Shown: positions 1 to 64,000 of the stretch, one piece after another | Numbering within the stretch: the stretch's first letter is position 1 | Layout of the letters: each line of letters begins with the position of its first letter | Assembly: GCA_009768925.2 (NCBI GenBank) | Contig: VHIT02000027.1 | Location: forward strand, 124,001 to 188,000 | Length of the DNA: 64,000 bases | From: Cryptosporidium bovis | Lineage: Eukaryota > Apicomplexa > Conoidasida > Eucoccidiorida > Cryptosporidiidae | Reading direction: 5' to 3' | Made by a program: the position numbers and the translations under genes | The notes under the pieces: model-generated | Told to the model about the DNA's origin: nothing | The model's database searches: none | What the model saw: only the letters and a program-made list of their open reading frames with translations

Positions 1-657
1 TATGTTTCTATTTTGGTTTGCGATAGCAAAGAATGTATTAAGCTTCTTGTTATTCAGTATCTGTTGATGATTTGTGATTATGAAAATTGCTGTCACGGAC
101 GGAATAATGTATATCATAGGAAAAGTAAAGGTAAGGCCATAATATGAAATGAGTGAAAGCAAAGAGTGAAAAGAATCCTCAGCAAGAATTCTTTGCCAAA
201 ATTCAATTGTGAAAAGTTGAATTGGTTTCCTGGAAATTTCATATAAATGAATTCCAAAACCTATTATAAATGTTAAATTACACAGTTGAACAAGGCGATT
301 AACAAAGGAATTGCTTCTAATTAGAGGTAAGAAACCTAAAATTGACAAAATAATTGACAATAAGAGCGAAATAGAAAGAGAAAATACCATTAATTGTTTA
401 TGCCTTTTGTTGACTGTTACTCTTTGTCCGTTGTTTGACGAACCGAATTTTTTTTGATCGTATTTACTATTATTTTTACTTTCAGAGCTGGTATCTAATT
501 CTAATTTAGAATTAATGTTTTTCTTGAACCATTTTCTCTTAAAATATTCCAATTGTGTTGATGTCGGGGTGGGGTATAAATTACTGTAGTATTGTTGCCA
601 AGAATGGTTTTCTGACCAGTTAAAACCATTGAATTCAAGTTGAGCTTCTTCAGACAT
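1..657 (-). CDS. TMEM33/Pom33-like membrane protein (partial, C-terminus outside window)
   Basis: The reading frame starts with an ATG at 657 and stays open to the left edge, giving 219 residues without a stop. About 90 polar residues, including a WSENHSWQQYY segment, precede hydrophobic helices at roughly residues 95-115, 125-145 and 170-190. The stretch around ILAEDSFHSLLSL, followed by a hydrophobic span and a Tyr/Ile-rich helix, resembles the ALLEDSCHYLLYSL region of human TMEM33. That family comprises ER and nuclear-envelope proteins that shape tubules and assist nuclear pores. Seen: a multi-spanning protein. Inferred: family membership from one motif region. It could instead be an unrelated polytopic protein. 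It shares its left-hand neighbourhood with RFC5, which is on the same strand upstream. Confidence 0.5.
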   Translation of the reverse strand, partial: MSEEAQLEFNGFNWSENHSWQQYYSNLYPTPTSTQLEYFKRKWFKKNINSKLELDTSSESKNNSKYDQKKFGSSNNGQRVTVNKRHKQLMVFSLSISLLLSIILSILGFLPLIRSNSFVNRLVQLCNLTFIIGFGIHLYEISRKPIQLFTIEFWQRILAEDSFHSLLSLISYYGLTFTFPMIYIIPSVTAIFIITNHQQILNNKKLNTFFAIANQNRNI

Positions 658-883
658 AATTTATCGGAAACTATAACCAAATATTTAGTTTAATACTGCT
701 TTCAGTATTGGCTCTAAGTTTATTTGTAAATAGAACTTCAAATTAATGGTTTAAACAAAGAAAAAAAAAGCCGCCTTAAAATTTAATAATTGTTGGTAAA
801 CCGTTAAAAAATAATAAATTAAACTAATATACTAGTAGTTATGGACTATTTTGAAAATTAAATGCGAAGCTAATGACTATAAA
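658..883. other. Intergenic gap between TMEM33-like and RFC5 genes
   Basis: Both flanking genes are on the minus strand, so this AT-rich gap serves as the 3' flank of RFC5 and the promoter of the TMEM33-like gene. No motif stands out. Confidence 0.6.
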
Positions 884-2017
884 TCAAGCAAGCCTTTCCA
901 TCTCCATCCTAATTTCGTGAAAGCACGATACGATTGAAGCTAATTGTATTTTTTCACTCGCTCCTCTAGAAAGTCTATATTCAATGTCAGCTAATCTCTT
1001 CATTAATAGGGGAATTACCTCTTCGGGCCAATCCACTGTCAGTGATTTATTGTACAAACACTCAATAAAGTCTTGTGTGGAATACCCATGTTCATTCTGA
1101 GCTTCTGTGAGCACATTGAATCCCTTAACAAAATTTTCTTGTGAAAGTATGCTAAATATTTTGTCTATTTCTTCATATGTTGGTATCCCTAGGTTTCTAT
1201 GTATCATTGACTCATCAATAAAAGTATCGAAGTTCTCAATAGAACAGTCTTTCAGTTCCTCAGATTGTGAATGCTCATTTATGTTTCCATGATTGCTCAT
1301 GCTAGATGATTGTAATACATTTAAAACTTTTCTCATATCTCCCATAGATGAATTAATAAGTGATTCTTGACCTTTGTTTGTGATAAATATCCTCTCCGAA
1401 AGTGTAATTTCGGATAGTTTTTGTTTTATGTCCTCTTTAGAAAGTGGTGAAAATCTGAACCTTGTACACCTGCTTTGTAACGCCGGAGTGATTTTATTGA
1501 CGTAATTGCAAATAATACAAAACCTGATATGTTCGGAATAACGCTCCATTATTCTCCTAAGAGCCATTTGAGCAGTAGTTGTCATCATGTCTGCTTCATC
1601 CAATATTATCAACTTTATATTTTCACATAGATTTCGATTGCATTCGAAACCCGAATTTACATCTTTCATTTCAATATCACATTTTTTATTCGAAGTATTT
1701 CCATCAATAGTATTTGTGGTTGTAGACGCACTCTCAGAAAAGCTCTTTATAGCATCCCTAACAACATTAATTCCACGATCATCTGAAGCGTTTAATTCCA
1801 GTACCATTTGATTTTTTCTATCCTTATATATGCACTTGCTTATAGCATGTATCGTTGATGTCTTCCCAGTTCCTGGAGGCCCATGGAATAATAAATGCGG
1901 TAATTGTCCAGATTTTATAAAATTCTGAATTGTACTAATTATTCCACCCTGCAAAAGTAATTCCTGAATATCATTTGGCCTGTATTTTTCTACCCAAGGT
2001 AACTGTATTTCCTCCAT
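884..2017 (-). CDS. RFC5: Replication factor C subunit 5 (yeast Rfc3 type)
   Basis: This is an AAA+ clamp-loader small subunit that opens and loads PCNA during DNA replication and repair. The protein begins MEEIQLPWVEKYRP, the classic RFC opening. It has Walker A GPPGTGKT at 46-53, an ELNASDDRGI box, Walker B LIILDEAD and the arginine-finger SRC in QSRCTRFRF. The C-terminal block DIEYRLSRGASEKIQLAS is typical of human RFC5 and yeast Rfc3 rather than of RFC2 or RFC4. The length of 377 residues exceeds the usual ~340 because of an insert rich in Thr/Asn between the ASDDRG box and Walker B. The start is placed at 2017 because it matches the family; the in-frame ATG-like extension upstream is hydrophobic and not conserved. 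Confidence 0.95.
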   Translation of the reverse strand: MEEIQLPWVEKYRPNDIQELLLQGGIISTIQNFIKSGQLPHLLFHGPPGTGKTSTIHAISKCIYKDRKNQMVLELNASDDRGINVVRDAIKSFSESASTTTNTIDGNTSNKKCDIEMKDVNSGFECNRNLCENIKLIILDEADMMTTTAQMALRRIMERYSEHIRFCIICNYVNKITPALQSRCTRFRFSPLSKEDIKQKLSEITLSERIFITNKGQESLINSSMGDMRKVLNVLQSSSMSNHGNINEHSQSEELKDCSIENFDTFIDESMIHRNLGIPTYEEIDKIFSILSQENFVKGFNVLTEAQNEHGYSTQDFIECLYNKSLTVDWPEEVIPLLMKRLADIEYRLSRGASEKIQLASIVSCFHEIRMEMERLA

Positions 2018-3029
2018 ATTTCTTAATAAGTTGTATGGGAATAAAAGAATTTGGAAAACTAATTTAAAAAATAAGTTCGAAGAGTAATTTAGTTGTTTGT
2101 TCAAAACTCCAAATTAACACTAATTTATTTTTAATACATTTCATTGTTTTACCCTACCCCCAGTAACTTGATTAATTTAAGTTTGGTGCCGCTCACAATT
2201 CCAAGGAAGGCAAATGAACATAAAAAATGCTGCATTGTGCGTCAAAAATAAATTAAAATGTCACGGATAACAATATTAGGATTTTAATATTGACATTCAA
2301 TATTCAATTAAATACAGGGAATGAGTTTGACCGCAAAAAATACATTTTAGTCAATAGTTAAGATTTAAGAAAGAAATTAACAAGTAAAATAAATTAAAAT
2401 TCACGTGACTAAGTATGAAAAACAAATGAATAAGGTCATAATTTCTTATTTTTATATAAATTGTAATTACGCACATGTGTGCTAGTGTGTGTAAGTATTG
2501 AAGTCTAAAAAATGAGACGTTATGTGAGAAAAAGTGTGAAAACTGCCTGTGTGTAGTCGTTTTTATCCTATAGTTCTTCCAAATCCTTTAAAAAATATAC
2601 CAACAAAATCGAAGTTATACTTCAATAACTGAGGTGTATAAGTAAATTATAGTTCAATGTAGCTGGGGGGGGAAATCATAGAAAAATAAAGGAATTTAAT
2701 ATTAAAAACAAATGAATTAGGCAAATAACGAAAGTTGAGAAAAGAAGATTTGTTATTAAAGGAGACAAAATTATAGTTACTTTATATTTTACTTTAATAT
2801 AAATAAGAAGCATACAACCAAACTGAATAAATATTATAATATTAAATAAAGCTTCTTAAATACGCTAAATTTTATATAGACTCAAGAATTTATTTTTTTT
2901 TCTTTTTTTCTTTTCATTAATATAGGAACCTAAAAATTCCTTTATTTAAATACAATTTTATTCATAACTTACATTCATTGATTTACTGAAAAACAACGCC
3001 TTGGCTATTACCAAAGTCTTCGAATAATA
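2018..3029. other. Divergent intergenic region, RFC5 / protein kinase
   Basis: One kilobase lies between the starts of two divergent genes. I see no coding frame. It contains a TG-rich stretch near 2470-2560, a run of eight G at 2665-2672 that stands out in AT-rich DNA, and pyrimidine-rich tracts at about 2889-2916 just upstream of the kinase gene. A near-miss to the E2F-like box occurs at about 2182-2192 (TTTGGTGCCGC). Confidence 0.5.
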
Positions 3030-5057
3030 ATGCATGAAGAGATAAGAATAGGAAACAGTCATTCAATCAACAGTAAAAAACAAAATCTGTTAGGTAGCAA
3101 GGAAAGTCCAGTTCATTGTTCGCAGGAATGCAGTTGCTATAATACAGAAAATAGTAGTTATTTGTTGGAGTTTCCTCAATCTTCCTCTCTTAATTCTGTG
3201 ATTTCATTTTCAATTTCACCATCTTCATCAAGCACAGTATTACCTAATGGAAATATTGTACAACCACATGGACAACTATATAATAATGGAACATTTGAGT
3301 ATTACAAGAAGTCCTGTTGTATTCCCTCTAATTCAATGCCAATTTCTTCTCTTTCAAATAATAAACCATGCAACTTCAACTTGGGCTCATTACAGGGAAT
3401 AAGTAAAAACGAATTAAGTCGAAAGAAATCGAATAGTGTCATAAATTCTGGCCAAAATAACCCTGAACCTATTTCTGGTGAAGTAATAAACAGTGTTAAA
3501 ACTAATAATACTGTTTTTAACACATGTTCGAATGAGAGTAGGAATGGAGCACCTCAAATAAACAAAGATTCCTTTAATTCAAATTCAGTTCATTTACGAG
3601 AACAAACAGCAAACCTTACTCGAAACATGAATCTGGAGGCATTTAATAATGGTTCAAAAAAATACAATGCAACCTATGAATACGAAAACACGCAGACATG
3701 TGGCTCAATAAATATTTTAAATGTGAACGATCTTGAAAACACAAAAACATCTACTGCTACGTCAAATATTACTTCCTCATCAGTCTCAAAAATAGGGTCT
3801 TCTTCATCAATAGTACCAATAAACAAACCACTACACAATTTAAGTATAGCATCACCTAAGAATTATTCATTGGTTTATAAGCGTTTGTATGACCGTTTAG
3901 GGCCTGTAATGTTTCCAGTCGCACCATTAAAAGGAATTAAACACCCAAGGGGTGAATTAAAACTTTGGCCCACAACACATGATCAGGTTATATCACAAAA
4001 CTCTTCAAAAAGAAAGGTTCACAGATCTTTATGGATTCCTTCGCAACTTGATTCAAAATTTGAGATTGATTCAAACAGTACTGTATCTGCCTATCCCATG
4101 GCATTGAAATTTGTAGAGGATGGAAATACACGTGATGGGAGGAGCATTAAGAGGGAGATAGAATGCCATCTATATATTTATCAAAGACTTTCACAGTTGC
4201 AACAAATTCAGGGCTACGATCATCTAGAAGATGCATGGCCTTGTGCAGAATTAATTGGATATTACTTAGACAAAAAAAATCCTGGCAATTCAGTTTTAGT
4301 AACTAGGAAATTATCCGGACCAGACTTCTTTGATATTATAAGATCTGAACACTCCTCCTCCGCAAATGCAGTTTATAACAGATGCCAAGCACTTTACGAA
4401 TATAATAAACTTCAATGGTGTACTTTAGCATTAACCAGAATTGCACAGTACTCGGCACTTGGAATAAGGCACAACGATATTAAACCAGATAATATAGTTT
4501 TAGATTTTTACTATCAGGATGAAAGTAACGAGAGGCATTTGGACGTTAAGATAATTGATTTAGGAACAGCTTCAATGCACAGTGCGAAGGACTTCACTGG
4601 TGGAACTTCATGGTATGAAAGTCCTGAACAAAAGATGCTCGAATATTATACAAAGAAGAATAGAGACATCAAATCAGCAAAAACAGTAGATATCGGACTT
4701 TCATCAGATTCATGGGGAGCAGGTATCTCAATTGCAGAAGTTTTAATGGGAAGAAGAGTAGTAGATAGCATGAAAACACCATACGGTCCTGGTCCTTTAG
4801 AATTTAGAGGAAAGGATGGATGGCTTATTGATCCTCAAGAATGGGTTGAATTTGCTAAAATTGCACTTGGATTCGACAATAAAAACACTCCCCCATATAA
4901 ATATAAAATATGTGAAGAGGCTGCAAAATATATATTTAATATGCTTGTTCAAGTTAATTCAAGTAAAAGAGCGAATATTAATGATGTTATTAAAAGAATG
5001 GATTACTTTACTCAAAGGGCATATCAAGAAGTTAAGTTAAGACATAAAATAGGTTAG
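3030..5057 (+). CDS. Divergent protein kinase with long disordered N-terminus
   Basis: This 675-residue protein has about 280 Asn/Ser-rich residues of low complexity, then a divergent kinase-like domain. The likely ATP-anchoring lysine is K360 in ALKFVED. The catalytic loop reads HNDIKPDN, with H481 and D483, in place of HRDxKxxN. The metal-binding motif reads DLG (D510) in place of DFG, and the activation segment ends in YESPEQ (APE-like). An SDSWGAGI segment follows, like the DxWSxG of helix F. I do not see a canonical glycine-rich loop. The catalytic Asp, Asn and metal-binding Asp are present, so activity is possible. The subfamily is not recognised and may be lineage-specific. Start: first ATG after a pyrimidine-rich leader. 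Confidence 0.75.
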   Translation: MHEEIRIGNSHSINSKKQNLLGSKESPVHCSQECSCYNTENSSYLLEFPQSSSLNSVISFSISPSSSSTVLPNGNIVQPHGQLYNNGTFEYYKKSCCIPSNSMPISSLSNNKPCNFNLGSLQGISKNELSRKKSNSVINSGQNNPEPISGEVINSVKTNNTVFNTCSNESRNGAPQINKDSFNSNSVHLREQTANLTRNMNLEAFNNGSKKYNATYEYENTQTCGSINILNVNDLENTKTSTATSNITSSSVSKIGSSSSIVPINKPLHNLSIASPKNYSLVYKRLYDRLGPVMFPVAPLKGIKHPRGELKLWPTTHDQVISQNSSKRKVHRSLWIPSQLDSKFEIDSNSTVSAYPMALKFVEDGNTRDGRSIKREIECHLYIYQRLSQLQQIQGYDHLEDAWPCAELIGYYLDKKNPGNSVLVTRKLSGPDFFDIIRSEHSSSANAVYNRCQALYEYNKLQWCTLALTRIAQYSALGIRHNDIKPDNIVLDFYYQDESNERHLDVKIIDLGTASMHSAKDFTGGTSWYESPEQKMLEYYTKKNRDIKSAKTVDIGLSSDSWGAGISIAEVLMGRRVVDSMKTPYGPGPLEFRGKDGWLIDPQEWVEFAKIALGFDNKNTPPYKYKICEEAAKYIFNMLVQVNSSKRANINDVIKRMDYFTQRAYQEVKLRHKIG

Positions 5058-5274
5058 AGCGAAGATAAGAAGATATTAGTACTTATAATTTTGTTTAGTT
5101 AGTTATTATAGTTATTAAATATAACGAATAAGAAATCTGTTTATTTTTATTCTATATTTGCATCAATAATTATTAAAATAATAGTTAATTATGATTTAAT
5201 AATCTTCTTTCTTAATGAGTTATAAATACTTTCCTTAAGAAAAAGCATGACTAGAAAATAATTAACAAAAAAAA

Positions 5275-7242
5275 TTAGGACTCTTGAATAGATTGTAGCA
5301 TTGGCCAAATAAATGCTTCCAATTGGTTTGCATATTTTGTATATATTGTATTTTTTGCGTTATAAAATCTGCAGTTATCAAACATTCTCTTTAGTTCACT
5401 GCTAAAGTCTTTAATTGTTTTATATTCCTTATTTTTAGCTTTACGTTTCATTGTTTGTATGTCAGTTGGCTCTTTAATAATCTCATAATAGTCAGAAGCC
5501 TCACCAATGCTAACTGGCTTTCTAAACGGCCATGCGTTTTCATGTCTAGAAAGAGTGTCTAACAACTGCCATATTTGGTCATTCATTGATAAATCTGACT
5601 TCGATTGTTCAATAATATCTTGTTTTCGTTCAACCCATCCTACTTCCAATACACCTGGAATTTCATTTGGTTTAATTTTCTTTGTCTGAGCTTGAATTTT
5701 TTCGGATTGCTCATTTTCAGGTTGATCAATAGTCATGTTTATTACTGGAGTCGCTTCTCCGTTGTACATATGTTCATCCTTATTTGTGTTATCTAGGATA
5801 GAATTATCACTAATTTCTGTCGAATCTAATTTATTTTTCTTATTTTCATAACTTTGTTCGGTTCTCGAATAGTTTTCCCATAATTTCAGACCGGGATAGA
5901 CCTTTAGTGGTCTAACCTTATTTATTGCCCTCAATAAGGTCATTTTCTGCTCGTGAAAAAGATCAGAAAGTCTCAAATAATTAATTCCTGGTTCAATATA
6001 ACACTCCATTAATGTTCCTCCATCATAATCCTTTATATACCCAAACCATCTTTCTTTGGGCATAGTCACCTCCTTTCTAAAACCTTGTTTTCTAAAATAT
6101 CCGGTAGCAAAATTATCCGCATAAGTTAAAAAATACTCAATATTACTTTTTTTGACGTGTTGCTTTAGGTGATTCATTAATCTTGTTCCGTAACCCTTCA
6201 CTTGTTCAGTGCTTGTCACCGCTAAGAATGCGATTTCAGCAAATTTCTGTTCAAAATACGGACGAAAACAAACTCCACCTATAACTTTTCCCTTTTTCAA
6301 CAGGCAAAATGAATAGTGATTTCTGTCAAATATTAATCTAACGATGTATTCTCTTGGCATTTTTGGTAATTGTTTAGCAAATACATTCTTCAACGCAATC
6401 AATTTGATCAAGTGATCTGGTTCACGGTCATTAGTTAAACATTCGAAAGAAATTATGCCAAGCGCCTCTTCTTTTGCACTTCCACTATCTCTATGCAAGA
6501 ATCCAAGGCCAGTTTCGGATAACAAGCTTGATTGGAGCGTTTCATCATCAGAAATGTACCTTAAATGATCCCAAGCCTGTTTCTTTAGATGCTCAATGGA
6601 GTTATCAGAATCTATTCCAGAAATTCTGCACATTTGAATAATAAATTTCATACAAATAGCTCTACTAATATAAGTTTTTATTGCATACTTCGTAAATATA
6701 CCTGAATTTTCAATATCATTAAGAATTATCCCAATGTTTGTAAGTAATAAAGATTTTAAGAAATTTAGAGTAAACATTTCGGTAATCTTCCTTCCTGCTG
6801 GTGAGTCTCTCCTCAAAAACATTTTCCATTTATTATAATTATTTTCATAATCCTCGTCTGGAAGGTAATTCATTATGAAACTTTTTATTGTTAATTTCCC
6901 ATCTTTCTTTATCATTGGGAATGGCCCTCTTTCGCGAGCTTCAATATTCAACCACTGTTGTATATTTATTATCGAGATAATAGTAGATACTGCCTCCTCC
7001 AAAGTTACCTTGAATATTCTATTTGAACCACTGTTATTCTCATTATTTTCTGCTGAAAACCCACTTTTCAGAATCGAATCAAAGTTTTCAGATGACTTTA
7101 ATAAATTAGGATCAGAGTATTCTCTATATACTTTCTCCAATTCATCTTTCTTGATATTTTCAAAAATAAAGGGAGAGAATTCATCGAATACTAAAGTCCT
7201 GATTTCCCTATCAATATTAGCATTTCCTTCACTAGCTGGCAT
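5275..7242 (-). CDS. GCN5: GCN5-family histone acetyltransferase with bromodomain
   Basis: This nuclear lysine acetyltransferase of SAGA-type coactivators acetylates histone H3 using acetyl-CoA. It has 655 residues. The N-terminal ~240 residues are helical and may correspond to a reduced PCAF-N-like region. The GNAT domain spans about 250-420. It includes FAEIAFLAV, carrying the general-base glutamate position, the acetyl-CoA loop QVKGYG at 347-352, and [19 protein letters not shown]. After a charged linker, a C-terminal bromodomain (about 548-650) carries [24 protein letters not shown] and NCRFYN, where the Asn that reads acetyl-lysine is kept. An E2F-like box (7366-7373) and a TGCATGC element (7438-7444) lie upstream of the start. 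Confidence 0.95.
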
Positions 7243-7365
7243 TAAGTTCTCAAGTAATGATATCTATATTTAGTGTAGAGTAGTTATTTTCAGGTAGCTT
7301 GAGTTAATATTTCAGAAGAGAAATTACAAATCGACTAGGTTAAATTTCAAATAATAATGAATTGA

Positions 7366-7373
7366 TTGGCGCC
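7366..7373. promoter_or_regulatory. E2F-like box TTGGCGCC
   Basis: TTGGCGCC lies 124 bp upstream of the GCN5 ATG in AT-rich DNA. E2F/DP1-like motifs of this form are reported as the most abundant promoter element in Cryptosporidium. Function here is inferred from position. Confidence 0.5.
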
Positions 7374-7437
7374 GTTATAACCGCCATTATAAATTGACAT
7401 TGCCTTTAATACAAAAGGAAATTACCATGCATGCTAA

Positions 7438-7444
7438 AGTGTAC
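7438..7444. promoter_or_regulatory. AP2-like TGCATGC element
   Basis: TGCATGC lies about 195 bp upstream of the GCN5 ATG, in the overlapping string CATGCATGC. TGCATGC-type sites are bound by several apicomplexan AP2 factors. One short motif is weak evidence. Confidence 0.3.
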
Positions 7445-7724
7445 AAAACCTAATTACCATTCACACTAAAAAGATCATAATAACAAACAGAAATACTATT
7501 TTAAACAGAAGTGATGTCTTCTATATTATTAAGCAAAATAAATATTGGAAAAGTCGAACCATTTGAAGTTTGTTATATACTATCGAGTGTTTCCTTGAAT
7601 ACAATTTAGGAAATAAACAAGTATTTGTCTAACATTAATTTCTTTAAAGTAAAGCTTACTAGTTTAGTAGATAACTGATAAGGAAAACTATCAACTAACT
7701 TCAAAAGTAATGGCATATCTACAT

Positions 7725-8987
7725 CTAGTTAATAACATATTCAACAGAAATAATTTTTGATTTATTATCATCGTGACCAACATCCGAATTTATCGTACCA
7801 TTTATACCGTTCAATGCCTCTACTTTAATAATATCCTTTTTAAACTCTGATTCAGGTAATGTTGCATTCTCACGTGTATTGTTACTTGAAACTGGTGCAC
7901 TTGGATGTGAAATTCCTGTTATTTCCTTTTCTGAAACTATTTCGTCGTCATCCTGTTCTTCATTATTAGGTTGCTTCATACCAAGTGTATGAATTATTCT
8001 GAGCTCTTCATCTAAGCCTAAAAGTTCATTTATGATAATCGGATGTAAAGTTGATGAACCAATTCTAAATGTGTTTGGTGAAGAAATATACTCCTTTCCG
8101 AGGGTTTGTTCAACTTGTTTTATGAAGTCGTGCGCAATTTCAATTGAGCTGACTCCACCCTGAAGTTTCAGTCCAACCGTACGTTTCTGGAGGTAACGTA
8201 ATCTATTTGGGAGCACTAGTGTTCCATTAACAAAACTTTCATCATAGTAAGACTGCAAACACTCTAAAAGTTCCTCATCGTCGCCTGCAGCAACTTCTTT
8301 GTCACATGGTGATTCACCTTTCATTGAAAATGATATTTCCGATAATAAGTACTTTAGATCTTCTGAATTCAAATTTGTTTTAACCTTTCCTGTACATGTT
8401 ACAATGAAATCTGCCCCACCAAGGATCGCACATCTAACCAATGAAGATAATCTTGACGCTTCATGAATTTCCCCAATTTCTAAAACAACTTTTAACAATG
8501 TGTTTTCACCTATCAATGATTTTACACGTGAAATTTCCCCTATTACCTTGTCCATTTGTTCAATCAATAGTTGATGGGTGTACTTGTATAACATTGGATA
8601 TATAAAACTTCTAAGGGAATGTTTAGAGTTTGGTAATCAATTAGTTGAACGTATAACTTACCTGTAATCAACAACATATTCAACCTCATGAACTTTATAA
8701 TATCCTATTGCATTGAATATTTCGGCATCTATTGCTTCGGGACAGCCATCACCTTTTGGCCATGCCACAACTGTTGATAGTGAAACATTGGAATTCTCTG
8801 GAAGGGAGTGTTTTACTGTTGGAATAAATTGTGGATATGTCGAGATTGAAACTGGAGCCAATAATTGATCTGTCATCGCCTCTCTAATAGCATTTCTCAA
8901 AAGCTTTGTATTCATTTCTGAGCTATATAGAGTAAGCTCACAGACCTTTGCAACATCTTTTAAAAGTTCTTTTCGATTATCTCCCAT
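7725..8987 (-). CDS. deoC: Deoxyribose-phosphate aldolase, two exons
   Basis: The enzyme (DERA) cleaves 2-deoxyribose-5-phosphate to glyceraldehyde-3-phosphate and acetaldehyde in deoxynucleoside catabolism. Exon 1 is 8662-8987 and exon 2 is 7725-8610, giving 403 residues. The join reads VVDYR|SFIYPMLYK, which restores the barrel between EVEYVVDYR and LKVVLEIGEI. The Schiff-base lysine lies in TCTGK (about K184). The second active-site lysine is in GLKLQGGVSS (about K257), the equivalent of the KxSGG motif. The core carries an insert with GDDEELLECLQSYYDE. About 90 acidic residues follow the barrel, making it longer than the usual 220-320. Without splicing, the reading frame stops right after DYR. 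No neighbour belongs to the same pathway. Confidence 0.9.
8611..8661 (-). other. Intron of deoC (51 nt)
   Basis: On the minus strand it opens with GTAAGT and ends with CCCTTAG, and an ACTAATTG branch-like string lies inside. Removal joins AG|A to encode Arg and keeps the DERA frame. Confidence 0.9.
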
Positions 8988-9469
8988 TTTCGAGGATATT
9001 AATATTTATTTTTGATTTTTGTCTTAAAATTATCAAAAAATCAGGATATTGTGAATTACCACTTCCGGTAAAACCTATAGTACCCTAAAATTAGTTTGAA
9101 TACCTAAATTATTGTAGGAAATTTAATTTTCCTAGTTCTCACACAACTATATTGGCCTTATTCCAATATAACAGTATGTTAACTACAAACCTTATTTTTA
9201 CAATGAAAGCAAACATGCACACTATACGTCGCTTCATGTCTATTATGTACTTCATTTTTAGAGATTTAGAAATAAAAATATAATAGAAAAAAATGAGGAA
9301 AAGAAAAATATATATTATATGTATGTAACAAAAATTGTAGTTTAGATTATTTGACGACCTTTTGTTGTTCATAATAATCATCTCTAAAAGGTGTTTTTTG
9401 ATATATTGATGTCCTTTTTCTGGTTGAAAGATGTATTAACAATTTGAAATAAATACAAATAGCGTCATA
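8988..9469. other. Intergenic region between lipin last exon and deoC start
   Basis: Both genes run on the minus strand. The region is very AT-rich. It holds only an 80-codon hydrophobic minus-strand open frame (9139-9381) that looks like AT-rich noise. No motif stands out. Confidence 0.5.
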
Positions 9470-12095
9470 TCACGGTTCATTTTCAATGATCGATTCAATA
9501 TTTTGTGAATACTGAAAGTTAGGGATGATCTCAGATGTATCCATACTTGTGAAATAGCTTGAAAATGCGGTATCAGATTGAAATCTATTTAATTCTATGC
9601 TTTCTGAACTGTCAGCGAAGTCACTGCCAATTGATTCAATGGAGTCTTTGATACCCTCTATTCTGCAACCACTGCTTGACTTCTGGTTCTCCTGAGTAAG
9701 TGTCTCAATAGGATTGATCCTCCAATAATTAAATGAATTAAACTAAAGCGAGTTAACAATGTAAAATAAAAGTTCAATTGAACAGAATCCGAAATAGGAT
9801 TGGAAATGGTACTAGAAAAAGAACGAATTAAACGGTAAATAGAACGAGAAAGACAGCTCGAAATAAAAAGACTTCCTAAGTAATATTTATTTCACAGGTC
9901 CATCGTATCTAATTCTATTCCGATTGTTATTTAAATGTTTATGAAACAAGGCATAAACAAGTGTTTTCGATCTTAGAGTTCTAGTAAAATTCCGTTCTTA
10001 TTTCTATTCCTCAATTGAATGTAAATCATACTGTAGTTCTTTTATTTGATCGGAATTATGACTTGGTGACGTTATACAATTATTTGCTCACAATCAACAC
10101 TGCCGGTGTTGCAAGCACAAATCAACCAATCAAATCCATCCTTAGTGACAGTATGATTTATTAGTTTGTAATTTCGACGAACCTGATCATCAAGAGTGTC
10201 CAACTGATTCTCATCATTTTCAGAAAAGCTAAAGTCATCCTTATTTGACACATTTTTAATATAATCAGCAATAGGTGGGAACATATATTCCACTATTTCT
10301 GAAAGTGTTTCGTACCTAAGAACAAATGTATAAATATAAAATAACTTGAGAAACAAATATTGAATAATTAAACTTACGTTTTCGCATATGTCTTATTGAT
10401 ATGATGTATAACTCCTTTAGGATCAATTATAAATATTTTACCTTCAGGTATTCCAACATGGGAATAAGAGCGATAATCTGTGTCCCTATTACCAAATCCT
10501 GCATAAAGTGGATTCCTGTACACTGGAAACAAGCTCCTAATGTCTCTTAATGCTGCTATCTTAAAAATGTAAGGTTTCCTATCAATAACTTCTCTTTTAA
10601 AAGAAGGGAACAGACGATCCGGTGATAGAAATACAGGGCCATCGGGTAATGTGACGTTTCCATAATTTCCAACCTGTTTTAGTCCAAATAAAAAATCTCT
10701 AGTAGCATCAGCTTGGCCAATCGCTCTAGCGGTTAAATATATTATCTTGTAGCCATTTTCTTTTATCTTAGTCATCAGTTCTGCAACGCCACTATGAGAC
10801 CAATCTCTTCCCACTATTGGCATTAGTTGCCCAAGTACGTCAGAACGAGTTATGGTTCCATCTACGTCTGACACGACAATTCTTGAATCTGGTGGCCACA
10901 TATAAATTGTTCCACTGACTGTTTTTTTCCCCTGTAGTGAAGATTCAACAGTATATGTCACTCTATTAGCACCCCACTTCAAATTCATACTCTTTAGTTG
11001 ATCCGACGTTGGTCTAAGTGAATGTCTAAAGTGCCTTTGAGGAGGTTTAGTTCTACACATATACATACAATCAGCTGCATTGACCTGACTATCCTCCCTT
11101 ATTAAATCTGGCGTGCTTGAAATGCTTTCTATACTCTCAAAAGAAGAAGCATCGTATTTATCTGCAGAAAAGTGCGTTGGTATACAACTCTGGAGAGGAG
11201 ACTTAATTGACTGAGGCAACGTGGATGACAAGCATCTTTCAAAGCGCTCAATATCGTTTCTTTTTTCAATTGACCTAACTTGTGTACCATCATCAGATGA
11301 AGAACGCAATACTTTAATGTCATCCGTTGATATTCCAAGGAACTTATGCATTGCTTCAGTTGAAGGTGGTTTTCCAAATGCAATGATTGATATCAGTAAT
11401 GGATAAAATGCTTTTATGGGGTAATATGGAGGTTTTCCATCAATAACTGCAACTAAACAAGGATGATACCACAAATCTGGATCATTTTCAAATTGTTCAA
11501 AAGAAACTATATTGTTTCTAAATACATACACATCATGGTTAGTGTCACCAACCCCTCCAAAAAGTAAGTGGCCACATAAAGACAATGTAACGTTATAATT
11601 CTGGAAAGTAGAACTTGAGACACTTTGATTTCCTATAAGTGGTTCTGTTTCTCTTGATTTAAAGTTTTCAATATTGCAATTGTTAACAAATTCTATTGTT
11701 GTTTCAAACGATCTGGTGTGTGAAATGTCTATGTTATTTTCGACGACCTGAGTTGGAATGTCTGTATTTGTGTTTTTTGGAGAACAAGGGGGTGACTCAG
11801 TAGGAGATGAAATATTTCCTGTAAACTCATCAGAGCTTTCTACGTTATGAACAAAGTAAGCTTCGCCTGCTGCGCCTAGTTTCATCTTTAGTGGGATGTC
11901 ATTTCCATTAACATTTATTGAAACATTCTTTTCCCTGCTTTTCAATAACTTTGCCTTACCAAATCTAACATGAAATGGGGTACTCTGTAAAGATCCATCA
12001 GGTTGTGGTACTACAATAATGTCAATACACCCACTCAGAGTTGCCTGGTTAATATCGAGAACTGAACTAACGGAATTTACGATCCTTCCCCACAT
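9470..12095 (-). CDS. Lipin-type phosphatidate phosphatase, three exons
   Basis: This Mg-dependent enzyme converts phosphatidate to diacylglycerol at ER and nuclear membranes. Exon 1 is 10378-12095 and exon 2 starts at 10315. Exon 3 is 9470-9742. The protein starts MWGRIVNSVSSVLDINQATLS, the lipin N-LIP domain, with HVRFGKAKLL. The HAD (LNS2) domain has catalytic DVDGT with D410 and D412, then LTARAIGQADATRDFL and GNRDTDY. The first join gives KTYETLSEIVEYMFPP, as in animal lipins. Exon 3 opens with FNSFNYWR, matching the NFCYWRE end block of lipins, and continues as a Ser-rich tail. The end of exon 2 is uncertain: a phase-compatible donor lies at 10077 (GTATAA) or 10182 (GTTCGT). Phosphatase identity is firm; the 3' gene structure is partly inferred. 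Confidence 0.85.
9743..10077 (-). other. Second intron of the lipin gene (5' border uncertain)
   Basis: The acceptor CGCTTTAG ends at 9743 and puts FNSFNYWR in frame. The donor may be GTATAA at 10077 (335 nt intron) or GTTCGT at 10182 (440 nt). Either is long for this genome. Confidence 0.5.
10316..10377 (-). other. First intron of the lipin gene (62 nt)
   Basis: It has a GTAAGT donor at 10377 and a TTCTTAG acceptor ending at 10316. Splicing joins AC|G to give KTYETLSEIV, which aligns with lipins without a gap. Confidence 0.9.
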
Positions 12096-12736
12096 TGTTT
12101 TTGTTTGGAAACAAATTATAATTCATATTACAAATACAACTTTTGCACCCCAAAACTAGAGCTTCCTCAGAGTAACTTTGTATATACACCTTGCTATTAT
12201 AAATAAACTTTATTTAAAAAGAAAAGTTATACCTTTTTCAAAGTTTTAGTGCACAAAGCATTTGTTTTTTTTTTCAAAATTGTCCCCTTCTTATTTCCTT
12301 ATGGAAAAAAATAATAATTTGAGTTTCGCGGTAATAAAAATTAATTCCGAGAGGGTATGATTTTTTTAAAATAAAACAACATTGTTTCGGAATTATTGTT
12401 GTTTATTATCCACTTCTTATGATTTATTTTTACATTCCCACAGGGTATTCTACATAAATGATGTCTATTGATAGAAAAAATTGAAAAAAAAACTAAATAA
12501 TTCTTTTCTGTTCATAGCACAATTCAGTAATTGAATTAGTATTATGAACAAGTGATTATTCACAAGGAGTGCACCTGTTGTTTCTTTATAATATACAATA
12601 TAAACATATTTATAATTATTTGATTTTATTTGTGCATTTGTTAATAATTTTTTACGTGTTTTATTAATTTTCCAGTTTCTACTTGATGCGGGGATTAATA
12701 ACTATAATTCAATTTGAAATATAATTTTCTTTTTAA
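12096..12736. other. Divergent promoter region, lipin / ARPC4-like
   Basis: This AT-rich stretch between two divergent genes has several poly-A and poly-T runs. I see no coding frame and no E2F-like box. Confidence 0.5.
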
Positions 12737-13642
12737 ATGAAGTCTGGGAAAATAGAAATAAAAGACAATGATCCAAATGCACCGTTACTACCATATCTGA
12801 GAAGACTCTTTAACACACTAAATAAGGAATTATGTCTATTTCATTTGCAGTTGAATCTACCACACATGTATTCTATCCCACTTGTAGAACAGGTTGCATA
12901 CAATAAGAACAAACTGGATAATGATGAAACATATATTTCAAATCTAAATAAAATATTTAACAGAGATGACAAAGTTGAGTTAGTGAGGACTCTTTATGTT
13001 TATCGTCATTCAAAAGAATATTGTTTCATTGAGAGTTGTATAGATAGTGTGAGAATAAGTTTAAAATTTTTCCTGAAATGTGAATTTGAGAGAAATTTAT
13101 TTGAACAACTTACCATTTTTATGAAAAAAAATTCTGATCATTTAAGAATAGTTAGGAAAAATCCAGTATACGGTTTTGATATCACTTTTTTAATTACAAA
13201 TAAATTGCTTAATTTTGGTTTTAACAGAAGAATTACGAATTACAACGAAAGTATTCGTAATAAACACATGGGAAAGTACGATATAATTCACTTTATATTG
13301 AAATTCGTTGTTGATATTGATAGACAAATACAAGACAAAATTCTTCAGTCTACTTTTTTTTCAAGACATTATATTCGAAAATTACTTGAATTTGTGGACC
13401 TAAATAAATTATATTCGTACAACGAAACAACGAATAAGGAACAAATTGAAAATAACAAAATTCCAGAGTCAGAAATAAAAAAAATTGAGGATATTAGAGA
13501 TTCGAGAAAAGAGTCAAATACCAATAATAAATTAATTCAAAGTAAGAATATATTCTCCCAACTAAGTGATTCAATAGGAAAAGATGCTGTTGTATTAAAA
13601 GCGCTGAAAACTAAGAATAGGATAAAAAATCTACTTAACTAA
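12737..13642 (+). CDS. ARPC4-like Arp2/3 complex subunit with C-terminal extension
   Basis: ARPC4 (20 kDa) is a core structural subunit of the actin-nucleating Arp2/3 complex. The match runs across the whole human protein. PYLRRLFNTLNKELC fits the N-terminal helix. SCIDSVRISLKF fits GSINSVRVSIAV. LRIVRKNPVYGFDITFLITN fits LRRKPVEGYDISFLITN. IIHFILKFVVDIDRQI fits the FVIHFMEEIDKEI helix. The protein has 301 residues against 168 in human: there is a loop of about 20 residues near residue 80 and a charged tail of about 70 residues after 230. Apicomplexans are described as lacking a conventional Arp2/3 complex, so its partners here are unknown. Its stop codon overlaps the convergent GCN2-like gene. 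Confidence 0.8.
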   Translation: MKSGKIEIKDNDPNAPLLPYLRRLFNTLNKELCLFHLQLNLPHMYSIPLVEQVAYNKNKLDNDETYISNLNKIFNRDDKVELVRTLYVYRHSKEYCFIESCIDSVRISLKFFLKCEFERNLFEQLTIFMKKNSDHLRIVRKNPVYGFDITFLITNKLLNFGFNRRITNYNESIRNKHMGKYDIIHFILKFVVDIDRQIQDKILQSTFFSRHYIRKLLEFVDLNKLYSYNETTNKEQIENNKIPESEIKKIEDIRDSRKESNTNNKLIQSKNIFSQLSDSIGKDAVVLKALKTKNRIKNLLN

Positions 13643-16600
13643 CCATTGAAATTGTAGAAGTTAACGAGAAAATGCACTATAGAATTCTCGTTATCAAAGG
13701 TAACTTCCAGATTATTTGAGTTACTTGAAAAAAAATGGTTTGAAATAAACTCTTTTGCGAGCATTATTATTTGATTTTCAGAAGAGCAACACTCGAGTTT
13801 GTATTTAATTTGCGAAGGATTTGATTGCATTTGAAAGTCATTCGAAGAAGTACTTATTGATGAATTTGTTTCGTTATTTGCAACAATTTTCCTAGTCTCA
13901 CTGGTGTTTGCTCTTAGTATATAAACAATCCAATTCAAAGAAGGAAAATTGTTCTTGATACTATTTTTTAGTTTTACAACATCTATGTTATTGCTACTAG
14001 TAACGCTGTAGTTAATATTTCTTTGACAACTTATGCCATTTAAAAGTAACATTTGCTTTAATTTGACAGCTTTTCTTTGAAATCTTGAATTAACTATATT
14101 ATTGTATATGAATACACTGACACCTAAGCTAGGAACAATTTCACTATTAGCTTGTTGATTTAATAGTTTTGGTATAAATTTTCTGTATTTACAAACACTC
14201 AGAAGTTTGAATAATATTCTTTCAAGTATTACCTCAAATCCAACAGCAGAAACAATTTCAGATTCATTATTTGTATTCGTATTTTTATAAAATGTGACAT
14301 TATTATTATTTGCATCAATAAACCAATTATCAAATCGTCCTCCCTTAACAAGAAGTGTAATGCTCGTCTTCTTAGTTACAACTTGAGATGTATTTGAATT
14401 TTGCCTGTTCTCAAATATCAAATCCATTATACAACCAACTTTACAAATGGAGTGAGACGAATTACTTCTTAATTCACATGAATATTTGTTAGCAAATTGG
14501 GTTTGATTATATTGTTCATGACTGCCTTCCCGGGAGAATAAATAAAAAAAGAAACCTGATTCAAAAAAATTACTGCTTGAAAACAGCATAGGATCAAAGT
14601 AAATTTGTGATACAACCAAATTCACACTTTTAAGTAGTTTATCAAAATGTGAAATCCTATATAGAACCTTAAATAAATTAGGTGTAATAAATTCGTGATT
14701 TATTTCAAATTCATCTTTGAAAAAATGCTTAGAATTATCAAATTTATCATTACTTTTTGTCACATTATATGTCGTGTTCTTACTATTTATTAAATTTAAA
14801 TGTAATGGATACTTTACCGTTTTTGCAATTCTTCTGTAATACTCATTTTTACACGTAATAATAAATTTTTTCTTTTCATTCTCAAATAAATTAAACAGTT
14901 CAAACGCTCCTTTGTTAATTATATTAACTAAATCTTTAATTAATCCCTTAAAATTATCAATAATATATAGTATATACTCAACTACCTTCTCCAATATAGA
15001 TGGATAAGAAAGTATTTTTAACCCCAAATAATAAGCAACAATTTGGTCATTGATATCAAAGTTAGTTGAATCTATAACTTCATTTTCAATATCAAAACAC
15101 TCATAACAATTTGCATATTCTGCAAGAGAAGTGAATGTGATGTTTTGAAGAATATTAACGAACTTCCTCTTTGAAAATCCCTTTGGTATCATACTCTGAA
15201 GCCATAATTGCAAATGTTTGGCCTTATCATACTTTATACCTATCCAACTTTCCAATAAAATAATGAATAATTGCGAATCCCCCCAAACAAGCATAGGCCT
15301 TTCAAAAAGCTGTTCGTACGGTTTTAAAGTGTTAATTGCTGTAATTATAACCTCTATATCATAATAAACAGCAAAATTGTAATACCACAATGGTAGTATA
15401 TTAATGTTACCGTTCACTGAATAAGTGTTTTTTGGGAGCTCAACAAATGAATAATTATCAAATTCTTCACCAATTCTATCATTTATTTTAACAACAATTT
15501 CATAAGCCCCCATCAAAATTTCTTTCGGATGTGCATTAACCAATATTTCTCTATTATTATTTGAAATTGTATTTATAAAATTATCCTGAGTGTAAATTGA
15601 ATCAACACAAAATCTTTTAATAACTGCACCTGGTCTAATACACTTTCCATCACCCAACTGAACTGACATATTTTTAAGAATACTATTGCAAAGGATTAAT
15701 GGAATTCCAGTTTTTTCAAGTAATAAAACCGTCAATGGATTCTCAAAAAGTGAGATATCCTCACCTACTTCACCTTTTACCTTACTTTGGAATTTGTTTT
15801 TGTTATTTTTCTTGCTCTTTTTGTTTTTCACCTGCGGACTATTATTATGACTTTTATCACTATTCAAAGAAACTAGGTAATCATCTTTAATACTAATATT
15901 ATTATCGTCTTCATTTATTTCATATTGAGTACTTTCATCTATTTTTATATTTCTATTATTGTTTTTTGGGATTAAAATAGGAATTTCAACTTCAGTTGCA
16001 CCATGTACTCTAAATATATTCTTGATAAACGTTATTAGCTCCTGTCGTTTTTTGTAGTAATTTTGAATAATAATTAAACTGTTAGAATTCAACTGATTTC
16101 CTTTGAAACTATAAGTATTTGTCCTAAAAAGCAAATAAGATAAATGAGTCTTACATTGATAGCTCTGTTTATCCAATAGTCTTTTTTCAAGAGAAAAAAG
16201 TGTATCTAGTATTTGATTGTTTTCATGAATGTGTGGGTTTCTACTAATCATATCACATATTTTTATTGAGCAATATTCACTGGCTTTTTCCTCATTAACT
16301 GAATCGTTTGGTTTGCTTTTATTTGTTTCATGCACTTGGAGATATAATTTCGCTTGCTTTAAAATCCATTCATTATATAAAAGTTGGTTTGATGTTGGCC
16401 TTTCATTGGGATCTTCGCTTAGCAAAGACTTTATTAGTCCTTGGACTTTCGGGGAAATGTTTGAATTTACTGGAAATGATTTGTGTTTAGTTAGTTGTGA
16501 GAGTACGTTAACCCTTTCCATTCCTGTACAAAATGGGGGATAATGCATTTCAAATAATATCACTCCCAGACTAAACATATCTGCACTTTGATTGTAGTTG

Positions 16601-18198
16601 TTACCTTCTGATTGTTCTGGTGCCATATAAAATAATGTACCCACTCCTGAAGAAAGTTCCTTGTTTCTCTCAAATGAATTTAATTTATTTTCGCATGAAG
16701 AGTCTTCAAACATATTTACGAAAGTTGTAAGACCAAAGTCTCCTAACTTAACCATGTACCAATTCTTATTTAAATTATCGTTTTGATTGTTTTCTAACTG
16801 AAGAAAAATATTAGATGGCTTTAAGTCACGATGAATAACACCTTTTCCGTGAAGATAGGATAATCCCTGAATAATTTGGTAAAATATGTCCCAAATTAAG
16901 TTGTTGTTATTGATTAATAGTCCTTGATCAATGGCATATTGTAGAGAATAACCAGAACAATATTCCATTTGAATATATAAATAAATATGCTTTCTTATGC
17001 TCTCTCTTTTTTCATCCTCTTTATCTTTTATATTATTGGTGTTAGTCGGTAAAAATTCATTTGTTATGTATCTAGCTGTTATAACAGAAAATTGAGACAA
17101 CAATTCTGGAGCGAACGAGCTACAGAGGCTACGATCTAAAAGGTCATTTTTAATGTATGTGTTCTTATCGTCAACCGGTTCTTGTACCCATGCGTGGTAA
17201 TACCTAACTATCTTTTCATGATTTAAACATGCAAGCATAGCCGCTTCATTAATTAATATTTGATTCTCATGTTTATTTTTTGAACTTAAAGGTATTTGTT
17301 TAATTGCATACACACATTTTCCACCAAATTTTTCACGAGCCATAAAAACTGATCCAAAACCACCAAATCCTAGTACTTTAATGACTTCAAAATTATCTTC
17401 GAATCTTCCAGAACATAATCTATATGACTCATTTTCAAAATCATTTGCTTGAGCAGACTCATCTCTCTCTTCCTCGTATTTATCACAAATATTGTCAACA
17501 TCAACCTTATATAAGTTACTACATTCAGACTGTTTAACTTCATCACTATCAGCTATATTATTTAGTTTTTCCTTAATAATATTTACAAAATCAGATACAG
17601 AGTAAATATTACTACTGTTATTACTAAAATAATCTTTGGAAGAGAGCTTTATTTTATCCCTATCACTCCTTTTTATGTTATAGAATGATAAATAATAAAC
17701 ACAAAATGGGGAGGTTGGATATGAACTACCAATTGATATTTCTATTTCAACTCCCTTAAAACCTGTTTTTTTCTGTTCGATTCCGACGTCAAAATCTCTC
17801 AAATCACGAAAACTAAACCATTTTAAAGCATCTGAACAACTACCATTTTCATTTTGCTTGATAAAACTTTCCCCAAAATTATGTTGTAAATTACTTATTT
17901 TATTATTACTTATTAAAAGGGTTGCAACAAAGTGTCTGTTAAAAGATTGTCCCCTTTGTGTGTTCTTGCTCAAACTGCAATTATTACAGGAACTAAAAGT
18001 AGAGCTACTCCTACCTGCTTCATCCTCAAATTCAATTAAACTTCCACTATTTTTGTCAAACAACGTTGAAAACATACCACATAGCTTTATACTCTCCTTA
18101 GGAAGAAACCCAAAATCTAGGATGTGAGCAATAACATGATTATCTTTAGAAATACATTCAAGTTCACTTATCAAGTCGTTACTTTGATGTTCTTCCAT
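13639..18198 (-). CDS. GCN2: GCN2-type eIF2alpha kinase
   Basis: This kinase phosphorylates eIF2alpha when uncharged tRNA accumulates and so throttles translation. It has 1519 residues. The N-terminal 180 residues look like a divergent RWD domain, with a YPTSPF segment then helix FVNIIKEKL. The kinase domain has glycine loop GFGGFGSV at about 277, AIKQI, MEYC, HRDLKPSNIF with H456, GDFGL, GTLFYMAPEQ and a large insert between beta4 and beta5 as in eIF2alpha kinases. From about 690 on, a degenerate histidyl-tRNA synthetase-like domain follows (VHGATEVEIPILIP, RPGAVIKRF). Asn/Ser-rich stretches interrupt it. The final 4 bp overlap the convergent ARPC4-like gene. A palindromic E2F-like box lies 68 bp upstream of the ATG. 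Confidence 0.9.
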   Translation of the reverse strand: MEEHQSNDLISELECISKDNHVIAHILDFGFLPKESIKLCGMFSTLFDKNSGSLIEFEDEAGRSSSTFSSCNNCSLSKNTQRGQSFNRHFVATLLISNNKISNLQHNFGESFIKQNENGSCSDALKWFSFRDLRDFDVGIEQKKTGFKGVEIEISIGSSYPTSPFCVYYLSFYNIKRSDRDKIKLSSKDYFSNNSSNIYSVSDFVNIIKEKLNNIADSDEVKQSECSNLYKVDVDNICDKYEEERDESAQANDFENESYRLCSGRFEDNFEVIKVLGFGGFGSVFMAREKFGGKCVYAIKQIPLSSKNKHENQILINEAAMLACLNHEKIVRYYHAWVQEPVDDKNTYIKNDLLDRSLCSSFAPELLSQFSVITARYITNEFLPTNTNNIKDKEDEKRESIRKHIYLYIQMEYCSGYSLQYAIDQGLLINNNNLIWDIFYQIIQGLSYLHGKGVIHRDLKPSNIFLQLENNQNDNLNKNWYMVKLGDFGLTTFVNMFEDSSCENKLNSFERNKELSSGVGTLFYMAPEQSEGNNYNQSADMFSLGVILFEMHYPPFCTGMERVNVLSQLTKHKSFPVNSNISPKVQGLIKSLLSEDPNERPTSNQLLYNEWILKQAKLYLQVHETNKSKPNDSVNEEKASEYCSIKICDMISRNPHIHENNQILDTLFSLEKRLLDKQSYQCKTHLSYLLFRTNTYSFKGNQLNSNSLIIIQNYYKKRQELITFIKNIFRVHGATEVEIPILIPKNNNRNIKIDESTQYEINEDDNNISIKDDYLVSLNSDKSHNNSPQVKNKKSKKNNKNKFQSKVKGEVGEDISLFENPLTVLLLEKTGIPLILCNSILKNMSVQLGDGKCIRPGAVIKRFCVDSIYTQDNFINTISNNNREILVNAHPKEILMGAYEIVVKINDRIGEEFDNYSFVELPKNTYSVNGNINILPLWYYNFAVYYDIEVIITAINTLKPYEQLFERPMLVWGDSQLFIILLESWIGIKYDKAKHLQLWLQSMIPKGFSKRKFVNILQNITFTSLAEYANCYECFDIENEVIDSTNFDINDQIVAYYLGLKILSYPSILEKVVEYILYIIDNFKGLIKDLVNIINKGAFELFNLFENEKKKFIITCKNEYYRRIAKTVKYPLHLNLINSKNTTYNVTKSNDKFDNSKHFFKDEFEINHEFITPNLFKVLYRISHFDKLLKSVNLVVSQIYFDPMLFSSSNFFESGFFFYLFSREGSHEQYNQTQFANKYSCELRSNSSHSICKVGCIMDLIFENRQNSNTSQVVTKKTSITLLVKGGRFDNWFIDANNNNVTFYKNTNTNNESEIVSAVGFEVILERILFKLLSVCKYRKFIPKLLNQQANSEIVPSLGVSVFIYNNIVNSRFQRKAVKLKQMLLLNGISCQRNINYSVTSSNNIDVVKLKNSIKNNFPSLNWIVYILRANTSETRKIVANNETNSSISTSSNDFQMQSNPSQIKYKLECCSSENQIIMLAKEFISNHFFSSNSNNLEVTFDNENSIVHFLVNFYNFNG

Positions 18199-18265
18199 TA
18201 CAGTTTTTCATAGTAATTATAAATTATATAACAAAAAATGTTAATCTTTAAAAAAAAACTCACGA

Positions 18266-18275
18266 TTGGCGCCAA
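18266..18275. promoter_or_regulatory. Palindromic E2F-like box TTGGCGCCAA
   Basis: This perfect 10-bp palindrome lies in the 208-bp gap between the divergent GCN2-like and archaemetzincin genes, and probably serves both. Confidence 0.55.
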
Positions 18276-18406
18276 AGCATTCATGAAAATAAAAGTCAAA
18301 TTAGCCGATTTAAGTGATGTATAGACGTTAATTTTAATTAAATTTATAGAATGTGTACTTGATGAAATATAAGTGATTGTCATAATTCTGAGATGAATAT
18401 TTATAA

Positions 18407-19108
18407 ATGATCCTACTAGTACTTATTGGTGCTTTTGAACCAATACTAAATGTTGGGAATTTAACTTTTGTATTAAAAAAGTTGGAAGAGTTTACGAGAA
18501 TAAAGACAATTATTATTAAGTATGATGATCCTAATATATGTTTTTCTATGAAAGGAAGGCTAAAGCCAAAAAAAAACATCAACAATTCCGAAGATTTAAA
18601 TCTCCCAAAATTTGAATTGAGTCGACAACAAATATCCACAAAATCAATGTTAGAATTGCTATTTGGTATAAAAAGAAAATTTATTAGAGAGAACCTTAAT
18701 GATGGAGAAACTCATAAAAAGCTAACATTACTTGGAATCACAAGCATGGATATATATCCAAGCAATAGTCATGAATACGTTTTTGGTCAAAGTGATCCAG
18801 ATAAAGGAGTAGCAATAATATCGGGACATAGGCTATACCAGAAGGATATTAATGAGAAAGAAATGGGTATTAGATTACTAAAGGTTGTAATGCATGAGTA
18901 CTTCCATCTGCTAAAGCTTTCTCATTGTGATCAAAATTGCATTATGTCTACAGTGTGTTCTATAAGCGATTTAGATAAGAGAACATTAGATTGCTGTAAA
19001 AAATGCCTAGATTATATTAAAGCCAATAATTCGGAGTCTGAGTTCGTGAAGAACTTTTCTGAAGATTTGTTGATATTGAATGATGAAAGATCGCTATCTT
19101 CTATATAA
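18407..19108 (+). CDS. Archaemetzincin-type zinc metallopeptidase (M54)
   Basis: The 233-residue protein carries the archaemetzincin signature. The zinc site HEYFHLLKLSHC has H163, E164, H167 and H173. It is followed by a Cys-rich tail with DQNCIM, TVCSISDLD and CCKKC that binds a second zinc in this family. An upstream ITSMDIYPSNSHEYVFGQSD segment fits the substrate-binding core. The family consensus is HExxHxxGxxHC; here the Gly is Lys. The cellular substrate is unknown for the family in protists. The last 97 bp overlap the 3' end of the convergent NOC4 gene. The start is the first ATG, 132 bp from the shared E2F-like box. Confidence 0.85.
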   Translation: MILLVLIGAFEPILNVGNLTFVLKKLEEFTRIKTIIIKYDDPNICFSMKGRLKPKKNINNSEDLNLPKFELSRQQISTKSMLELLFGIKRKFIRENLNDGETHKKLTLLGITSMDIYPSNSHEYVFGQSDPDKGVAIISGHRLYQKDINEKEMGIRLLKVVMHEYFHLLKLSHCDQNCIMSTVCSISDLDKRTLDCCKKCLDYIKANNSESEFVKNFSEDLLILNDERSLSSI

Positions 19109-21090
19109 TTGTGCGGTATAATATCATTGCTATCTTTATATTCTCTTTTGTTTTTTTTAATCACAGAAAGGTATGTACTTATAATTCCATTCTGAGACGA
19201 TATTTCGTGATTTAATACGTCTTCAGAACTTAAACCAGCCAATTCTTCATTCCTTAAGTCGTGTATATTACGGTTTACATTCGCATTACTTGCATTTAGT
19301 GTTAAAGTGTTACAAACGTTGCGTATAATTGGGGATACGCTTCTGTTTAACAAATACAATTCCCAAAGACCAAAATTCGCTGAAATATATGCTCCCATAT
19401 TTGGTATAAAATCTGTATTCTTTGTATCGGTATTTAATTCGTTTTCACTGCTATTCTTAAAACTGCATGGTAGATTTGTATTTTTTAATATATATGAGTT
19501 TATATCAGATCTGTATGACCATAATTCTCCATTTACTTCACTTAGAATATCTGAAACAAAGCTATATTCTTTATCGTTTTCATTTAGCGATAAAATAGGA
19601 AATAAAACATTTCTCTGTCTATTTATTAATACATTTACCAAAGAGATTATCCAAATGGTATCATTTGCTGCTGTAAAAACCGAAATTCTTATTAGTTTTT
19701 TAATAAAGCAACACAATACGGTTATTGGGATCAGTGGTGACATCAATGATACTGAAATTAGGTTAAATAGTCTTCCTCTTGTTTTTAGAAAAAATATTGG
19801 AGGGCTTATAATTTCGTATAAACGACGGTAATAGCCTGTGCTAATGTTTTCATTGTCACTACTCTCAAGATAAGAACTCTCACTCAACCTGTTGTTTGTA
19901 ATAAGGTAGAAAATTCCAGACAGTGAAATAATAGAAAGTGATAGCTTGTCCATATCATCAATTCTATCTCCACTATTATAAATTCCATCATAACAACTTT
20001 TGAATATGTCAGCAAGTTCAAGAGGATTAGATATAATCTGAATAACAGTTTCTGAAACATATTCCAAAGCACTCTTCAAGATTTGAATATGAACTGTTTG
20101 ATCAATACAGTTACCTTTACTTAAAATAAGTTTGATGAAAGACAGCCATAACTTTTGGTAAATAATTCTATATTCTTTATCGAACTTTTTGACTTTTTCA
20201 ATATATTTTTCATCCTCAATAATACCTAAAGTAAACAATAAATCATCTCCCATAATTTCCTCATCTTGAAATTCTTCATCTACTCTTGGGGCACTTAATT
20301 TAATTAGTATATAGTAAGTCCTGATTAATATTGTTGTTAACCTATCTAACGTTTTAACACTATTCTTATCCAATTGCTTTTGTTCAGAATTTATGAATTC
20401 AGGGATATTCCCAGAAATGCATTTTTCAATTAAGTTATGTATATGTTTTAAGAAAAAACACCTTAAATCCTTGAACTTGTTAATATATTCACTTAACAAT
20501 AAATTTTCAATGGTGAAAGTTTCATTAGGCATACTTATTTTGTTGTCTAATATTATCTTTTTTAATTCGTCTTCTCCCATAGAACTTAGCAAGATACATC
20601 TGATAATGTACGTGCTCACTGAAACAGGGTAGTTCAATACATTGTTAAAATTACCTTTGTCCTTTATGTTCCGATACTCTCTAATTAATATATCATCTTT
20701 TAGCCATTTAAAGAGTGATTGAATAACATAAATTCTCAACTTTTTCCTGTTTGAATTTATACAAATCATAAACACCTCATTTTTTAGTAATTCATCACTT
20801 CCTTCAGGTGTGATTCCCATAACAATTGAGAATATTCTCAAACAAAATTTGACACTATCTCTTAACTTTACTATTGGTTCGCAGTAATTTAAATTTGTAT
20901 CTGTAGATCCAAGGTAGTTATTAGCATTACCCAATAGATCAATAGGCGTTATTTCCATATTTTCTTTCTTAATATCTGAAATAGTTTTGTTTATATCCTT
21001 CAATATGTTTATTATTGTCACCGACTTTAATTTTCCCGTTTTACAAGCCTCTAGTAGGTTGTCAATAAGTTGATTGCAAATCTTATTCAT
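19012..21090 (-). CDS. NOC4: Nucleolar complex protein 4 (CBF/MAK21 domain)
   Basis: NOC4 pairs with NOP14 in the nucleolus and is needed for 18S rRNA processing and 40S export. The 692-residue protein is helical throughout. The C-terminal CBF/MAK21-like part has SIISLSGIFYLI, YYRRLYEIISPPIFFLKTRG, RLFNLISVSLMSPLIP and GLWELYLLNRSVSPIIRNV, in the same order as human NOC4L. The N-terminal 400 residues are diverged. The extreme C-terminus is Ser-rich and lies on DNA also used by the archaemetzincin gene on the other strand. It is divergent from FAP7, another 40S factor. Confidence 0.85.
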   Translation of the reverse strand: MNKICNQLIDNLLEACKTGKLKSVTIINILKDINKTISDIKKENMEITPIDLLGNANNYLGSTDTNLNYCEPIVKLRDSVKFCLRIFSIVMGITPEGSDELLKNEVFMICINSNRKKLRIYVIQSLFKWLKDDILIREYRNIKDKGNFNNVLNYPVSVSTYIIRCILLSSMGEDELKKIILDNKISMPNETFTIENLLLSEYINKFKDLRCFFLKHIHNLIEKCISGNIPEFINSEQKQLDKNSVKTLDRLTTILIRTYYILIKLSAPRVDEEFQDEEIMGDDLLFTLGIIEDEKYIEKVKKFDKEYRIIYQKLWLSFIKLILSKGNCIDQTVHIQILKSALEYVSETVIQIISNPLELADIFKSCYDGIYNSGDRIDDMDKLSLSIISLSGIFYLITNNRLSESSYLESSDNENISTGYYRRLYEIISPPIFFLKTRGRLFNLISVSLMSPLIPITVLCCFIKKLIRISVFTAANDTIWIISLVNVLINRQRNVLFPILSLNENDKEYSFVSDILSEVNGELWSYRSDINSYILKNTNLPCSFKNSSENELNTDTKNTDFIPNMGAYISANFGLWELYLLNRSVSPIIRNVCNTLTLNASNANVNRNIHDLRNEELAGLSSEDVLNHEISSQNGIISTYLSVIKKNKREYKDSNDIIPHNYIEDSDLSSFNINKSSEKFFTNSDSELLALI

Positions 21091-21228
21091 ATTAAATAAA
21101 CTTATTTGTTACTAATGTTAAAATTTAAGATAATAAATATTATTCTGCTCTGGAAGATGCTAAGGTGGAACTAGAAGGAAATTTTCTAGATGGCCTTTAA
21201 GCAGTCTTATGTCAAAAAATAACCATTC

Positions 21229-21244
21229 TTGGCGCATTTGGCGC
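21229..21244. promoter_or_regulatory. Tandem TTGGCGC boxes between NOC4 and FAP7
   Basis: Two direct TTGGCGC copies start 9 bp apart in the 232-bp divergent promoter. They lie about 140 bp from the NOC4 ATG and 80 bp from the FAP7 ATG. Confidence 0.55.
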
Positions 21245-21322
21245 TTCATTTTAATTATGAACAGGGATTAATAATCATCCTAATAGTCAGAACCTACGGA
21301 ATAATAATAAAATCACGCAGAA

Positions 21323-21865
21323 ATGGCAGAAAGCTGCATTAAAAAACCAAATATTTTGGTTATTGGAACTCCAGGTACTGGTAAAACTGCACTCTGCAAG
21401 AAGTTGTCGAAAAAATTAAATGGATATAAAAGAATTGAGTTATCGAAAGCTATAAAAAAACACAGACTTTATTACGAGTGGGATGACAAAATGAACGCAA
21501 GTATATTTGACGAAAAATTAGTTCGCAAATTTCTAAAGGTAATAATAAACAAGTACAATTCAAAGAATATAGGAATAATTTTGGATTTTCACTCTACCAA
21601 CTTTATTAGTAATAAGTGGTTCGATATAGTGGTATGTTTGAACTCAGAAACACAAGTTCTATATGACAGGCTTAAATTAAGAAAATACTCTGAGGATAAA
21701 ATTAGAGAGAACGTTGAATGTGAAATTTTTAAAGTTGTAAAATATGATGCTGAAGAAATATTTGGAGAACATAAAATTATGGAATTGTCAAGCAACACGA
21801 TCAAAGATCAGAGCTCTAACATTCAAATAATAACTAGTGCAGTTAGAGATTTTGAAAAATGTTAG
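21323..21865 (+). CDS. FAP7: FAP7/AK6 adenylate kinase-like ATPase
   Basis: This small nuclear P-loop NTPase (hCINAP, AK6) acts with Rps14 in late 20S pre-rRNA cleavage and has adenylate kinase activity. Walker A GTPGTGKT is at 15-22. WDDKMNASIFDEKLV matches the YDEEYDCPILDEDRV segment of human AK6, and ILDFHS matches VDYH. VLYDRLKLRKYSEDKIRENVECEIF matches [25 protein letters not shown]. The length of 180 is standard. The start is the first ATG. It is transcribed divergently from NOC4. Confidence 0.93.
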   Translation: MAESCIKKPNILVIGTPGTGKTALCKKLSKKLNGYKRIELSKAIKKHRLYYEWDDKMNASIFDEKLVRKFLKVIINKYNSKNIGIILDFHSTNFISNKWFDIVVCLNSETQVLYDRLKLRKYSEDKIRENVECEIFKVVKYDAEEIFGEHKIMELSSNTIKDQSSNIQIITSAVRDFEKC

Positions 21866-22226
21866 CTTTTATGTCCCTTTGGTCTTACACTATTTAGCAT
21901 TTGAAATGGATTTTTTTATAGATTTGTTGCCCGCCCAATTTTCTGACATGAAAAACTATTTTTGTGGACAAGTAAAAGGCTGCATCCACGTCTCTGATAG
22001 TTAGAGATCTCATTATATTTGTCATAAAGGATCCAACGGCTTTATCAAGAATCTAAAACATATGTGTGCCCTTATTCATTCTTTCGGAGAATAGTGTAGA
22101 GTCAGGTAATGTATTAATACCGTAATTAATGTTAAATTGTGCTTAAGAATAATTTGGTTGAAGTTACTTCGGAGACTAACAAAATAAAGATTAGAGATTC
22201 TGCACTTTCAATCTCGGTTTACCAAA
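21866..22226. other. Intergenic region upstream of 367-aa orphan
   Basis: Two plus-strand genes flank it. It contains a GCCCGCCCAA string (21929-21938; reverse TTGGGCGGGC, E2F-like) and a small hairpin near 21996-22013 (TCTCT...AGAGA). There is no coding frame. Confidence 0.45.
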
Positions 22227-23330
22227 ATGGATATTCAAAATGAAATACATGAAGTAGTTTTTTTGGAGAACCTTGACTCTGATTCTTTACATCTCCAAAA
22301 TAAGAGCATTGAAAATTCATATCACGACATTTCACTAAAGGAAAATTTTCCTATTAACGATAAAAATGCACAATCTAACATGATAAATTCATACTCAAAT
22401 AGTCAATTGAATGGAAAATATTATTCTAAAACTAATAACATTCATTGTTGTATACAAAATAATATACATGATAATTATAATGAAAATGGGTACCAGGCAA
22501 TTAAAGAAGAGAATTTAGCCTTAAACACAATCGATTATTCATATACAGAAAGTAAATGCAATTATTTTCCTGGATATAAAAACTTTAGATTGGAGTGGGA
22601 TAAGGATACTGATTCCCTCTATATTATTATACCATCTGTAGACAGTTTAGATCATTGGATGATGCTATTTTTGCAACCAATAGGTATTACAAATGACTCT
22701 TTTTGTTTGAAAAATTGTTGTACCGAAGGTAATTGCGATTTTAAAATAAGGCTTGATGACGAGAGACTTCTGTTATATCCGGATTTGCTTAAGGACATTT
22801 CTGAATTTATAAGCTTACAGAGTAAACTATGGAGCAATTACGTTTCTACAGTCGTTATGAGAGACAGGGATTCTATTGATAATTTTATTCAAAGCAATGG
22901 ACATTTTAGTAATAATTCAACAGAAAATTGCTATGAGCAAATATATAGTTGTCATAAACTTCCAAATATAAACGTATTTTTGAATGATGTTCAAAATGAA
23001 TTAAGCAGTGACAATTTTATAGAAGATAACAGACTCATATGTTGTGAGAAAGAGATCTCCCAGAACTGTTCCGTTATTTATGATTACAAACAATGTTCCA
23101 GACCTAACAAGTATTATTATGGTTTGGATTTAAGTGCATGTAAATTAACTACAGCTGATTTACACCATAAAAGTGCTAACAGCATTGAACTATGCAATAA
23201 ATCAACACAACTGTCATGCCTAACTACGAACATATCTGATTCAAATATAACTACAGCTGATTCCACTATGATTCCTGTTTTGACATCAGATAACTCGAAT
23301 AACGATGAAAGTTATTTCAATACAAACTAA
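22227..23330 (+). CDS. Orphan Asn/Ser-rich protein, 367 aa
   Basis: I do not recognise this protein. It opens with ~110 low-complexity residues rich in Asn, Ser, His and Tyr. A more ordered block at about 113-215 follows (YKNFRLEWDKDTDSLYIII, DHWMMLFLQPIG, a KNCCTEGNCDFKIRLDDERL segment, SEFISLQSKLWSNYV). A polar Cys-containing tail completes it. A 15-bp direct repeat (TAACTACAGCTGATT) occurs at 23146-23160 and 23248-23262 and encodes repeated TTAD. It has no signal peptide or membrane segment. The ordered centre suggests a small folded domain; no function can be assigned. Confidence 0.6.
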   Translation: MDIQNEIHEVVFLENLDSDSLHLQNKSIENSYHDISLKENFPINDKNAQSNMINSYSNSQLNGKYYSKTNNIHCCIQNNIHDNYNENGYQAIKEENLALNTIDYSYTESKCNYFPGYKNFRLEWDKDTDSLYIIIPSVDSLDHWMMLFLQPIGITNDSFCLKNCCTEGNCDFKIRLDDERLLLYPDLLKDISEFISLQSKLWSNYVSTVVMRDRDSIDNFIQSNGHFSNNSTENCYEQIYSCHKLPNINVFLNDVQNELSSDNFIEDNRLICCEKEISQNCSVIYDYKQCSRPNKYYYGLDLSACKLTTADLHHKSANSIELCNKSTQLSCLTTNISDSNITTADSTMIPVLTSDNSNNDESYFNTN

Positions 23331-23485
23331 GTACTGATTGTTTATATTATCAGGGAAACAAGTGTTGTTTTTAAAATAGAAAGACAAGTAGTGTTTTATT
23401 TAAATAATTAATATATCTAACTTAAACTAAATTAGTACGAATAAAATAATTAAAAAATCACTTATTGAGACTTATTTGTTTTCCA

Positions 23486-23995
23486 TCATACTATTGAATC
23501 ATTGGTTTCAGATCTTGCATATATACCAGTAGCAATGTATCTTCTGATCTCTGCATTCTTTCTGTATAAAGGAATATACTCTTCTGGTCTATCTTCATTC
23601 TCAAAATATATTGCGCCACTTTCGGTTTTAACATAATCTTCTTCTTTTGGGGTGGAGTAATAACAACAAACAAGACTTAATATGACGCAAATAAGCACAA
23701 CAACAATAAGCACAACAAGAGTAAGTTGGTTAATTTGTGATGTAAAAGGTGCTTCATATTCAAGGTCTAACTTATACCATGAAAAATGTATAGGTTTGTC
23801 ATCTCTTTTTATTGGATTGTTATGAGCTTCGTAGTTTTCATTAATTATATCCCATGCATTTTTTTTATATCCAATGAATGAAACATAATTTAAGCTAGGG
23901 ATGGAATTTTCATTTTTGTTTGTTTTAAAATGATCAAGTGTCAAAAGTATAAGAACCGTTTTTATAAAAAAAATAATTCCCTGTTTAATGAACAT
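23486..23995 (-). CDS. Small membrane protein with signal-like N-terminus, 169 aa
   Basis: Not a recognised family. Residues 7-21 are hydrophobic and look like a signal peptide or anchor. Residues 22-88 are polar. A strong transmembrane helix at about 91-113 (QLTLVVLIVVVLICVILSL) is followed by two Cys and an acidic, Tyr-rich tail of about 50 residues ending RSETNDSIV. The layout suggests a type I protein with a cytosolic tail containing EEYIPLY. Surface or endomembrane location is inferred. It is divergent from MED31. Confidence 0.6.
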   Translation of the reverse strand: MFIKQGIIFFIKTVLILLTLDHFKTNKNENSIPSLNYVSFIGYKKNAWDIINENYEAHNNPIKRDDKPIHFSWYKLDLEYEAPFTSQINQLTLVVLIVVVLICVILSLVCCYYSTPKEEDYVKTESGAIYFENEDRPEEYIPLYRKNAEIRRYIATGIYARSETNDSIV

Positions 23996-24493
23996 GTTAA
24001 TTTATATGTAATACTCAGCAAATGCATATGTTTTTAATATAGGAATAATGATTCATCTTACTCAGATTAGAGAAAAAAGTTTAAATTTGTCTTCACTTTT
24101 ATATTATTTTGTTAGATTAAAGTGAAATACGTATAACACTTTACGCTTTCTATGCCTAACTCTATACAAAATATTATTTTCTAAAGAAGTTTTTATCTGA
24201 ATCAAATTAGAAGCTTTTATTGTTTGAGTGATCTTTTATTGGTTATTTTTTTGTGTGCCTGTTCACTAACTGCATCTATAATCAAATGAATTTTTTTTGG
24301 CGGGCACAGTATATATTAATCTCTATTCGGTTAAGTTGTATTTGTAATTATTCAATTAGAGATCGATAAATTTAGTCAAATATAGTTTGTTTGTGTAGTA
24401 TGAATATCTGAGAGCAATTCTACGATAATTTATTTAATTTGACGCATTCTTGCTTATTACTTTTAATCTTACCAGGTATTGGATTCAATTAAA
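23996..24493. other. Divergent promoter region, membrane protein / MED31
   Basis: AT-rich, with one canonical E2F consensus (24296-24304). No coding frame. Confidence 0.5.
24296..24304. promoter_or_regulatory. E2F consensus TTTGGCGGG
   Basis: It matches the textbook E2F site exactly and lies 190 bp upstream of the MED31 ATG, inside a T-rich run. Confidence 0.5.
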
Positions 24494-24868
24494 ATGCCAA
24501 CTGAAAATAGAGGTCAATTTAAAATTGAAGACGATGATGAAAACTTACGTTTTATGTTTGAGCTAGAGTTTGTTCAATGTCTCTCCAATCCTGACTATCT
24601 TCAATGGCTTTCAAAGGAAGGATATTTTGAGGATAAATCGTTTGTAAGGTATCTAAAATATTTATTGTACTGGTCTGAATTTCCATATGTGAAATACATT
24701 TCATACCCTTATTGTATAAGAATGCTAAGGCTTTTACAGGATGAAAGTTTCAGAAAAAGTTTAGAAAATGAGGAAGTGATTCAGATGATTCGTCATCAAC
24801 AAACCTTTCAATGGATATATTCTGATTTAAAGAAGGATGATGTTAACTACGATTATATGTTATTATAG
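24494..24868 (+). CDS. MED31: Mediator complex subunit 31 (Soh1)
   Basis: This Mediator subunit bridges transcription factors to RNA polymerase II. The Soh1 core is unmistakable: RFMFELEFVQCLSNPDYLQWLSKEGYF, FVRYLKYLLYW, KYISYPYCIRMLRLLQ and HHQQ-like RHQQTFQW. The length of 124 residues matches the family. The start is set at the ATG at 24494 (MPTENRGQF). Only a TTG lies further upstream in frame. It is one of the most conserved Mediator subunits, notable in a group with few recognisable ones. Confidence 0.95.
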   Translation: MPTENRGQFKIEDDDENLRFMFELEFVQCLSNPDYLQWLSKEGYFEDKSFVRYLKYLLYWSEFPYVKYISYPYCIRMLRLLQDESFRKSLENEEVIQMIRHQQTFQWIYSDLKKDDVNYDYMLL

Positions 24869-25373
24869 AAAGCATATTCAACGCTACTTCATTATTTTGT
24901 TGTTATTTTATAATTTAAATTCATATTGTTGTGTTTCTCTCCATTTTATTAGTTCAAATACAATTATTGAATGCAAAATCCTTTCCAAGAAAATAGGTTT
25001 GTGTTTTATAATTTTCTTGCTTAAATATGGTAATAAACAATTATATTCATAATTTGGGGACTCGAATTTTGCTTTTGTTCAAATGCAACGTTTTCTAATT
25101 ATTCATATAACCAATTGAAGGTACATATCAATCTGTAGTGCCAAAAAATATATGCACGAATATCTTTTTCTTGGAAGTATGTATTCAAGTCAAATGCAAG
25201 TGTAACATGAGATAAATAAAAGGGTTAAACCAAATTACAAAGATATTTAAAATTTAATATATTTTGGTTGAAATAATCATTGATAAATATAACGTTAATA
25301 TACTAGATCGATAGTTATTTTCTGTTTTAGAAAAAGGTAATTGTTAATTATTTAAGCAACATTAAAATTTGTT
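24869..25373. other. Convergent intergenic region, MED31 / golgin
   Basis: This is the 3' flank of both genes. It is very AT-rich. A TTG-start hydrophobic frame around 24837-25052 is not convincing. Nothing else is seen. Confidence 0.5.
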
Positions 25374-27236
25374 TTAGGTATTTCTTTCAATCTCAGAGTT
25401 TAAAAAGTTATAAAACATATCAGCAAAACCTAAATTTTGATTTGGTTCTCCGGAATTAGATTCTGGTTTCTTTTTATTTCTAGGGTCGCATGCAAGATAT
25501 CTTAATTTTTCATCCTCTGAAATACCTATTGCATCACATAATAGATCAAATAAGTCATTTCTATACCTAGGTCTAGAATCCTCTTCATGATATTTTTGAA
25601 TCAATTGTAATATGAATCTTTTATCTATCATATATTCCTTCTGTTCGTTCTTTATTGATTTTATTTGTTTTATCATTTCCTCATTCGAATCAAATAAATT
25701 CTTATTATTTTCTTTTAGTTCGGAAATACTTTTTTCTAGGATATTTTTTTCTTCACTTAACTTTTCAGTTTGAACTTTCATATTTTCAACTTCTTTTTGA
25801 AAAGAGTCGAGTTCATTTAATCTAGAAATAAGTTTTCTTTCATTTGTTCTAGCTTTTTCAAGTTCAATTTCATATCTATTATTAATTTGGTCTTCCTCAG
25901 TTTGGTATCCTTCAATTATACTGGTTAAATTATTAATATGTTCATGCAACTTGTCAAGCTCATCTTTAGTATTCTCTTTTTCTGATATCATATCATTTAA
26001 GTTTTTAATAAGACCATTTCTTTCATTCTCAAGTTCTTCTATCCTTTTTATATCAATTTCACTTTTTCCATTTGACTTATCTTCTAAATTAAATTCAAGT
26101 CTCTTGTTTTCTTCTTTAAGAGAACTAATTGTGTTTGAAAGTTCTGATATATGTTTCAAATTTTCAGATATTTCAATTTCATTTTTTTTAATCAAATTAT
26201 TTAGCTCGTCGTTATTTTCAATCAATTTACTAATATTTGATTCCTGGTCTGATATTTTACAATTAATTTGATCAATTTCATTGACGAAAGAAAGGATACA
26301 CTGTCCCAATAACACCGTAAATCCAAGAGAAAAGGGTTTGCTACTATCAAATAAAGTCCCCCTTAAATATGATTCATAGTGTGTTGGTGCTAGTTTGAGT
26401 ATTAATTCTTTATTATTTATGAGATCATTTCTAATGCCTTTCCAATCAGAGTAATATCCCTCTAAAATTCTACAAAGATCATCTATTGTTTTAATTTCCA
26501 TTTGAAATATTTTCTCAAGTTCTATAACGTGTTTTCTAGGTAAATTACCATCTGAAACGTCATTTTCATTGTTTATTCTAGAGTTGCCACTTTCATTATA
26601 TTCCAACTCCTCTGTTCCAATTGAATAGTCATCCTTTTCAGTCGAATAACTAAGTGAACCATCTTCTGAATTAATCAATTCTAGTTCACTGTCATTTCCA
26701 ATTATAGGTGCTTCTTCATCTTCTGAATTCCTTTCATCGATAATATCCTTTGATGCTCTGTTATCTTCTCTTTCACCAAATTCATCCTCCTTTGTGGCCT
26801 CTTTATTCATCTCCTCTTCACTAACCAAGTCGGATTCATCACTATATTTGGTTTTTAACATATCTGCAGACTTATCTCTAAACTTGAAGCGATCGTCACC
26901 GCTCTTTGATTTCGTTTCGTTTATAGTACCTTGAATAGAATCTGTTGAAATCCCACTAGATAATAAAGAATCTCCTTTTATATGGAATGGTACATTTAAA
27001 GTATGGTCTAGTTCCAGATTGTCTTTATCATCACTTCCTAGATAAAAATTATTATTCTTTTTACTATAAGAGAAATCTAAGTCATTCCCGTTGTTATTTT
27101 TCTTCGAATATTCATTATTATATTTAGTTTCACTGTGTATTTTTTCTGCATCTATTTGTATTTCAGTTTCATCCTCTAATAGTGCATCATTTAGTTCTTG
27201 TACTGCACCTTTTAGTGCTCCCCAGGCTGCTCTCAT
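25374..27236 (-). CDS. Golgin-like coiled-coil protein with GRAB-like C-terminus
   Basis: The 620-residue protein starts with a short amphipathic segment (MRAAWGALKGAVQELNDALL), like the openings of plant golgin candidates. About 200 acidic, Ser-rich residues follow. Next is a folded block near 240-320 (FSLGFTVLLGQCILSF) and a long heptad coiled coil at about 320-545 rich in Glu, Lys, Leu and Asn. The C-terminal KRFILQLIQKYHEED...RNDLFDLLCDAIGISEDEKLRYL resembles the Arf-binding GRAB domain of GMAP-210 and Rud3, where a Leu/Val-rich helix pair is followed by a D/E-E-Q/K-R box. A Golgi-tethering role is inferred. Confidence 0.55.
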   Translation of the reverse strand: MRAAWGALKGAVQELNDALLEDETEIQIDAEKIHSETKYNNEYSKKNNNGNDLDFSYSKKNNNFYLGSDDKDNLELDHTLNVPFHIKGDSLLSSGISTDSIQGTINETKSKSGDDRFKFRDKSADMLKTKYSDESDLVSEEEMNKEATKEDEFGEREDNRASKDIIDERNSEDEEAPIIGNDSELELINSEDGSLSYSTEKDDYSIGTEELEYNESGNSRINNENDVSDGNLPRKHVIELEKIFQMEIKTIDDLCRILEGYYSDWKGIRNDLINNKELILKLAPTHYESYLRGTLFDSSKPFSLGFTVLLGQCILSFVNEIDQINCKISDQESNISKLIENNDELNNLIKKNEIEISENLKHISELSNTISSLKEENKRLEFNLEDKSNGKSEIDIKRIEELENERNGLIKNLNDMISEKENTKDELDKLHEHINNLTSIIEGYQTEEDQINNRYEIELEKARTNERKLISRLNELDSFQKEVENMKVQTEKLSEEKNILEKSISELKENNKNLFDSNEEMIKQIKSIKNEQKEYMIDKRFILQLIQKYHEEDSRPRYRNDLFDLLCDAIGISEDEKLRYLACDPRNKKKPESNSGEPNQNLGFADMFYNFLNSEIERNT

Positions 27237-27628
27237 ATATTATAGTTCACGAAATATAATACTCTAATTAAAATATCAGTTTTGGGTCCAATAAAGCTAC
27301 AAAAGAGTATGTATATATGATATATATATCATGTATGTTAAGCGTGTTTATAGTTCGAAAAACTACATATAATTCTATTGATTTATAATCTCACTGTAGT
27401 TTTACCTTAAAAACATTTATATTATTGTTAATTATTTCCGCCTAATTTAGCTTATTTTTGTTTCCACACATTTAAGATAAATATGTAAGACCTTCTACTT
27501 GATAAATACAAGATTAAATTTATTTACACTTAACTTATGTCGGTTATATGTTTCTGACTCAGTTGAAATCCACAACTTGGCCTTAATTAAGTAAATGAAA
27601 AATGGGGCTTCAACCGTGCCACAAAAAG
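27237..27628. other. Intergenic region between golgin and tRNA-Gly
   Basis: It contains a 16-bp perfect palindrome ATGATATATATATCAT at about 27317-27332, upstream of the golgin start, and the pol III terminator of the tRNA at its right edge. No coding frame. Confidence 0.5.
27623..27627 (-). terminator. Pol III terminator of tRNA-Gly
   Basis: TTTTT on the minus strand starts two bases after the tRNA 3' end. Confidence 0.7.
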
Positions 27629-27700
27629 TGCGTGTATCGGGAGTCGAACCCGAGCCATCAGTTCGGAAAACTGAGATGCTAGCCGTTACACCATACACGC
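27629..27700 (-). tRNA. trnG(UCC): tRNA-Gly (anticodon UCC)
   Basis: A 72-nt cloverleaf reads on the minus strand. The acceptor GCGTGTA pairs with TACACGC, and the discriminator is A. The D stem is GTGT/GCAT with GU pairs, as in other glycine tRNAs. The anticodon stem TCAGT/ACTGA encloses the loop TTTCCGA, giving anticodon UCC. The T arm TCGGG-TTCGACT-CCCGA contains the B box. There is no intron. A T5 run follows the 3' end. Confidence 0.95.
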
Positions 27701-27831
27701 CCACAGGGTCTCCGCTACTCACTAGGACTGCTATTATAAGTTCGAAAAAAATACAAAATAATCAACATCTCCACAAGGGTGAAGTTTATAATCAGTAAGG
27801 AAAAAAATATTAAAATGGTGGTAATCTAGAT

Positions 27832-29361
27832 TTAGTCAAAAATTTTCGCCTTATAACTAAATAGATCGCGTATATTTGTGATATTATAACTAATCATGGT
27901 GGGTCTTTCAAGAGAAAGCCCCCATGCTATTACTACAATATTGGGGGGAAACCCCAATGGCCTTAACATCTCTGGTCTAAAAATACCAGAGTTTCCAACT
28001 TCTATCCACTTCCTTAATGTTGTGTGGTAACCAAATATTTCCATGGAAGGCTCTGTATATGGATTAAAAGCAGGTTTAAATTTCAAATTGGAAATGCCTA
28101 TTTTTTCATAAAATGTAGTTAAAGTCCCCATTAAATCTGCTAGAGATAAGTCCTTGTCAACTATCAAACCCTCAACTTGGTGAAATTCAGCAAGATGTGT
28201 CGCATCAATTGATTCATTACGGAAAACTCTGTCTATTGAAAAATAAGCTTTTCTCTTAAAATCGTCAAAGTTGTATCCAAGTTCACCAGACAAGTATTTT
28301 TGAGCAAGTTGGTATAATATTCTCACTGAAATAGCGGTGGTGTGTGTCCTGAGTAAATTCTTAGATGCCTCCTCAATACTCCAGTTGTAGGAAAGACCTA
28401 TTGAGTCGTAACCACCAACCTCGTGTACTTGTTTTACTTTATCTACATGATTTGGGTCTAGTTCTTTTTCGTTGTTAAATGTGCTTGGGTTTTTAAGGAA
28501 GAATGTATCATGAGAGTCCCTAGCAGGGTGTTTTTGTGGTTGAAACAAGGCGTCAAAATTCCAAAAGGAGCTTTCCACCCATCTATTAGTTGCCATTTCT
28601 TCGAAACCCATTTGTGTTAAAATTCTTTTGAACTTCCTTTGAGTTCTAGTCAGCGGATGAACAGTTCCTCTAGGTGAATACTTCCCCTTTGCATTAAAGT
28701 TGTACTGTTTAAATTCACTATTCTCCCATGTTGAATTAATTATCATTTCTTGTGTTAAATCTGTGATAGTTGGCTTTAATTCAAGGGAAAACTCCTCCCC
28801 TTGAGAGACATTAAAGAATGAAAACTTTTGAAAACTAACAAGTTTTCTTTTCTTTAACTCTAAAATAGAACTTATTTGCGACTTATCCAATTTGCTTTCT
28901 TTAACACCACCTAAATTTATTTTAGATAACTCTTCGCGCACTTCATCCACTTTGAGTTTATCAATATCAACATCTTTAGCAAGTTCTACCATTCCATACT
29001 CTTTATTTAACTTAATTAATTTTTTCTGTAAACACTTAGAAGAACCTATCTTGAAAATTCCAGTTCCTAATTTATTAATTAATTCATCTTGTTTTAGTTT
29101 ATATTCTGTCTGATTAAGTAACAAACTAATTAATCTAAATTCTGGAGTGCCGTTTAAGAAATATTCCACCCCTTCTTCTGTTAGAGTCACAATATTGTCA
29201 ACGACAAACTCTGTTTTAATTTTGTTTTTCGATTCCAAACTCTTAATTATCCCAATTACACGTTCATGATCACAGTTGAGCTCCTTAGAAAGCTCCAAAC
29301 TGTTCACTAAGGAATTTGGAGATTCTAGCCTCTTCAGTATTTCTTTCTGCTCAAGTTCCAT
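27832..29361 (-). CDS. FARSA: Phenylalanyl-tRNA synthetase alpha subunit, cytosolic
   Basis: This catalytic subunit of the alpha2-beta2 PheRS charges tRNA-Phe. Its 509 residues equal the eukaryotic length. The N-terminal ~180 residues form the winged-helix DNA-binding-like region typical of archaeal/eukaryotic alpha chains. The class II core carries HPLTRTQRKFKRIL, HPARDSHDTFFL, motif 2 VFRNESIDATHLAEFHQVEG and motif 3 GLSLERPTM. The Phe pocket residues lie in FKPAFNPYTEPSMEIFGYH. This enzyme is a validated drug target in Cryptosporidium and Plasmodium (bicyclic azetidines). It is divergent from a 974-residue orphan, with a GCGCCAA box in the shared promoter. Confidence 0.97.
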   Translation of the reverse strand: MELEQKEILKRLESPNSLVNSLELSKELNCDHERVIGIIKSLESKNKIKTEFVVDNIVTLTEEGVEYFLNGTPEFRLISLLLNQTEYKLKQDELINKLGTGIFKIGSSKCLQKKLIKLNKEYGMVELAKDVDIDKLKVDEVREELSKINLGGVKESKLDKSQISSILELKKRKLVSFQKFSFFNVSQGEEFSLELKPTITDLTQEMIINSTWENSEFKQYNFNAKGKYSPRGTVHPLTRTQRKFKRILTQMGFEEMATNRWVESSFWNFDALFQPQKHPARDSHDTFFLKNPSTFNNEKELDPNHVDKVKQVHEVGGYDSIGLSYNWSIEEASKNLLRTHTTAISVRILYQLAQKYLSGELGYNFDDFKRKAYFSIDRVFRNESIDATHLAEFHQVEGLIVDKDLSLADLMGTLTTFYEKIGISNLKFKPAFNPYTEPSMEIFGYHTTLRKWIEVGNSGIFRPEMLRPLGFPPNIVVIAWGLSLERPTMISYNITNIRDLFSYKAKIFD

Positions 29362-29888
29362 TATTTAAATCTTTTTACCCCAATTCCATTTATTTAGCAT
29401 TTATTTTCCCAACTAATTACGCGGTACCGGGCTTCAATTTTTGTCTAAAACCAATAAAATACATATTGTCAGTTACAACTCACACATTTCATCAGTATAA
29501 CATCTTAATCAAATATATTAAATAGAAAATACAAAATATGCACTTAATAATGCTAATAATTTTATCGAATATTGCTGTTTTTATATATCTATTTTGATTT
29601 TACGCTCATTGCTTTTGATCTCTAGTTTTTCCGTAAATAGTTTAGAACCCCCCAAGTTAGCGCCAAGCAGTCAAGTTAATTGAAAGGTTAAGATTCTAAT
29701 AGAAAAATCACCCGGGTTTTGGTTACTTAATTAAGAAGAAAATATAAACATCTTTTACACATAAATACATTATATGGATACATATAAACCAGATTATTTA
29801 TTTAAAAAAGTGGTAGAATTGGAAGAAGAATAAGAGAAATATAAAAAAGAATTCATACTGTTTTTTTTTATTTTTCTGAGTTCTTTCT
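29362..29888. other. Divergent promoter region, PheRS alpha / 974-aa orphan
   Basis: AT-rich, with one reverse-orientation E2F-like box and a pyrimidine-rich run just before the plus-strand ATG. No coding frame. Confidence 0.5.
29660..29666. promoter_or_regulatory. E2F-like box GCGCCAA
   Basis: The reverse complement of TTGGCGC, about 300 bp upstream of PheRS alpha and 225 bp upstream of the orphan gene. Confidence 0.4.
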
Positions 29889-32813
29889 ATGCCAACTGAA
29901 AATGGTTCTTTTATGGATGATTTTGAAGAGGATTGGGAAGACCCATTGTTAGATGTGAGTACTCCTTACAGATCATTTGCACCTCTCGAACTAGGATGCT
30001 TAAAACTAGATGAGGATCTACAAGACTTAATATCATTTTTCTCAAGAATTAGTAGGAAGGAGTATATTCGTCGAATGAGAGAAACAGCTTTTGAGACTAA
30101 TTTGAGAGTTTTAAAGAATGCATTGCTCGTAGAACCTCGAAAGTATGACACCAGGCTTTATAGTAAGAGCGGTCCAGTTATATTAAATGATTTGGATAAG
30201 TTAAGGAGAAGGAATGTTGCAAAACAAATTGATTCAACAATAGAGGATAAGAATGACCAAAACAATGGTTCTGAAGGCGAACATATTAATTTTTCTGAAG
30301 GCGAATTAATCGAATATAACATTAATGAGAATATTAAGTATATTGTTGGTGGTGAAGTAACGGGTCCTAGTGAATATGATTTGTCCTTATTAAAAAGTGC
30401 CTCGAAAAGTGGTAAACTGGCTGATCATTCTGAACACTTGATGATATTCTTTCGTGAACTGGAAGCAGCACAATTATTTGATAACCTTGAAGTGTTTTCT
30501 GGTATTTTGTCTGCGCATTCAATGCATTTAAGGATTGTACAAGAAATTGTTAGTGATATATTCAAGGTTGAGGAATTAAGGTTACGTTTATGTTCACAAT
30601 TATCGGCTTTAATAAACCCCATAATATTCTCAAGACTAATATCATACAACAATTCATTATTTTGTACTGCATTTACTGTTCCAAAAAATGGAAACAATAA
30701 TTCAAAAGATAACTACTCAGAAGTATGTTCGATTCCAGATCCAAGGCAATATCAATGGCCATCTGATACTCATTCCATAGAAGATTATAAATTATGTATG
30801 TCAAAACTTCCATTAATTTGTTTTTCTGAGAAAAGTGATTTATGGTCATGTATAAAAAAATCCTTTTCGGGAACAAAAAAAAGTGTCGAAAGTGGGGAAG
30901 GTTGTGAATTTGGTTCTGGTGACTGTTCAATAAGAATAAAGTCACTAAGTTTTATTTTCACTCAGGACTTTTACAAGAGCCAAATGGATCAACCATTATT
31001 CATAATGGATGAAAGAATTGATTATAAAAATCAAAATAATTCAAATTTTCACAATCCAATATGTATGGATATTGCTCAAGATCTTAAAGATATAGAAAGA
31101 GATGTGATATTTGTAAATGGAAAGGAATATAACGGTGCCACAGATGGATATGAGGCTATTGTCTTTACTGTGGCTACTTTAATTGAAAACTATTGGCTAG
31201 TTAATTTTAAAATTACTGATGAATTATCTGCAGATAATGGAGATATAGACATAACTGAAACAACTGAATTCAAAAATAGGTTTATAGAATACGGGCCTGG
31301 GCTATCAAAAAAGAGTGAGAAGTACGAGGATAGAAATTCCAATTCAGTATTAATTTCTATAGTTTTGTTGCACATCCTGAGCAGAACATATTCAGGAGGG
31401 GCCTGCTTTGATAAAGTTTCGTTGGTTTATAATAATCCAGAGTGCATAGTAATTTCTCCATATAGTAAAAGAGCAAGACCCCTTGAATTAGTTATTCTTC
31501 CAAATATAGCGTTGATGCTTTCAACACTGAGATTTCGTTTATATGAAATGGTTAATAACTTAACAGCCAATACAATGCCGTGTTTTCTAGTGGATACACA
31601 TGTAGTTTCGAGATTGATACCGAATTTAGAATTTATAAATTCGCTCTCACTGTATTCACTCCATATATTATCAAGGACACCAGTAAATAAAATTCCTGCT
31701 TTAATTTTTTTTCACTTGGTTAAAATTGCCAATAAATTTGTCATAAACAACGTACTGTTTACTAAAATAAAAGTTGATATGAGAGAAAATTCGGGAGGCG
31801 ATCAAATGAACATTGATGATAATTCTCAAGTAAACGAATATGATGTGGAATCAAAGGAAATGGTTACAACTGAAAATCAAAATAATAGCTTTACTGAATT
31901 ATTGGATGTTAATATAAACAGAGTAAATGGCGAAAACAGCACTAGCAATAATAATTGTATTGATACTGAAAGAATTATCGAAGTTACAGGTGACGACCTT
32001 ACTATCATTACGCCAGGAGAAGCTGCATTGTTTAAAATGTTTACTAATATTCAAGAAAAGGATTTAGCAAGTTTAAACACTGATTATATTCAAAAAGGCT
32101 TCGAAGAGGATTCCATTAAGAACAAAACCAACGACGATCAAAGGGATGCATCTCAGATCGACAGTAAAAACGACTCTAACAGAAGTTCAGTCAGCATTTA
32201 TTTGAACAATTGCTCTTCAAAGGAAGAATGTGAGAAGTTCGAAAATGAGATGGCATTGGAATTTGGTGGAAAGTTACCAGAAACTCGTTCAAGCGACGAA
32301 ATCAATAGTGTTGAATGCTTTGCTGAAGATAAAAACTGTATAAATTTATCTCTCGCCGATAAGGAATTAAAAGATGATTTATTAATTGGTGGGTCTGGTA
32401 TTAGAACACCTGTTGAAAGACAAAAGTATTTTGATGTTCATTATAGTGAATCTGCCAACGTAATGTTGTCTCCGGAAAATCCAATAAAAAGAAGTGATAT
32501 AGAGTTGGATGAGTTTGAAAGTAGAGAAAATAATGAACAACAATCGGTTGTTTTGGAAAACGATGCTTTAAACAGAAGAGCACCAAGGCTGTTCTTGAGC
32601 CATGATATTTGTAATTTGCAAGGTAATTGTTTTGTAAATTCAAACATATACATTGCCTCATCACAGAACACTCCTGATCTTGCAAATGACTTGCAAAATT
32701 TACCTTCCGATTCAATTGGTGCTATAGATGTTGAGAACCGACAATACGCTCTTTTCTTGCAGTCTAAGAGAGTTGTCACTCAATTTGGTATATTCAACAT
32801 AATAAATTCATAA
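29889..32813 (+). CDS. Orphan protein, 974 aa
   Basis: I cannot assign this protein. It begins MPTENGSFMDDFEEDWEDPLLD, then a basic helix-rich stretch (KEYIRRMRETAFETNLRVLKN). A middle region of alternating hydrophobic helices follows at about 155-215 and 420-635 (IVFTVATLIENYWLV, ELVILPNIALMLSTLRFRLYEMV, FLVDTHVVSRLIPNLEF). A ~340-residue acidic, Asn/Ser-rich tail comes after residue 635. There are no signal peptide, clear membrane spans or catalytic motifs. The central region looks like a helical scaffold. Convergent with the SBP2-like gene across a 1-kb gap. Confidence 0.65.
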   Translation: MPTENGSFMDDFEEDWEDPLLDVSTPYRSFAPLELGCLKLDEDLQDLISFFSRISRKEYIRRMRETAFETNLRVLKNALLVEPRKYDTRLYSKSGPVILNDLDKLRRRNVAKQIDSTIEDKNDQNNGSEGEHINFSEGELIEYNINENIKYIVGGEVTGPSEYDLSLLKSASKSGKLADHSEHLMIFFRELEAAQLFDNLEVFSGILSAHSMHLRIVQEIVSDIFKVEELRLRLCSQLSALINPIIFSRLISYNNSLFCTAFTVPKNGNNNSKDNYSEVCSIPDPRQYQWPSDTHSIEDYKLCMSKLPLICFSEKSDLWSCIKKSFSGTKKSVESGEGCEFGSGDCSIRIKSLSFIFTQDFYKSQMDQPLFIMDERIDYKNQNNSNFHNPICMDIAQDLKDIERDVIFVNGKEYNGATDGYEAIVFTVATLIENYWLVNFKITDELSADNGDIDITETTEFKNRFIEYGPGLSKKSEKYEDRNSNSVLISIVLLHILSRTYSGGACFDKVSLVYNNPECIVISPYSKRARPLELVILPNIALMLSTLRFRLYEMVNNLTANTMPCFLVDTHVVSRLIPNLEFINSLSLYSLHILSRTPVNKIPALIFFHLVKIANKFVINNVLFTKIKVDMRENSGGDQMNIDDNSQVNEYDVESKEMVTTENQNNSFTELLDVNINRVNGENSTSNNNCIDTERIIEVTGDDLTIITPGEAALFKMFTNIQEKDLASLNTDYIQKGFEEDSIKNKTNDDQRDASQIDSKNDSNRSSVSIYLNNCSSKEECEKFENEMALEFGGKLPETRSSDEINSVECFAEDKNCINLSLADKELKDDLLIGGSGIRTPVERQKYFDVHYSESANVMLSPENPIKRSDIELDEFESRENNEQQSVVLENDALNRRAPRLFLSHDICNLQGNCFVNSNIYIASSQNTPDLANDLQNLPSDSIGAIDVENRQYALFLQSKRVVTQFGIFNIINS

Positions 32814-33845
32814 ATATCATTTATATTTAATAATAATCACGATTTTTATCGTTATCGTTTTTATCTATTATTTTTTAAACCTCATTTCGGTTTTGATGAG
32901 TGCAAATATTGGATATTGAAAAATAATCTATTTTCATATATTTTCGCAAGCATCGTTGCTTATTAGTGGTTTATACAGAGGATAGCTTTATTTTAAAATA
33001 GTAAATAATTCTATGTTTCTGTTGGTGTCCCTCTCCCCGGTTGTGAATATAATGCATTCCCTAGGTCCTCATCAGAAGTTTAAAAAAATATCACGGCGTA
33101 AAGGCATTGACAAAGACAACGAGTGAATTCTCAGGGGCAAGGTCCAGACTACAAACATGATTTAAACTGGCAAGCGCAAGTCAAAATACTAAAATTCAAA
33201 ATGAGAAAATACAATCAAATCACACATTTGAAATAAAAGTAATTCAAACTTAAAAAGCAAAATACTACACACTACTTACAGTTTCAAATTAGTTTATCCT
33301 ACTAGTTTAAAGTATCAGTGTTCCCTTATTAAATAATAAGTACTCCTAATGTTAATACAAAACAGCCAACTCAAAGTACTTAAATATTACTAGGCACTTG
33401 AACAAGTTTAAATCTGTAATACCACGACGCAACAATAAATTAAAACGTTGATACTCTTTCCTTATAAACCAAATTAAACCCTCATTCTTCCCTTATGTGT
33501 AATAGTCCTCCACATTCAAATAACCAACTTATAACTCGGTTAACCAGGTAAAATAGAAAAAAATAGGCATGAGTGCGCGCCACAGGGAAACCAAAGTATA
33601 TCTATTATTCTTTGCGGAAGTAGTGAACCAATATAAGTTTGAACTCTTTGAGATAGAATGATATATTGCAAATTCACAACGGAAGGTACTTGTAACCACC
33701 TGAACAAGAGAATGCTATAACTTTATAGAGAATGAGCCAATTGCTCTTTACCAACTTCAAAAAAGCTCACTTTAAAGCTTGAATTAGAGAAAAATTTCGT
33801 TCAATATGTAGAAAAAAGAATTACAGGAAATACAAAACAGGAAGA
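32814..33845. other. Convergent 3'/3' intergenic region, 1 kb
   Basis: This long gap lies between two gene ends, where no promoter is required. Most is AT-rich, but 33018-33200 is visibly richer in G and C. No open frame of note. It could hold long 3' UTRs or an unrecognised noncoding RNA. Confidence 0.4.
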
Positions 33846-36800
33846 TTACTTAATTTCATTTATCGTTGAAGAAAGCCTCTTAAATGTTTCTTCTGTGGGA
33901 GGTAGATTGTTTTCAACGCAAAATACGTGCAATTTCTTAAGTAAATTAGAAGTTTGTGAAATAGATTGAAACTGTTTCTCAACACCTCTGATAGAAAGAA
34001 GCCCCAAAACACTCATTCTCATGTGCTTTCCCATTGCCCTCCCAATTCTATGTCTGTTTAATGCAAATATAGTAGGTATATTTAATTCTTGAGCTTGTAA
34101 CAGAATATGAATTACATGATGCCTCAGACTTCCTTCAACCCCATCACCTTCAATATCGGGAGCTACAATAAGTGCCTTCAATTTTCTGTGTCTCAAGCAT
34201 CTCATTGCCTCCCTAACACCAACAGTGAAGACTCTCCCAGGAAAATTTTTTGAGAAGCTCGAGACAGTTCCCGTTTCATTACCATTGGCATTAATACCAC
34301 CCAATTCATCTGGATTGTTATTATTGTTTGATGGATCCGGGTTGCCCTCGTTATTGTCACTTCTGTTTAACTTTAAATCAATTTGCATACCACCGCCACT
34401 CTTGCAACCAACGACAGTCGACATCCACCTTACTCTATCATCAATTGCTCTCAATGTATTAAGTAGAACAGAAACGCTGTGATCCAAGGAAGCAGTTAAT
34501 ATTTGATTAACATAATTTTGCGGTGTTGAAACCGTTCTATGTCCAACTTTATGGGCAACAGCTAAGCGAATATTTTTGTGCACAAATGCTCCATTTTCTG
34601 GTTCGGACCAATAGGCACATTCAGATGGATCAAACGACTTGGAGACTGCTTCTACAGCAATATCATCAATTGCAACCATATATTTAGTCCCATCTTTTTC
34701 ACTGTCCTCAATTCCAACATAACTAACTTTTTTAATATCAACAGTGTCCAAATAATGATAAAGTACTCTTAACCAATGAAGTCTTCCAGAATTATTCCTT
34801 AAGAATGACGAAAATCTTGCGCATGTTACTACATCAATATTCTGTTTCTTATTATCATTTGTGGAGACGCCTACAGAGCCGGTATTTTCCCCATTGTCAT
34901 TTCCAGAGGCATTAGAACAATGGTTTTTGCTGTTTCTATTGTTAAAACCAGTTCTACCACCGGTTTTACTCATTGCCTTTGCCCATAATGCAGCAATGCT
35001 GGACGGAGTGAGTTCATTTTGTGAATTATCATTATTTGAAGTATCATTGTTTCTTACATCAGGGTTAGTATTACCGACTAAATAGTTATTGTTGGTTGCA
35101 GAAATACCACCATTGACCCCTAACATGCCATTGCCATGATGGTTAATACTGTAGATGTTACTATTGTTAGTATTACCGTAAATTCCAATCCCTCTGTATC
35201 CAGAAATAGAACCCTTCCTACCCATTTCATTGCCAGTCGCAGAGACGAAAAACTGACCATTGTTATCTTCCATTCCCTTCTTATTGTTTGTACCAGAACC
35301 ACTAGTACAAGCAAATTGATTATGGCCGTTAAAATCACCGTGAAATTTAGTGTTATTTATTCCACCTGCGCTGGAAACAAATACAGTGTTATTTGAACTG
35401 GATTTCCTTCTATAAGATAAATTGCTGTTATTTATCCCAGATGAAGTTGCACCGGTATTGTGTCCTTGAATTGGGCAATTTGGAGGACATGTTTTTCTTC
35501 CATAGTGTTGCTGAAAGGAACCAATATTGTTTCCATTGAATAGCCCATTATTCACGTTCACTCCTGCTACTCCTCCACTTCCATTTCTACCTGATTTGCA
35601 GTAATGACGACCAGTAGAGTTTAAATCAGATCTAAGGATGTTCTCGTTAAATGGTTTCTGAATGTAGCCATTTGTGGCACCAAGCATTCTAAGAGAATTA
35701 GGCACTCCTTGATTTATTTCAAAGCCACTTGAACCAGAGCCACCACTTCGTCTTTTGGCTTGCTTCATTTGTTTAGTGCTGTTCGGATAACCATTGTTCA
35801 TCAATCCCATATTCGTACCCATAACCCCATTACTATTTACATTTTTGCTCTGCTGTCCAAAATACTTTTGTCTAATTTGCTGTTTATTAAAGATCATATT
35901 ATTGTTATAAAGCACTTCACCCCCAAAGTCGTCAGTAAACTCGTATCTATCGAAGATGGAACATTGTTGTGACTTCCAATCCTTATACCCAACAGAACCC
36001 ATATTCACCATCATATCTTGACTGCAGTTAAATGAACAATTTTTGTGTCTCTGATCCCAATAAAGTCTGGATTCATTGCCAAAATCCGTTTCTTCATTCA
36101 CTCCATGGCCATTGTTACCGTTAGAATCTAGAAGATATTGAGTTCCTCCGCTGTTCATCAATCTGCTGAATTGACAGTCTGCGTTATCTCTCGTATTATT
36201 AACCTCAAACTGTGTATCGTCAGTGTTAACAGTTGAAGGAACGCTACAACCGCCATCAAGAGAGATAGAATCGTATTTAGAAATAAAGCCTCCATTCCCA
36301 ACAAACATTCCACCCTGACATACACTTCCAGCTACCATCCCTCCAGGACCAATATTCCCAACTAAGTTACCTTTAAGATGTTTAGTATCTACTATATTAC
36401 CCATTTTTGGATAACAATTACCACTAGGAACCTTAACTCCATCAGAACCACCTATGTCGCCGTTCCCTCTTAGTGCCATTCTTTTTAATTTCATATCTAA
36501 ATTATGCGTGCCATTGGTACTGGAACCACTTCCTCCACTTTTGGTACTTTGTTTGTCATTTACAAAATTCTCACCACACAGCATACTAAGAATCTGGGAT
36601 TGAGTGAGATTTCCGGAAATAAAGTGATCTATTGATGGATAAATGTCCCCATCTCCAATATTACGCGAATCAAAAGACCCATTATTATTGCCACTACAAT
36701 TACTTTGCGACTTCGTTTTGACTGAATTATCACCGTCCTCAATTACATTACTAAATTCGTACATCTTCGTTTCGTTACTTGCGCCATCTAGATCTAAAGT

Positions 36801-38366
36801 ACAATTGTTTTTTGAACCATCATTCTTCCCATTTTCACGAACAGAGTTGGGAATGCACATGTTTTTCGGATTTAAAGAAATGTCATGTGTCTTCAAATTG
36901 ACATCTCTTATTGCCACACCCGAAACAGTGACGTCTGAAGAGATGTTTGAATTATGCGAAGAGTTGTTTTTTATTACGTCATTACTACTTCCGATGTGAC
37001 CACTAGACATTTTCCTTTGAATGCAATTAGGAGAGGAAGAAGATGGAGTGTTCGTTAACCCCATTCTATGATTGCTATCACAACCATCTAATCCATCCAG
37101 GAAGGCTTTAGAATCCCTTCTGAATCCAAATCCAACCGAAGAATTCGGAACGATCTGCAGGGGACCAGAATGAACGGCACTTGAATTGTTATAATTGCTG
37201 TTACTGCTATTTGTGTGTCGACCACCCCCCTTATTGCCAATAATAGAATGTACATAGGTATCATTATTGTTCCTGGAACTGTTTATTACATTACCACTAC
37301 CGCCGCAAATTCCCATTTTCATCATCTGTTCATCAATAGGTAATGAGCTGTACCTACCTATACTGTTTTTACTATTATTTTTCGTATTGTCAAAGTTGGA
37401 AACAAATTGCCCAATATTCCCATTATTAATATGAAAACCACGCATTGCTGATGTTCTACTAGATTTAGGAGCACTTCCTCCTTCACTCTGAGATATAGCA
37501 CCATTAAATTGTACAACGCTATTCCCATCACCACCACTATCTAAATCAACGACACAACTACCTTCATCTAGCACGAAGCTACCATTCGAAAGTCTATTAT
37601 TGCTATTGACATCAGTTAAAGGTACACCTATATTTGAACTAAGATAAGAATCCCTCATAGTTCCAATTAAATTCACGCTTGTACTTGCCCCAGAATTAGG
37701 TTCACCTCTATTTACATCCACATAATTACTATCATTGTAGGAACACATGTTATTTGATTCTGCAGATCCGCGCTTATTAATGGAATTATAACACCTATCG
37801 ATGTCCAGAAAAGGTCCATCTAAACGTCCAAGATTTATAGAATTCACATCGTAATTTGAGTTATAGCCCATTCCATGGACTTCGTCAAAACTTCCTTTGG
37901 TCACTTCAATACCACTTACTATATTACTACTGTTTCTCTCAGCAAAAGAACCATCTCTACTCGAAATTCCAGCATCCCTTAAACCCTTATAGCCATTCAA
38001 CTGACCCTCAATTGCATTCACTCCCAAGCTATTATTTCTCATGTCACTCAATATTGAATCACTTCTTGAGTGGCCTATGTGTCGATGATGTTGTTGGTAA
38101 TTGTGGTTATAATCGCTATTGTATAACTGTCTGTTACCCTTAATATTAGTGGCTGTATTTGTTGTACTGCCACTTCCAAATTCGTTGTGGATATTTCTGT
38201 TTCTACAATTATTATCTATGTAATTACCACTGTCATCGTTACCATTATTGTTACTATTACCGTTATCATCACTCCCAAATTGTATATAGGAGATGTTATT
38301 GTTCCTAGGAAAACCAAATAACTCACCAGCAAGTATGTCAAAGTTATTTTCCAATAAATTTTCCAT
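33846..38366 (-). CDS. Asn/Gly-rich protein with SBP2-like L7Ae RNA-binding domain
   Basis: The 1506-residue protein has ~1150 disordered residues rich in Asn, Gly and Ser. An ordered C-terminal part starts near 1175 (RFSSFLRNNSGRLHWLRVLYHYLD). The L7Ae-type domain is at about 1375-1475. VGVREAMRCLRHRKLKALIVAPDIE, HHVIHILLQAQELNIPTIFALNRHRIGRAMGK and MSVLGLLSIRGVEKQFQ align with the SBP2/SECISBP2L family (LVLGLREVLKHLKLKK, CVIISPN, NIPFVFALNRKALGR, VSVVGIFSYDG). That family binds kink-turn/SECIS RNA in selenoprotein synthesis. Whether this organism makes selenoproteins is doubtful, so another kink-turn RNA target is possible. Confidence 0.8.
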   Translation of the reverse strand: MENLLENNFDILAGELFGFPRNNNISYIQFGSDDNGNSNNNGNDDSGNYIDNNCRNRNIHNEFGSGSTTNTATNIKGNRQLYNSDYNHNYQQHHRHIGHSRSDSILSDMRNNSLGVNAIEGQLNGYKGLRDAGISSRDGSFAERNSSNIVSGIEVTKGSFDEVHGMGYNSNYDVNSINLGRLDGPFLDIDRCYNSINKRGSAESNNMCSYNDSNYVDVNRGEPNSGASTSVNLIGTMRDSYLSSNIGVPLTDVNSNNRLSNGSFVLDEGSCVVDLDSGGDGNSVVQFNGAISQSEGGSAPKSSRTSAMRGFHINNGNIGQFVSNFDNTKNNSKNSIGRYSSLPIDEQMMKMGICGGSGNVINSSRNNNDTYVHSIIGNKGGGRHTNSSNSNYNNSSAVHSGPLQIVPNSSVGFGFRRDSKAFLDGLDGCDSNHRMGLTNTPSSSSPNCIQRKMSSGHIGSSNDVIKNNSSHNSNISSDVTVSGVAIRDVNLKTHDISLNPKNMCIPNSVRENGKNDGSKNNCTLDLDGASNETKMYEFSNVIEDGDNSVKTKSQSNCSGNNNGSFDSRNIGDGDIYPSIDHFISGNLTQSQILSMLCGENFVNDKQSTKSGGSGSSTNGTHNLDMKLKRMALRGNGDIGGSDGVKVPSGNCYPKMGNIVDTKHLKGNLVGNIGPGGMVAGSVCQGGMFVGNGGFISKYDSISLDGGCSVPSTVNTDDTQFEVNNTRDNADCQFSRLMNSGGTQYLLDSNGNNGHGVNEETDFGNESRLYWDQRHKNCSFNCSQDMMVNMGSVGYKDWKSQQCSIFDRYEFTDDFGGEVLYNNNMIFNKQQIRQKYFGQQSKNVNSNGVMGTNMGLMNNGYPNSTKQMKQAKRRSGGSGSSGFEINQGVPNSLRMLGATNGYIQKPFNENILRSDLNSTGRHYCKSGRNGSGGVAGVNVNNGLFNGNNIGSFQQHYGRKTCPPNCPIQGHNTGATSSGINNSNLSYRRKSSSNNTVFVSSAGGINNTKFHGDFNGHNQFACTSGSGTNNKKGMEDNNGQFFVSATGNEMGRKGSISGYRGIGIYGNTNNSNIYSINHHGNGMLGVNGGISATNNNYLVGNTNPDVRNNDTSNNDNSQNELTPSSIAALWAKAMSKTGGRTGFNNRNSKNHCSNASGNDNGENTGSVGVSTNDNKKQNIDVVTCARFSSFLRNNSGRLHWLRVLYHYLDTVDIKKVSYVGIEDSEKDGTKYMVAIDDIAVEAVSKSFDPSECAYWSEPENGAFVHKNIRLAVAHKVGHRTVSTPQNYVNQILTASLDHSVSVLLNTLRAIDDRVRWMSTVVGCKSGGGMQIDLKLNRSDNNEGNPDPSNNNNNPDELGGINANGNETGTVSSFSKNFPGRVFTVGVREAMRCLRHRKLKALIVAPDIEGDGVEGSLRHHVIHILLQAQELNIPTIFALNRHRIGRAMGKHMRMSVLGLLSIRGVEKQFQSISQTSNLLKKLHVFCVENNLPPTEETFKRLSSTINEIK

Positions 38367-38976
38367 TTTTTAACAATAAAAAGCACTTCTAGTGACTTTA
38401 TATTTAATAACTAGACCTTTTTAATCTATGATACACTAATCAAATTAAATCTTAAAAAAAGACGGGAACCAGGGATTGTAATTAAAAAAATTCGGAAAAA
38501 AACTGATTATTATCTCCAATTTACTGTGAACATACAATTCTTTTAAATGATTGAACACAATGCAAAAAGTTTCCCAAGAAACTTACACTCAAAAGTATTA
38601 TTTGAATAATCTCTGAGATATTTTACACAAGAGAAAATTCATTCATACAAATCTCCTTTAAACAATCTCATATGGTTTTCATTTGAAAAGAAATTATGTG
38701 TTATTTTTTTCTACCTGCTCTTCTTTAGACCTAAAAAATAGTTGTCACTATATCAAATAGTCATGCTGGTTTATTAATGACCGTTTTTAGATAGACCAAA
38801 CAAAAGTACGTATTTGATTCCGTATCACTTTGCTATTCACCAAATATATTTAAACAGGAAGAGAATCGTCGTCAAAACCTCTTGATAGAATGATCAAAAA
38901 ACAGTGATAAAAAGAACCAGTCGTTGATTTATTCCTTTGGCATTTATATAAACACTTTTTTGAATTCTTATAAATG

Positions 38977-39007
<31 letters not shown>

Positions 39008-39973
39008 TCTTTATTGTTATCTCAATTATACTATTAATGGACTAATAATTCTGGCACGTCACGTTTTAACGATACCGCCTCGAATTCTAATAAAAACTAA
39101 ATATTATTGATTCTTTATTACGTTTAACTTTTTGTATACTTATAGTACCACCTTATTAGCTATATTTAGTAGTATATTCACTATTTACCATTTAACGTGT
39201 GATATGTAACTTAATTATTTAGATATATTTTATCTATTGTATTTTTTCCTCCCAACTCTACGTCTATTACGATGATAGACGTAAACTCATAGGCGGGTGG
39301 TCCTGTTACCTCTTTTTTCCTTGCCTTGAACAAATATTTGCTAATAAATTTATAAAATAAAGCCTTAACATCTTTTACTATCTTGCAGCCTTTAATTTTA
39401 ACAATGTAAAATTAATACGACGTAGTAATCAGCGCCTAACTGCATTTTAAGTATATTTTACCTGTTCCAAATGGAAATAAAGAACACCGTTTTTGACTTT
39501 AAATCGTTACATATATCGTACTTGTCCTCTCCGAATCGATCTGTGTATATGAAAACCTGTATTGTTAGGACATTTTTCGGTGACCAGACCGCTCTTCCCT
39601 GCATTTGTCTGTTTCCCTACAGTCCTCAGTTATAAGTTATAAATACGACATTTTGTTAACTTAAAAAGATACCTAACTAGGAATCCCGTGGACATCACAT
39701 TGATGAAAAGAAATTAATGAGGTCGTTTTAACACTGCAGGTACCACTTATAGTAAAGCATGCAGTTCCTACAAGAAAGAAGTCGGAATAAACTTATTTGT
39801 GGTATATAAACGCGAATCTTTTGTTTCTAAGATCTATAGCCCACTTGTGGGAAGGAGTTAGAAAATTGAGAATAAATCTGCCCCTTTATAGAGTTAAACT
39901 AGTATTTTTTTTATGAATTTCGTATAATAAGAAAATATAGGACATCTAAATTGAATTTTGTCCAACCTTTTAA
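38367..39973. other. 1.6-kb upstream region of the SBP2-like gene
   Basis: The largest gap in the window, between two minus-strand genes. It holds a TA microsatellite (38980-39007), a GCATGCA AP2-like string at 39757-39763, and modestly GC-richer patches at about 39250-39315 and 39520-39640. No convincing coding frame. A long 5' UTR, distal promoter or noncoding RNA is possible. Confidence 0.4.
38980..39007. repeat. TA dinucleotide microsatellite
   Basis: About 14 uninterrupted TA units, the longest simple repeat in the window. Likely to vary between isolates. Confidence 0.9.
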
Positions 39974-41569
39974 TTATTGAATGGAGCATGAATAAACGGG
40001 ATTCCATGAACATTCTCTGCAACTAAAGAAAAAACTGTCTTCATCACTGTCATCACTATCTACTTCAGAATACATGTGATCGCCACTCTTACTATGCAGT
40101 CTTCTGTTTCTTTTTCCTTTTTTGTTTTCTCCATTGTCTTTTATGGTGATAATCACCATATTTGATGAATATCCACTATTAGAGGACGATAGTGAGAAGT
40201 CATTGTGTGACAAGTGTGGATTTGCTAATCTCTCAATTTTTGATGCTTGAGAACCATGACTGTAAACTATTTGGTTTTTTTGAGAAAGCATTGTTTGTAC
40301 ACTTTCTACTAGCGGAGTAACAGTTATTGATCTTCTTAATTGATTTCCAACTCTTATAAATCTTAGTGTTTTAGGTTCAAATGACCTAAGTCTATGGGTT
40401 GAATAATAATTGTTTGAACTACTTACACCGGTTCCCGTCTTTTCTGTGATTTCCACCTCAAAATCTTGTTTGTTGTCCTTAACATTTAATTTTGAAATAT
40501 CATATACATAATTTTTTCCATTCGAGCCAAACTCGTAAACTGTAGTGTCATTGCTATAAGCAAACTGACCAACCACACCTGAAGCTGTTGTTGAAAGAAC
40601 ATTTGAATTAATTATGCCAGAAGTACTTGCATCATTTGCATTAGTGTTACATAAGTATTTTTTAGAATAACAAATATCTGAGAAAGGTATATGATCTGTC
40701 TCTAAGTTATTATTTAAACTTTCAGAAGAATTACTTATTGATGTTGAATACTTTGCATTGTCTCTAGCCCACATTCTAAGCCTTTCCTGTTGCAAAAACG
40801 CGACATTCATTTGGTTAAAATATTCATCCTCATTAAATTTACCATTAATTCCTCCACCTATGTTTTGATACAGGTTTGTATCCTCATGGTTTCTAATTGG
40901 AAAACCACTACTATCGTTGATTACTTCGTTGCATTCAGAATCTTGAATGTCATCTATATTGCTACTTAAGTTTTCAACCCTTTTATTTAACTCATTTAAA
41001 CTCTCATTTACTCGTTCAAAGTTATGGTCAAATTCATTCGAAGTTGTTCTACTATATCTATTATTTGCAGGTGAAACAGATTTTGACCTATAATTACTAA
41101 TTGATTCATTGTTTTTATTATCGCAATAATTATCTTTGTTTACCACATTAGAACCTGATAAAACATTTTTTCTTATTTCTGAAAAATTTAATTCACTTAT
41201 CGCGTTTGAATCCCTACTTTTCAAACGACCTGCTAATTTTTTAATCATATCCATGCTAGGAACGTTTTTTCTTGCCGAATTTAAAACTGAAAATGCATCC
41301 GAACCTGTCACAGAATTAGATTCTAGATTTAATATTTTGTCAGAGTCGTTCCCAAATTCATAATTATTTCCTTCATTATTTAACACCATTGATTCAATCC
41401 TGCTGATAAAAAAATCATTACTATCATCACAATTGCCACTAATATTTCTATTACTTGCATCAAAGACACTTGCAAATTCCTTATTACCTGTTTTAATCAA
41501 TAACTTATCCACCAATACACTCGCTCTCCTCATAATTTCACTTGAAGTCGGGGAAAGTGTTTGATCCAT
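39974..41569 (-). CDS. Orphan Ser/Asn-rich protein, 531 aa
   Basis: Not recognised. The N-terminus MDQTLSPTSSEIMRRASVLVDKLLIKTG forms a helical segment. A region near 185-210 (FERVNESLNELNKRVENLSSNIDDI) is a short coiled coil. The block FEPKTLRFIRVGNQLRRSITVTPLVESV at about 400 looks conserved in character and basic. The C-terminus has a KKGKRNRRLHSKS basic patch, an acidic DSDDSDEDS run and a Cys pair (CRECSWNPVYSC). Possibly nuclear given the basic patch; this is inference only. Confidence 0.6.
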   Translation of the reverse strand: MDQTLSPTSSEIMRRASVLVDKLLIKTGNKEFASVFDASNRNISGNCDDSNDFFISRIESMVLNNEGNNYEFGNDSDKILNLESNSVTGSDAFSVLNSARKNVPSMDMIKKLAGRLKSRDSNAISELNFSEIRKNVLSGSNVVNKDNYCDNKNNESISNYRSKSVSPANNRYSRTTSNEFDHNFERVNESLNELNKRVENLSSNIDDIQDSECNEVINDSSGFPIRNHEDTNLYQNIGGGINGKFNEDEYFNQMNVAFLQQERLRMWARDNAKYSTSISNSSESLNNNLETDHIPFSDICYSKKYLCNTNANDASTSGIINSNVLSTTASGVVGQFAYSNDTTVYEFGSNGKNYVYDISKLNVKDNKQDFEVEITEKTGTGVSSSNNYYSTHRLRSFEPKTLRFIRVGNQLRRSITVTPLVESVQTMLSQKNQIVYSHGSQASKIERLANPHLSHNDFSLSSSNSGYSSNMVIITIKDNGENKKGKRNRRLHSKSGDHMYSEVDSDDSDEDSFFFSCRECSWNPVYSCSIQ

Positions 41570-42241
41570 CCTTTATTTCGCAAACAAATATTTAAAAATT
41601 GTATTCGTTATTATTTTATAAACAGGGTCTTCAGCCCCACTGTTTATTCTCGTCTTTCTTTAAGCTTGCTTTGTTTTAACATTCAAAATGGCCGAAATAT
41701 ACTAATATTCCCTTCTCACTGACAAACTAGGCTCTTTTTTCTGCTATTAACTCGCACTAATAGTTAGTTATAATTTATTATGGGTATTAAACTTGTTTTC
41801 TGTTAATTATTTGAAAAATGACGGAGCTAAATACACAAAACCCAGCAATATAGTATAATCGGTGAAAAGACAGTAACAAATTCTGATACCCTTCCTATTC
41901 CCTCTATAGCTTCTTTTTTAATTTACTTACTATTAGCTATTTGTGTTTTATAAAAGTTACATTTATTTTTATCTCTTTATCTACCCCTCATATTCTCACA
42001 CATAATAAATAGATTACAAAACGCGATGTCTTTGGCGCCGTTTATTTCGATACCCATAATAATCATTTTAATAGTCAAGTATGATTTTAAAATTTCGAAT
42101 TAAAAATAATTCATCTTGTTCAGGAAGAAAAAGAACTATTGTATAATATTTCTGACAATATTAGTTACATTACTGCCTCTATTACAACAAAATATACCTT
42201 TTTTCTTATGATATAAACATTAAATATAACCTCGTTCAAAA
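41570..42241. other. Divergent promoter region, 531-aa orphan / 585-aa protein
   Basis: AT-rich with one strong E2F-like box. No coding frame seen. Confidence 0.5.
42031..42039. promoter_or_regulatory. E2F-like box TTTGGCGCC
   Basis: Lies 203 bp upstream of the 585-aa gene's ATG and about 460 bp from the divergent gene. Confidence 0.5.
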
Positions 42242-43999
42242 ATGGGTCTAGAAATGGATTTAGGTAATTACAATAACGTTAATTTTCAAAGGGTATCTAA
42301 TTGGGTAGTTAAACATATAAGTGATAGAGACAAAAACACGATTGTTGGCCTGCAGTTTAATGAATACGATGTTGAATATGGACCAAAAATTCAGTTTTTG
42401 ATAGAGAAAAGTGTTTCGAACAAACTTAAAGTTTTAGATGGGGAAAGATTTAGAAAATTCGAAATAAGGTTTGTTATTATTTCAGATAACTTAAATCCTT
42501 TGTGTTGTATTGATACCCTCAATATTAAAAAATCACATTCCGATTTACTTTTACGTTTCGGAGAGTGTTGTTACACAAATATAGCAGAATTTGACATCCC
42601 GTTACTATTTATCAGGCCGGACCCATATTACAATTTTCTTAGTAAGAATAACTCAGATTTTCGTTCTTTTGCTGAATCAGTTACTAAGTTTCTTCGTGTA
42701 GAAATATCCAAAATGACTGATGAAAGAGCGAGTTTTGAATACAATCTAAATAAAAATGGTTCAGAAATTGAACATATTTTTGATGTCTCAGTTATATTTT
42801 CGTTTCAAAATATGCTTATTAATAGCAAAATTAAGGCAGAGTTGCTAAACTTAGTAGCCGAACTCAATAATTCTAAGGGTGTATTGTTGAAAAGTATCAA
42901 TGGTTACTTAGTATCAGATATTGAATCAAATGAAGATATTATAAAAGATAATACTAAATTAATGTGCAACCGAATTGTTGATAAGCTCTCGAGAGATACT
43001 CCAGAGTTAGACTTAATTCAAATTGAAGCCCAAGGTAAGAAACAAAATAATAAAATAATATTTGTTCACATTATTCCAAAAGAAATGATTAAAAGCAACG
43101 ATAAAAACGTTAATAGATCAACATACTTTAATTGTTTTCTTAAAAGAGTATACTTGAGATACAACCAAGTATTCAAGATACTCATTACGGAGTTGAACTA
43201 TGATTGTAATTGGAGTTTATCTCTTAACTCTACCTATTACGACGATTTGGATAAATACATTGCAAAGAGATTTATTTACATTGAAAGGGCACTATCCATT
43301 CAAAAGGTAAATCGCGTTGCTTTTATGATATTTCCTAGAACAACTAGTGATGAGTGGAAATTAATTGACTTTTATTCAACTTTTACCTCAAGAAAAGATA
43401 TAAATAACCATTCTAGAGTGCGTATTGAAACTCATATTATTTTGTTCACAAGCATTAGTGAAGTTAAATTGAGAAACTTTACTAATATTGACATTTATTG
43501 TTACTTTGGATGTCCAGAATACTTCATTTACCATATTGTATATTTTTTAAATATTAAATCACCTGTTATTCTTACGCCATATGAATACGAAGTTTATCTT
43601 GGTATCCGCGAGTGGACTCCTACATTTTTAGATTCTTTTGATTTGTTCAATAAATTACACGATTCTATAAATGCCAAAAAGTTTTTCTCAGATGAGTCTG
43701 AAGCCGAGTATTCTAATTCTGAATCTGATTACACCAAACTAATGATTACTAATAATCAATCAGGTAATATTCAAATTGAGAACAACTCCGAAATGACTAC
43801 AACTAAATATGATGATGGCCATATTAGACACTATGATTCTCAAACCAAAAAACTTATCTTAAGACTCAAGGCCATAAAAACAAATCTTTCAAGCTCATTC
43901 TATGGACTTGATCCCTTTGAAAATACCAATTCCATTCCAAAAGTTACACAGGGAAGATACGGAGTAGCATCTATATACCTAAATGAAACCCAAAAATAA
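42242..43999 (+). CDS. 585-aa protein, possibly NPRL2/DENN-fold
   Basis: Near the N-terminus, IVGLQFNEYDVEYGPKIQF resembles the longin-type opening of NPRL2 and DENN proteins, where a hydrophobic strand leads into an xxGPKI turn. FRKFEIRFVIISDN and CCIDTLNIKKSHSDLLLRFGE fall where NPRL2 has its ITK and [21 protein letters not shown] segments. Further on, IYCYFGCPEYFIYHIVYFL recalls the FGLMKNLIRRL segment. The family acts in GATOR1, which restrains TORC1, or as Rab exchange factors. The match is faint and spread out, so this is a hypothesis. The 585-residue protein ends with a Ser/Thr-rich tail. No membrane helices are seen. Confidence 0.4.
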   Translation: MGLEMDLGNYNNVNFQRVSNWVVKHISDRDKNTIVGLQFNEYDVEYGPKIQFLIEKSVSNKLKVLDGERFRKFEIRFVIISDNLNPLCCIDTLNIKKSHSDLLLRFGECCYTNIAEFDIPLLFIRPDPYYNFLSKNNSDFRSFAESVTKFLRVEISKMTDERASFEYNLNKNGSEIEHIFDVSVIFSFQNMLINSKIKAELLNLVAELNNSKGVLLKSINGYLVSDIESNEDIIKDNTKLMCNRIVDKLSRDTPELDLIQIEAQGKKQNNKIIFVHIIPKEMIKSNDKNVNRSTYFNCFLKRVYLRYNQVFKILITELNYDCNWSLSLNSTYYDDLDKYIAKRFIYIERALSIQKVNRVAFMIFPRTTSDEWKLIDFYSTFTSRKDINNHSRVRIETHIILFTSISEVKLRNFTNIDIYCYFGCPEYFIYHIVYFLNIKSPVILTPYEYEVYLGIREWTPTFLDSFDLFNKLHDSINAKKFFSDESEAEYSNSESDYTKLMITNNQSGNIQIENNSEMTTTKYDDGHIRHYDSQTKKLILRLKAIKTNLSSSFYGLDPFENTNSIPKVTQGRYGVASIYLNETQK

Positions 44000-45181
44000 C
44001 AAATGCCTACAACTCACCTTCTATATACTCCCCCCCTATAACTTGGCACGCATTTACTGTCGGATTCATTTTCTACATATACTAGGTTGGTTCAGGAACA
44101 ATGCAAATACAAATTGAAGAAAAATATATACAAAAATAACTTGTAAATAGAGAATTTAGACAAGTAAAGCTGTAATATGAATAAATAATAAATCTTTTTT
44201 GTGCAACACTCGATTACAATAATATCACTATTGCATTATACTGAATGAAAAACCACATACTATAACTATCTGGTTTATCAATTCAAACACATTTTTCTAA
44301 TCTTGAAATAACTATCTCATTCCTTTTGTTCTAATCTAATTTATTTTACAATCTTCTATTAATGTGTTTTTTTTGTGAAAATCTTTCTATATTTCAAATA
44401 TAATGTAACAAATACTATTGTAATATCACTTGTTTATCCGAAAAGTAAAGTGAATATGATAATTTCTCCAGTAAATACAATATTACTGTTTTACTTTGAA
44501 TCCTCTACTTTGGAAGCACAAATTCCCATTCAACTACTCAATATCATCCGTTAATCAACATTATTTAATTCCCATAAATACCTAATTTCTATTTCCATCC
44601 TCTATCTATCATTTATTTATTCATTCAAATTATTCTATTTTCAATCTTTGTGTTATTTCAAACAAAAAAAAGCATTAGTTAGCGTTACATTTTTTTTCTT
44701 TTCCATCCAATTCCATATCATTATCATCACTAGTCATTAATGTTTATTTCCATTATTTAGATAAAATCAAGTAGTTACATATAAATGTTCTTACAAATAA
44801 CTTCAATGTAAAAACAAAATAGTAATGAAATTTCATATTGTTTCCACAAATCATGTACATTGTAATCACCATTTATATATACAATAAGTATATTAATAAC
44901 AATTGTAATGATAGGGGCAAATATCATTATAATTATATTTCATATACATATTATAGTTCCATTCCTACTTGGTATCATAAGTTCTTGATGAATAGTAATG
45001 GTAACAATAATAATAGAAATAGAACAATATTTTAACAGTGTGTTATCCTTACTTTTGTACCACAATGCATTATGGCAAAAAAACCTTATTATTTGACATT
45101 ACAATACATTGTAGAGCCAAATTCTATTATTGTTATTTATCCATCAGAATAGTTAATTGAGTAGAACAAGAAGTTATTTAA
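44000..45181. other. Convergent 3'/3' intergenic region, 1.2 kb
   Basis: Extremely AT-rich, with ATTTATTT- and AATAAT-type repeats and pyrimidine tracts. A 65-codon plus-strand frame at 44838-45035 is Asn/Tyr/Ile-rich noise. Nothing else is seen. Confidence 0.5.
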
Positions 45182-48100
45182 TTAACTCGTGTATGATGGA
45201 ATGACATGCATAATTGCTGGAATATCAAATGATTCTGGCAAGTAATGTTTTGAATCACTTAATTCTTCATCTTTTGAAGTATCTGGCTGTTCCTCCACTA
45301 CTGATATTTGTGATATTGTGAGTGATGTAGCTACAGCTAGACGTAAATCTGTTCTGTAAATTACTTGAATTTCTTTTTCACTTGATATTTGGTATATTGA
45401 CGCACCATTTGTAAGCATGTTTGCAGCAGACGCACCACAAGCAATTAGTCTAAATTGATTACTTACATATGCAAGACTTACAACAATTTTTTTACCACTT
45501 GAACATATGCAATTTCCTGTAAATTTACCTGTTGCAACAATTTTACCTGGCACATTATTTAATGTGAAACTACTTCCATCAACAGCTAATTGTAATTGTG
45601 TTTTACCTGCTCTCCCTGAAAAGATAACATCATTACCACATTCGAATTCAACACTTAAACTTTCACCTGGTGAGAATGGCGCACCTGATGATATTACTAC
45701 ATTCTTTGATTTCACCGTACCCATAGGATATATGTTATTGGCTGATAATGTCGGTGTATATAATGTTCTCTTTAAGTTATATATTGCTGCAGCTGAAGTA
45801 TGAGATGCATCAACATTTAATTGACCAAATACTCTTGCTGAGTTAAAGTGGTGAGTATATGGAATCTTGCATAATAATGTTGATTTTCCAACACTATAAC
45901 TATGGAAGTATACTTGGAGTTCACCGTCTAACACATAAAATGTCACATAGTATTTCTGACCCTGATCAAACTCTGACTCTTCCGGCACTTGAGACGAACA
46001 ACTTGAAAATGATCCTGCATTACCATTATTTATTGAATTGAACAATGTAATGTACTTTCTAGCAACGACCAATGTATATACTATAGCACCATTGAATGTA
46101 AGAACAAATGATTGTAAAAATCCAGGGAAGTTTGAGAATACCTTAGATACTTCTTCTGAAGTGTAAGTTGGGAAGTATGACTTTATTGAAATAGCGAAAT
46201 TGTTTGGGTGCAATGAAGTTGAACAAAGTTCATCAATAGAAGAACCTGGATAATACACGTTATAGCTTGAATACTGCGACTCAGATGGAGTTGATTTATC
46301 GCATCTTTGGTAGCACAAAACCTTTGTTGCTTTTGATGTATTAGACCCAAAAGCATTATTATCATATGTTTTACATAATCCTGGATTGGTACTGGTTACT
46401 GGAATGAACTCTGATACAAATCCATCTACGTGTGTCGATGTGATATGATTGAAATGTTCATTTTCTCTCGTTAATAATAAATTCATCCATGAACTATTTA
46501 GTCTATAACCAATTGATTGACCAGAGTAGAATACTCTAAAATCGTTATTTGAAATACCAGTGGTGAATTCCCTCGTTGAGCTCTCTGCATTTGTTCTAAC
46601 ATCAATTTGAACTTTTTGATTCCATAGTGTATTCTTTTTTATAAACACGAATTCTGCTATCACAGAACCGTCCTCCTTTTTGAAGTAAAGGCTAAATGTA
46701 TTTGTATTGAAATAGTAGAAGTAAAATATCAAGACAACTGACTGATATACTGGTTTATTTCCAGGCATATAAACAGTTGGTGATGAACAAACACCAAAAA
46801 CGGACAATGTACAACTTTTATCACCATCTTTTTCATATTTGTATCTGTTTTTAATCGGACCCCAAACCGAATATTTAGTGTTCAAACTGTAATCATATGG
46901 ACTTTTCACAAATAATATTGGGACAATGCTTCTAATTGGTTCAAAGTTAACATAATTTACATGGTAAGTTGTTTCACCCCAATCAGATATTTGTGGAATA
47001 ATATGTCTTCTCAGAAAAATTAGATTGCCAGAACCATATGGAGCCTCTATGAATGCGTTGACCTCTCCATTATAAAATCCGAGACCAATTTTATATTTTG
47101 ATCCTTCTTCTAAATCGACACTTGGTGGTACTTTTGCACCAAAATGACCAAGGTATCTAGTTGTGTCCTTCGGATTATGTATAGAAAAACCAAGCTGAGT
47201 TCTGGTTATAAAGAATTGATAAATATCACGGTCATTACTAGCTCTTAAACTGAAAATTTGAATAATATCTTCAACTGGTATACCAATATTTAGGACCGAT
47301 TCAAAACTACCCATTGGTTTTTCTACAATACCAGTAATAATAATTGAGTAACCATGTGGTAATTTAGTGTCCGGGAGATTAATTACTGATGAAACCTGAC
47401 TACAGTTCACTACCTGTCTCTTACCGGCATCACATGGGCTGTAGAATCTTAATTCGTCATCAATAATATTGCTAGATGAGTATGGCTGAGAAGTATAATC
47501 CAAAACATCACTAGAGCCACCATAAACTGGATAGTTTGTTACTTGAACTGTATTTCCAACCATGTTAGAATGGAAAACATATGTTAGCTTCTTGTTTAAA
47601 CCTCTTGAACTTAATGATCCCAATAAATAACCACATGCTGAAGCATAGACACGACTTGAATCGGAAGAGATTAAAAGAGTCAAACCGTCAAATAAGATTC
47701 TCTCTAAACATGTTGGTGGTACAATTGAATACACAACAACATCTGGTTCATTTAAATTTCTCATACCAATCTTTCCAGTTGAGATCATTGAAAAAACTAA
47801 TTGATCAGAATTGTTTTCTGACGATTTTATGTAAATTGAAAATGGGAAGGTAACCTTTTCTGATTTAATTAGTACATAAGTTTCATCAACAAAACCAACG
47901 CCGTCCATATGTACAGCTTTCATTGAATTGCAATTACCATTTGTAGTCAAATAACAGTTTGATGTTTGTTGTGATGATCTAGAGTTAGCACTACCTCCAC
48001 TGATTGATTCATAACCATTTTCTGGATAATCGTTTGTTAAAGCAAAGCTACTTAAACTAGAATGGTGTTGATTCATAAATGGCCTAATATTTTTAATTCC

Positions 48101-49693
48101 AATTGAACCAATTGAAACTTCGCAATACAACTTTTTCACACCATTAACTAATCCAGATACACCTAATTTGTTTCTATTGGATAAACCAATAAATGTCTTT
48201 AAATCACCATCAGAAAGCACACTTGATCCTGACAAGTAAATAGAACAAGAATCTGTGACTATACCTTCTTCAGAGAATACAAGCATTGATACTGAATTTA
48301 CTGAAAAGAACACTGATACTCTCATAAAGTTAAGGTCACCCATTAAAATTGCTCTAAATACATCTTTTTGTGCACTAGAACTGAATCTATTAATGATATC
48401 ACCACCTGAACCTGTTGTATTTATCTCAACTTGCTGTCCCGGTGCTAGTGGATTGCTTAATCTTAACTCTGTTCCAGTACATGATGTTTCACCAACTTTA
48501 CACTTATATTTGCCTATAGAAGATCCATATAGTGTCGGATTAATATGACTAATTGTTTGTGTTGCTGTGAACCAGATCGTAGAGTCAATTCTTGAAATTT
48601 GGGCGCCTTGAATATCGAATGCTGCGTAACATGTATCATGAACACAGAATAAGAGGTGACCACCACTGAACATGAACGATAGGTCTCTAATACAATCACC
48701 AGTTGTTTTGCTATTAGCATCGCTTATATTGATATTAATAACTTCATTTCTGTTTTTGTGTATGTTATTAACTGTCAATTTGTAGTTAAGGCCTCCAGTA
48801 TTTCTGACTGTTATCTTAAGTTTAATGTTCGAAGGATTCATATACGCAGAAAATGAGAATGTTACACCTGAAATTCCACTCAATTGGCCTTGACTGAAAG
48901 CAAATCTTATTCCATCTTCAAAAACGTCACCACCAGGTTGGACAACAGTTGTTCCTTTCCTGATACTGAACGGCCCAGCATATATTTGACTTGAAGGATT
49001 ATTAGGAACTTCGTAGGCGACATAACTACTCGGTATTGACAGACTCATTGACTGCTCAAAGTTGATGTAATTATCAACTGGACCAGTTATTGGTGCAATA
49101 TGACTTAATACCTTATCGCTAATCTTCAAGCTACCTACCTCGTAGTATTTACCATCTTTGTGCTTAAAAAGCATTGTAAGGTATCCAGATCTATAGAACA
49201 AATATATATCGAAGTCATCTCCTTGTGAGTTTCTGAAGTTGCTTGGTTCTCTTAATAATGTGATACCAGCGTATTTACGAGAGGGTGAAACAAAATCACT
49301 ACTTTCGACATTCACAAGAGTGAAACCAACAGTTTCAGTACCAAAATGAATATCAATATACGGAGCTCTATTATCGTCGAATATTCTTAAAACTAATCTT
49401 GTTTGGTCAATTGGAATGCCCATGTATTTTGTTATGAATGGATTAATTCTATTTGGTATTTTACCTCTGATTCTAAGGGTATATCCTGCGGAAATCTTAT
49501 TTGAACATAAACCAATGAGTGATCCACCCCTACATGACGTAGTTTGGCATGAATAACCCAAACTACAACTTTCTTTTGGGGAAGATGCCGAGATTGGTAT
49601 TTCACTTGTTGAGTCAACAAAATTAGTACTAATAAAGCTGCTGACACATAGTGAAATAGTCACTACCACGATGTACTTTAAGAAGTTATTCAT
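45182..49693 (-). CDS. Large secreted repeat protein, 1503 aa
   Basis: The protein starts at the ATG at 49693 with a signal peptide (MNNFLKYIVVVTISLCVSSF). There is no later membrane helix or obvious GPI signal, so it is probably secreted. The body is beta-rich with few charged low-complexity tracts, unlike most neighbours. Diverged modules recur. One begins with a Cys and a LxxGY/Q(x)IxIxG line: near 60 (SAGYTLRIRGKI), 420 (APGQQVEIN), 790 (PHGYSIIITGIV) and 1400 (SPGESLSVEFE). It is often followed by an N/MGIP segment and a GF(T/S)xxN strand. The modules may be lectin- or laminin-G-like sandwiches. I do not know the family. Surface, oocyst-wall or secretory-organelle roles are all possible. 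Confidence 0.7.
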   Translation of the reverse strand: MNNFLKYIVVVTISLCVSSFISTNFVDSTSEIPISASSPKESCSLGYSCQTTSCRGGSLIGLCSNKISAGYTLRIRGKIPNRINPFITKYMGIPIDQTRLVLRIFDDNRAPYIDIHFGTETVGFTLVNVESSDFVSPSRKYAGITLLREPSNFRNSQGDDFDIYLFYRSGYLTMLFKHKDGKYYEVGSLKISDKVLSHIAPITGPVDNYINFEQSMSLSIPSSYVAYEVPNNPSSQIYAGPFSIRKGTTVVQPGGDVFEDGIRFAFSQGQLSGISGVTFSFSAYMNPSNIKLKITVRNTGGLNYKLTVNNIHKNRNEVININISDANSKTTGDCIRDLSFMFSGGHLLFCVHDTCYAAFDIQGAQISRIDSTIWFTATQTISHINPTLYGSSIGKYKCKVGETSCTGTELRLSNPLAPGQQVEINTTGSGGDIINRFSSSAQKDVFRAILMGDLNFMRVSVFFSVNSVSMLVFSEEGIVTDSCSIYLSGSSVLSDGDLKTFIGLSNRNKLGVSGLVNGVKKLYCEVSIGSIGIKNIRPFMNQHHSSLSSFALTNDYPENGYESISGGSANSRSSQQTSNCYLTTNGNCNSMKAVHMDGVGFVDETYVLIKSEKVTFPFSIYIKSSENNSDQLVFSMISTGKIGMRNLNEPDVVVYSIVPPTCLERILFDGLTLLISSDSSRVYASACGYLLGSLSSRGLNKKLTYVFHSNMVGNTVQVTNYPVYGGSSDVLDYTSQPYSSSNIIDDELRFYSPCDAGKRQVVNCSQVSSVINLPDTKLPHGYSIIITGIVEKPMGSFESVLNIGIPVEDIIQIFSLRASNDRDIYQFFITRTQLGFSIHNPKDTTRYLGHFGAKVPPSVDLEEGSKYKIGLGFYNGEVNAFIEAPYGSGNLIFLRRHIIPQISDWGETTYHVNYVNFEPIRSIVPILFVKSPYDYSLNTKYSVWGPIKNRYKYEKDGDKSCTLSVFGVCSSPTVYMPGNKPVYQSVVLIFYFYYFNTNTFSLYFKKEDGSVIAEFVFIKKNTLWNQKVQIDVRTNAESSTREFTTGISNNDFRVFYSGQSIGYRLNSSWMNLLLTRENEHFNHITSTHVDGFVSEFIPVTSTNPGLCKTYDNNAFGSNTSKATKVLCYQRCDKSTPSESQYSSYNVYYPGSSIDELCSTSLHPNNFAISIKSYFPTYTSEEVSKVFSNFPGFLQSFVLTFNGAIVYTLVVARKYITLFNSINNGNAGSFSSCSSQVPEESEFDQGQKYYVTFYVLDGELQVYFHSYSVGKSTLLCKIPYTHHFNSARVFGQLNVDASHTSAAAIYNLKRTLYTPTLSANNIYPMGTVKSKNVVISSGAPFSPGESLSVEFECGNDVIFSGRAGKTQLQLAVDGSSFTLNNVPGKIVATGKFTGNCICSSGKKIVVSLAYVSNQFRLIACGASAANMLTNGASIYQISSEKEIQVIYRTDLRLAVATSLTISQISVVEEQPDTSKDEELSDSKHYLPESFDIPAIMHVIPSYTS

Positions 49694-49905
49694 CTTGGAA
49701 TATTTCAACGGAGAGAACTAACAGACCCTGTTAAACTTTGCTGTTTTTTCAAATGAAGCACTTGCCTATGTTCCTCTCAGTTTTTTTTTCCAAAAATCTT
49801 GGTCTCTCAATTATTTTTTTTTCTACGCAGATTTTCTGCGACTAACTGAAGAATAATCACACCAAACTTATGTCACATTTACAATCAGATTATGCACCCC
49901 TGATA

Positions 49906-49915
49906 TTGCATGCAA
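49906..49915. promoter_or_regulatory. Palindromic AP2-like element TTGCATGCAA
   Basis: This perfect 10-bp palindrome containing GCATGC lies 213 bp upstream of the secreted protein's ATG. Such sites are bound by apicomplexan AP2 factors. Confidence 0.4.
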
Positions 49916-50645
49916 AATACATGAGACAAGACATCCTTCCGTATTATCTTTTTAAATTAATTTACGTGTTAAATTGCAATAAACGTATTACTTATTAATT
50001 AATTAGGGGTAAAAATGTAATGAAAGTGAATAACGCACGATCTCACCTATATTTTGAAATATATATCTTTTCATTTTAAGTAATTCAACCAAGCTTTTAA
50101 TACAAAAAAAAATATTAAGTCGGCACAAACCGCCCAAAGCTTTTTTTGTATTTATTACTATAAATTTGGATTTCAATTACATTAGTTTTTTTTATTAGAA
50201 ATAAACTCGCATGCTTCTAGAAGTAAATTTCATAGGCTTGTTTTTAGTTTTTTTTATTTTTGACTATCTATCCTTGAAAACCTTAAAAAGTAATCTCATT
50301 TTGCACGCACACAGTCACAAAAGTGTTTATTGTTCCTACTTACATACACTGTAGTATGATACTTCGTTAGAGTTCAGAAATATTTTGGGGAGATCTTGTT
50401 ACTTGTGATTTGTTTTCTATCTCCTGCTCATCCACTCAGTTTAGTATCACATATAGCTAACTTTATTGTGGAAACTATCAAGTCTAACATTCTAAAATTG
50501 GGGAAAACAAGGAAGAGCTTATATATTTAAATATATAATGAGGTGTTAACTCGTGTCTTTTAGTTAAATGACGGACATAATTTACTATATTGTTTTTTTG
50601 CAGAGAATAAATGTAATATCAAGAACTTAAAAAGCGTGAAATATG

Positions 50646-50653
50646 TTGGCGCC
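50646..50653. promoter_or_regulatory. E2F-like box TTGGCGCC
   Basis: About 465 bp upstream of the DBP9 ATG. Confidence 0.45.
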
Positions 50654-50967
50654 GAAATGTATTTTTGTTTGAATAAAGTCATACATTACATTAGCTATTT
50701 ACTCCTGTAACACCATATATTGTAGTCGCAATAGAATTTCTTGAATTGTTATATACAGACCTGTGTATTTACGTATTGATTTGATGTTATATACACCAAA
50801 TATCATATTTCTAAAGGTGATTTAATAGAATTGCCCTTAAGTAGAAAATTGATCAGTGTACTCAAATAAATATCATGCTTTTACGAGTTTTAAGAGTAAA
50901 CTTTGTATTCATTCACTTCCTGAATTCACAGCAATAAAATAATTGTTTTATGCAATAGGCCATTAGG

Positions 50968-50974
50968 TTGGCGC
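50968..50974. promoter_or_regulatory. E2F-like box TTGGCGC
   Basis: A second box, 144 bp upstream of the DBP9 ATG. Confidence 0.5.
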
Positions 50975-51118
50975 TGGCTGTTTTATACGTCATTTAAAGG
51001 CAAATGGTTAGAATGACCAAAACAGGTTGATAAATAGGAAATTAGTTCTTTTTTATAGATAACAAGAATTCTCCTATTTAGAACTAACTTTATAAAATTA
51101 TAATTTGAGGTATAAAAT

Positions 51119-53140
51119 ATGGAGGATTGGAATAAGGATAGTGGAAAGTCACTTACATTTTCCAACATTTACGGTTCGATTTTGGACCGTAGATTGGTAC
51201 AATCATTAACGAATAGTAATTTTATAAGGCCTACAAAGGTACAAATTGAGGTAATAAAAAAGGTTATAGAGGGAAAGGATCTGCTTATAAACTCATTTAC
51301 CGGTTCTGGTAAGACTTTGGCCTATGCAATTCCGATATGTCACAGTTTACTAAATACGCAAAGCATTCAAAATAATATATATGCATTAATTTTAGTGCCA
51401 TCCAAAGAGTTGGTTATGCAAACTTACGATGTATTTGAGGAACTTTTGTTGTTTTGTGGAGATTCTATCTCAGTAGGGAAAATATTCGATGCAGACGATA
51501 ACTTGTTACAAAAACAAAAGGACTTTAGGCTTAGCGATTTTAAAAACAACATTTTAATTTCTACTCCAGGTGACATTTTAAAGTATTCAAACTCAAAATT
51601 GAAGGGGTCACTATTCAGAGAAATAACCTACTTGGTCGTTGATGAAGCAGATTTATTGTTTGCATTTGGATATGATAAAGATATGAATAGAGTTCTTGAA
51701 CTTTTACCGAATTCGAAAGACAGAAAGTATCAATGCATACTACTTTCCGCAACACTAACTCAAGAGGTGGATTCCCTCAACAGTATGCTGCTTCACAAAC
51801 CGATATTCATTGATATTAAACCGGATAACAATGAAAATGACATTGAACATATTGACCAAAATGATGGAAGTATTCAGAAAAATCCTTCCTCAAATGGGAT
51901 CCTCAGCGAATACTATACGACTTGCAAGGACGCTGTAGAAAAATGGTTGATGCTATATATTCTATTGAAAATGAATGTGGTTCCAAGGAAATGCTTAATA
52001 TTTGTTTCTATAGTTGATACAGCCTACTCAATTAAATTGTTTTTGGAAAAATTTGGAATTAGTTGTGGCGTACTAACTCAAATTATTCCAGCAGCAACAA
52101 GGAGGATGATAATTCAGTGTTTTAACCAGGGCACTTATGATATACTCGTAGCTTGTGACTCAGAAAATGATAAAAGTAACAATTCCAAGTTAGATAGTTT
52201 ATTCAGGAGTGATTCAATCACCTACAGGGGTGTTGACTACAAGGAAGTCGCTTCAGTCTTTAATTTTGATTGCCCTTCAAATATTAAATCATATATTCAT
52301 CATATTGGAAGAACTGCAAGAGGTGGCTCTTCTGGGGTATCCATAACAATTTTTAATGAGGATATCCCAAATGAAATGGAGATTTTGGAAGGGCTATTAA
52401 ATGATAAAAATAGAAAATTAAATAAACTAAAATTGACCTCTGAAGAGGTCTCTTGTTTTAGATATAGGATTGAAGATTGCATGAGAATATTGACAAAAAG
52501 TAACATTCAGAAGCACAAATTGCAAGAAATACAGGGACTAGTTCTCAATAATACAAGATTGTTAAAATCTGGATACTTTAGTAAACATCCCAGTGACAAA
52601 AACGTTTTGAGATCATATCACAAACACATAACCAATGCAATTAATATAGCAAACTCCGGAAGAGAACATATTAAAAATATACCAGACTATTTATATGATA
52701 TGGTGAACAACAACCTATCAGAGGGATCTAATTCAGGGCTTTGCGATAATGCAGCTTTTTCATTTCCATCTTCCTCAATAAACAAGGTTTATTCCAATAA
52801 TTTAACTAAAAACAATAATTTTAATGAAGGAGGGACTTTAACAGAAAAAGTTAGAGAAGCAATTAAAAAAATGGGTGGTAAAGAGTTTCAATTTGTAAGA
52901 GAAAGTAATCAAAACCCTTTAAATATCACGTGTAGCGCTTCTAGTCGCAACAAAAGAGTGTTTTCCAGAAAACTACAACTAAAAAAAGAACCTAAGGACT
53001 ACAGTGGCACAGTTCCAGACGAACTTCCGGCAATTTCTGGTCGTAAATTATGGAAGTTGAGACATAAGAAACACGTTAAAAAATATAAAGATTTTGTTGA
53101 TGATAACAAATACAGGAAAAAGAGAAAAATAAGACGATGA
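51119..53140 (+). CDS. DBP9: DEAD-box RNA helicase DBP9/DDX56
   Basis: This nucleolar ATP-dependent helicase acts in 60S subunit assembly. Motifs in order: RPTKVQ (Q-type, 38-43), FTGSGKT (60-66), VPSKEL, STPGDI, DEAD (175-178), SAT, and HHIGRTARGG. The DBP9/DDX56 subfamily is indicated by the block FRYRIEDCMRILTKSNIQKHKLQEIQ and by HPSDKNVLRSYHKH with a following DYLYD, which correspond to FRYRAEDVMR and NPRDLQLLRHD. The C-terminus is strongly basic (KLWKLRHKKHVKKYK), typical of rRNA-associated helicases. It has 673 residues. Convergent with RPAP1, only 104 bp apart. Confidence 0.93.
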   Translation: MEDWNKDSGKSLTFSNIYGSILDRRLVQSLTNSNFIRPTKVQIEVIKKVIEGKDLLINSFTGSGKTLAYAIPICHSLLNTQSIQNNIYALILVPSKELVMQTYDVFEELLLFCGDSISVGKIFDADDNLLQKQKDFRLSDFKNNILISTPGDILKYSNSKLKGSLFREITYLVVDEADLLFAFGYDKDMNRVLELLPNSKDRKYQCILLSATLTQEVDSLNSMLLHKPIFIDIKPDNNENDIEHIDQNDGSIQKNPSSNGILSEYYTTCKDAVEKWLMLYILLKMNVVPRKCLIFVSIVDTAYSIKLFLEKFGISCGVLTQIIPAATRRMIIQCFNQGTYDILVACDSENDKSNNSKLDSLFRSDSITYRGVDYKEVASVFNFDCPSNIKSYIHHIGRTARGGSSGVSITIFNEDIPNEMEILEGLLNDKNRKLNKLKLTSEEVSCFRYRIEDCMRILTKSNIQKHKLQEIQGLVLNNTRLLKSGYFSKHPSDKNVLRSYHKHITNAINIANSGREHIKNIPDYLYDMVNNNLSEGSNSGLCDNAAFSFPSSSINKVYSNNLTKNNNFNEGGTLTEKVREAIKKMGGKEFQFVRESNQNPLNITCSASSRNKRVFSRKLQLKKEPKDYSGTVPDELPAISGRKLWKLRHKKHVKKYKDFVDDNKYRKKRKIRR

Positions 53141-53244
53141 ATACTTAGGGAAGAAAATGTACAGTTGTTTTTTTATGCCAAAATGATTACGACTATTTTT
53201 AAGTTACTATATCTAAAATTTGTGATTTTGACTTTACAAGTGTT

Positions 53245-56200
53245 TTAGTTGTCACTTTTCAACTCTTGTAAGAATTTAATATCTTCTTCAAAATTCAAAA
53301 AATTATGAGAATTTGAATTCAATGAATAAATAAATAAGAAAATCAAAAGAACATTTTTATTAATCTCTTTTTTGTATGTTTTAATTGAATTGTATATAAT
53401 GTCATTTACTTTCTTGGCACTAATACAATCGCAATTTAATTGTTTTTCGGAAAAACTTCCATTCAAATTGTTTATTATTCTTCCAACATTAATGTCTTTG
53501 TTGTCGTGAAATAGTAAAAACTTGAGTATTTTTTGGTTTGAAAGTATTCTATATTGAAATTCGGAATTCATAATTAACATCTGAAGTAGATATAAGAACG
53601 TGAAGTAATAGCAATCGAGTACAATTTCTTCGAAAAATAAATTAGAGTCACAAAAGGACGAAATTAGTGTTTCAATAAGCTTTTCTATATATTTGTTATC
53701 TTCGTTATGACTCAAGTCATATATATTTTGAATATATTTATTTTTACTGTCATAAGTTGGTTTTTTTGAAAATAAATCTAACACAACATCTTCAAGTTCC
53801 ATATCTATATCTACATTACAACCAATAAATCCAATTGAAAGTTTAAGAAGAGTAAGAATAAATTCGCCAAGAGATTTAGTGTTTGGTTTATGTTCGGATT
53901 TAGATAAACATAACATTTGATTTATCGAATATTCAAACAAGTATTTTGAGATATATTTCTTAAGTTCGTCTTTAAACTCAATGCTGAAAATATCTTTTAA
54001 CAATCCAAAAAACAGTCCAGAAGAGACGTTCTTAACAGAAAATTCGTCACCTTCGCTTCCAATTAGTGTAAATAGTATGTTAATGGTGTAAATAAACGGA
54101 TTAAACACAAAAATACCACAATTAAAGTCTATATATTTTGAATATTCATCAACTAAAGCCTCATAAAATTCTCCAAAATCCCCTAAATTGTTGTTTACGG
54201 ACTTTAGTAACCAATATGCTACAATTGCATATTCTTGTATAGTCTTGCAATTAAACAATATTACGAGAAGATAATTTTTCACTTCGTCAAAACGGAAGGA
54301 AAAATCAAAATCATTGAATTTAAATAGCAAAATTAAGATTTTCGATGTAATGTAGTTATTATTTGCATTCAAAGGCATGTTACTAGTGGAACATAAACCA
54401 AAATTGACATAACTTTTATTACTATTCCCAAATAGGCATAAGATCAAAACATAAAGAGTGTTATAACACAGTACCTGAATAAATTCTGAGTTTTTTACAA
54501 GTTTGTTATTATAAACCAATAATTGATTATCATAAATACTCAAAATTTCAAAATAACTGTAGTCATAATTATACAGTTGTTCACTATTCAGTTTAACCAA
54601 GTCTTCATTATCAAGACTTTTCCCTTGTTCTTGGGAAATATATTTATAAAATTGTTCAAGAGAGAAATCTAGGAGTAATCTAAAATAGTTTGAATTGATC
54701 TTTTCAACGATATATTTCTTGTAGTTATTAATTTTGTTATAAAGAAGCAATGAATTTGATATTTCTTTCAAGTACGTAGTAACTAAAATAATTGAATAGT
54801 ACTTGCAATAAAACTCATTATTATATAGCAAATCTCCTATGGAAGTCAAACCCAACTCAATTCCTAGTAAAGATCCAGATTCAATCGATATGATTTTTGA
54901 GTCAAATTCAGTTAAATCAATTTCAGACAAATGTTCTTCAATGAGTATATGATAATCAGAAAAAATAGTGAATATTTCATCATTGAATGTATCAAATCCT
55001 GTATTTCCAGTAATAGCTGCACTAAAAAATCTTAAATTTGATATTGTTACCAATAAGAAATTAAAAAATAAAGTAGAATCTTCACTCTTCAAAGCTGCAA
55101 CAAATTTTTGACACAACTTTGGTATGAATTGATTTAATACTTGTACAAATTGCAGATGCTCCTGATGTATATAGTTATTTTTTGAATCGTATGTAATCAC
55201 ATAATAACCAAGCATGTAAAAATGATAAACCAAATAAGAATTTATTGAAGTATTCGGTTTGAGTAGAGTGAGAAAGTGTATTAATTCTTTACAATAGATT
55301 GATAAATCTTCAATGTAAATATTATTTACAAGCATTAATTCAATAATTCTTATACCTTCTACTGATGAAAGTTGTATAGACGAATAAATGCTATTTTCAG
55401 ACTCGTTCGAAGACGAAGTCAAAACAAACAATAAAACTGATCTGATTATCTGAAGAGTTGAATTAATAAACAAATCGTATAGTTCTCTTTTTCTAATATG
55501 AATATTATTTTCTACTTGAATATTATTTTTTGAATTATAAATGGATTGGATATACATCCTTATTAAAATAAGATAACTAAGGAGTAAATCTGAAATTTTA
55601 TTTTTTTCATTGTTTGACATAAATAAAGTTGAAGTGAAGTCAAACAATTCATCTCCGATAGAAGTCAGCATTTCATTAAATGTGCTAAAACATAATCTTT
55701 TATCATTTACGCATCCTCTTTTAACAAAAAGTGACATTAGTCTTATGCTTGATATTCTCGAGTCTAGGGACGCATTTCTGGTTTGCGATATTTTAGACAA
55801 AAAGTAAATGAGTGAGTTTCTTTGAGACTCAATTTCAAAATCATATCTTACTGGTTTAAATTGATAAACTTCCTGCAGCGTATCTCTAAGCAATTCAATT
55901 CTTTTTCCATCAGGTAATTCAAAGTGAATCAAGTGTTCTTCCATTTCTAGATCAAAATATCCAGTATCATTGTTAACATTGCCATTGCACCTTTGATGTT
56001 TTTGAACAAAGTCGATATTTTGATGTATTATATTATTTCTATAATGGTACGGATAACAGTCAACCATGTTATTCATCATTTCAAATACGAACTCTGATGG
56101 TAAGAGGAATAGAAGTAACAAACTATATTTGTCTTGTTTTAATGTTAAATTGTAGTGATAGTTGTAAAAACTACCACAAAGTAAGTTACAAAGAGAAATT

Positions 56201-56955
56201 ACAGAATATTCAGCTGCTCTTGAAACAAATAAATCATGAAAAAGAATATTTAATATTAGATAATGAATGGACAAATCCTCGATTAAATACTTATACCATC
56301 TATGAATTCCATACAAATAACCTAATAGATGTTTGTTGTATATTTTACCATGTTCACGTTCAATAACTATATATTGCCTTATTTTCAAGAAAATATTCCC
56401 CAATGTTCTAACTGAAATACATCTTTGAGATACATTACTACTTTTAGACAAATGCATTAATTCTGGTATTGTATAGCCTTCATGATCACCTTGTTCTGAA
56501 TGATGATGTAACCCTTTGTAATAATGTAAATGATCTTTTTCACTCTTTTCCTCGATATTTCTATTATCGCAAACACAACCTTCAAAGTTAAATCTTAAAC
56601 TATGAAGATTTACGTCTGTCTTTTTTTGATCCAAAAAATCACTTTCATCTTCCCCTATTGGATTTGTCCAACGGAGCTTTAATAAATCATTAACCGTGAA
56701 GTTAAAGTCAAAAGAACTGTTCGAAACTGAGCCTACTTCAGACTTAAACTCATAACGATCGTCCCCTTTACTAGATGAAGAATTAATACTTGGTTTTCCA
56801 TTATTATTCGCATTTCTCCTTACTGCTTTAGGAAAACCTAAATTTGGATGTTTTGCTTTATTAAGTTCAAGATATTCGGCATATTTTTTAATTTCATCTT
56901 CAACAATTATTTCTTCAATCACCTTATAATTGTCTGAATTTTCGTTTGAACTCAT
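53245..56955 (-). CDS. RPAP1: RNA polymerase II-associated protein 1 (RPAP1)
   Basis: RPAP1 helps assemble RNA polymerase II and couples it to Mediator. The 1236-residue protein opens with a short RPAP1_N-like helix (EDEIKKYAEYLELNK). It has VNDLLKLRWTNPIGED, then LRFNFEGCV and the diagnostic LHHHSEQGDHEGYTIPELMHLSKSSNVSQR at about 150-180; animals have [30 protein letters not shown]. The rest is a long helical-repeat region with no catalytic motif. It is intronless. The start is the first ATG. Confidence 0.9.
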   Translation of the reverse strand: MSSNENSDNYKVIEEIIVEDEIKKYAEYLELNKAKHPNLGFPKAVRRNANNNGKPSINSSSSKGDDRYEFKSEVGSVSNSSFDFNFTVNDLLKLRWTNPIGEDESDFLDQKKTDVNLHSLRFNFEGCVCDNRNIEEKSEKDHLHYYKGLHHHSEQGDHEGYTIPELMHLSKSSNVSQRCISVRTLGNIFLKIRQYIVIEREHGKIYNKHLLGYLYGIHRWYKYLIEDLSIHYLILNILFHDLFVSRAAEYSVISLCNLLCGSFYNYHYNLTLKQDKYSLLLLFLLPSEFVFEMMNNMVDCYPYHYRNNIIHQNIDFVQKHQRCNGNVNNDTGYFDLEMEEHLIHFELPDGKRIELLRDTLQEVYQFKPVRYDFEIESQRNSLIYFLSKISQTRNASLDSRISSIRLMSLFVKRGCVNDKRLCFSTFNEMLTSIGDELFDFTSTLFMSNNEKNKISDLLLSYLILIRMYIQSIYNSKNNIQVENNIHIRKRELYDLFINSTLQIIRSVLLFVLTSSSNESENSIYSSIQLSSVEGIRIIELMLVNNIYIEDLSIYCKELIHFLTLLKPNTSINSYLVYHFYMLGYYVITYDSKNNYIHQEHLQFVQVLNQFIPKLCQKFVAALKSEDSTLFFNFLLVTISNLRFFSAAITGNTGFDTFNDEIFTIFSDYHILIEEHLSEIDLTEFDSKIISIESGSLLGIELGLTSIGDLLYNNEFYCKYYSIILVTTYLKEISNSLLLYNKINNYKKYIVEKINSNYFRLLLDFSLEQFYKYISQEQGKSLDNEDLVKLNSEQLYNYDYSYFEILSIYDNQLLVYNNKLVKNSEFIQVLCYNTLYVLILCLFGNSNKSYVNFGLCSTSNMPLNANNNYITSKILILLFKFNDFDFSFRFDEVKNYLLVILFNCKTIQEYAIVAYWLLKSVNNNLGDFGEFYEALVDEYSKYIDFNCGIFVFNPFIYTINILFTLIGSEGDEFSVKNVSSGLFFGLLKDIFSIEFKDELKKYISKYLFEYSINQMLCLSKSEHKPNTKSLGEFILTLLKLSIGFIGCNVDIDMELEDVVLDLFSKKPTYDSKNKYIQNIYDLSHNEDNKYIEKLIETLISSFCDSNLFFEEIVLDCYYFTFLYLLQMLIMNSEFQYRILSNQKILKFLLFHDNKDINVGRIINNLNGSFSEKQLNCDCISAKKVNDIIYNSIKTYKKEINKNVLLIFLFIYSLNSNSHNFLNFEEDIKFLQELKSDN

Positions 56956-57457
56956 TAGTGTATTAAAAATCGTATATTACACAATGTTGTTTTTTAGTCT
57001 GTCTATTATGCAATCAAAACCCATCTAAATGACATTTTATTTGTTTTTGTACTCCCAGATGTTGGCCCGCCTATTCAATTTTCATAAGTGACATTTTATT
57101 CTGTTATAACAGAAATATGAAAAATTATCACATTTTAAACCTAAGAAGAATACTTTAATCCTGAAACTAGCAGATTATGTAAGTTTAGCTGCATTTAGTT
57201 GTAATTAGAGGAATATAATTGAGTATTATTTTTCTTTTATTATTTATTTCACGTTTACTCAAACTCTTATTAATGGGCGCCAGCCCCACATTTATTAATA
57301 AATATGAAATAAGCGAGTTATAAAAATGTATATTGAAAAAAAAGGCTCTATTTGAATATATATATAATAGTACTAATACTGTTTTCTAAAATTATACCTC
57401 AAGATAACTATATCAAGAGAAAAGTGTTACATCAATTGTGTAGTGATTACATAAATA
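56956..57457. other. Divergent promoter region, RPAP1 / RPA3
   Basis: AT-rich. It contains GCCCGCC near 57065 (E2F-like in reverse) toward RPAP1, and GGGCGCC at 57275 toward RPA3. No coding frame. Confidence 0.5.
57274..57282. promoter_or_regulatory. E2F-like box TGGGCGCCA
   Basis: Lies 176 bp upstream of the RPA3 ATG. E2F control of a replication gene would fit the classical role. Confidence 0.5.
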
Positions 57458-57935
57458 ATGCAGAACTCCATTGAGAATGCGAGGTAAGTTAAGAAATCAA
57501 GCAAAAATTGTAATATATTACCTATTACATATCAATGCGGAAGTAACTTTATTAACTAAAAAGGCAAGTTAATAGAGTGAAAAATAATCGTTTTTTTATT
57601 GACTATACCGTTTTAGGAGGGTAAATAAAGAAGAATTGCCTAATTTTATAAACAAGCAAGTCAGATTTGTGGGAAAGGTTCTATCTATTGAAGGAGAAGT
57701 AGCTGTATTAGAAGCTCCAGATGGAGGCACTGTCAGATGCAAAACAATGAGTCCACCACCAAGTACATATGTAGAAGTTATTGCACAAGTAATGCCAGAT
57801 TTGTCGTTAACACAGACAGATTTTATGTTTGACTTAGGGAGTTCATTGAACATGGAATTGGTAAATGAAAGTATCAAGCTTTCTTTTCATCCAAAGCTAA
57901 GGCAACATTGGGAACCTGTTTCAAACTCGAATTGA
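57458..57935 (+). CDS. RPA3: Replication protein A 14-kDa subunit (RPA3), two exons
   Basis: This small OB-fold subunit of the single-strand DNA binding trimer RPA serves in replication and repair. Exon 1 is only 57458-57483 (MQNSIENA plus two bases) and exon 2 is 57617-57935. The spliced start reads MQNSIENARRVNKEELPNFI, which gives the RVN...L..FI..VRFVGKV opening of RPA3 (human [20 protein letters not shown]). LSIEGEVAVLEAPDGG, VEVIAQVMPD and DFMFDLGSSLNMELVNESIKL follow in family order. It has 114 residues, the usual length (121 in human). A reading from the internal TTG at 57636 would lose the first strand. Confidence 0.9.
57484..57616 (+). other. Intron of RPA3 (133 nt)
   Basis: GTAAGT donor directly after GCGAG and CCGTTTTAG acceptor. 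Removal joins AG|G and fuses the 26-nt first coding exon to the OB-fold. Confidence 0.88.
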
Positions 57936-58560
57936 AGTGGTTCTATTACTAACATTGGTAGTTACGTATATAAATGCATAGTGCACTTTCTTTACCTTTG
58001 CGAGTCTCGTATTTTGAATTCAATTGTTCAATTATGTATTTTGGTTACTTGAACAATTAATTTTTGAGATATTATCTGATTGTTAAATAAATATAGAGAA
58101 ATCAATGTTACTTGCCTTTGCTATATTAGTTGAACTCTATAAAATTTAGGTATATATCAAGATTAGAAATAGGGAGAAAGGAATTAACTTAATCATTTTA
58201 ATTTGTGATACGCATAGCAGAGTATTTTTATTAAATAATGTACATATAACTTAAATTTGCATATTTAGATAGTAACTGCCCACAGGATTTTTCGTTAATT
58301 AGGTATATAAATTGCGGGAAAGTTTCTGTGTGAATAAATTAAGTAATAAAACAAATAAAATAGAATCAATGTCCAATAATGAAATTGCGGTGTATCTGTG
58401 GGTTTGAAGAAAATAGTAAACTATATTCAAGTATTGTTTGAAAAAATAATAGAGGGATTTAAAATACCGAGGGTTTAGATAAGCTAAATTATTGATAGGT
58501 TCTCTGTTTTTATCGTTTCTAGGTCATTTAATTTCAAATTTTTTATTCCATTTAGTCATC
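57936..58560. other. Intergenic region upstream of the RNA ligase-like gene
   Basis: AT-rich. No E2F-like box is seen. An in-frame hydrophobic stretch at 58492-58560 starts with TTG, not ATG, and is not taken as coding. Confidence 0.5.
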
Positions 58561-61500
58561 ATGTCTAACAATAGTGATGCTCTGCCAATAAAATTATTAA
58601 AGTACATTACAACTAACAATAGTATTTTTCACGTAGTTTCAAAGGATGTATCCGAAATTACTGATTGTTTAATTGATTATATATGGGACATAGGTGTTAA
58701 AGGTAGAAGAGACGATGAGGACAAACTGTTTGAGGAAAACAGAGAACTGAGAAACATAATTAGAAGAGGGTTTTCACTAGGAATAAAGATTTCCCCATTG
58801 AAGAAAAAGGAGTATGAAGGTATTAGATGGTTTGAATACGACGCTGAATATTTAAATGTATGGATATTGAGAAGGGGTTTCCAAAAATTTAACGACTTGC
58901 CTTATTTACCTCAAGAAAGGGAGAGTCAATTAAAATATCTATTAAAAGGAGACTGTAATAACCTGGGTTTTTTAGCAACTGAGAAGCTTGATGGTGAAAA
59001 TTCACAAATTTCGTACTTTGAACCAACTGATCAGTGGGTTATAGGATCAAAGAACGTCACACTGCTTTGTAGGAATAGACAAGAGTTAAATAGTAAAATT
59101 TATAGTGAAAAGAGATACATATCAGCAAAAAACATAGGTTGTGAATGGTTTAGGTTGTTGGAGGGTTTAATTTCCGAAACGGGTGAAAATTACGGAATTG
59201 AATTAAATAAAACTAAAAAACTATTGGTAGATAATACTCTTTTGGGGGAATTAATATGCGTACATGATAGACAACATGTAATTAATTATCCATATAAAGA
59301 TGCAAAAATAGAGTTTATTGGAATAGTTTCAAAGAATACTCAGGATCAGGTTTGTTATTCTCCAAGTTTATTACATGAACTCCTTCCTTTGTATTTCAGG
59401 AAATATATAGTTGATTTTATAAAACTTCCTTCTCAAAAAGTTTTAGTGGATTACCTAAAGAATCATATTGAAGTAAACGAAGTTATTAAAAGGGGAGTAT
59501 TTGACTCTTCTTTTTATCAAAAGTTTAATTTTACTAGTTTAATTGATATAGATGACTATTTGAGCTTATTACAGTCTGCTGTATATTTATACGAAGAGGA
59601 GATAGAGGGGATAGTGTTATACATAATTAGAGGGGACGAGAATAATATGGTTGTGTTGGATGCATTTAAAGTGAAGACGATAATTTATTCAAATTTAAGA
59701 AGTTTGAGAGAGAAATTGAAACATATATTAACTGTAGATTTTCAAATACTATTGAAATGTGATGAAAGAAACTTAATTAACACACCTGATTTAGAAGACT
59801 CTCTCAAGACTGAGACATTAAAACAATATTGGAGGCCAATATATAATTTCTTATTTTTAAGGCTTCCAGTCTCCGCAGAAATGTTTATTAGAAATTTAAA
59901 TAAAACAAATGCGAAAATACTTTCTTTCTATAAAAAGAAAGAATATGAGGCTATTAGAGAAAAGTTAACAATTTACTTAATTAATTTGGTTCAAAAATAC
60001 AAGATTTTTTTCCAAGACTCCATTATTTATCTACTTTCGTTTATTGTCTTTATTCATTTAAATTCTAAAAGTAAATTGGACTTTACAGAAATAGGAAGAA
60101 ATTTTTTTGATCATTATATTGATTTTGTTTTTCAGGTCAAACAACAAAAATCAATTTCACCAGTAGTTCCCACTAATGAATCTATGCCTGTATCAACTTT
60201 CAGAGATATACCAAAAAATACAACAATTGAGTTAACACTGCCTCCATTTATTTTAACATGGGATGAGATTAAAAGATATATATCAAAAGACTTGTCAATT
60301 TCAGAGGACTTTATTGTTCTTTGTGAGGATCAATGCTTTCTAACAGGAAATGGAGACACTGAAAACATTAAATCTGGCGAGAAATTCAACTCAAATATAA
60401 CTAAAGACAGTAATAGTATTTATGTCAATGTTAGACATAATAAGAATATTAACGATTTATCAGGCGGAGATCTTTCAGCTTTAAACTACAAGTTGAGTTA
60501 TTTAATTGTAAATGAAGAAAAAGTTGAAAATTCTCATATTGAGTATGTTAGATCAAGCATCAGCGTTAAATTTAACAATTTTAATCGTGTTTACAACATA
60601 ATAAAGGACTATTTAGATGGGATAAATATGAAAATAGATCATGAAAGAGAGAAAAAAGCGACACAAGATGAGATAAGTACACATAATAAAAAAGTTATTT
60701 TTAGATTACAAAACATTTGGAAATATTTACCGTGGGAAGAAGACAACAAATATACTTTATCTTCATTGCCAAAGGGGTATGTACTGAATGAAAAAGACTT
60801 TGAACATTTGGTTTATAGTCTAGTTGCATTGGGTGATATAAACTATGTTTTAAAGGCATTTTATTGTTATGGTATAGAAGAAAATTTGCTTAGTATAAGA
60901 AATTCATTTTTGTCTGAGGAAAATGAAAACAATAATAAATTGGAATGCACAGTAGTTTTGTTATCGGGACTTCCTGGATCTGGAAAAAGCTCTATACTTA
61001 GGAGTTACCTAAGAAAAAGATCATTAGAGGAGGATTGTTGTTACTGTGAATCATTTTTAACAACAGGGGAGTTTGAAAATGAAATAAGTACTAACGAAGA
61101 AATGGTCTATTCAATAATAGTAAATTCTGACAAAAAAGAAAACAGTGAATTTGATATTATACTTTATGTTTCAAGTGACGGATGTGTAAATAGAGTTTTT
61201 AAGGGGGATAAATGGGATCATGACTCAATTAATTTTATGAACTCAATAAATTCATTAAATAAAAATGGTTACACGATTAATAATGATGGGGAGGAAAGCT
61301 TTAACATATATGGTCATAAAAAATGGATGAAAGAATTGAAAATAGGAAATAATTCAATGAAATTTATAATTAATTACGTGATTAAACAGTGTGTATATCT
61401 AACAATGGGAGTTAAAAATGAGAATGATAAAAAAACATTTAAAACAGGAATTATAAATAAATTATTGGATAATATTGATTATGCTCCAAATTGGTTAAGG

Positions 61501-63264
61501 GAGTTATTTAATATTTACCAAGGCAACACAAATTTAAGAATGCTTTTATTGGTTGATAAAAACAATACTACTAAAAATATCGTCGAGTTGAACAATAATT
61601 TTGGAATCCTATTTAACATCGATTCTAGAGTATTGTACAGAGTTATTTTACTCACAACTCAGACATTCACAAATATTTTAGGTAATGATATTGTTAAAGA
61701 AAAGGATTGGAACTATGTATGGAGCAAAGAGGACGTTTTGAGGTGCATTATTAGACTCTCAAAGAGATCAAATCACAGTACACTTGAAGGTCTTACTACT
61801 AGATCTTTGATAGTATTGCTTAGTTTCTTGAGATTATACTCAACTCCTATTAGGGTAGCTGATATTTATAAAAACAAATCAAGTTCTAGAAGCTCAAAAG
61901 TACGCCTTTCACAAGAACTTGTTGACAAATTGGAAATAGATGGATTTATTTCATTAGACAATGATAAAGATCTGTCTTTTACGAACTTGGATTCAGATAC
62001 TCAAAAGTTATTAGATAATATTTATATTACAATTAAAAAAACAATAACTAACATAAAACCATTTGATACAGAGTCTAAATACGAGGGTTTGAATGAATTG
62101 ATTACTCAAGTAAGTGAACTTGTTTCTAGGATTAAATATAATGAGAATGGTGGTTTAGAGGAAATTGTAAACAAGTTCTCTGAAAATTTGTCAAAAATTG
62201 TAAAAGAAACGCAGCCAAAAGTTCATCCTTCTGAAAGTCACATTAATTGTTTAGGAAATGGAAATCTAAATCTAGAAATAAATAAATCCGGCTACTTTTC
62301 ACAGAATCAAATAAGCGACTATGTATCTGAAGTTAGAAGCAAATTTAATCTTACTGCAGTTACATTTGAAGACAACAAGGAAAGTGAACATAGAATTGTA
62401 GAGTTATGGAATGAGAATAAAATTATATTCTCAGATCTAATTAACGAAATAATTAATACTGTGGATCACTCTATTGAACACAAAAATGGCAGTAAAATAG
62501 AATTACCAGAAATTTCAAAGGCCAAGAAACACATCTCCTGCCACTTCTTTTCTAAAAAGAACCTCAATTTTAATAACCGAAAGGATGAGAATGCAAATTC
62601 TGACAATAAAGACTCCGATGATTCAACTTCTGATCTCAGTGTTGTGTTTGACAAGGAAAAAATATCTGATCTTGCCGTTGCTATATCAAAACCATATTTA
62701 GGAAAAACATATTCTTTCCAGGGGACATATTTAGTTTACATACATCCCTGGAAATTGGCCTTTTTAACAGTAAATTCCAAGTCTAAACTACTCCAAATAA
62801 TTTCAAATGAGAAGAAGTATGATTTAAGGGTAAAAAGAGATAATACAAATGAGCCAAAGAGTGACAACAAACGAAAAAACAAGAATATTAAATTAACCAA
62901 TAAAAGTGAATCAAAGTTTATACAATCTAGTTATTTGGACTTCAAATCAGCTTTTCCACTGCCTATTAGACAAGATGGAAATTTACATATAACTCTATTT
63001 TCCCTTGTATTTAAACCGGTCATTTCCAATATTGGAATTAGCATTCTAAAAGAAAATTTCACAGATGAAAATTCAATTAAACACGAAAATGGAATATATG
63101 AAGTCAATGCAAGGATAAATGAAGAGCCCTTGAGAGAACTCCTTATCTCAGAAGAGAAACCAAAAGAGAACTACGTTGTTTCAAGTGATAAGCAAATAAA
63201 AATTCTTGTCAAAAATATTTGGAATAGGGAATTAAGCATCACGGGAATACTAAATTACATGTAA
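58561..63264 (+). CDS. Multidomain RNA ligase-kinase-like protein, 1567 aa
   Basis: A covalent nucleotidyltransferase fold is visible in the first 400 residues: motif I EKLDGE with K142, an upstream RRGFQKFND like the RG..KFFN of T4 Rnl1/tRNA ligases, GSKN at 162-165 (motif III), GEL at 229-231 (IIIa), EGIV at 349-352 (IV) and KVK at 370-372 (V). A P-loop GLPGSGKSS at 803-811 opens a likely kinase domain. Near the C-terminus is one HxT (H1476, HITLF), reminiscent of 2H cyclic phosphodiesterases, but I find no second HxT. This order (ligase, kinase, HxT) parallels fungal Trl1 and plant tRNA ligases, which heal and seal cleaved RNA. It is much longer than those (about 830-1100 residues). Role inferred: tRNA or other RNA repair. 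A capping enzyme is less likely because of the P-loop and RG..KF motif. Confidence 0.7.
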   Translation: MSNNSDALPIKLLKYITTNNSIFHVVSKDVSEITDCLIDYIWDIGVKGRRDDEDKLFEENRELRNIIRRGFSLGIKISPLKKKEYEGIRWFEYDAEYLNVWILRRGFQKFNDLPYLPQERESQLKYLLKGDCNNLGFLATEKLDGENSQISYFEPTDQWVIGSKNVTLLCRNRQELNSKIYSEKRYISAKNIGCEWFRLLEGLISETGENYGIELNKTKKLLVDNTLLGELICVHDRQHVINYPYKDAKIEFIGIVSKNTQDQVCYSPSLLHELLPLYFRKYIVDFIKLPSQKVLVDYLKNHIEVNEVIKRGVFDSSFYQKFNFTSLIDIDDYLSLLQSAVYLYEEEIEGIVLYIIRGDENNMVVLDAFKVKTIIYSNLRSLREKLKHILTVDFQILLKCDERNLINTPDLEDSLKTETLKQYWRPIYNFLFLRLPVSAEMFIRNLNKTNAKILSFYKKKEYEAIREKLTIYLINLVQKYKIFFQDSIIYLLSFIVFIHLNSKSKLDFTEIGRNFFDHYIDFVFQVKQQKSISPVVPTNESMPVSTFRDIPKNTTIELTLPPFILTWDEIKRYISKDLSISEDFIVLCEDQCFLTGNGDTENIKSGEKFNSNITKDSNSIYVNVRHNKNINDLSGGDLSALNYKLSYLIVNEEKVENSHIEYVRSSISVKFNNFNRVYNIIKDYLDGINMKIDHEREKKATQDEISTHNKKVIFRLQNIWKYLPWEEDNKYTLSSLPKGYVLNEKDFEHLVYSLVALGDINYVLKAFYCYGIEENLLSIRNSFLSEENENNNKLECTVVLLSGLPGSGKSSILRSYLRKRSLEEDCCYCESFLTTGEFENEISTNEEMVYSIIVNSDKKENSEFDIILYVSSDGCVNRVFKGDKWDHDSINFMNSINSLNKNGYTINNDGEESFNIYGHKKWMKELKIGNNSMKFIINYVIKQCVYLTMGVKNENDKKTFKTGIINKLLDNIDYAPNWLRELFNIYQGNTNLRMLLLVDKNNTTKNIVELNNNFGILFNIDSRVLYRVILLTTQTFTNILGNDIVKEKDWNYVWSKEDVLRCIIRLSKRSNHSTLEGLTTRSLIVLLSFLRLYSTPIRVADIYKNKSSSRSSKVRLSQELVDKLEIDGFISLDNDKDLSFTNLDSDTQKLLDNIYITIKKTITNIKPFDTESKYEGLNELITQVSELVSRIKYNENGGLEEIVNKFSENLSKIVKETQPKVHPSESHINCLGNGNLNLEINKSGYFSQNQISDYVSEVRSKFNLTAVTFEDNKESEHRIVELWNENKIIFSDLINEIINTVDHSIEHKNGSKIELPEISKAKKHISCHFFSKKNLNFNNRKDENANSDNKDSDDSTSDLSVVFDKEKISDLAVAISKPYLGKTYSFQGTYLVYIHPWKLAFLTVNSKSKLLQIISNEKKYDLRVKRDNTNEPKSDNKRKNKNIKLTNKSESKFIQSSYLDFKSAFPLPIRQDGNLHITLFSLVFKPVISNIGISILKENFTDENSIKHENGIYEVNARINEEPLRELLISEEKPKENYVVSSDKQIKILVKNIWNRELSITGILNYM

Positions 63265-63745
63265 ATTAAACAATATATTGACCAACGTACAATAAAAATG
63301 ACAGTATATACAACTGATTATATTTTAATTCCCAAATGTAAATACAAAGAAACATCTCTCGTACATCATTACTTAGATAATACCACCTCTTCTCACTGTT
63401 CATTTGCTTAATATTGTCATTTCATTGAATAAAATCTTTCATTTTTCCACGAATCTTTATTCTTCTCGATGCCAGTACTCTAAAAGGAAGCAGAATAAGG
63501 CACCAATACAACGTGGAATCTCGAAGGAGAGGCCCCAATTTTTATCGCACTGTCTCAAATGAAAGAAACAAGGGATATGTCTTTCTGTTCGTTTCACCAC
63601 ATCATCACAGTGTTTAGTCGTAGTTGAAAGCAAATAAAATCTCATCAATTCTGTTTATCTATATGACTTGACTTAACTACATAATTTTTTTAGTTAACGT
63701 TACTCAGAATGCCGAACTAAATAATTAAATTTCTTTAATGTTTTC
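63265..63745. other. Convergent 3'/3' gap, RNA ligase / EF-hand gene
   Basis: AT-rich. A 63-codon minus-strand frame at 63457-63648 is His/Cys-rich but has no upstream support. Nothing else is seen. Confidence 0.45.
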
Positions 63746-64000
63746 TCAAAGAATAAAATACGGACATTTGTTTGAAATGAACCAAGATTCAAACTCTTCA
63801 ACGGAAACCTGACCATTTTGATCACAGTCAAGATTTTCAAATATAATATCCATTTCGTTTTCTGAAAGCTCAAATGGTAACCTTAAACTTGAGAATCCAC
63901 GTGAAAATTCATCTTTGTCAACATAACCATTACCATCTTCATCTAACAAATCAAATAAACGGTGAATCATTTTTAATTTGTACTCGGGATCATTTTCCTT
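63746..64000 (-). CDS. EF-hand calcium-binding protein, C-terminal end (partial)
   Basis: The frame is open through the right edge and ends with TGA at 63746-63748. Two canonical EF-hand loops are present. DEDGNGYVDKDE has D1, D3, N5, D9 and E12. DCDQNGQVSVEE has D1, D3, N5 and E12. The C-terminus is FISNKCPYFIL. The preceding KENDPEYKLKMIHRLFDLL is a typical EF helix. This is the tail of a longer protein. It could be a calmodulin-like protein, a calcium-regulated phosphatase or another EF-hand enzyme, and the missing N-terminus decides. Confidence 0.85.
   Translation of the reverse strand, partial: KENDPEYKLKMIHRLFDLLDEDGNGYVDKDEFSRGFSSLRLPFELSENEMDIIFENLDCDQNGQVSVEEFESWFISNKCPYFIL

Follow-up and report, generated by a model that had tools for sequence, protein, structure and literature searches.

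In the window (the whole 64,000-nucleotide stretch of Cryptosporidium bovis DNA that was analysed), an open reading frame on the forward strand (58561..63264, +) runs from the ATG at 58561 to the stop codon ending at 63264 and encodes a protein of 1567 aa. The reading frame is real. M1 is common to all ten proteins that we aligned; an in-frame TTG at 58492 is a mechanically possible earlier start. Database searches returned nine full-length relatives, with identities to the 1567-aa protein down to about 31%. None has a function name; eight of the nine carry Cryptosporidium names, and under these the protein is listed as hypothetical or uncharacterised. Counts out of ten given below refer to the 1567-aa protein together with these nine relatives. 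Both searches were word-based: about 8,000 candidates were scored in each, and only proteins with 5-residue words in common with the query could be reached. With E limits of 1 and 10, neither returned a relative beyond Cryptosporidium. As far as such searches reach, the protein is specific to Cryptosporidium, in keeping with the lineage specificity considered in an earlier, sequence-only reading of this DNA. Searches of PDB sequences with phmmer and with profiles, using either the protein or an 8-row alignment as query, returned no ligase, and a PHROGs search with the protein gave no matches. Among the literature matches listed (titles and abstract openings, mostly without subscription papers), we recognised no described Cryptosporidium or apicomplexan tRNA ligase. 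We propose that the gene encodes a divergent Trl1-type tripartite tRNA ligase.

The sequence-only reading had placed a ladder of nucleotidyltransferase motifs, a P-loop and an HxT in this protein, and its positions are correct: K142-LDGE, G162SK, GEL at 229-231, E349GIV, K370VK, the P-loop at 803 and H1476IT. Residues K142, D144, G145, K164, E230, E349, G350, K370, K372, G803, G808, K809, H1476 and T1478 are invariant (10/10); the G of GEL varies. We shuffled the protein 20,000 times and searched the shuffles with patterns composed after sight of the sequence: KxDG alone occurred in 5,646 and a loose ligase ladder in 18, while neither the ladder with an H-or-R and RxxR at Trl1-like spacing nor the ligase, P-loop and two 2H-type motifs in order occurred in any.

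The N-terminal ligase domain

Residues of about 1-395 (58561..59745, +) form what, judged from profile comparison, is an adenylyltransferase domain homologous to Trl1, with motifs I-V in order. The ten proteins were aligned by hhalign with a fungal Trl1 profile made from the 120 matches listed of 2,582, from which P0099 (461 aa) was dropped by a length filter and to which one Chaetomium piece was added, giving 120 rows. A collinear ligase match was obtained over 190 columns (E 5.4e-4, score 36.8, versus 15.7 for the reversed control), and none of 200 column shuffles reached it; here and in the shuffle tests below, every third fungal row was kept. Pfam profiles, which the sequence-only reading had named as a check, also match members of the family: seven of the eight scanned match RNA_ligase with E no higher than 1 (best 1.3e-5), and RNA_lig_T4_1, a model that covers both Rnl1 and Trl1, is above cut-off in 2/10 (C. 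felis and C. ubiquitum). For the low-confidence predicted model of the N-terminal half, the top two Foldseek rows are one Trl1 ligase entry and the top three VIA rows are Trl1.

Nine residues, R105, K109, E230, H239, E349, K370, K372, R380 and R383, are paired by hhalign with identical residues of Trl1 (R82, K86, E184, H193, E266, K284, K286, R295 and R298, respectively), and all nine are invariant both in the Cryptosporidium-type proteins (10/10) and in the fungal rows (120/120). The first two lie in R105-G-x-x-K-F110 (58873..58890, +), the equivalent of Trl1 "RGYDKFF", in which R, G, K and F are each 10/10. Motif III contributes E230 and, nine residues later, H239 (59248..59277, +; Sc E184/H193, Ct His227), with the same spacing as in Trl1. 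Motif IV is E349-G350 (59605..59610, +; Sc E266). Motif V, K370-x-K372 (59668..59676, +; Sc K284/K286), and R380-x-x-R383 (59698..59709, +; Sc R295/R298) are both 10/10; two comparisons out of three pair them, and the other one stops short of them. R380 and R383 correspond to Arg334 and Arg337 of Chaetomium Trl1 which, together with His227, hold a sulfate taken as a stand-in for the RNA phosphate (PMC6592678). The entire Arg-Arg-His phosphate pocket of Trl1 (Ct R334, R337, H227) is thus matched by R380, R383 and H239 in 10/10 proteins. The profile match and these pocket residues support the ligase identity proposed from the letters.

Three further elements were paired by motif or by eye. Motif I, K142-L-D-G (58984..58995, +; 10/10), is the proposed site of the lysine-AMP (Sc K114); it falls in a gap of the hhalign alignment and was paired by motif. 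That it reads KxDG and not KxNG had been held as a reservation against a Trl1-like enzyme; this reservation falls away, as motif I of Trl1 is given as Kx(D/H/N)G in the Trl1 structure paper (PMC6592678). G162-S-K164 (59044..59052, +; 10/10), the proposed equivalent of Trl1 "CSK" (Sc K135, Ct K169), was likewise paired by motif, hhalign aligning it with E126 instead of the "CSK" lysine; the spacing from K142 to K164 is 22 residues versus 21 in yeast. Finally, R69-G70 (58765..58770, +; 10/10) lies outside the hhalign alignment and was paired by eye with Trl1 "ARG" (Sc R66, Ct R99), the arginine of which is an ATP contact (PMC6592678).

The extra domain and the proposed kinase and phosphodiesterase domains

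Between ligase and kinase, the predicted model contains an extra alpha/beta domain (residues about 545-680; 60193..60600, +). Residues 551-590, at pLDDT 75-84, are among the best-predicted stretches of the otherwise low-confidence N-half model. A domain of this kind between ligase and kinase is not known from characterised tRNA ligases.

Mainly on the basis of motifs, we propose that the remainder of the protein comprises a kinase and a cyclic phosphodiesterase (CPD). The polynucleotide 5'-kinase domain would span residues of about 790-1165 (60928..62055, +), including insertions. Its P-loop, GLPGSGKS (residues 803-810; 60967..60990, +), has G803, G808 and K809 in 10/10 and S810 in 9/10. The region matches the P-loop region of T4 polynucleotide kinase (PNK) by hhalign at E 1.5e-5, and T4 PNK is the top VIA row; the profile match to Trl1 spans the P-loop only and was reached by 1/200 shuffles. 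D999-x-N1001 (61555..61563, +; 10/10) is the proposed equivalent of T4 PNK D85/N87 and of Trl1 "VDRNN" (Sc D454/N456): hhalign pairs it with the T4 residues in a second alignment that is not significant (score 14.5), and gives no pairing with Trl1 at this position. R1069 (61765..61767, +; 10/10) is the proposed lid arginine (Sc R511), from a second full-length hhalign alignment (E 0.064). The lid alignment is striking by eye and not significant, 44/200 and 41/200 shuffles reaching it. A further HxT can be read at 1072, inside the kinase lid.

The C-terminal region (residues about 1300-1567; 62458..63261, +) is proposed to be a 2H cyclic-phosphodiesterase domain, on account of two Hx[ST] motifs and an hhalign match to the Trl1 CPD around the second of these (E 0.0016; 1/200 shuffles). 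The second motif, H1476-I-T (62986..62994, +; 10/10; Sc H777/T779), is followed by xPxxSN as in Trl1, and in its region hhalign pairs residues with Trl1 H777, T779, S792 and N793. The first, H1324-I-S (62530..62538, +), lies outside the hhalign alignment and was located in the ten-protein alignment, where it is HxT in 7/10 and HxS in 3/10. The sequence-only reading had seen only one HxT near the C-terminus. This is literally so, but the partner is present as H1324-I-S, aligned with HVT or HIT in seven proteins; apart from 1324 and 1476, no column of the whole alignment has H in 10/10 with S or T two positions on in 10/10.

A probable tRNA-splicing pathway in the genome

We then considered the protein against the rest of the genome. 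RtcB (PF01139), whose presence the sequence-only reading had suggested checking, gave no match in the genome even at E 10 and is not among the Pfam matches of the 1567-aa protein; archease was not found in the genome search either. Two tRNA-splicing endonuclease domains are encoded, as is Tpt1 (PF01885, E 3.0e-44, model positions 2-177 of 177). Trl1 leaves a 2'-phosphate that is removed by Tpt1, and the presence of Tpt1 is supportive only, because Tpt1 can be present where a fungal-type ligase is not. We found 45 tRNA genes, of which a single one is for tRNA-Tyr; it has an 11-nt intron, which sits in an anticodon arm folding with a 3-nt bulge, whereas the unconstrained fold of the pre-tRNA prefers a non-tRNA shape (-32.5 kcal/mol, versus -30.5 when the anticodon stem is imposed). 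A search for further RNA_ligase matches in the genome gave none, a weak result because this low-sensitivity search missed the 1567-aa gene itself. The mRNA-splicing role that the sequence-only reading gave as an alternative gained no support, in a search of little information: no IRE1-type RNase domain was seen, but the controls of that search went undetected as well. Together, the encoded domains make the heal-and-seal pathway appear complete, and the 1567-aa protein is the one candidate ligase that the searches turned up.

Together, the profile match to fungal Trl1, the pocket residues, the genome pathway and the tRNA-Tyr intron favour the Trl1-like domain order and tRNA-splicing role raised earlier. 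With a probability of roughly 0.8, we conclude that Cryptosporidium uses the 1567-aa protein as its tRNA-splicing ligase and that it is a divergent heal-and-seal enzyme of the Trl1 type made of ligase, kinase and cyclic phosphodiesterase. From these observations we infer its substrate and chemical steps, and any role of the 545-680 domain and of the kinase insertions. The splicing endonuclease would cut the 11-nt intron from pre-tRNA-Tyr, so that the 5' half ends in a 2',3'-cyclic phosphate and the 3' half begins with a 5'-OH. The cyclic phosphate would be opened to a 3'-OH/2'-phosphate by the C-terminal 2H domain (H1324, H1476), and the central P-loop kinase would phosphorylate the 5'-OH of the 3' half. 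The N-terminal domain would self-adenylylate at K142, move the AMP to the 5'-phosphate and seal, the RNA phosphate being read through R380, R383 and H239 during sealing. Tpt1 would at the end take off the junction 2'-phosphate.

Other readings are improbable to different degrees. The ligase-kinase-phosphodiesterase domain set also occurs in RNA repair systems, and the protein might be a heal-and-seal enzyme for stress or toxin-type breaks, with the tRNA-Tyr exons joined by some other, unrecognised ligase. Clp1/Grc3-type kinases are present in the genome (two matches above cut-off), so that the kinase need not serve splicing alone. However, neither RtcB nor, at low sensitivity, another RNA_ligase was found, the one tRNA-Tyr gene detected carries the intron, and both Tpt1 and the phosphate pocket suit a splicing role; we regard a repair enzyme as unlikely. 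We think it quite unlikely that a T4 Rnl1-like ligase was fused to unrelated P-loop and 2H domains and came to resemble Trl1 by convergence. T4 Rnl1 shares KxDG (its motif I is K99-E-D-G), RNA_lig_T4_1 does not separate it from Trl1, and the homology of kinase and CPD to Trl1 is weak. But Trl1 aligns over 190 columns while T4 Rnl1 does no better than the controls (26 columns, score 19.7; being a single-sequence query, it tests less well than a profile of 120 Trl1 rows), and H239 and R380/R383 match Trl1, whereas T4 Rnl1 has no RxxR in the 40 residues from motif V and no H239-like pocket was seen in it. A DNA ligase, mRNA capping enzyme or catalytically dead scaffold is highly improbable: nucleotidyltransferase motifs are shared in general, but T4 DNA ligase compares at control level (single sequences; score 17.2, and 18.9 for the reversed DNA ligase in a separate comparison), and the tested catalytic residues, unneeded in a scaffold, are invariant in ten proteins down to about 31% identity.

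A tRNA-splicing ligase of the Trl1 type would assign a role, and residues that can be tested, to a protein so far hypothetical or uncharacterised, and would fill the ligase gap in Cryptosporidium tRNA splicing. We see an even chance that Cryptosporidium, with no RtcB, depends wholly on this giant genus-specific ligase, with its extra domain between ligase and kinase, for one essential substrate, so that the whole dependence would come down to a single tRNA-Tyr gene. If, in addition, malaria parasites carry RtcB, the tRNA ligase was swapped within Apicomplexa, and Cryptosporidium would differ from its mammalian host in this essential step. There are few drugs against Cryptosporidium. Metazoa splice tRNA with RtcB (PMC8668186), and the 1567-aa ligase and Tpt1 would therefore be candidate selective targets in this parasite, Tpt1 having been called an attractive antifungal target (PMC6333775).

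Known tRNA ligases compared

Fungal Trl1 (S. cerevisiae, C. glabrata, Chaetomium thermophilum) has the same order of ligase, kinase and CPD, with a P-loop, DxN by motif, two 2H motifs and xPxxSN after the second HxT, and its ligase is linked to the Cryptosporidium domain by the collinear profile match and the nine identical catalytic-region residues. The Cryptosporidium protein differs in its length of 1567 aa versus 827 aa for yeast Trl1 (1.9 times, inside the earlier estimate of about 1.5-2), in motif I (KxDG versus KxNG, with N in 120/120 fungal rows) and in the 545-680 domain, which fungal Trl1 lacks. Its kinase insertions place the P-loop lysine 190 residues from DxN versus 50 in fungal Trl1, and 152 residues separate the two 2H motifs versus 104. 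Pfam tRNA_lig_kinase (PF08303) and tRNA_lig_CPD (PF08302) match none of the ten proteins at E up to 1, while both are found in the yeast-type control P0014. PF08302 has fungi in its name, and we read the two models as marking the fungal branch rather than the Trl1 type. On these Pfam grounds, the protein is not filed as a fungal Trl1.

The plant tRNA ligase RLG1/AtRNL, at about 1100 aa, is larger than fungal Trl1. By published description, it has the same tripartite order (PMC10598085). Trl1 of Trypanosoma brucei, also compared by description only, is like the 1567-aa protein a protist tripartite 5'-phosphate ligase. T. brucei has one intron-containing tRNA-Tyr, whose maturation is the essential task of TbTrl1 (Lopes et al. 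2016, as cited; PMC10598085); PMC10598085 gives T. brucei an RtcB as well, whereas none was detected in the Cryptosporidium genome. Phage T4 Rnl1 and polynucleotide kinase share the nucleotidyltransferase motifs, KxDG and the kinase P-loop region, but are separate proteins. RtcB, the 3'-phosphate tRNA ligase, presumably does the same job of joining tRNA halves, but is an unrelated enzyme, and the Cryptosporidium protein would add a case of the choice between the Trl1 5'-phosphate and RtcB 3'-phosphate pathways beyond fungi, plants and kinetoplastids.

Gene, relatives and surroundings

The candidate ligase gene is one unbroken ORF encoding 1567 residues (window 58561-63264, plus strand), the window being G000:C14:124001-188000 of a source genome of 43 contigs and 9.06 Mb. 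Upstream, the frame stays open for a further 69 nucleotides, to an in-frame TTG (58492-58560); the relatives begin at the ATG, position 58561. Protein searches, two in number, gave 7 hits from 7,993 scored candidates and 9 from 7,981. Together these are nine distinct relatives, each full length (1528-1575 residues) and about 31-95% identical, the closest being a Cryptosporidium xiaoi hypothetical protein (94-95%). Eight of the nine carry Cryptosporidium names (xiaoi, ryanae, felis, parvum, chipmunk genotype I, meleagridis, ubiquitum and canis), none carries a function name, and no relative outside Cryptosporidium was found in these word-based searches of about 8,000 scored candidates each.

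Pfam matches were obtained for 10 of the 16 neighbouring ORFs scanned, all to ordinary eukaryotic families: protein kinases, a GCN5-like acetyltransferase with bromodomain, lipin, ARPC4, PheRS, an L7Ae-type domain, a diphthamide-synthesis protein, a DEAD-box helicase and an RPAP1-like protein. A 1506-residue protein (33846-38366, minus strand) carries, at residues 1381-1455, a domain of the ribosomal L7Ae/L30e/Gadd45 type (E 2e-7) and shows no Pfam match at E 0.001 over the rest of its length. The 1508-residue ORF at 45182-49708 (minus strand, listed start TTG) is without any Pfam match at E 0.001.

The ligase domain

The ligase motif ladder, P-loop and HxT named in the sequence-only reading are all found in the protein, and the catalytic-type residues are invariant across ten proteins (the nine relatives and the window's own). 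The KxDG of motif I, taken there as a departure from the family, falls inside the published Kx(D/H/N)G (PMC6592678). When the protein was shuffled 20,000 times and scanned with patterns set post hoc, the loose ladder occurred 18 times, while the ladder with H-or-R and RxxR at Trl1-like spacing, and likewise the tripartite motif order, never occurred.

Pfam RNA_ligase was matched at E up to 1 by seven of eight proteins scanned together (best 1.3e-5), none over the Pfam cut-off among the matches listed; for scale, the yeast-type Trl1 control P0014 obtains just 22.0 bits on this model. RNA_lig_T4_1 was matched at E up to 1 by four of ten proteins, its cut-off being passed by C. felis (28.4 bits) and C. 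ubiquitum (30.0 bits) and not reached by the window's own protein in the Pfam scan. A profile of the ten proteins (residues 1-420) was compared by hhalign with 120 fungal Trl1 rows, giving E 5.4e-4 and a score of 36.8 over 190 columns (101-353 against 78-270), with hhalign's own probability at 30%. Comparison scores were 15.7 for the reversed Trl1 profile, 19.7 for T4 Rnl1 and 17.2 for T4 DNA ligase; when only one Trl1 row in three was kept, the real profile scored 37.5, against a maximum of 25.8 among 200 column shuffles.

This alignment pairs R105, K109, E230, H239 and E349 with the identical yeast residues R82, K86, E184, H193 and E266. K370, K372, R380 and R383 are paired with yeast K284, K286, R295 and R298, again identical, in two comparisons out of three, the remaining one stopping short of them. 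All nine residues are present in 10/10 proteins here and in 120/120 fungal rows. hhalign did not pair K142 (gap), K164 (set on E126) or R69 (outside the alignment) with their yeast counterparts; matched by motif, they probably correspond to yeast K114, K135 and R66, K142-LDG providing the motif I lysine and the two lysines, K142 and K164, lying 22 residues apart (21 in yeast). Spacings in yeast and here are 9 and 9 (E-H), 18 and 21 (E266-K284), 2 and 2 (K-K), 9 and 8 (K286-R295) and 3 and 3 (R-R); three further gaps are longer here, namely R66-K86 (20 against 40), K135-E184 (49 against 66) and H193-E266 (73 against 110).

In the Chaetomium structure, Lys148 takes the AMP, Arg99 and Lys169 contact ATP, and Arg334, Arg337 and His227 bind a sulfate read as a stand-in for RNA phosphate, Arg337 and His227 being reported as essential (PMC6592678). 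Counting from Lys148 as yeast K114, the three residues that bind the sulfate correspond to R295, R298 and H193 in yeast, and therefore to R380, R383 and H239 in the window's protein. T4 Rnl1 differs at both places: its NRIVLAY has Ile at the position equivalent to H239 (aligned by eye), and RxxR is absent from the 40 residues counted from motif V.

Proposed kinase and phosphodiesterase, and the extra domain

Around the P-loop, the protein aligns over 40 columns with T4 polynucleotide kinase (hhalign E 1.5e-5, probability 80%, score 44.0 against 18.0 for the reversed control), although such loops are widespread among unrelated proteins. The match to the Trl1 kinase is likewise confined to the P-loop (17 columns), its score being equalled in 1 of 200 shuffles. 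D999-x-N1001 and R1069 are present in 10/10 proteins; the former is set on T4 PNK D85-x-N87 only in a second hhalign alignment, which is not significant, and the latter on Trl1 R511 in a second full-length alignment (E 0.064). The lid alignment alone is not significant, 44 of 200 shuffles reaching it.

Where only one HxT had been visible, a second 2H-type motif is present, H1324-I-S (HxT in seven of ten proteins, HxS in three); 1324 and 1476 are the sole alignment columns with H, and S/T two residues on, in 10/10. The region after the HxT at 1476 aligns with the Trl1 phosphodiesterase (E 0.0016, 47 columns), pairing H1476, T1478, S1489 and N1490 with H777, T779, S792 and N793; in the shuffle test, with 25 columns aligned, 1 of 200 reaches the score. 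Neither PF08303 nor PF08302 was matched by any of the ten proteins in Pfam scans, so the protein is not a fungal Trl1; if the overall reading is right, it would be a divergent member of the Trl1 type.

An extra alpha/beta domain (residues ~545-680, window 60193-60600) sits between ligase and kinase. It belongs to the best-predicted regions of the model, with weak DapB-like rows, and by eye appears ubiquitin-like.

tRNA splicing in the genome and in other systems

The tRNA model found 45 genes in the genome, a first scan that long-intron genes could escape; ARAGORN with introns allowed gave 48 calls in 45 loci, three being repeats of neighbours. Among these loci an intron is called once, 11 nucleotides long, in the only tRNA-Tyr(GUA) (G000:C37:104089-104171, L045). 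It lies one nucleotide 3' of the anticodon, the canonical 37/38 position (36-37 in ARAGORN's own count). Folded alone, the anticodon arm forms a 5-bp stem and, with the intron, a 4-bp helix, with a bulge of 3 nt at the 3' splice site, and a stem-bulge-helix of this kind is what the splicing endonuclease reads.

Six-frame searches, which weak matches escape, identified Tpt1 (PF01885, E 3.0e-44, covering positions 2-177 of the 177-position model) and two tRNA-splicing endonuclease domains (E 5.4e-21 and 1.2e-16). RtcB (PF01139) had no genome match at E up to 10, the same search being positive in 9 of 14 control genomes, and archease none at E up to 1 (positive in 6 of 14). Two Clp1/Grc3-type RNA kinases match over the Pfam cut-off (G000:C15:179926-180369 and G000:C22:33740-34216), so the parasite may have an additional 5'-OH kinase source.

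The best reading is a heal-and-seal route, with the activity predicted. The endonuclease would cut the pre-tRNA, the 2H domain would open the cyclic phosphate and the kinase step would follow; K142 would then take AMP, and sealing would leave a 2'-phosphate at the junction, to be cleared by Tpt1. Plasmodium has RtcB. The yeast heal-and-seal route is described in PMC6592678 and PMC4090602. A census (PMC6777427) gives Clp1 in just 25.9% of Apicomplexa, in passages that make no mention of an apicomplexan tRNA ligase. Trypanosoma brucei is a close precedent, with one intron-containing tRNA-Tyr, matured by its Trl1, but differs in keeping RtcB beside Trl1 (PMC10598085).
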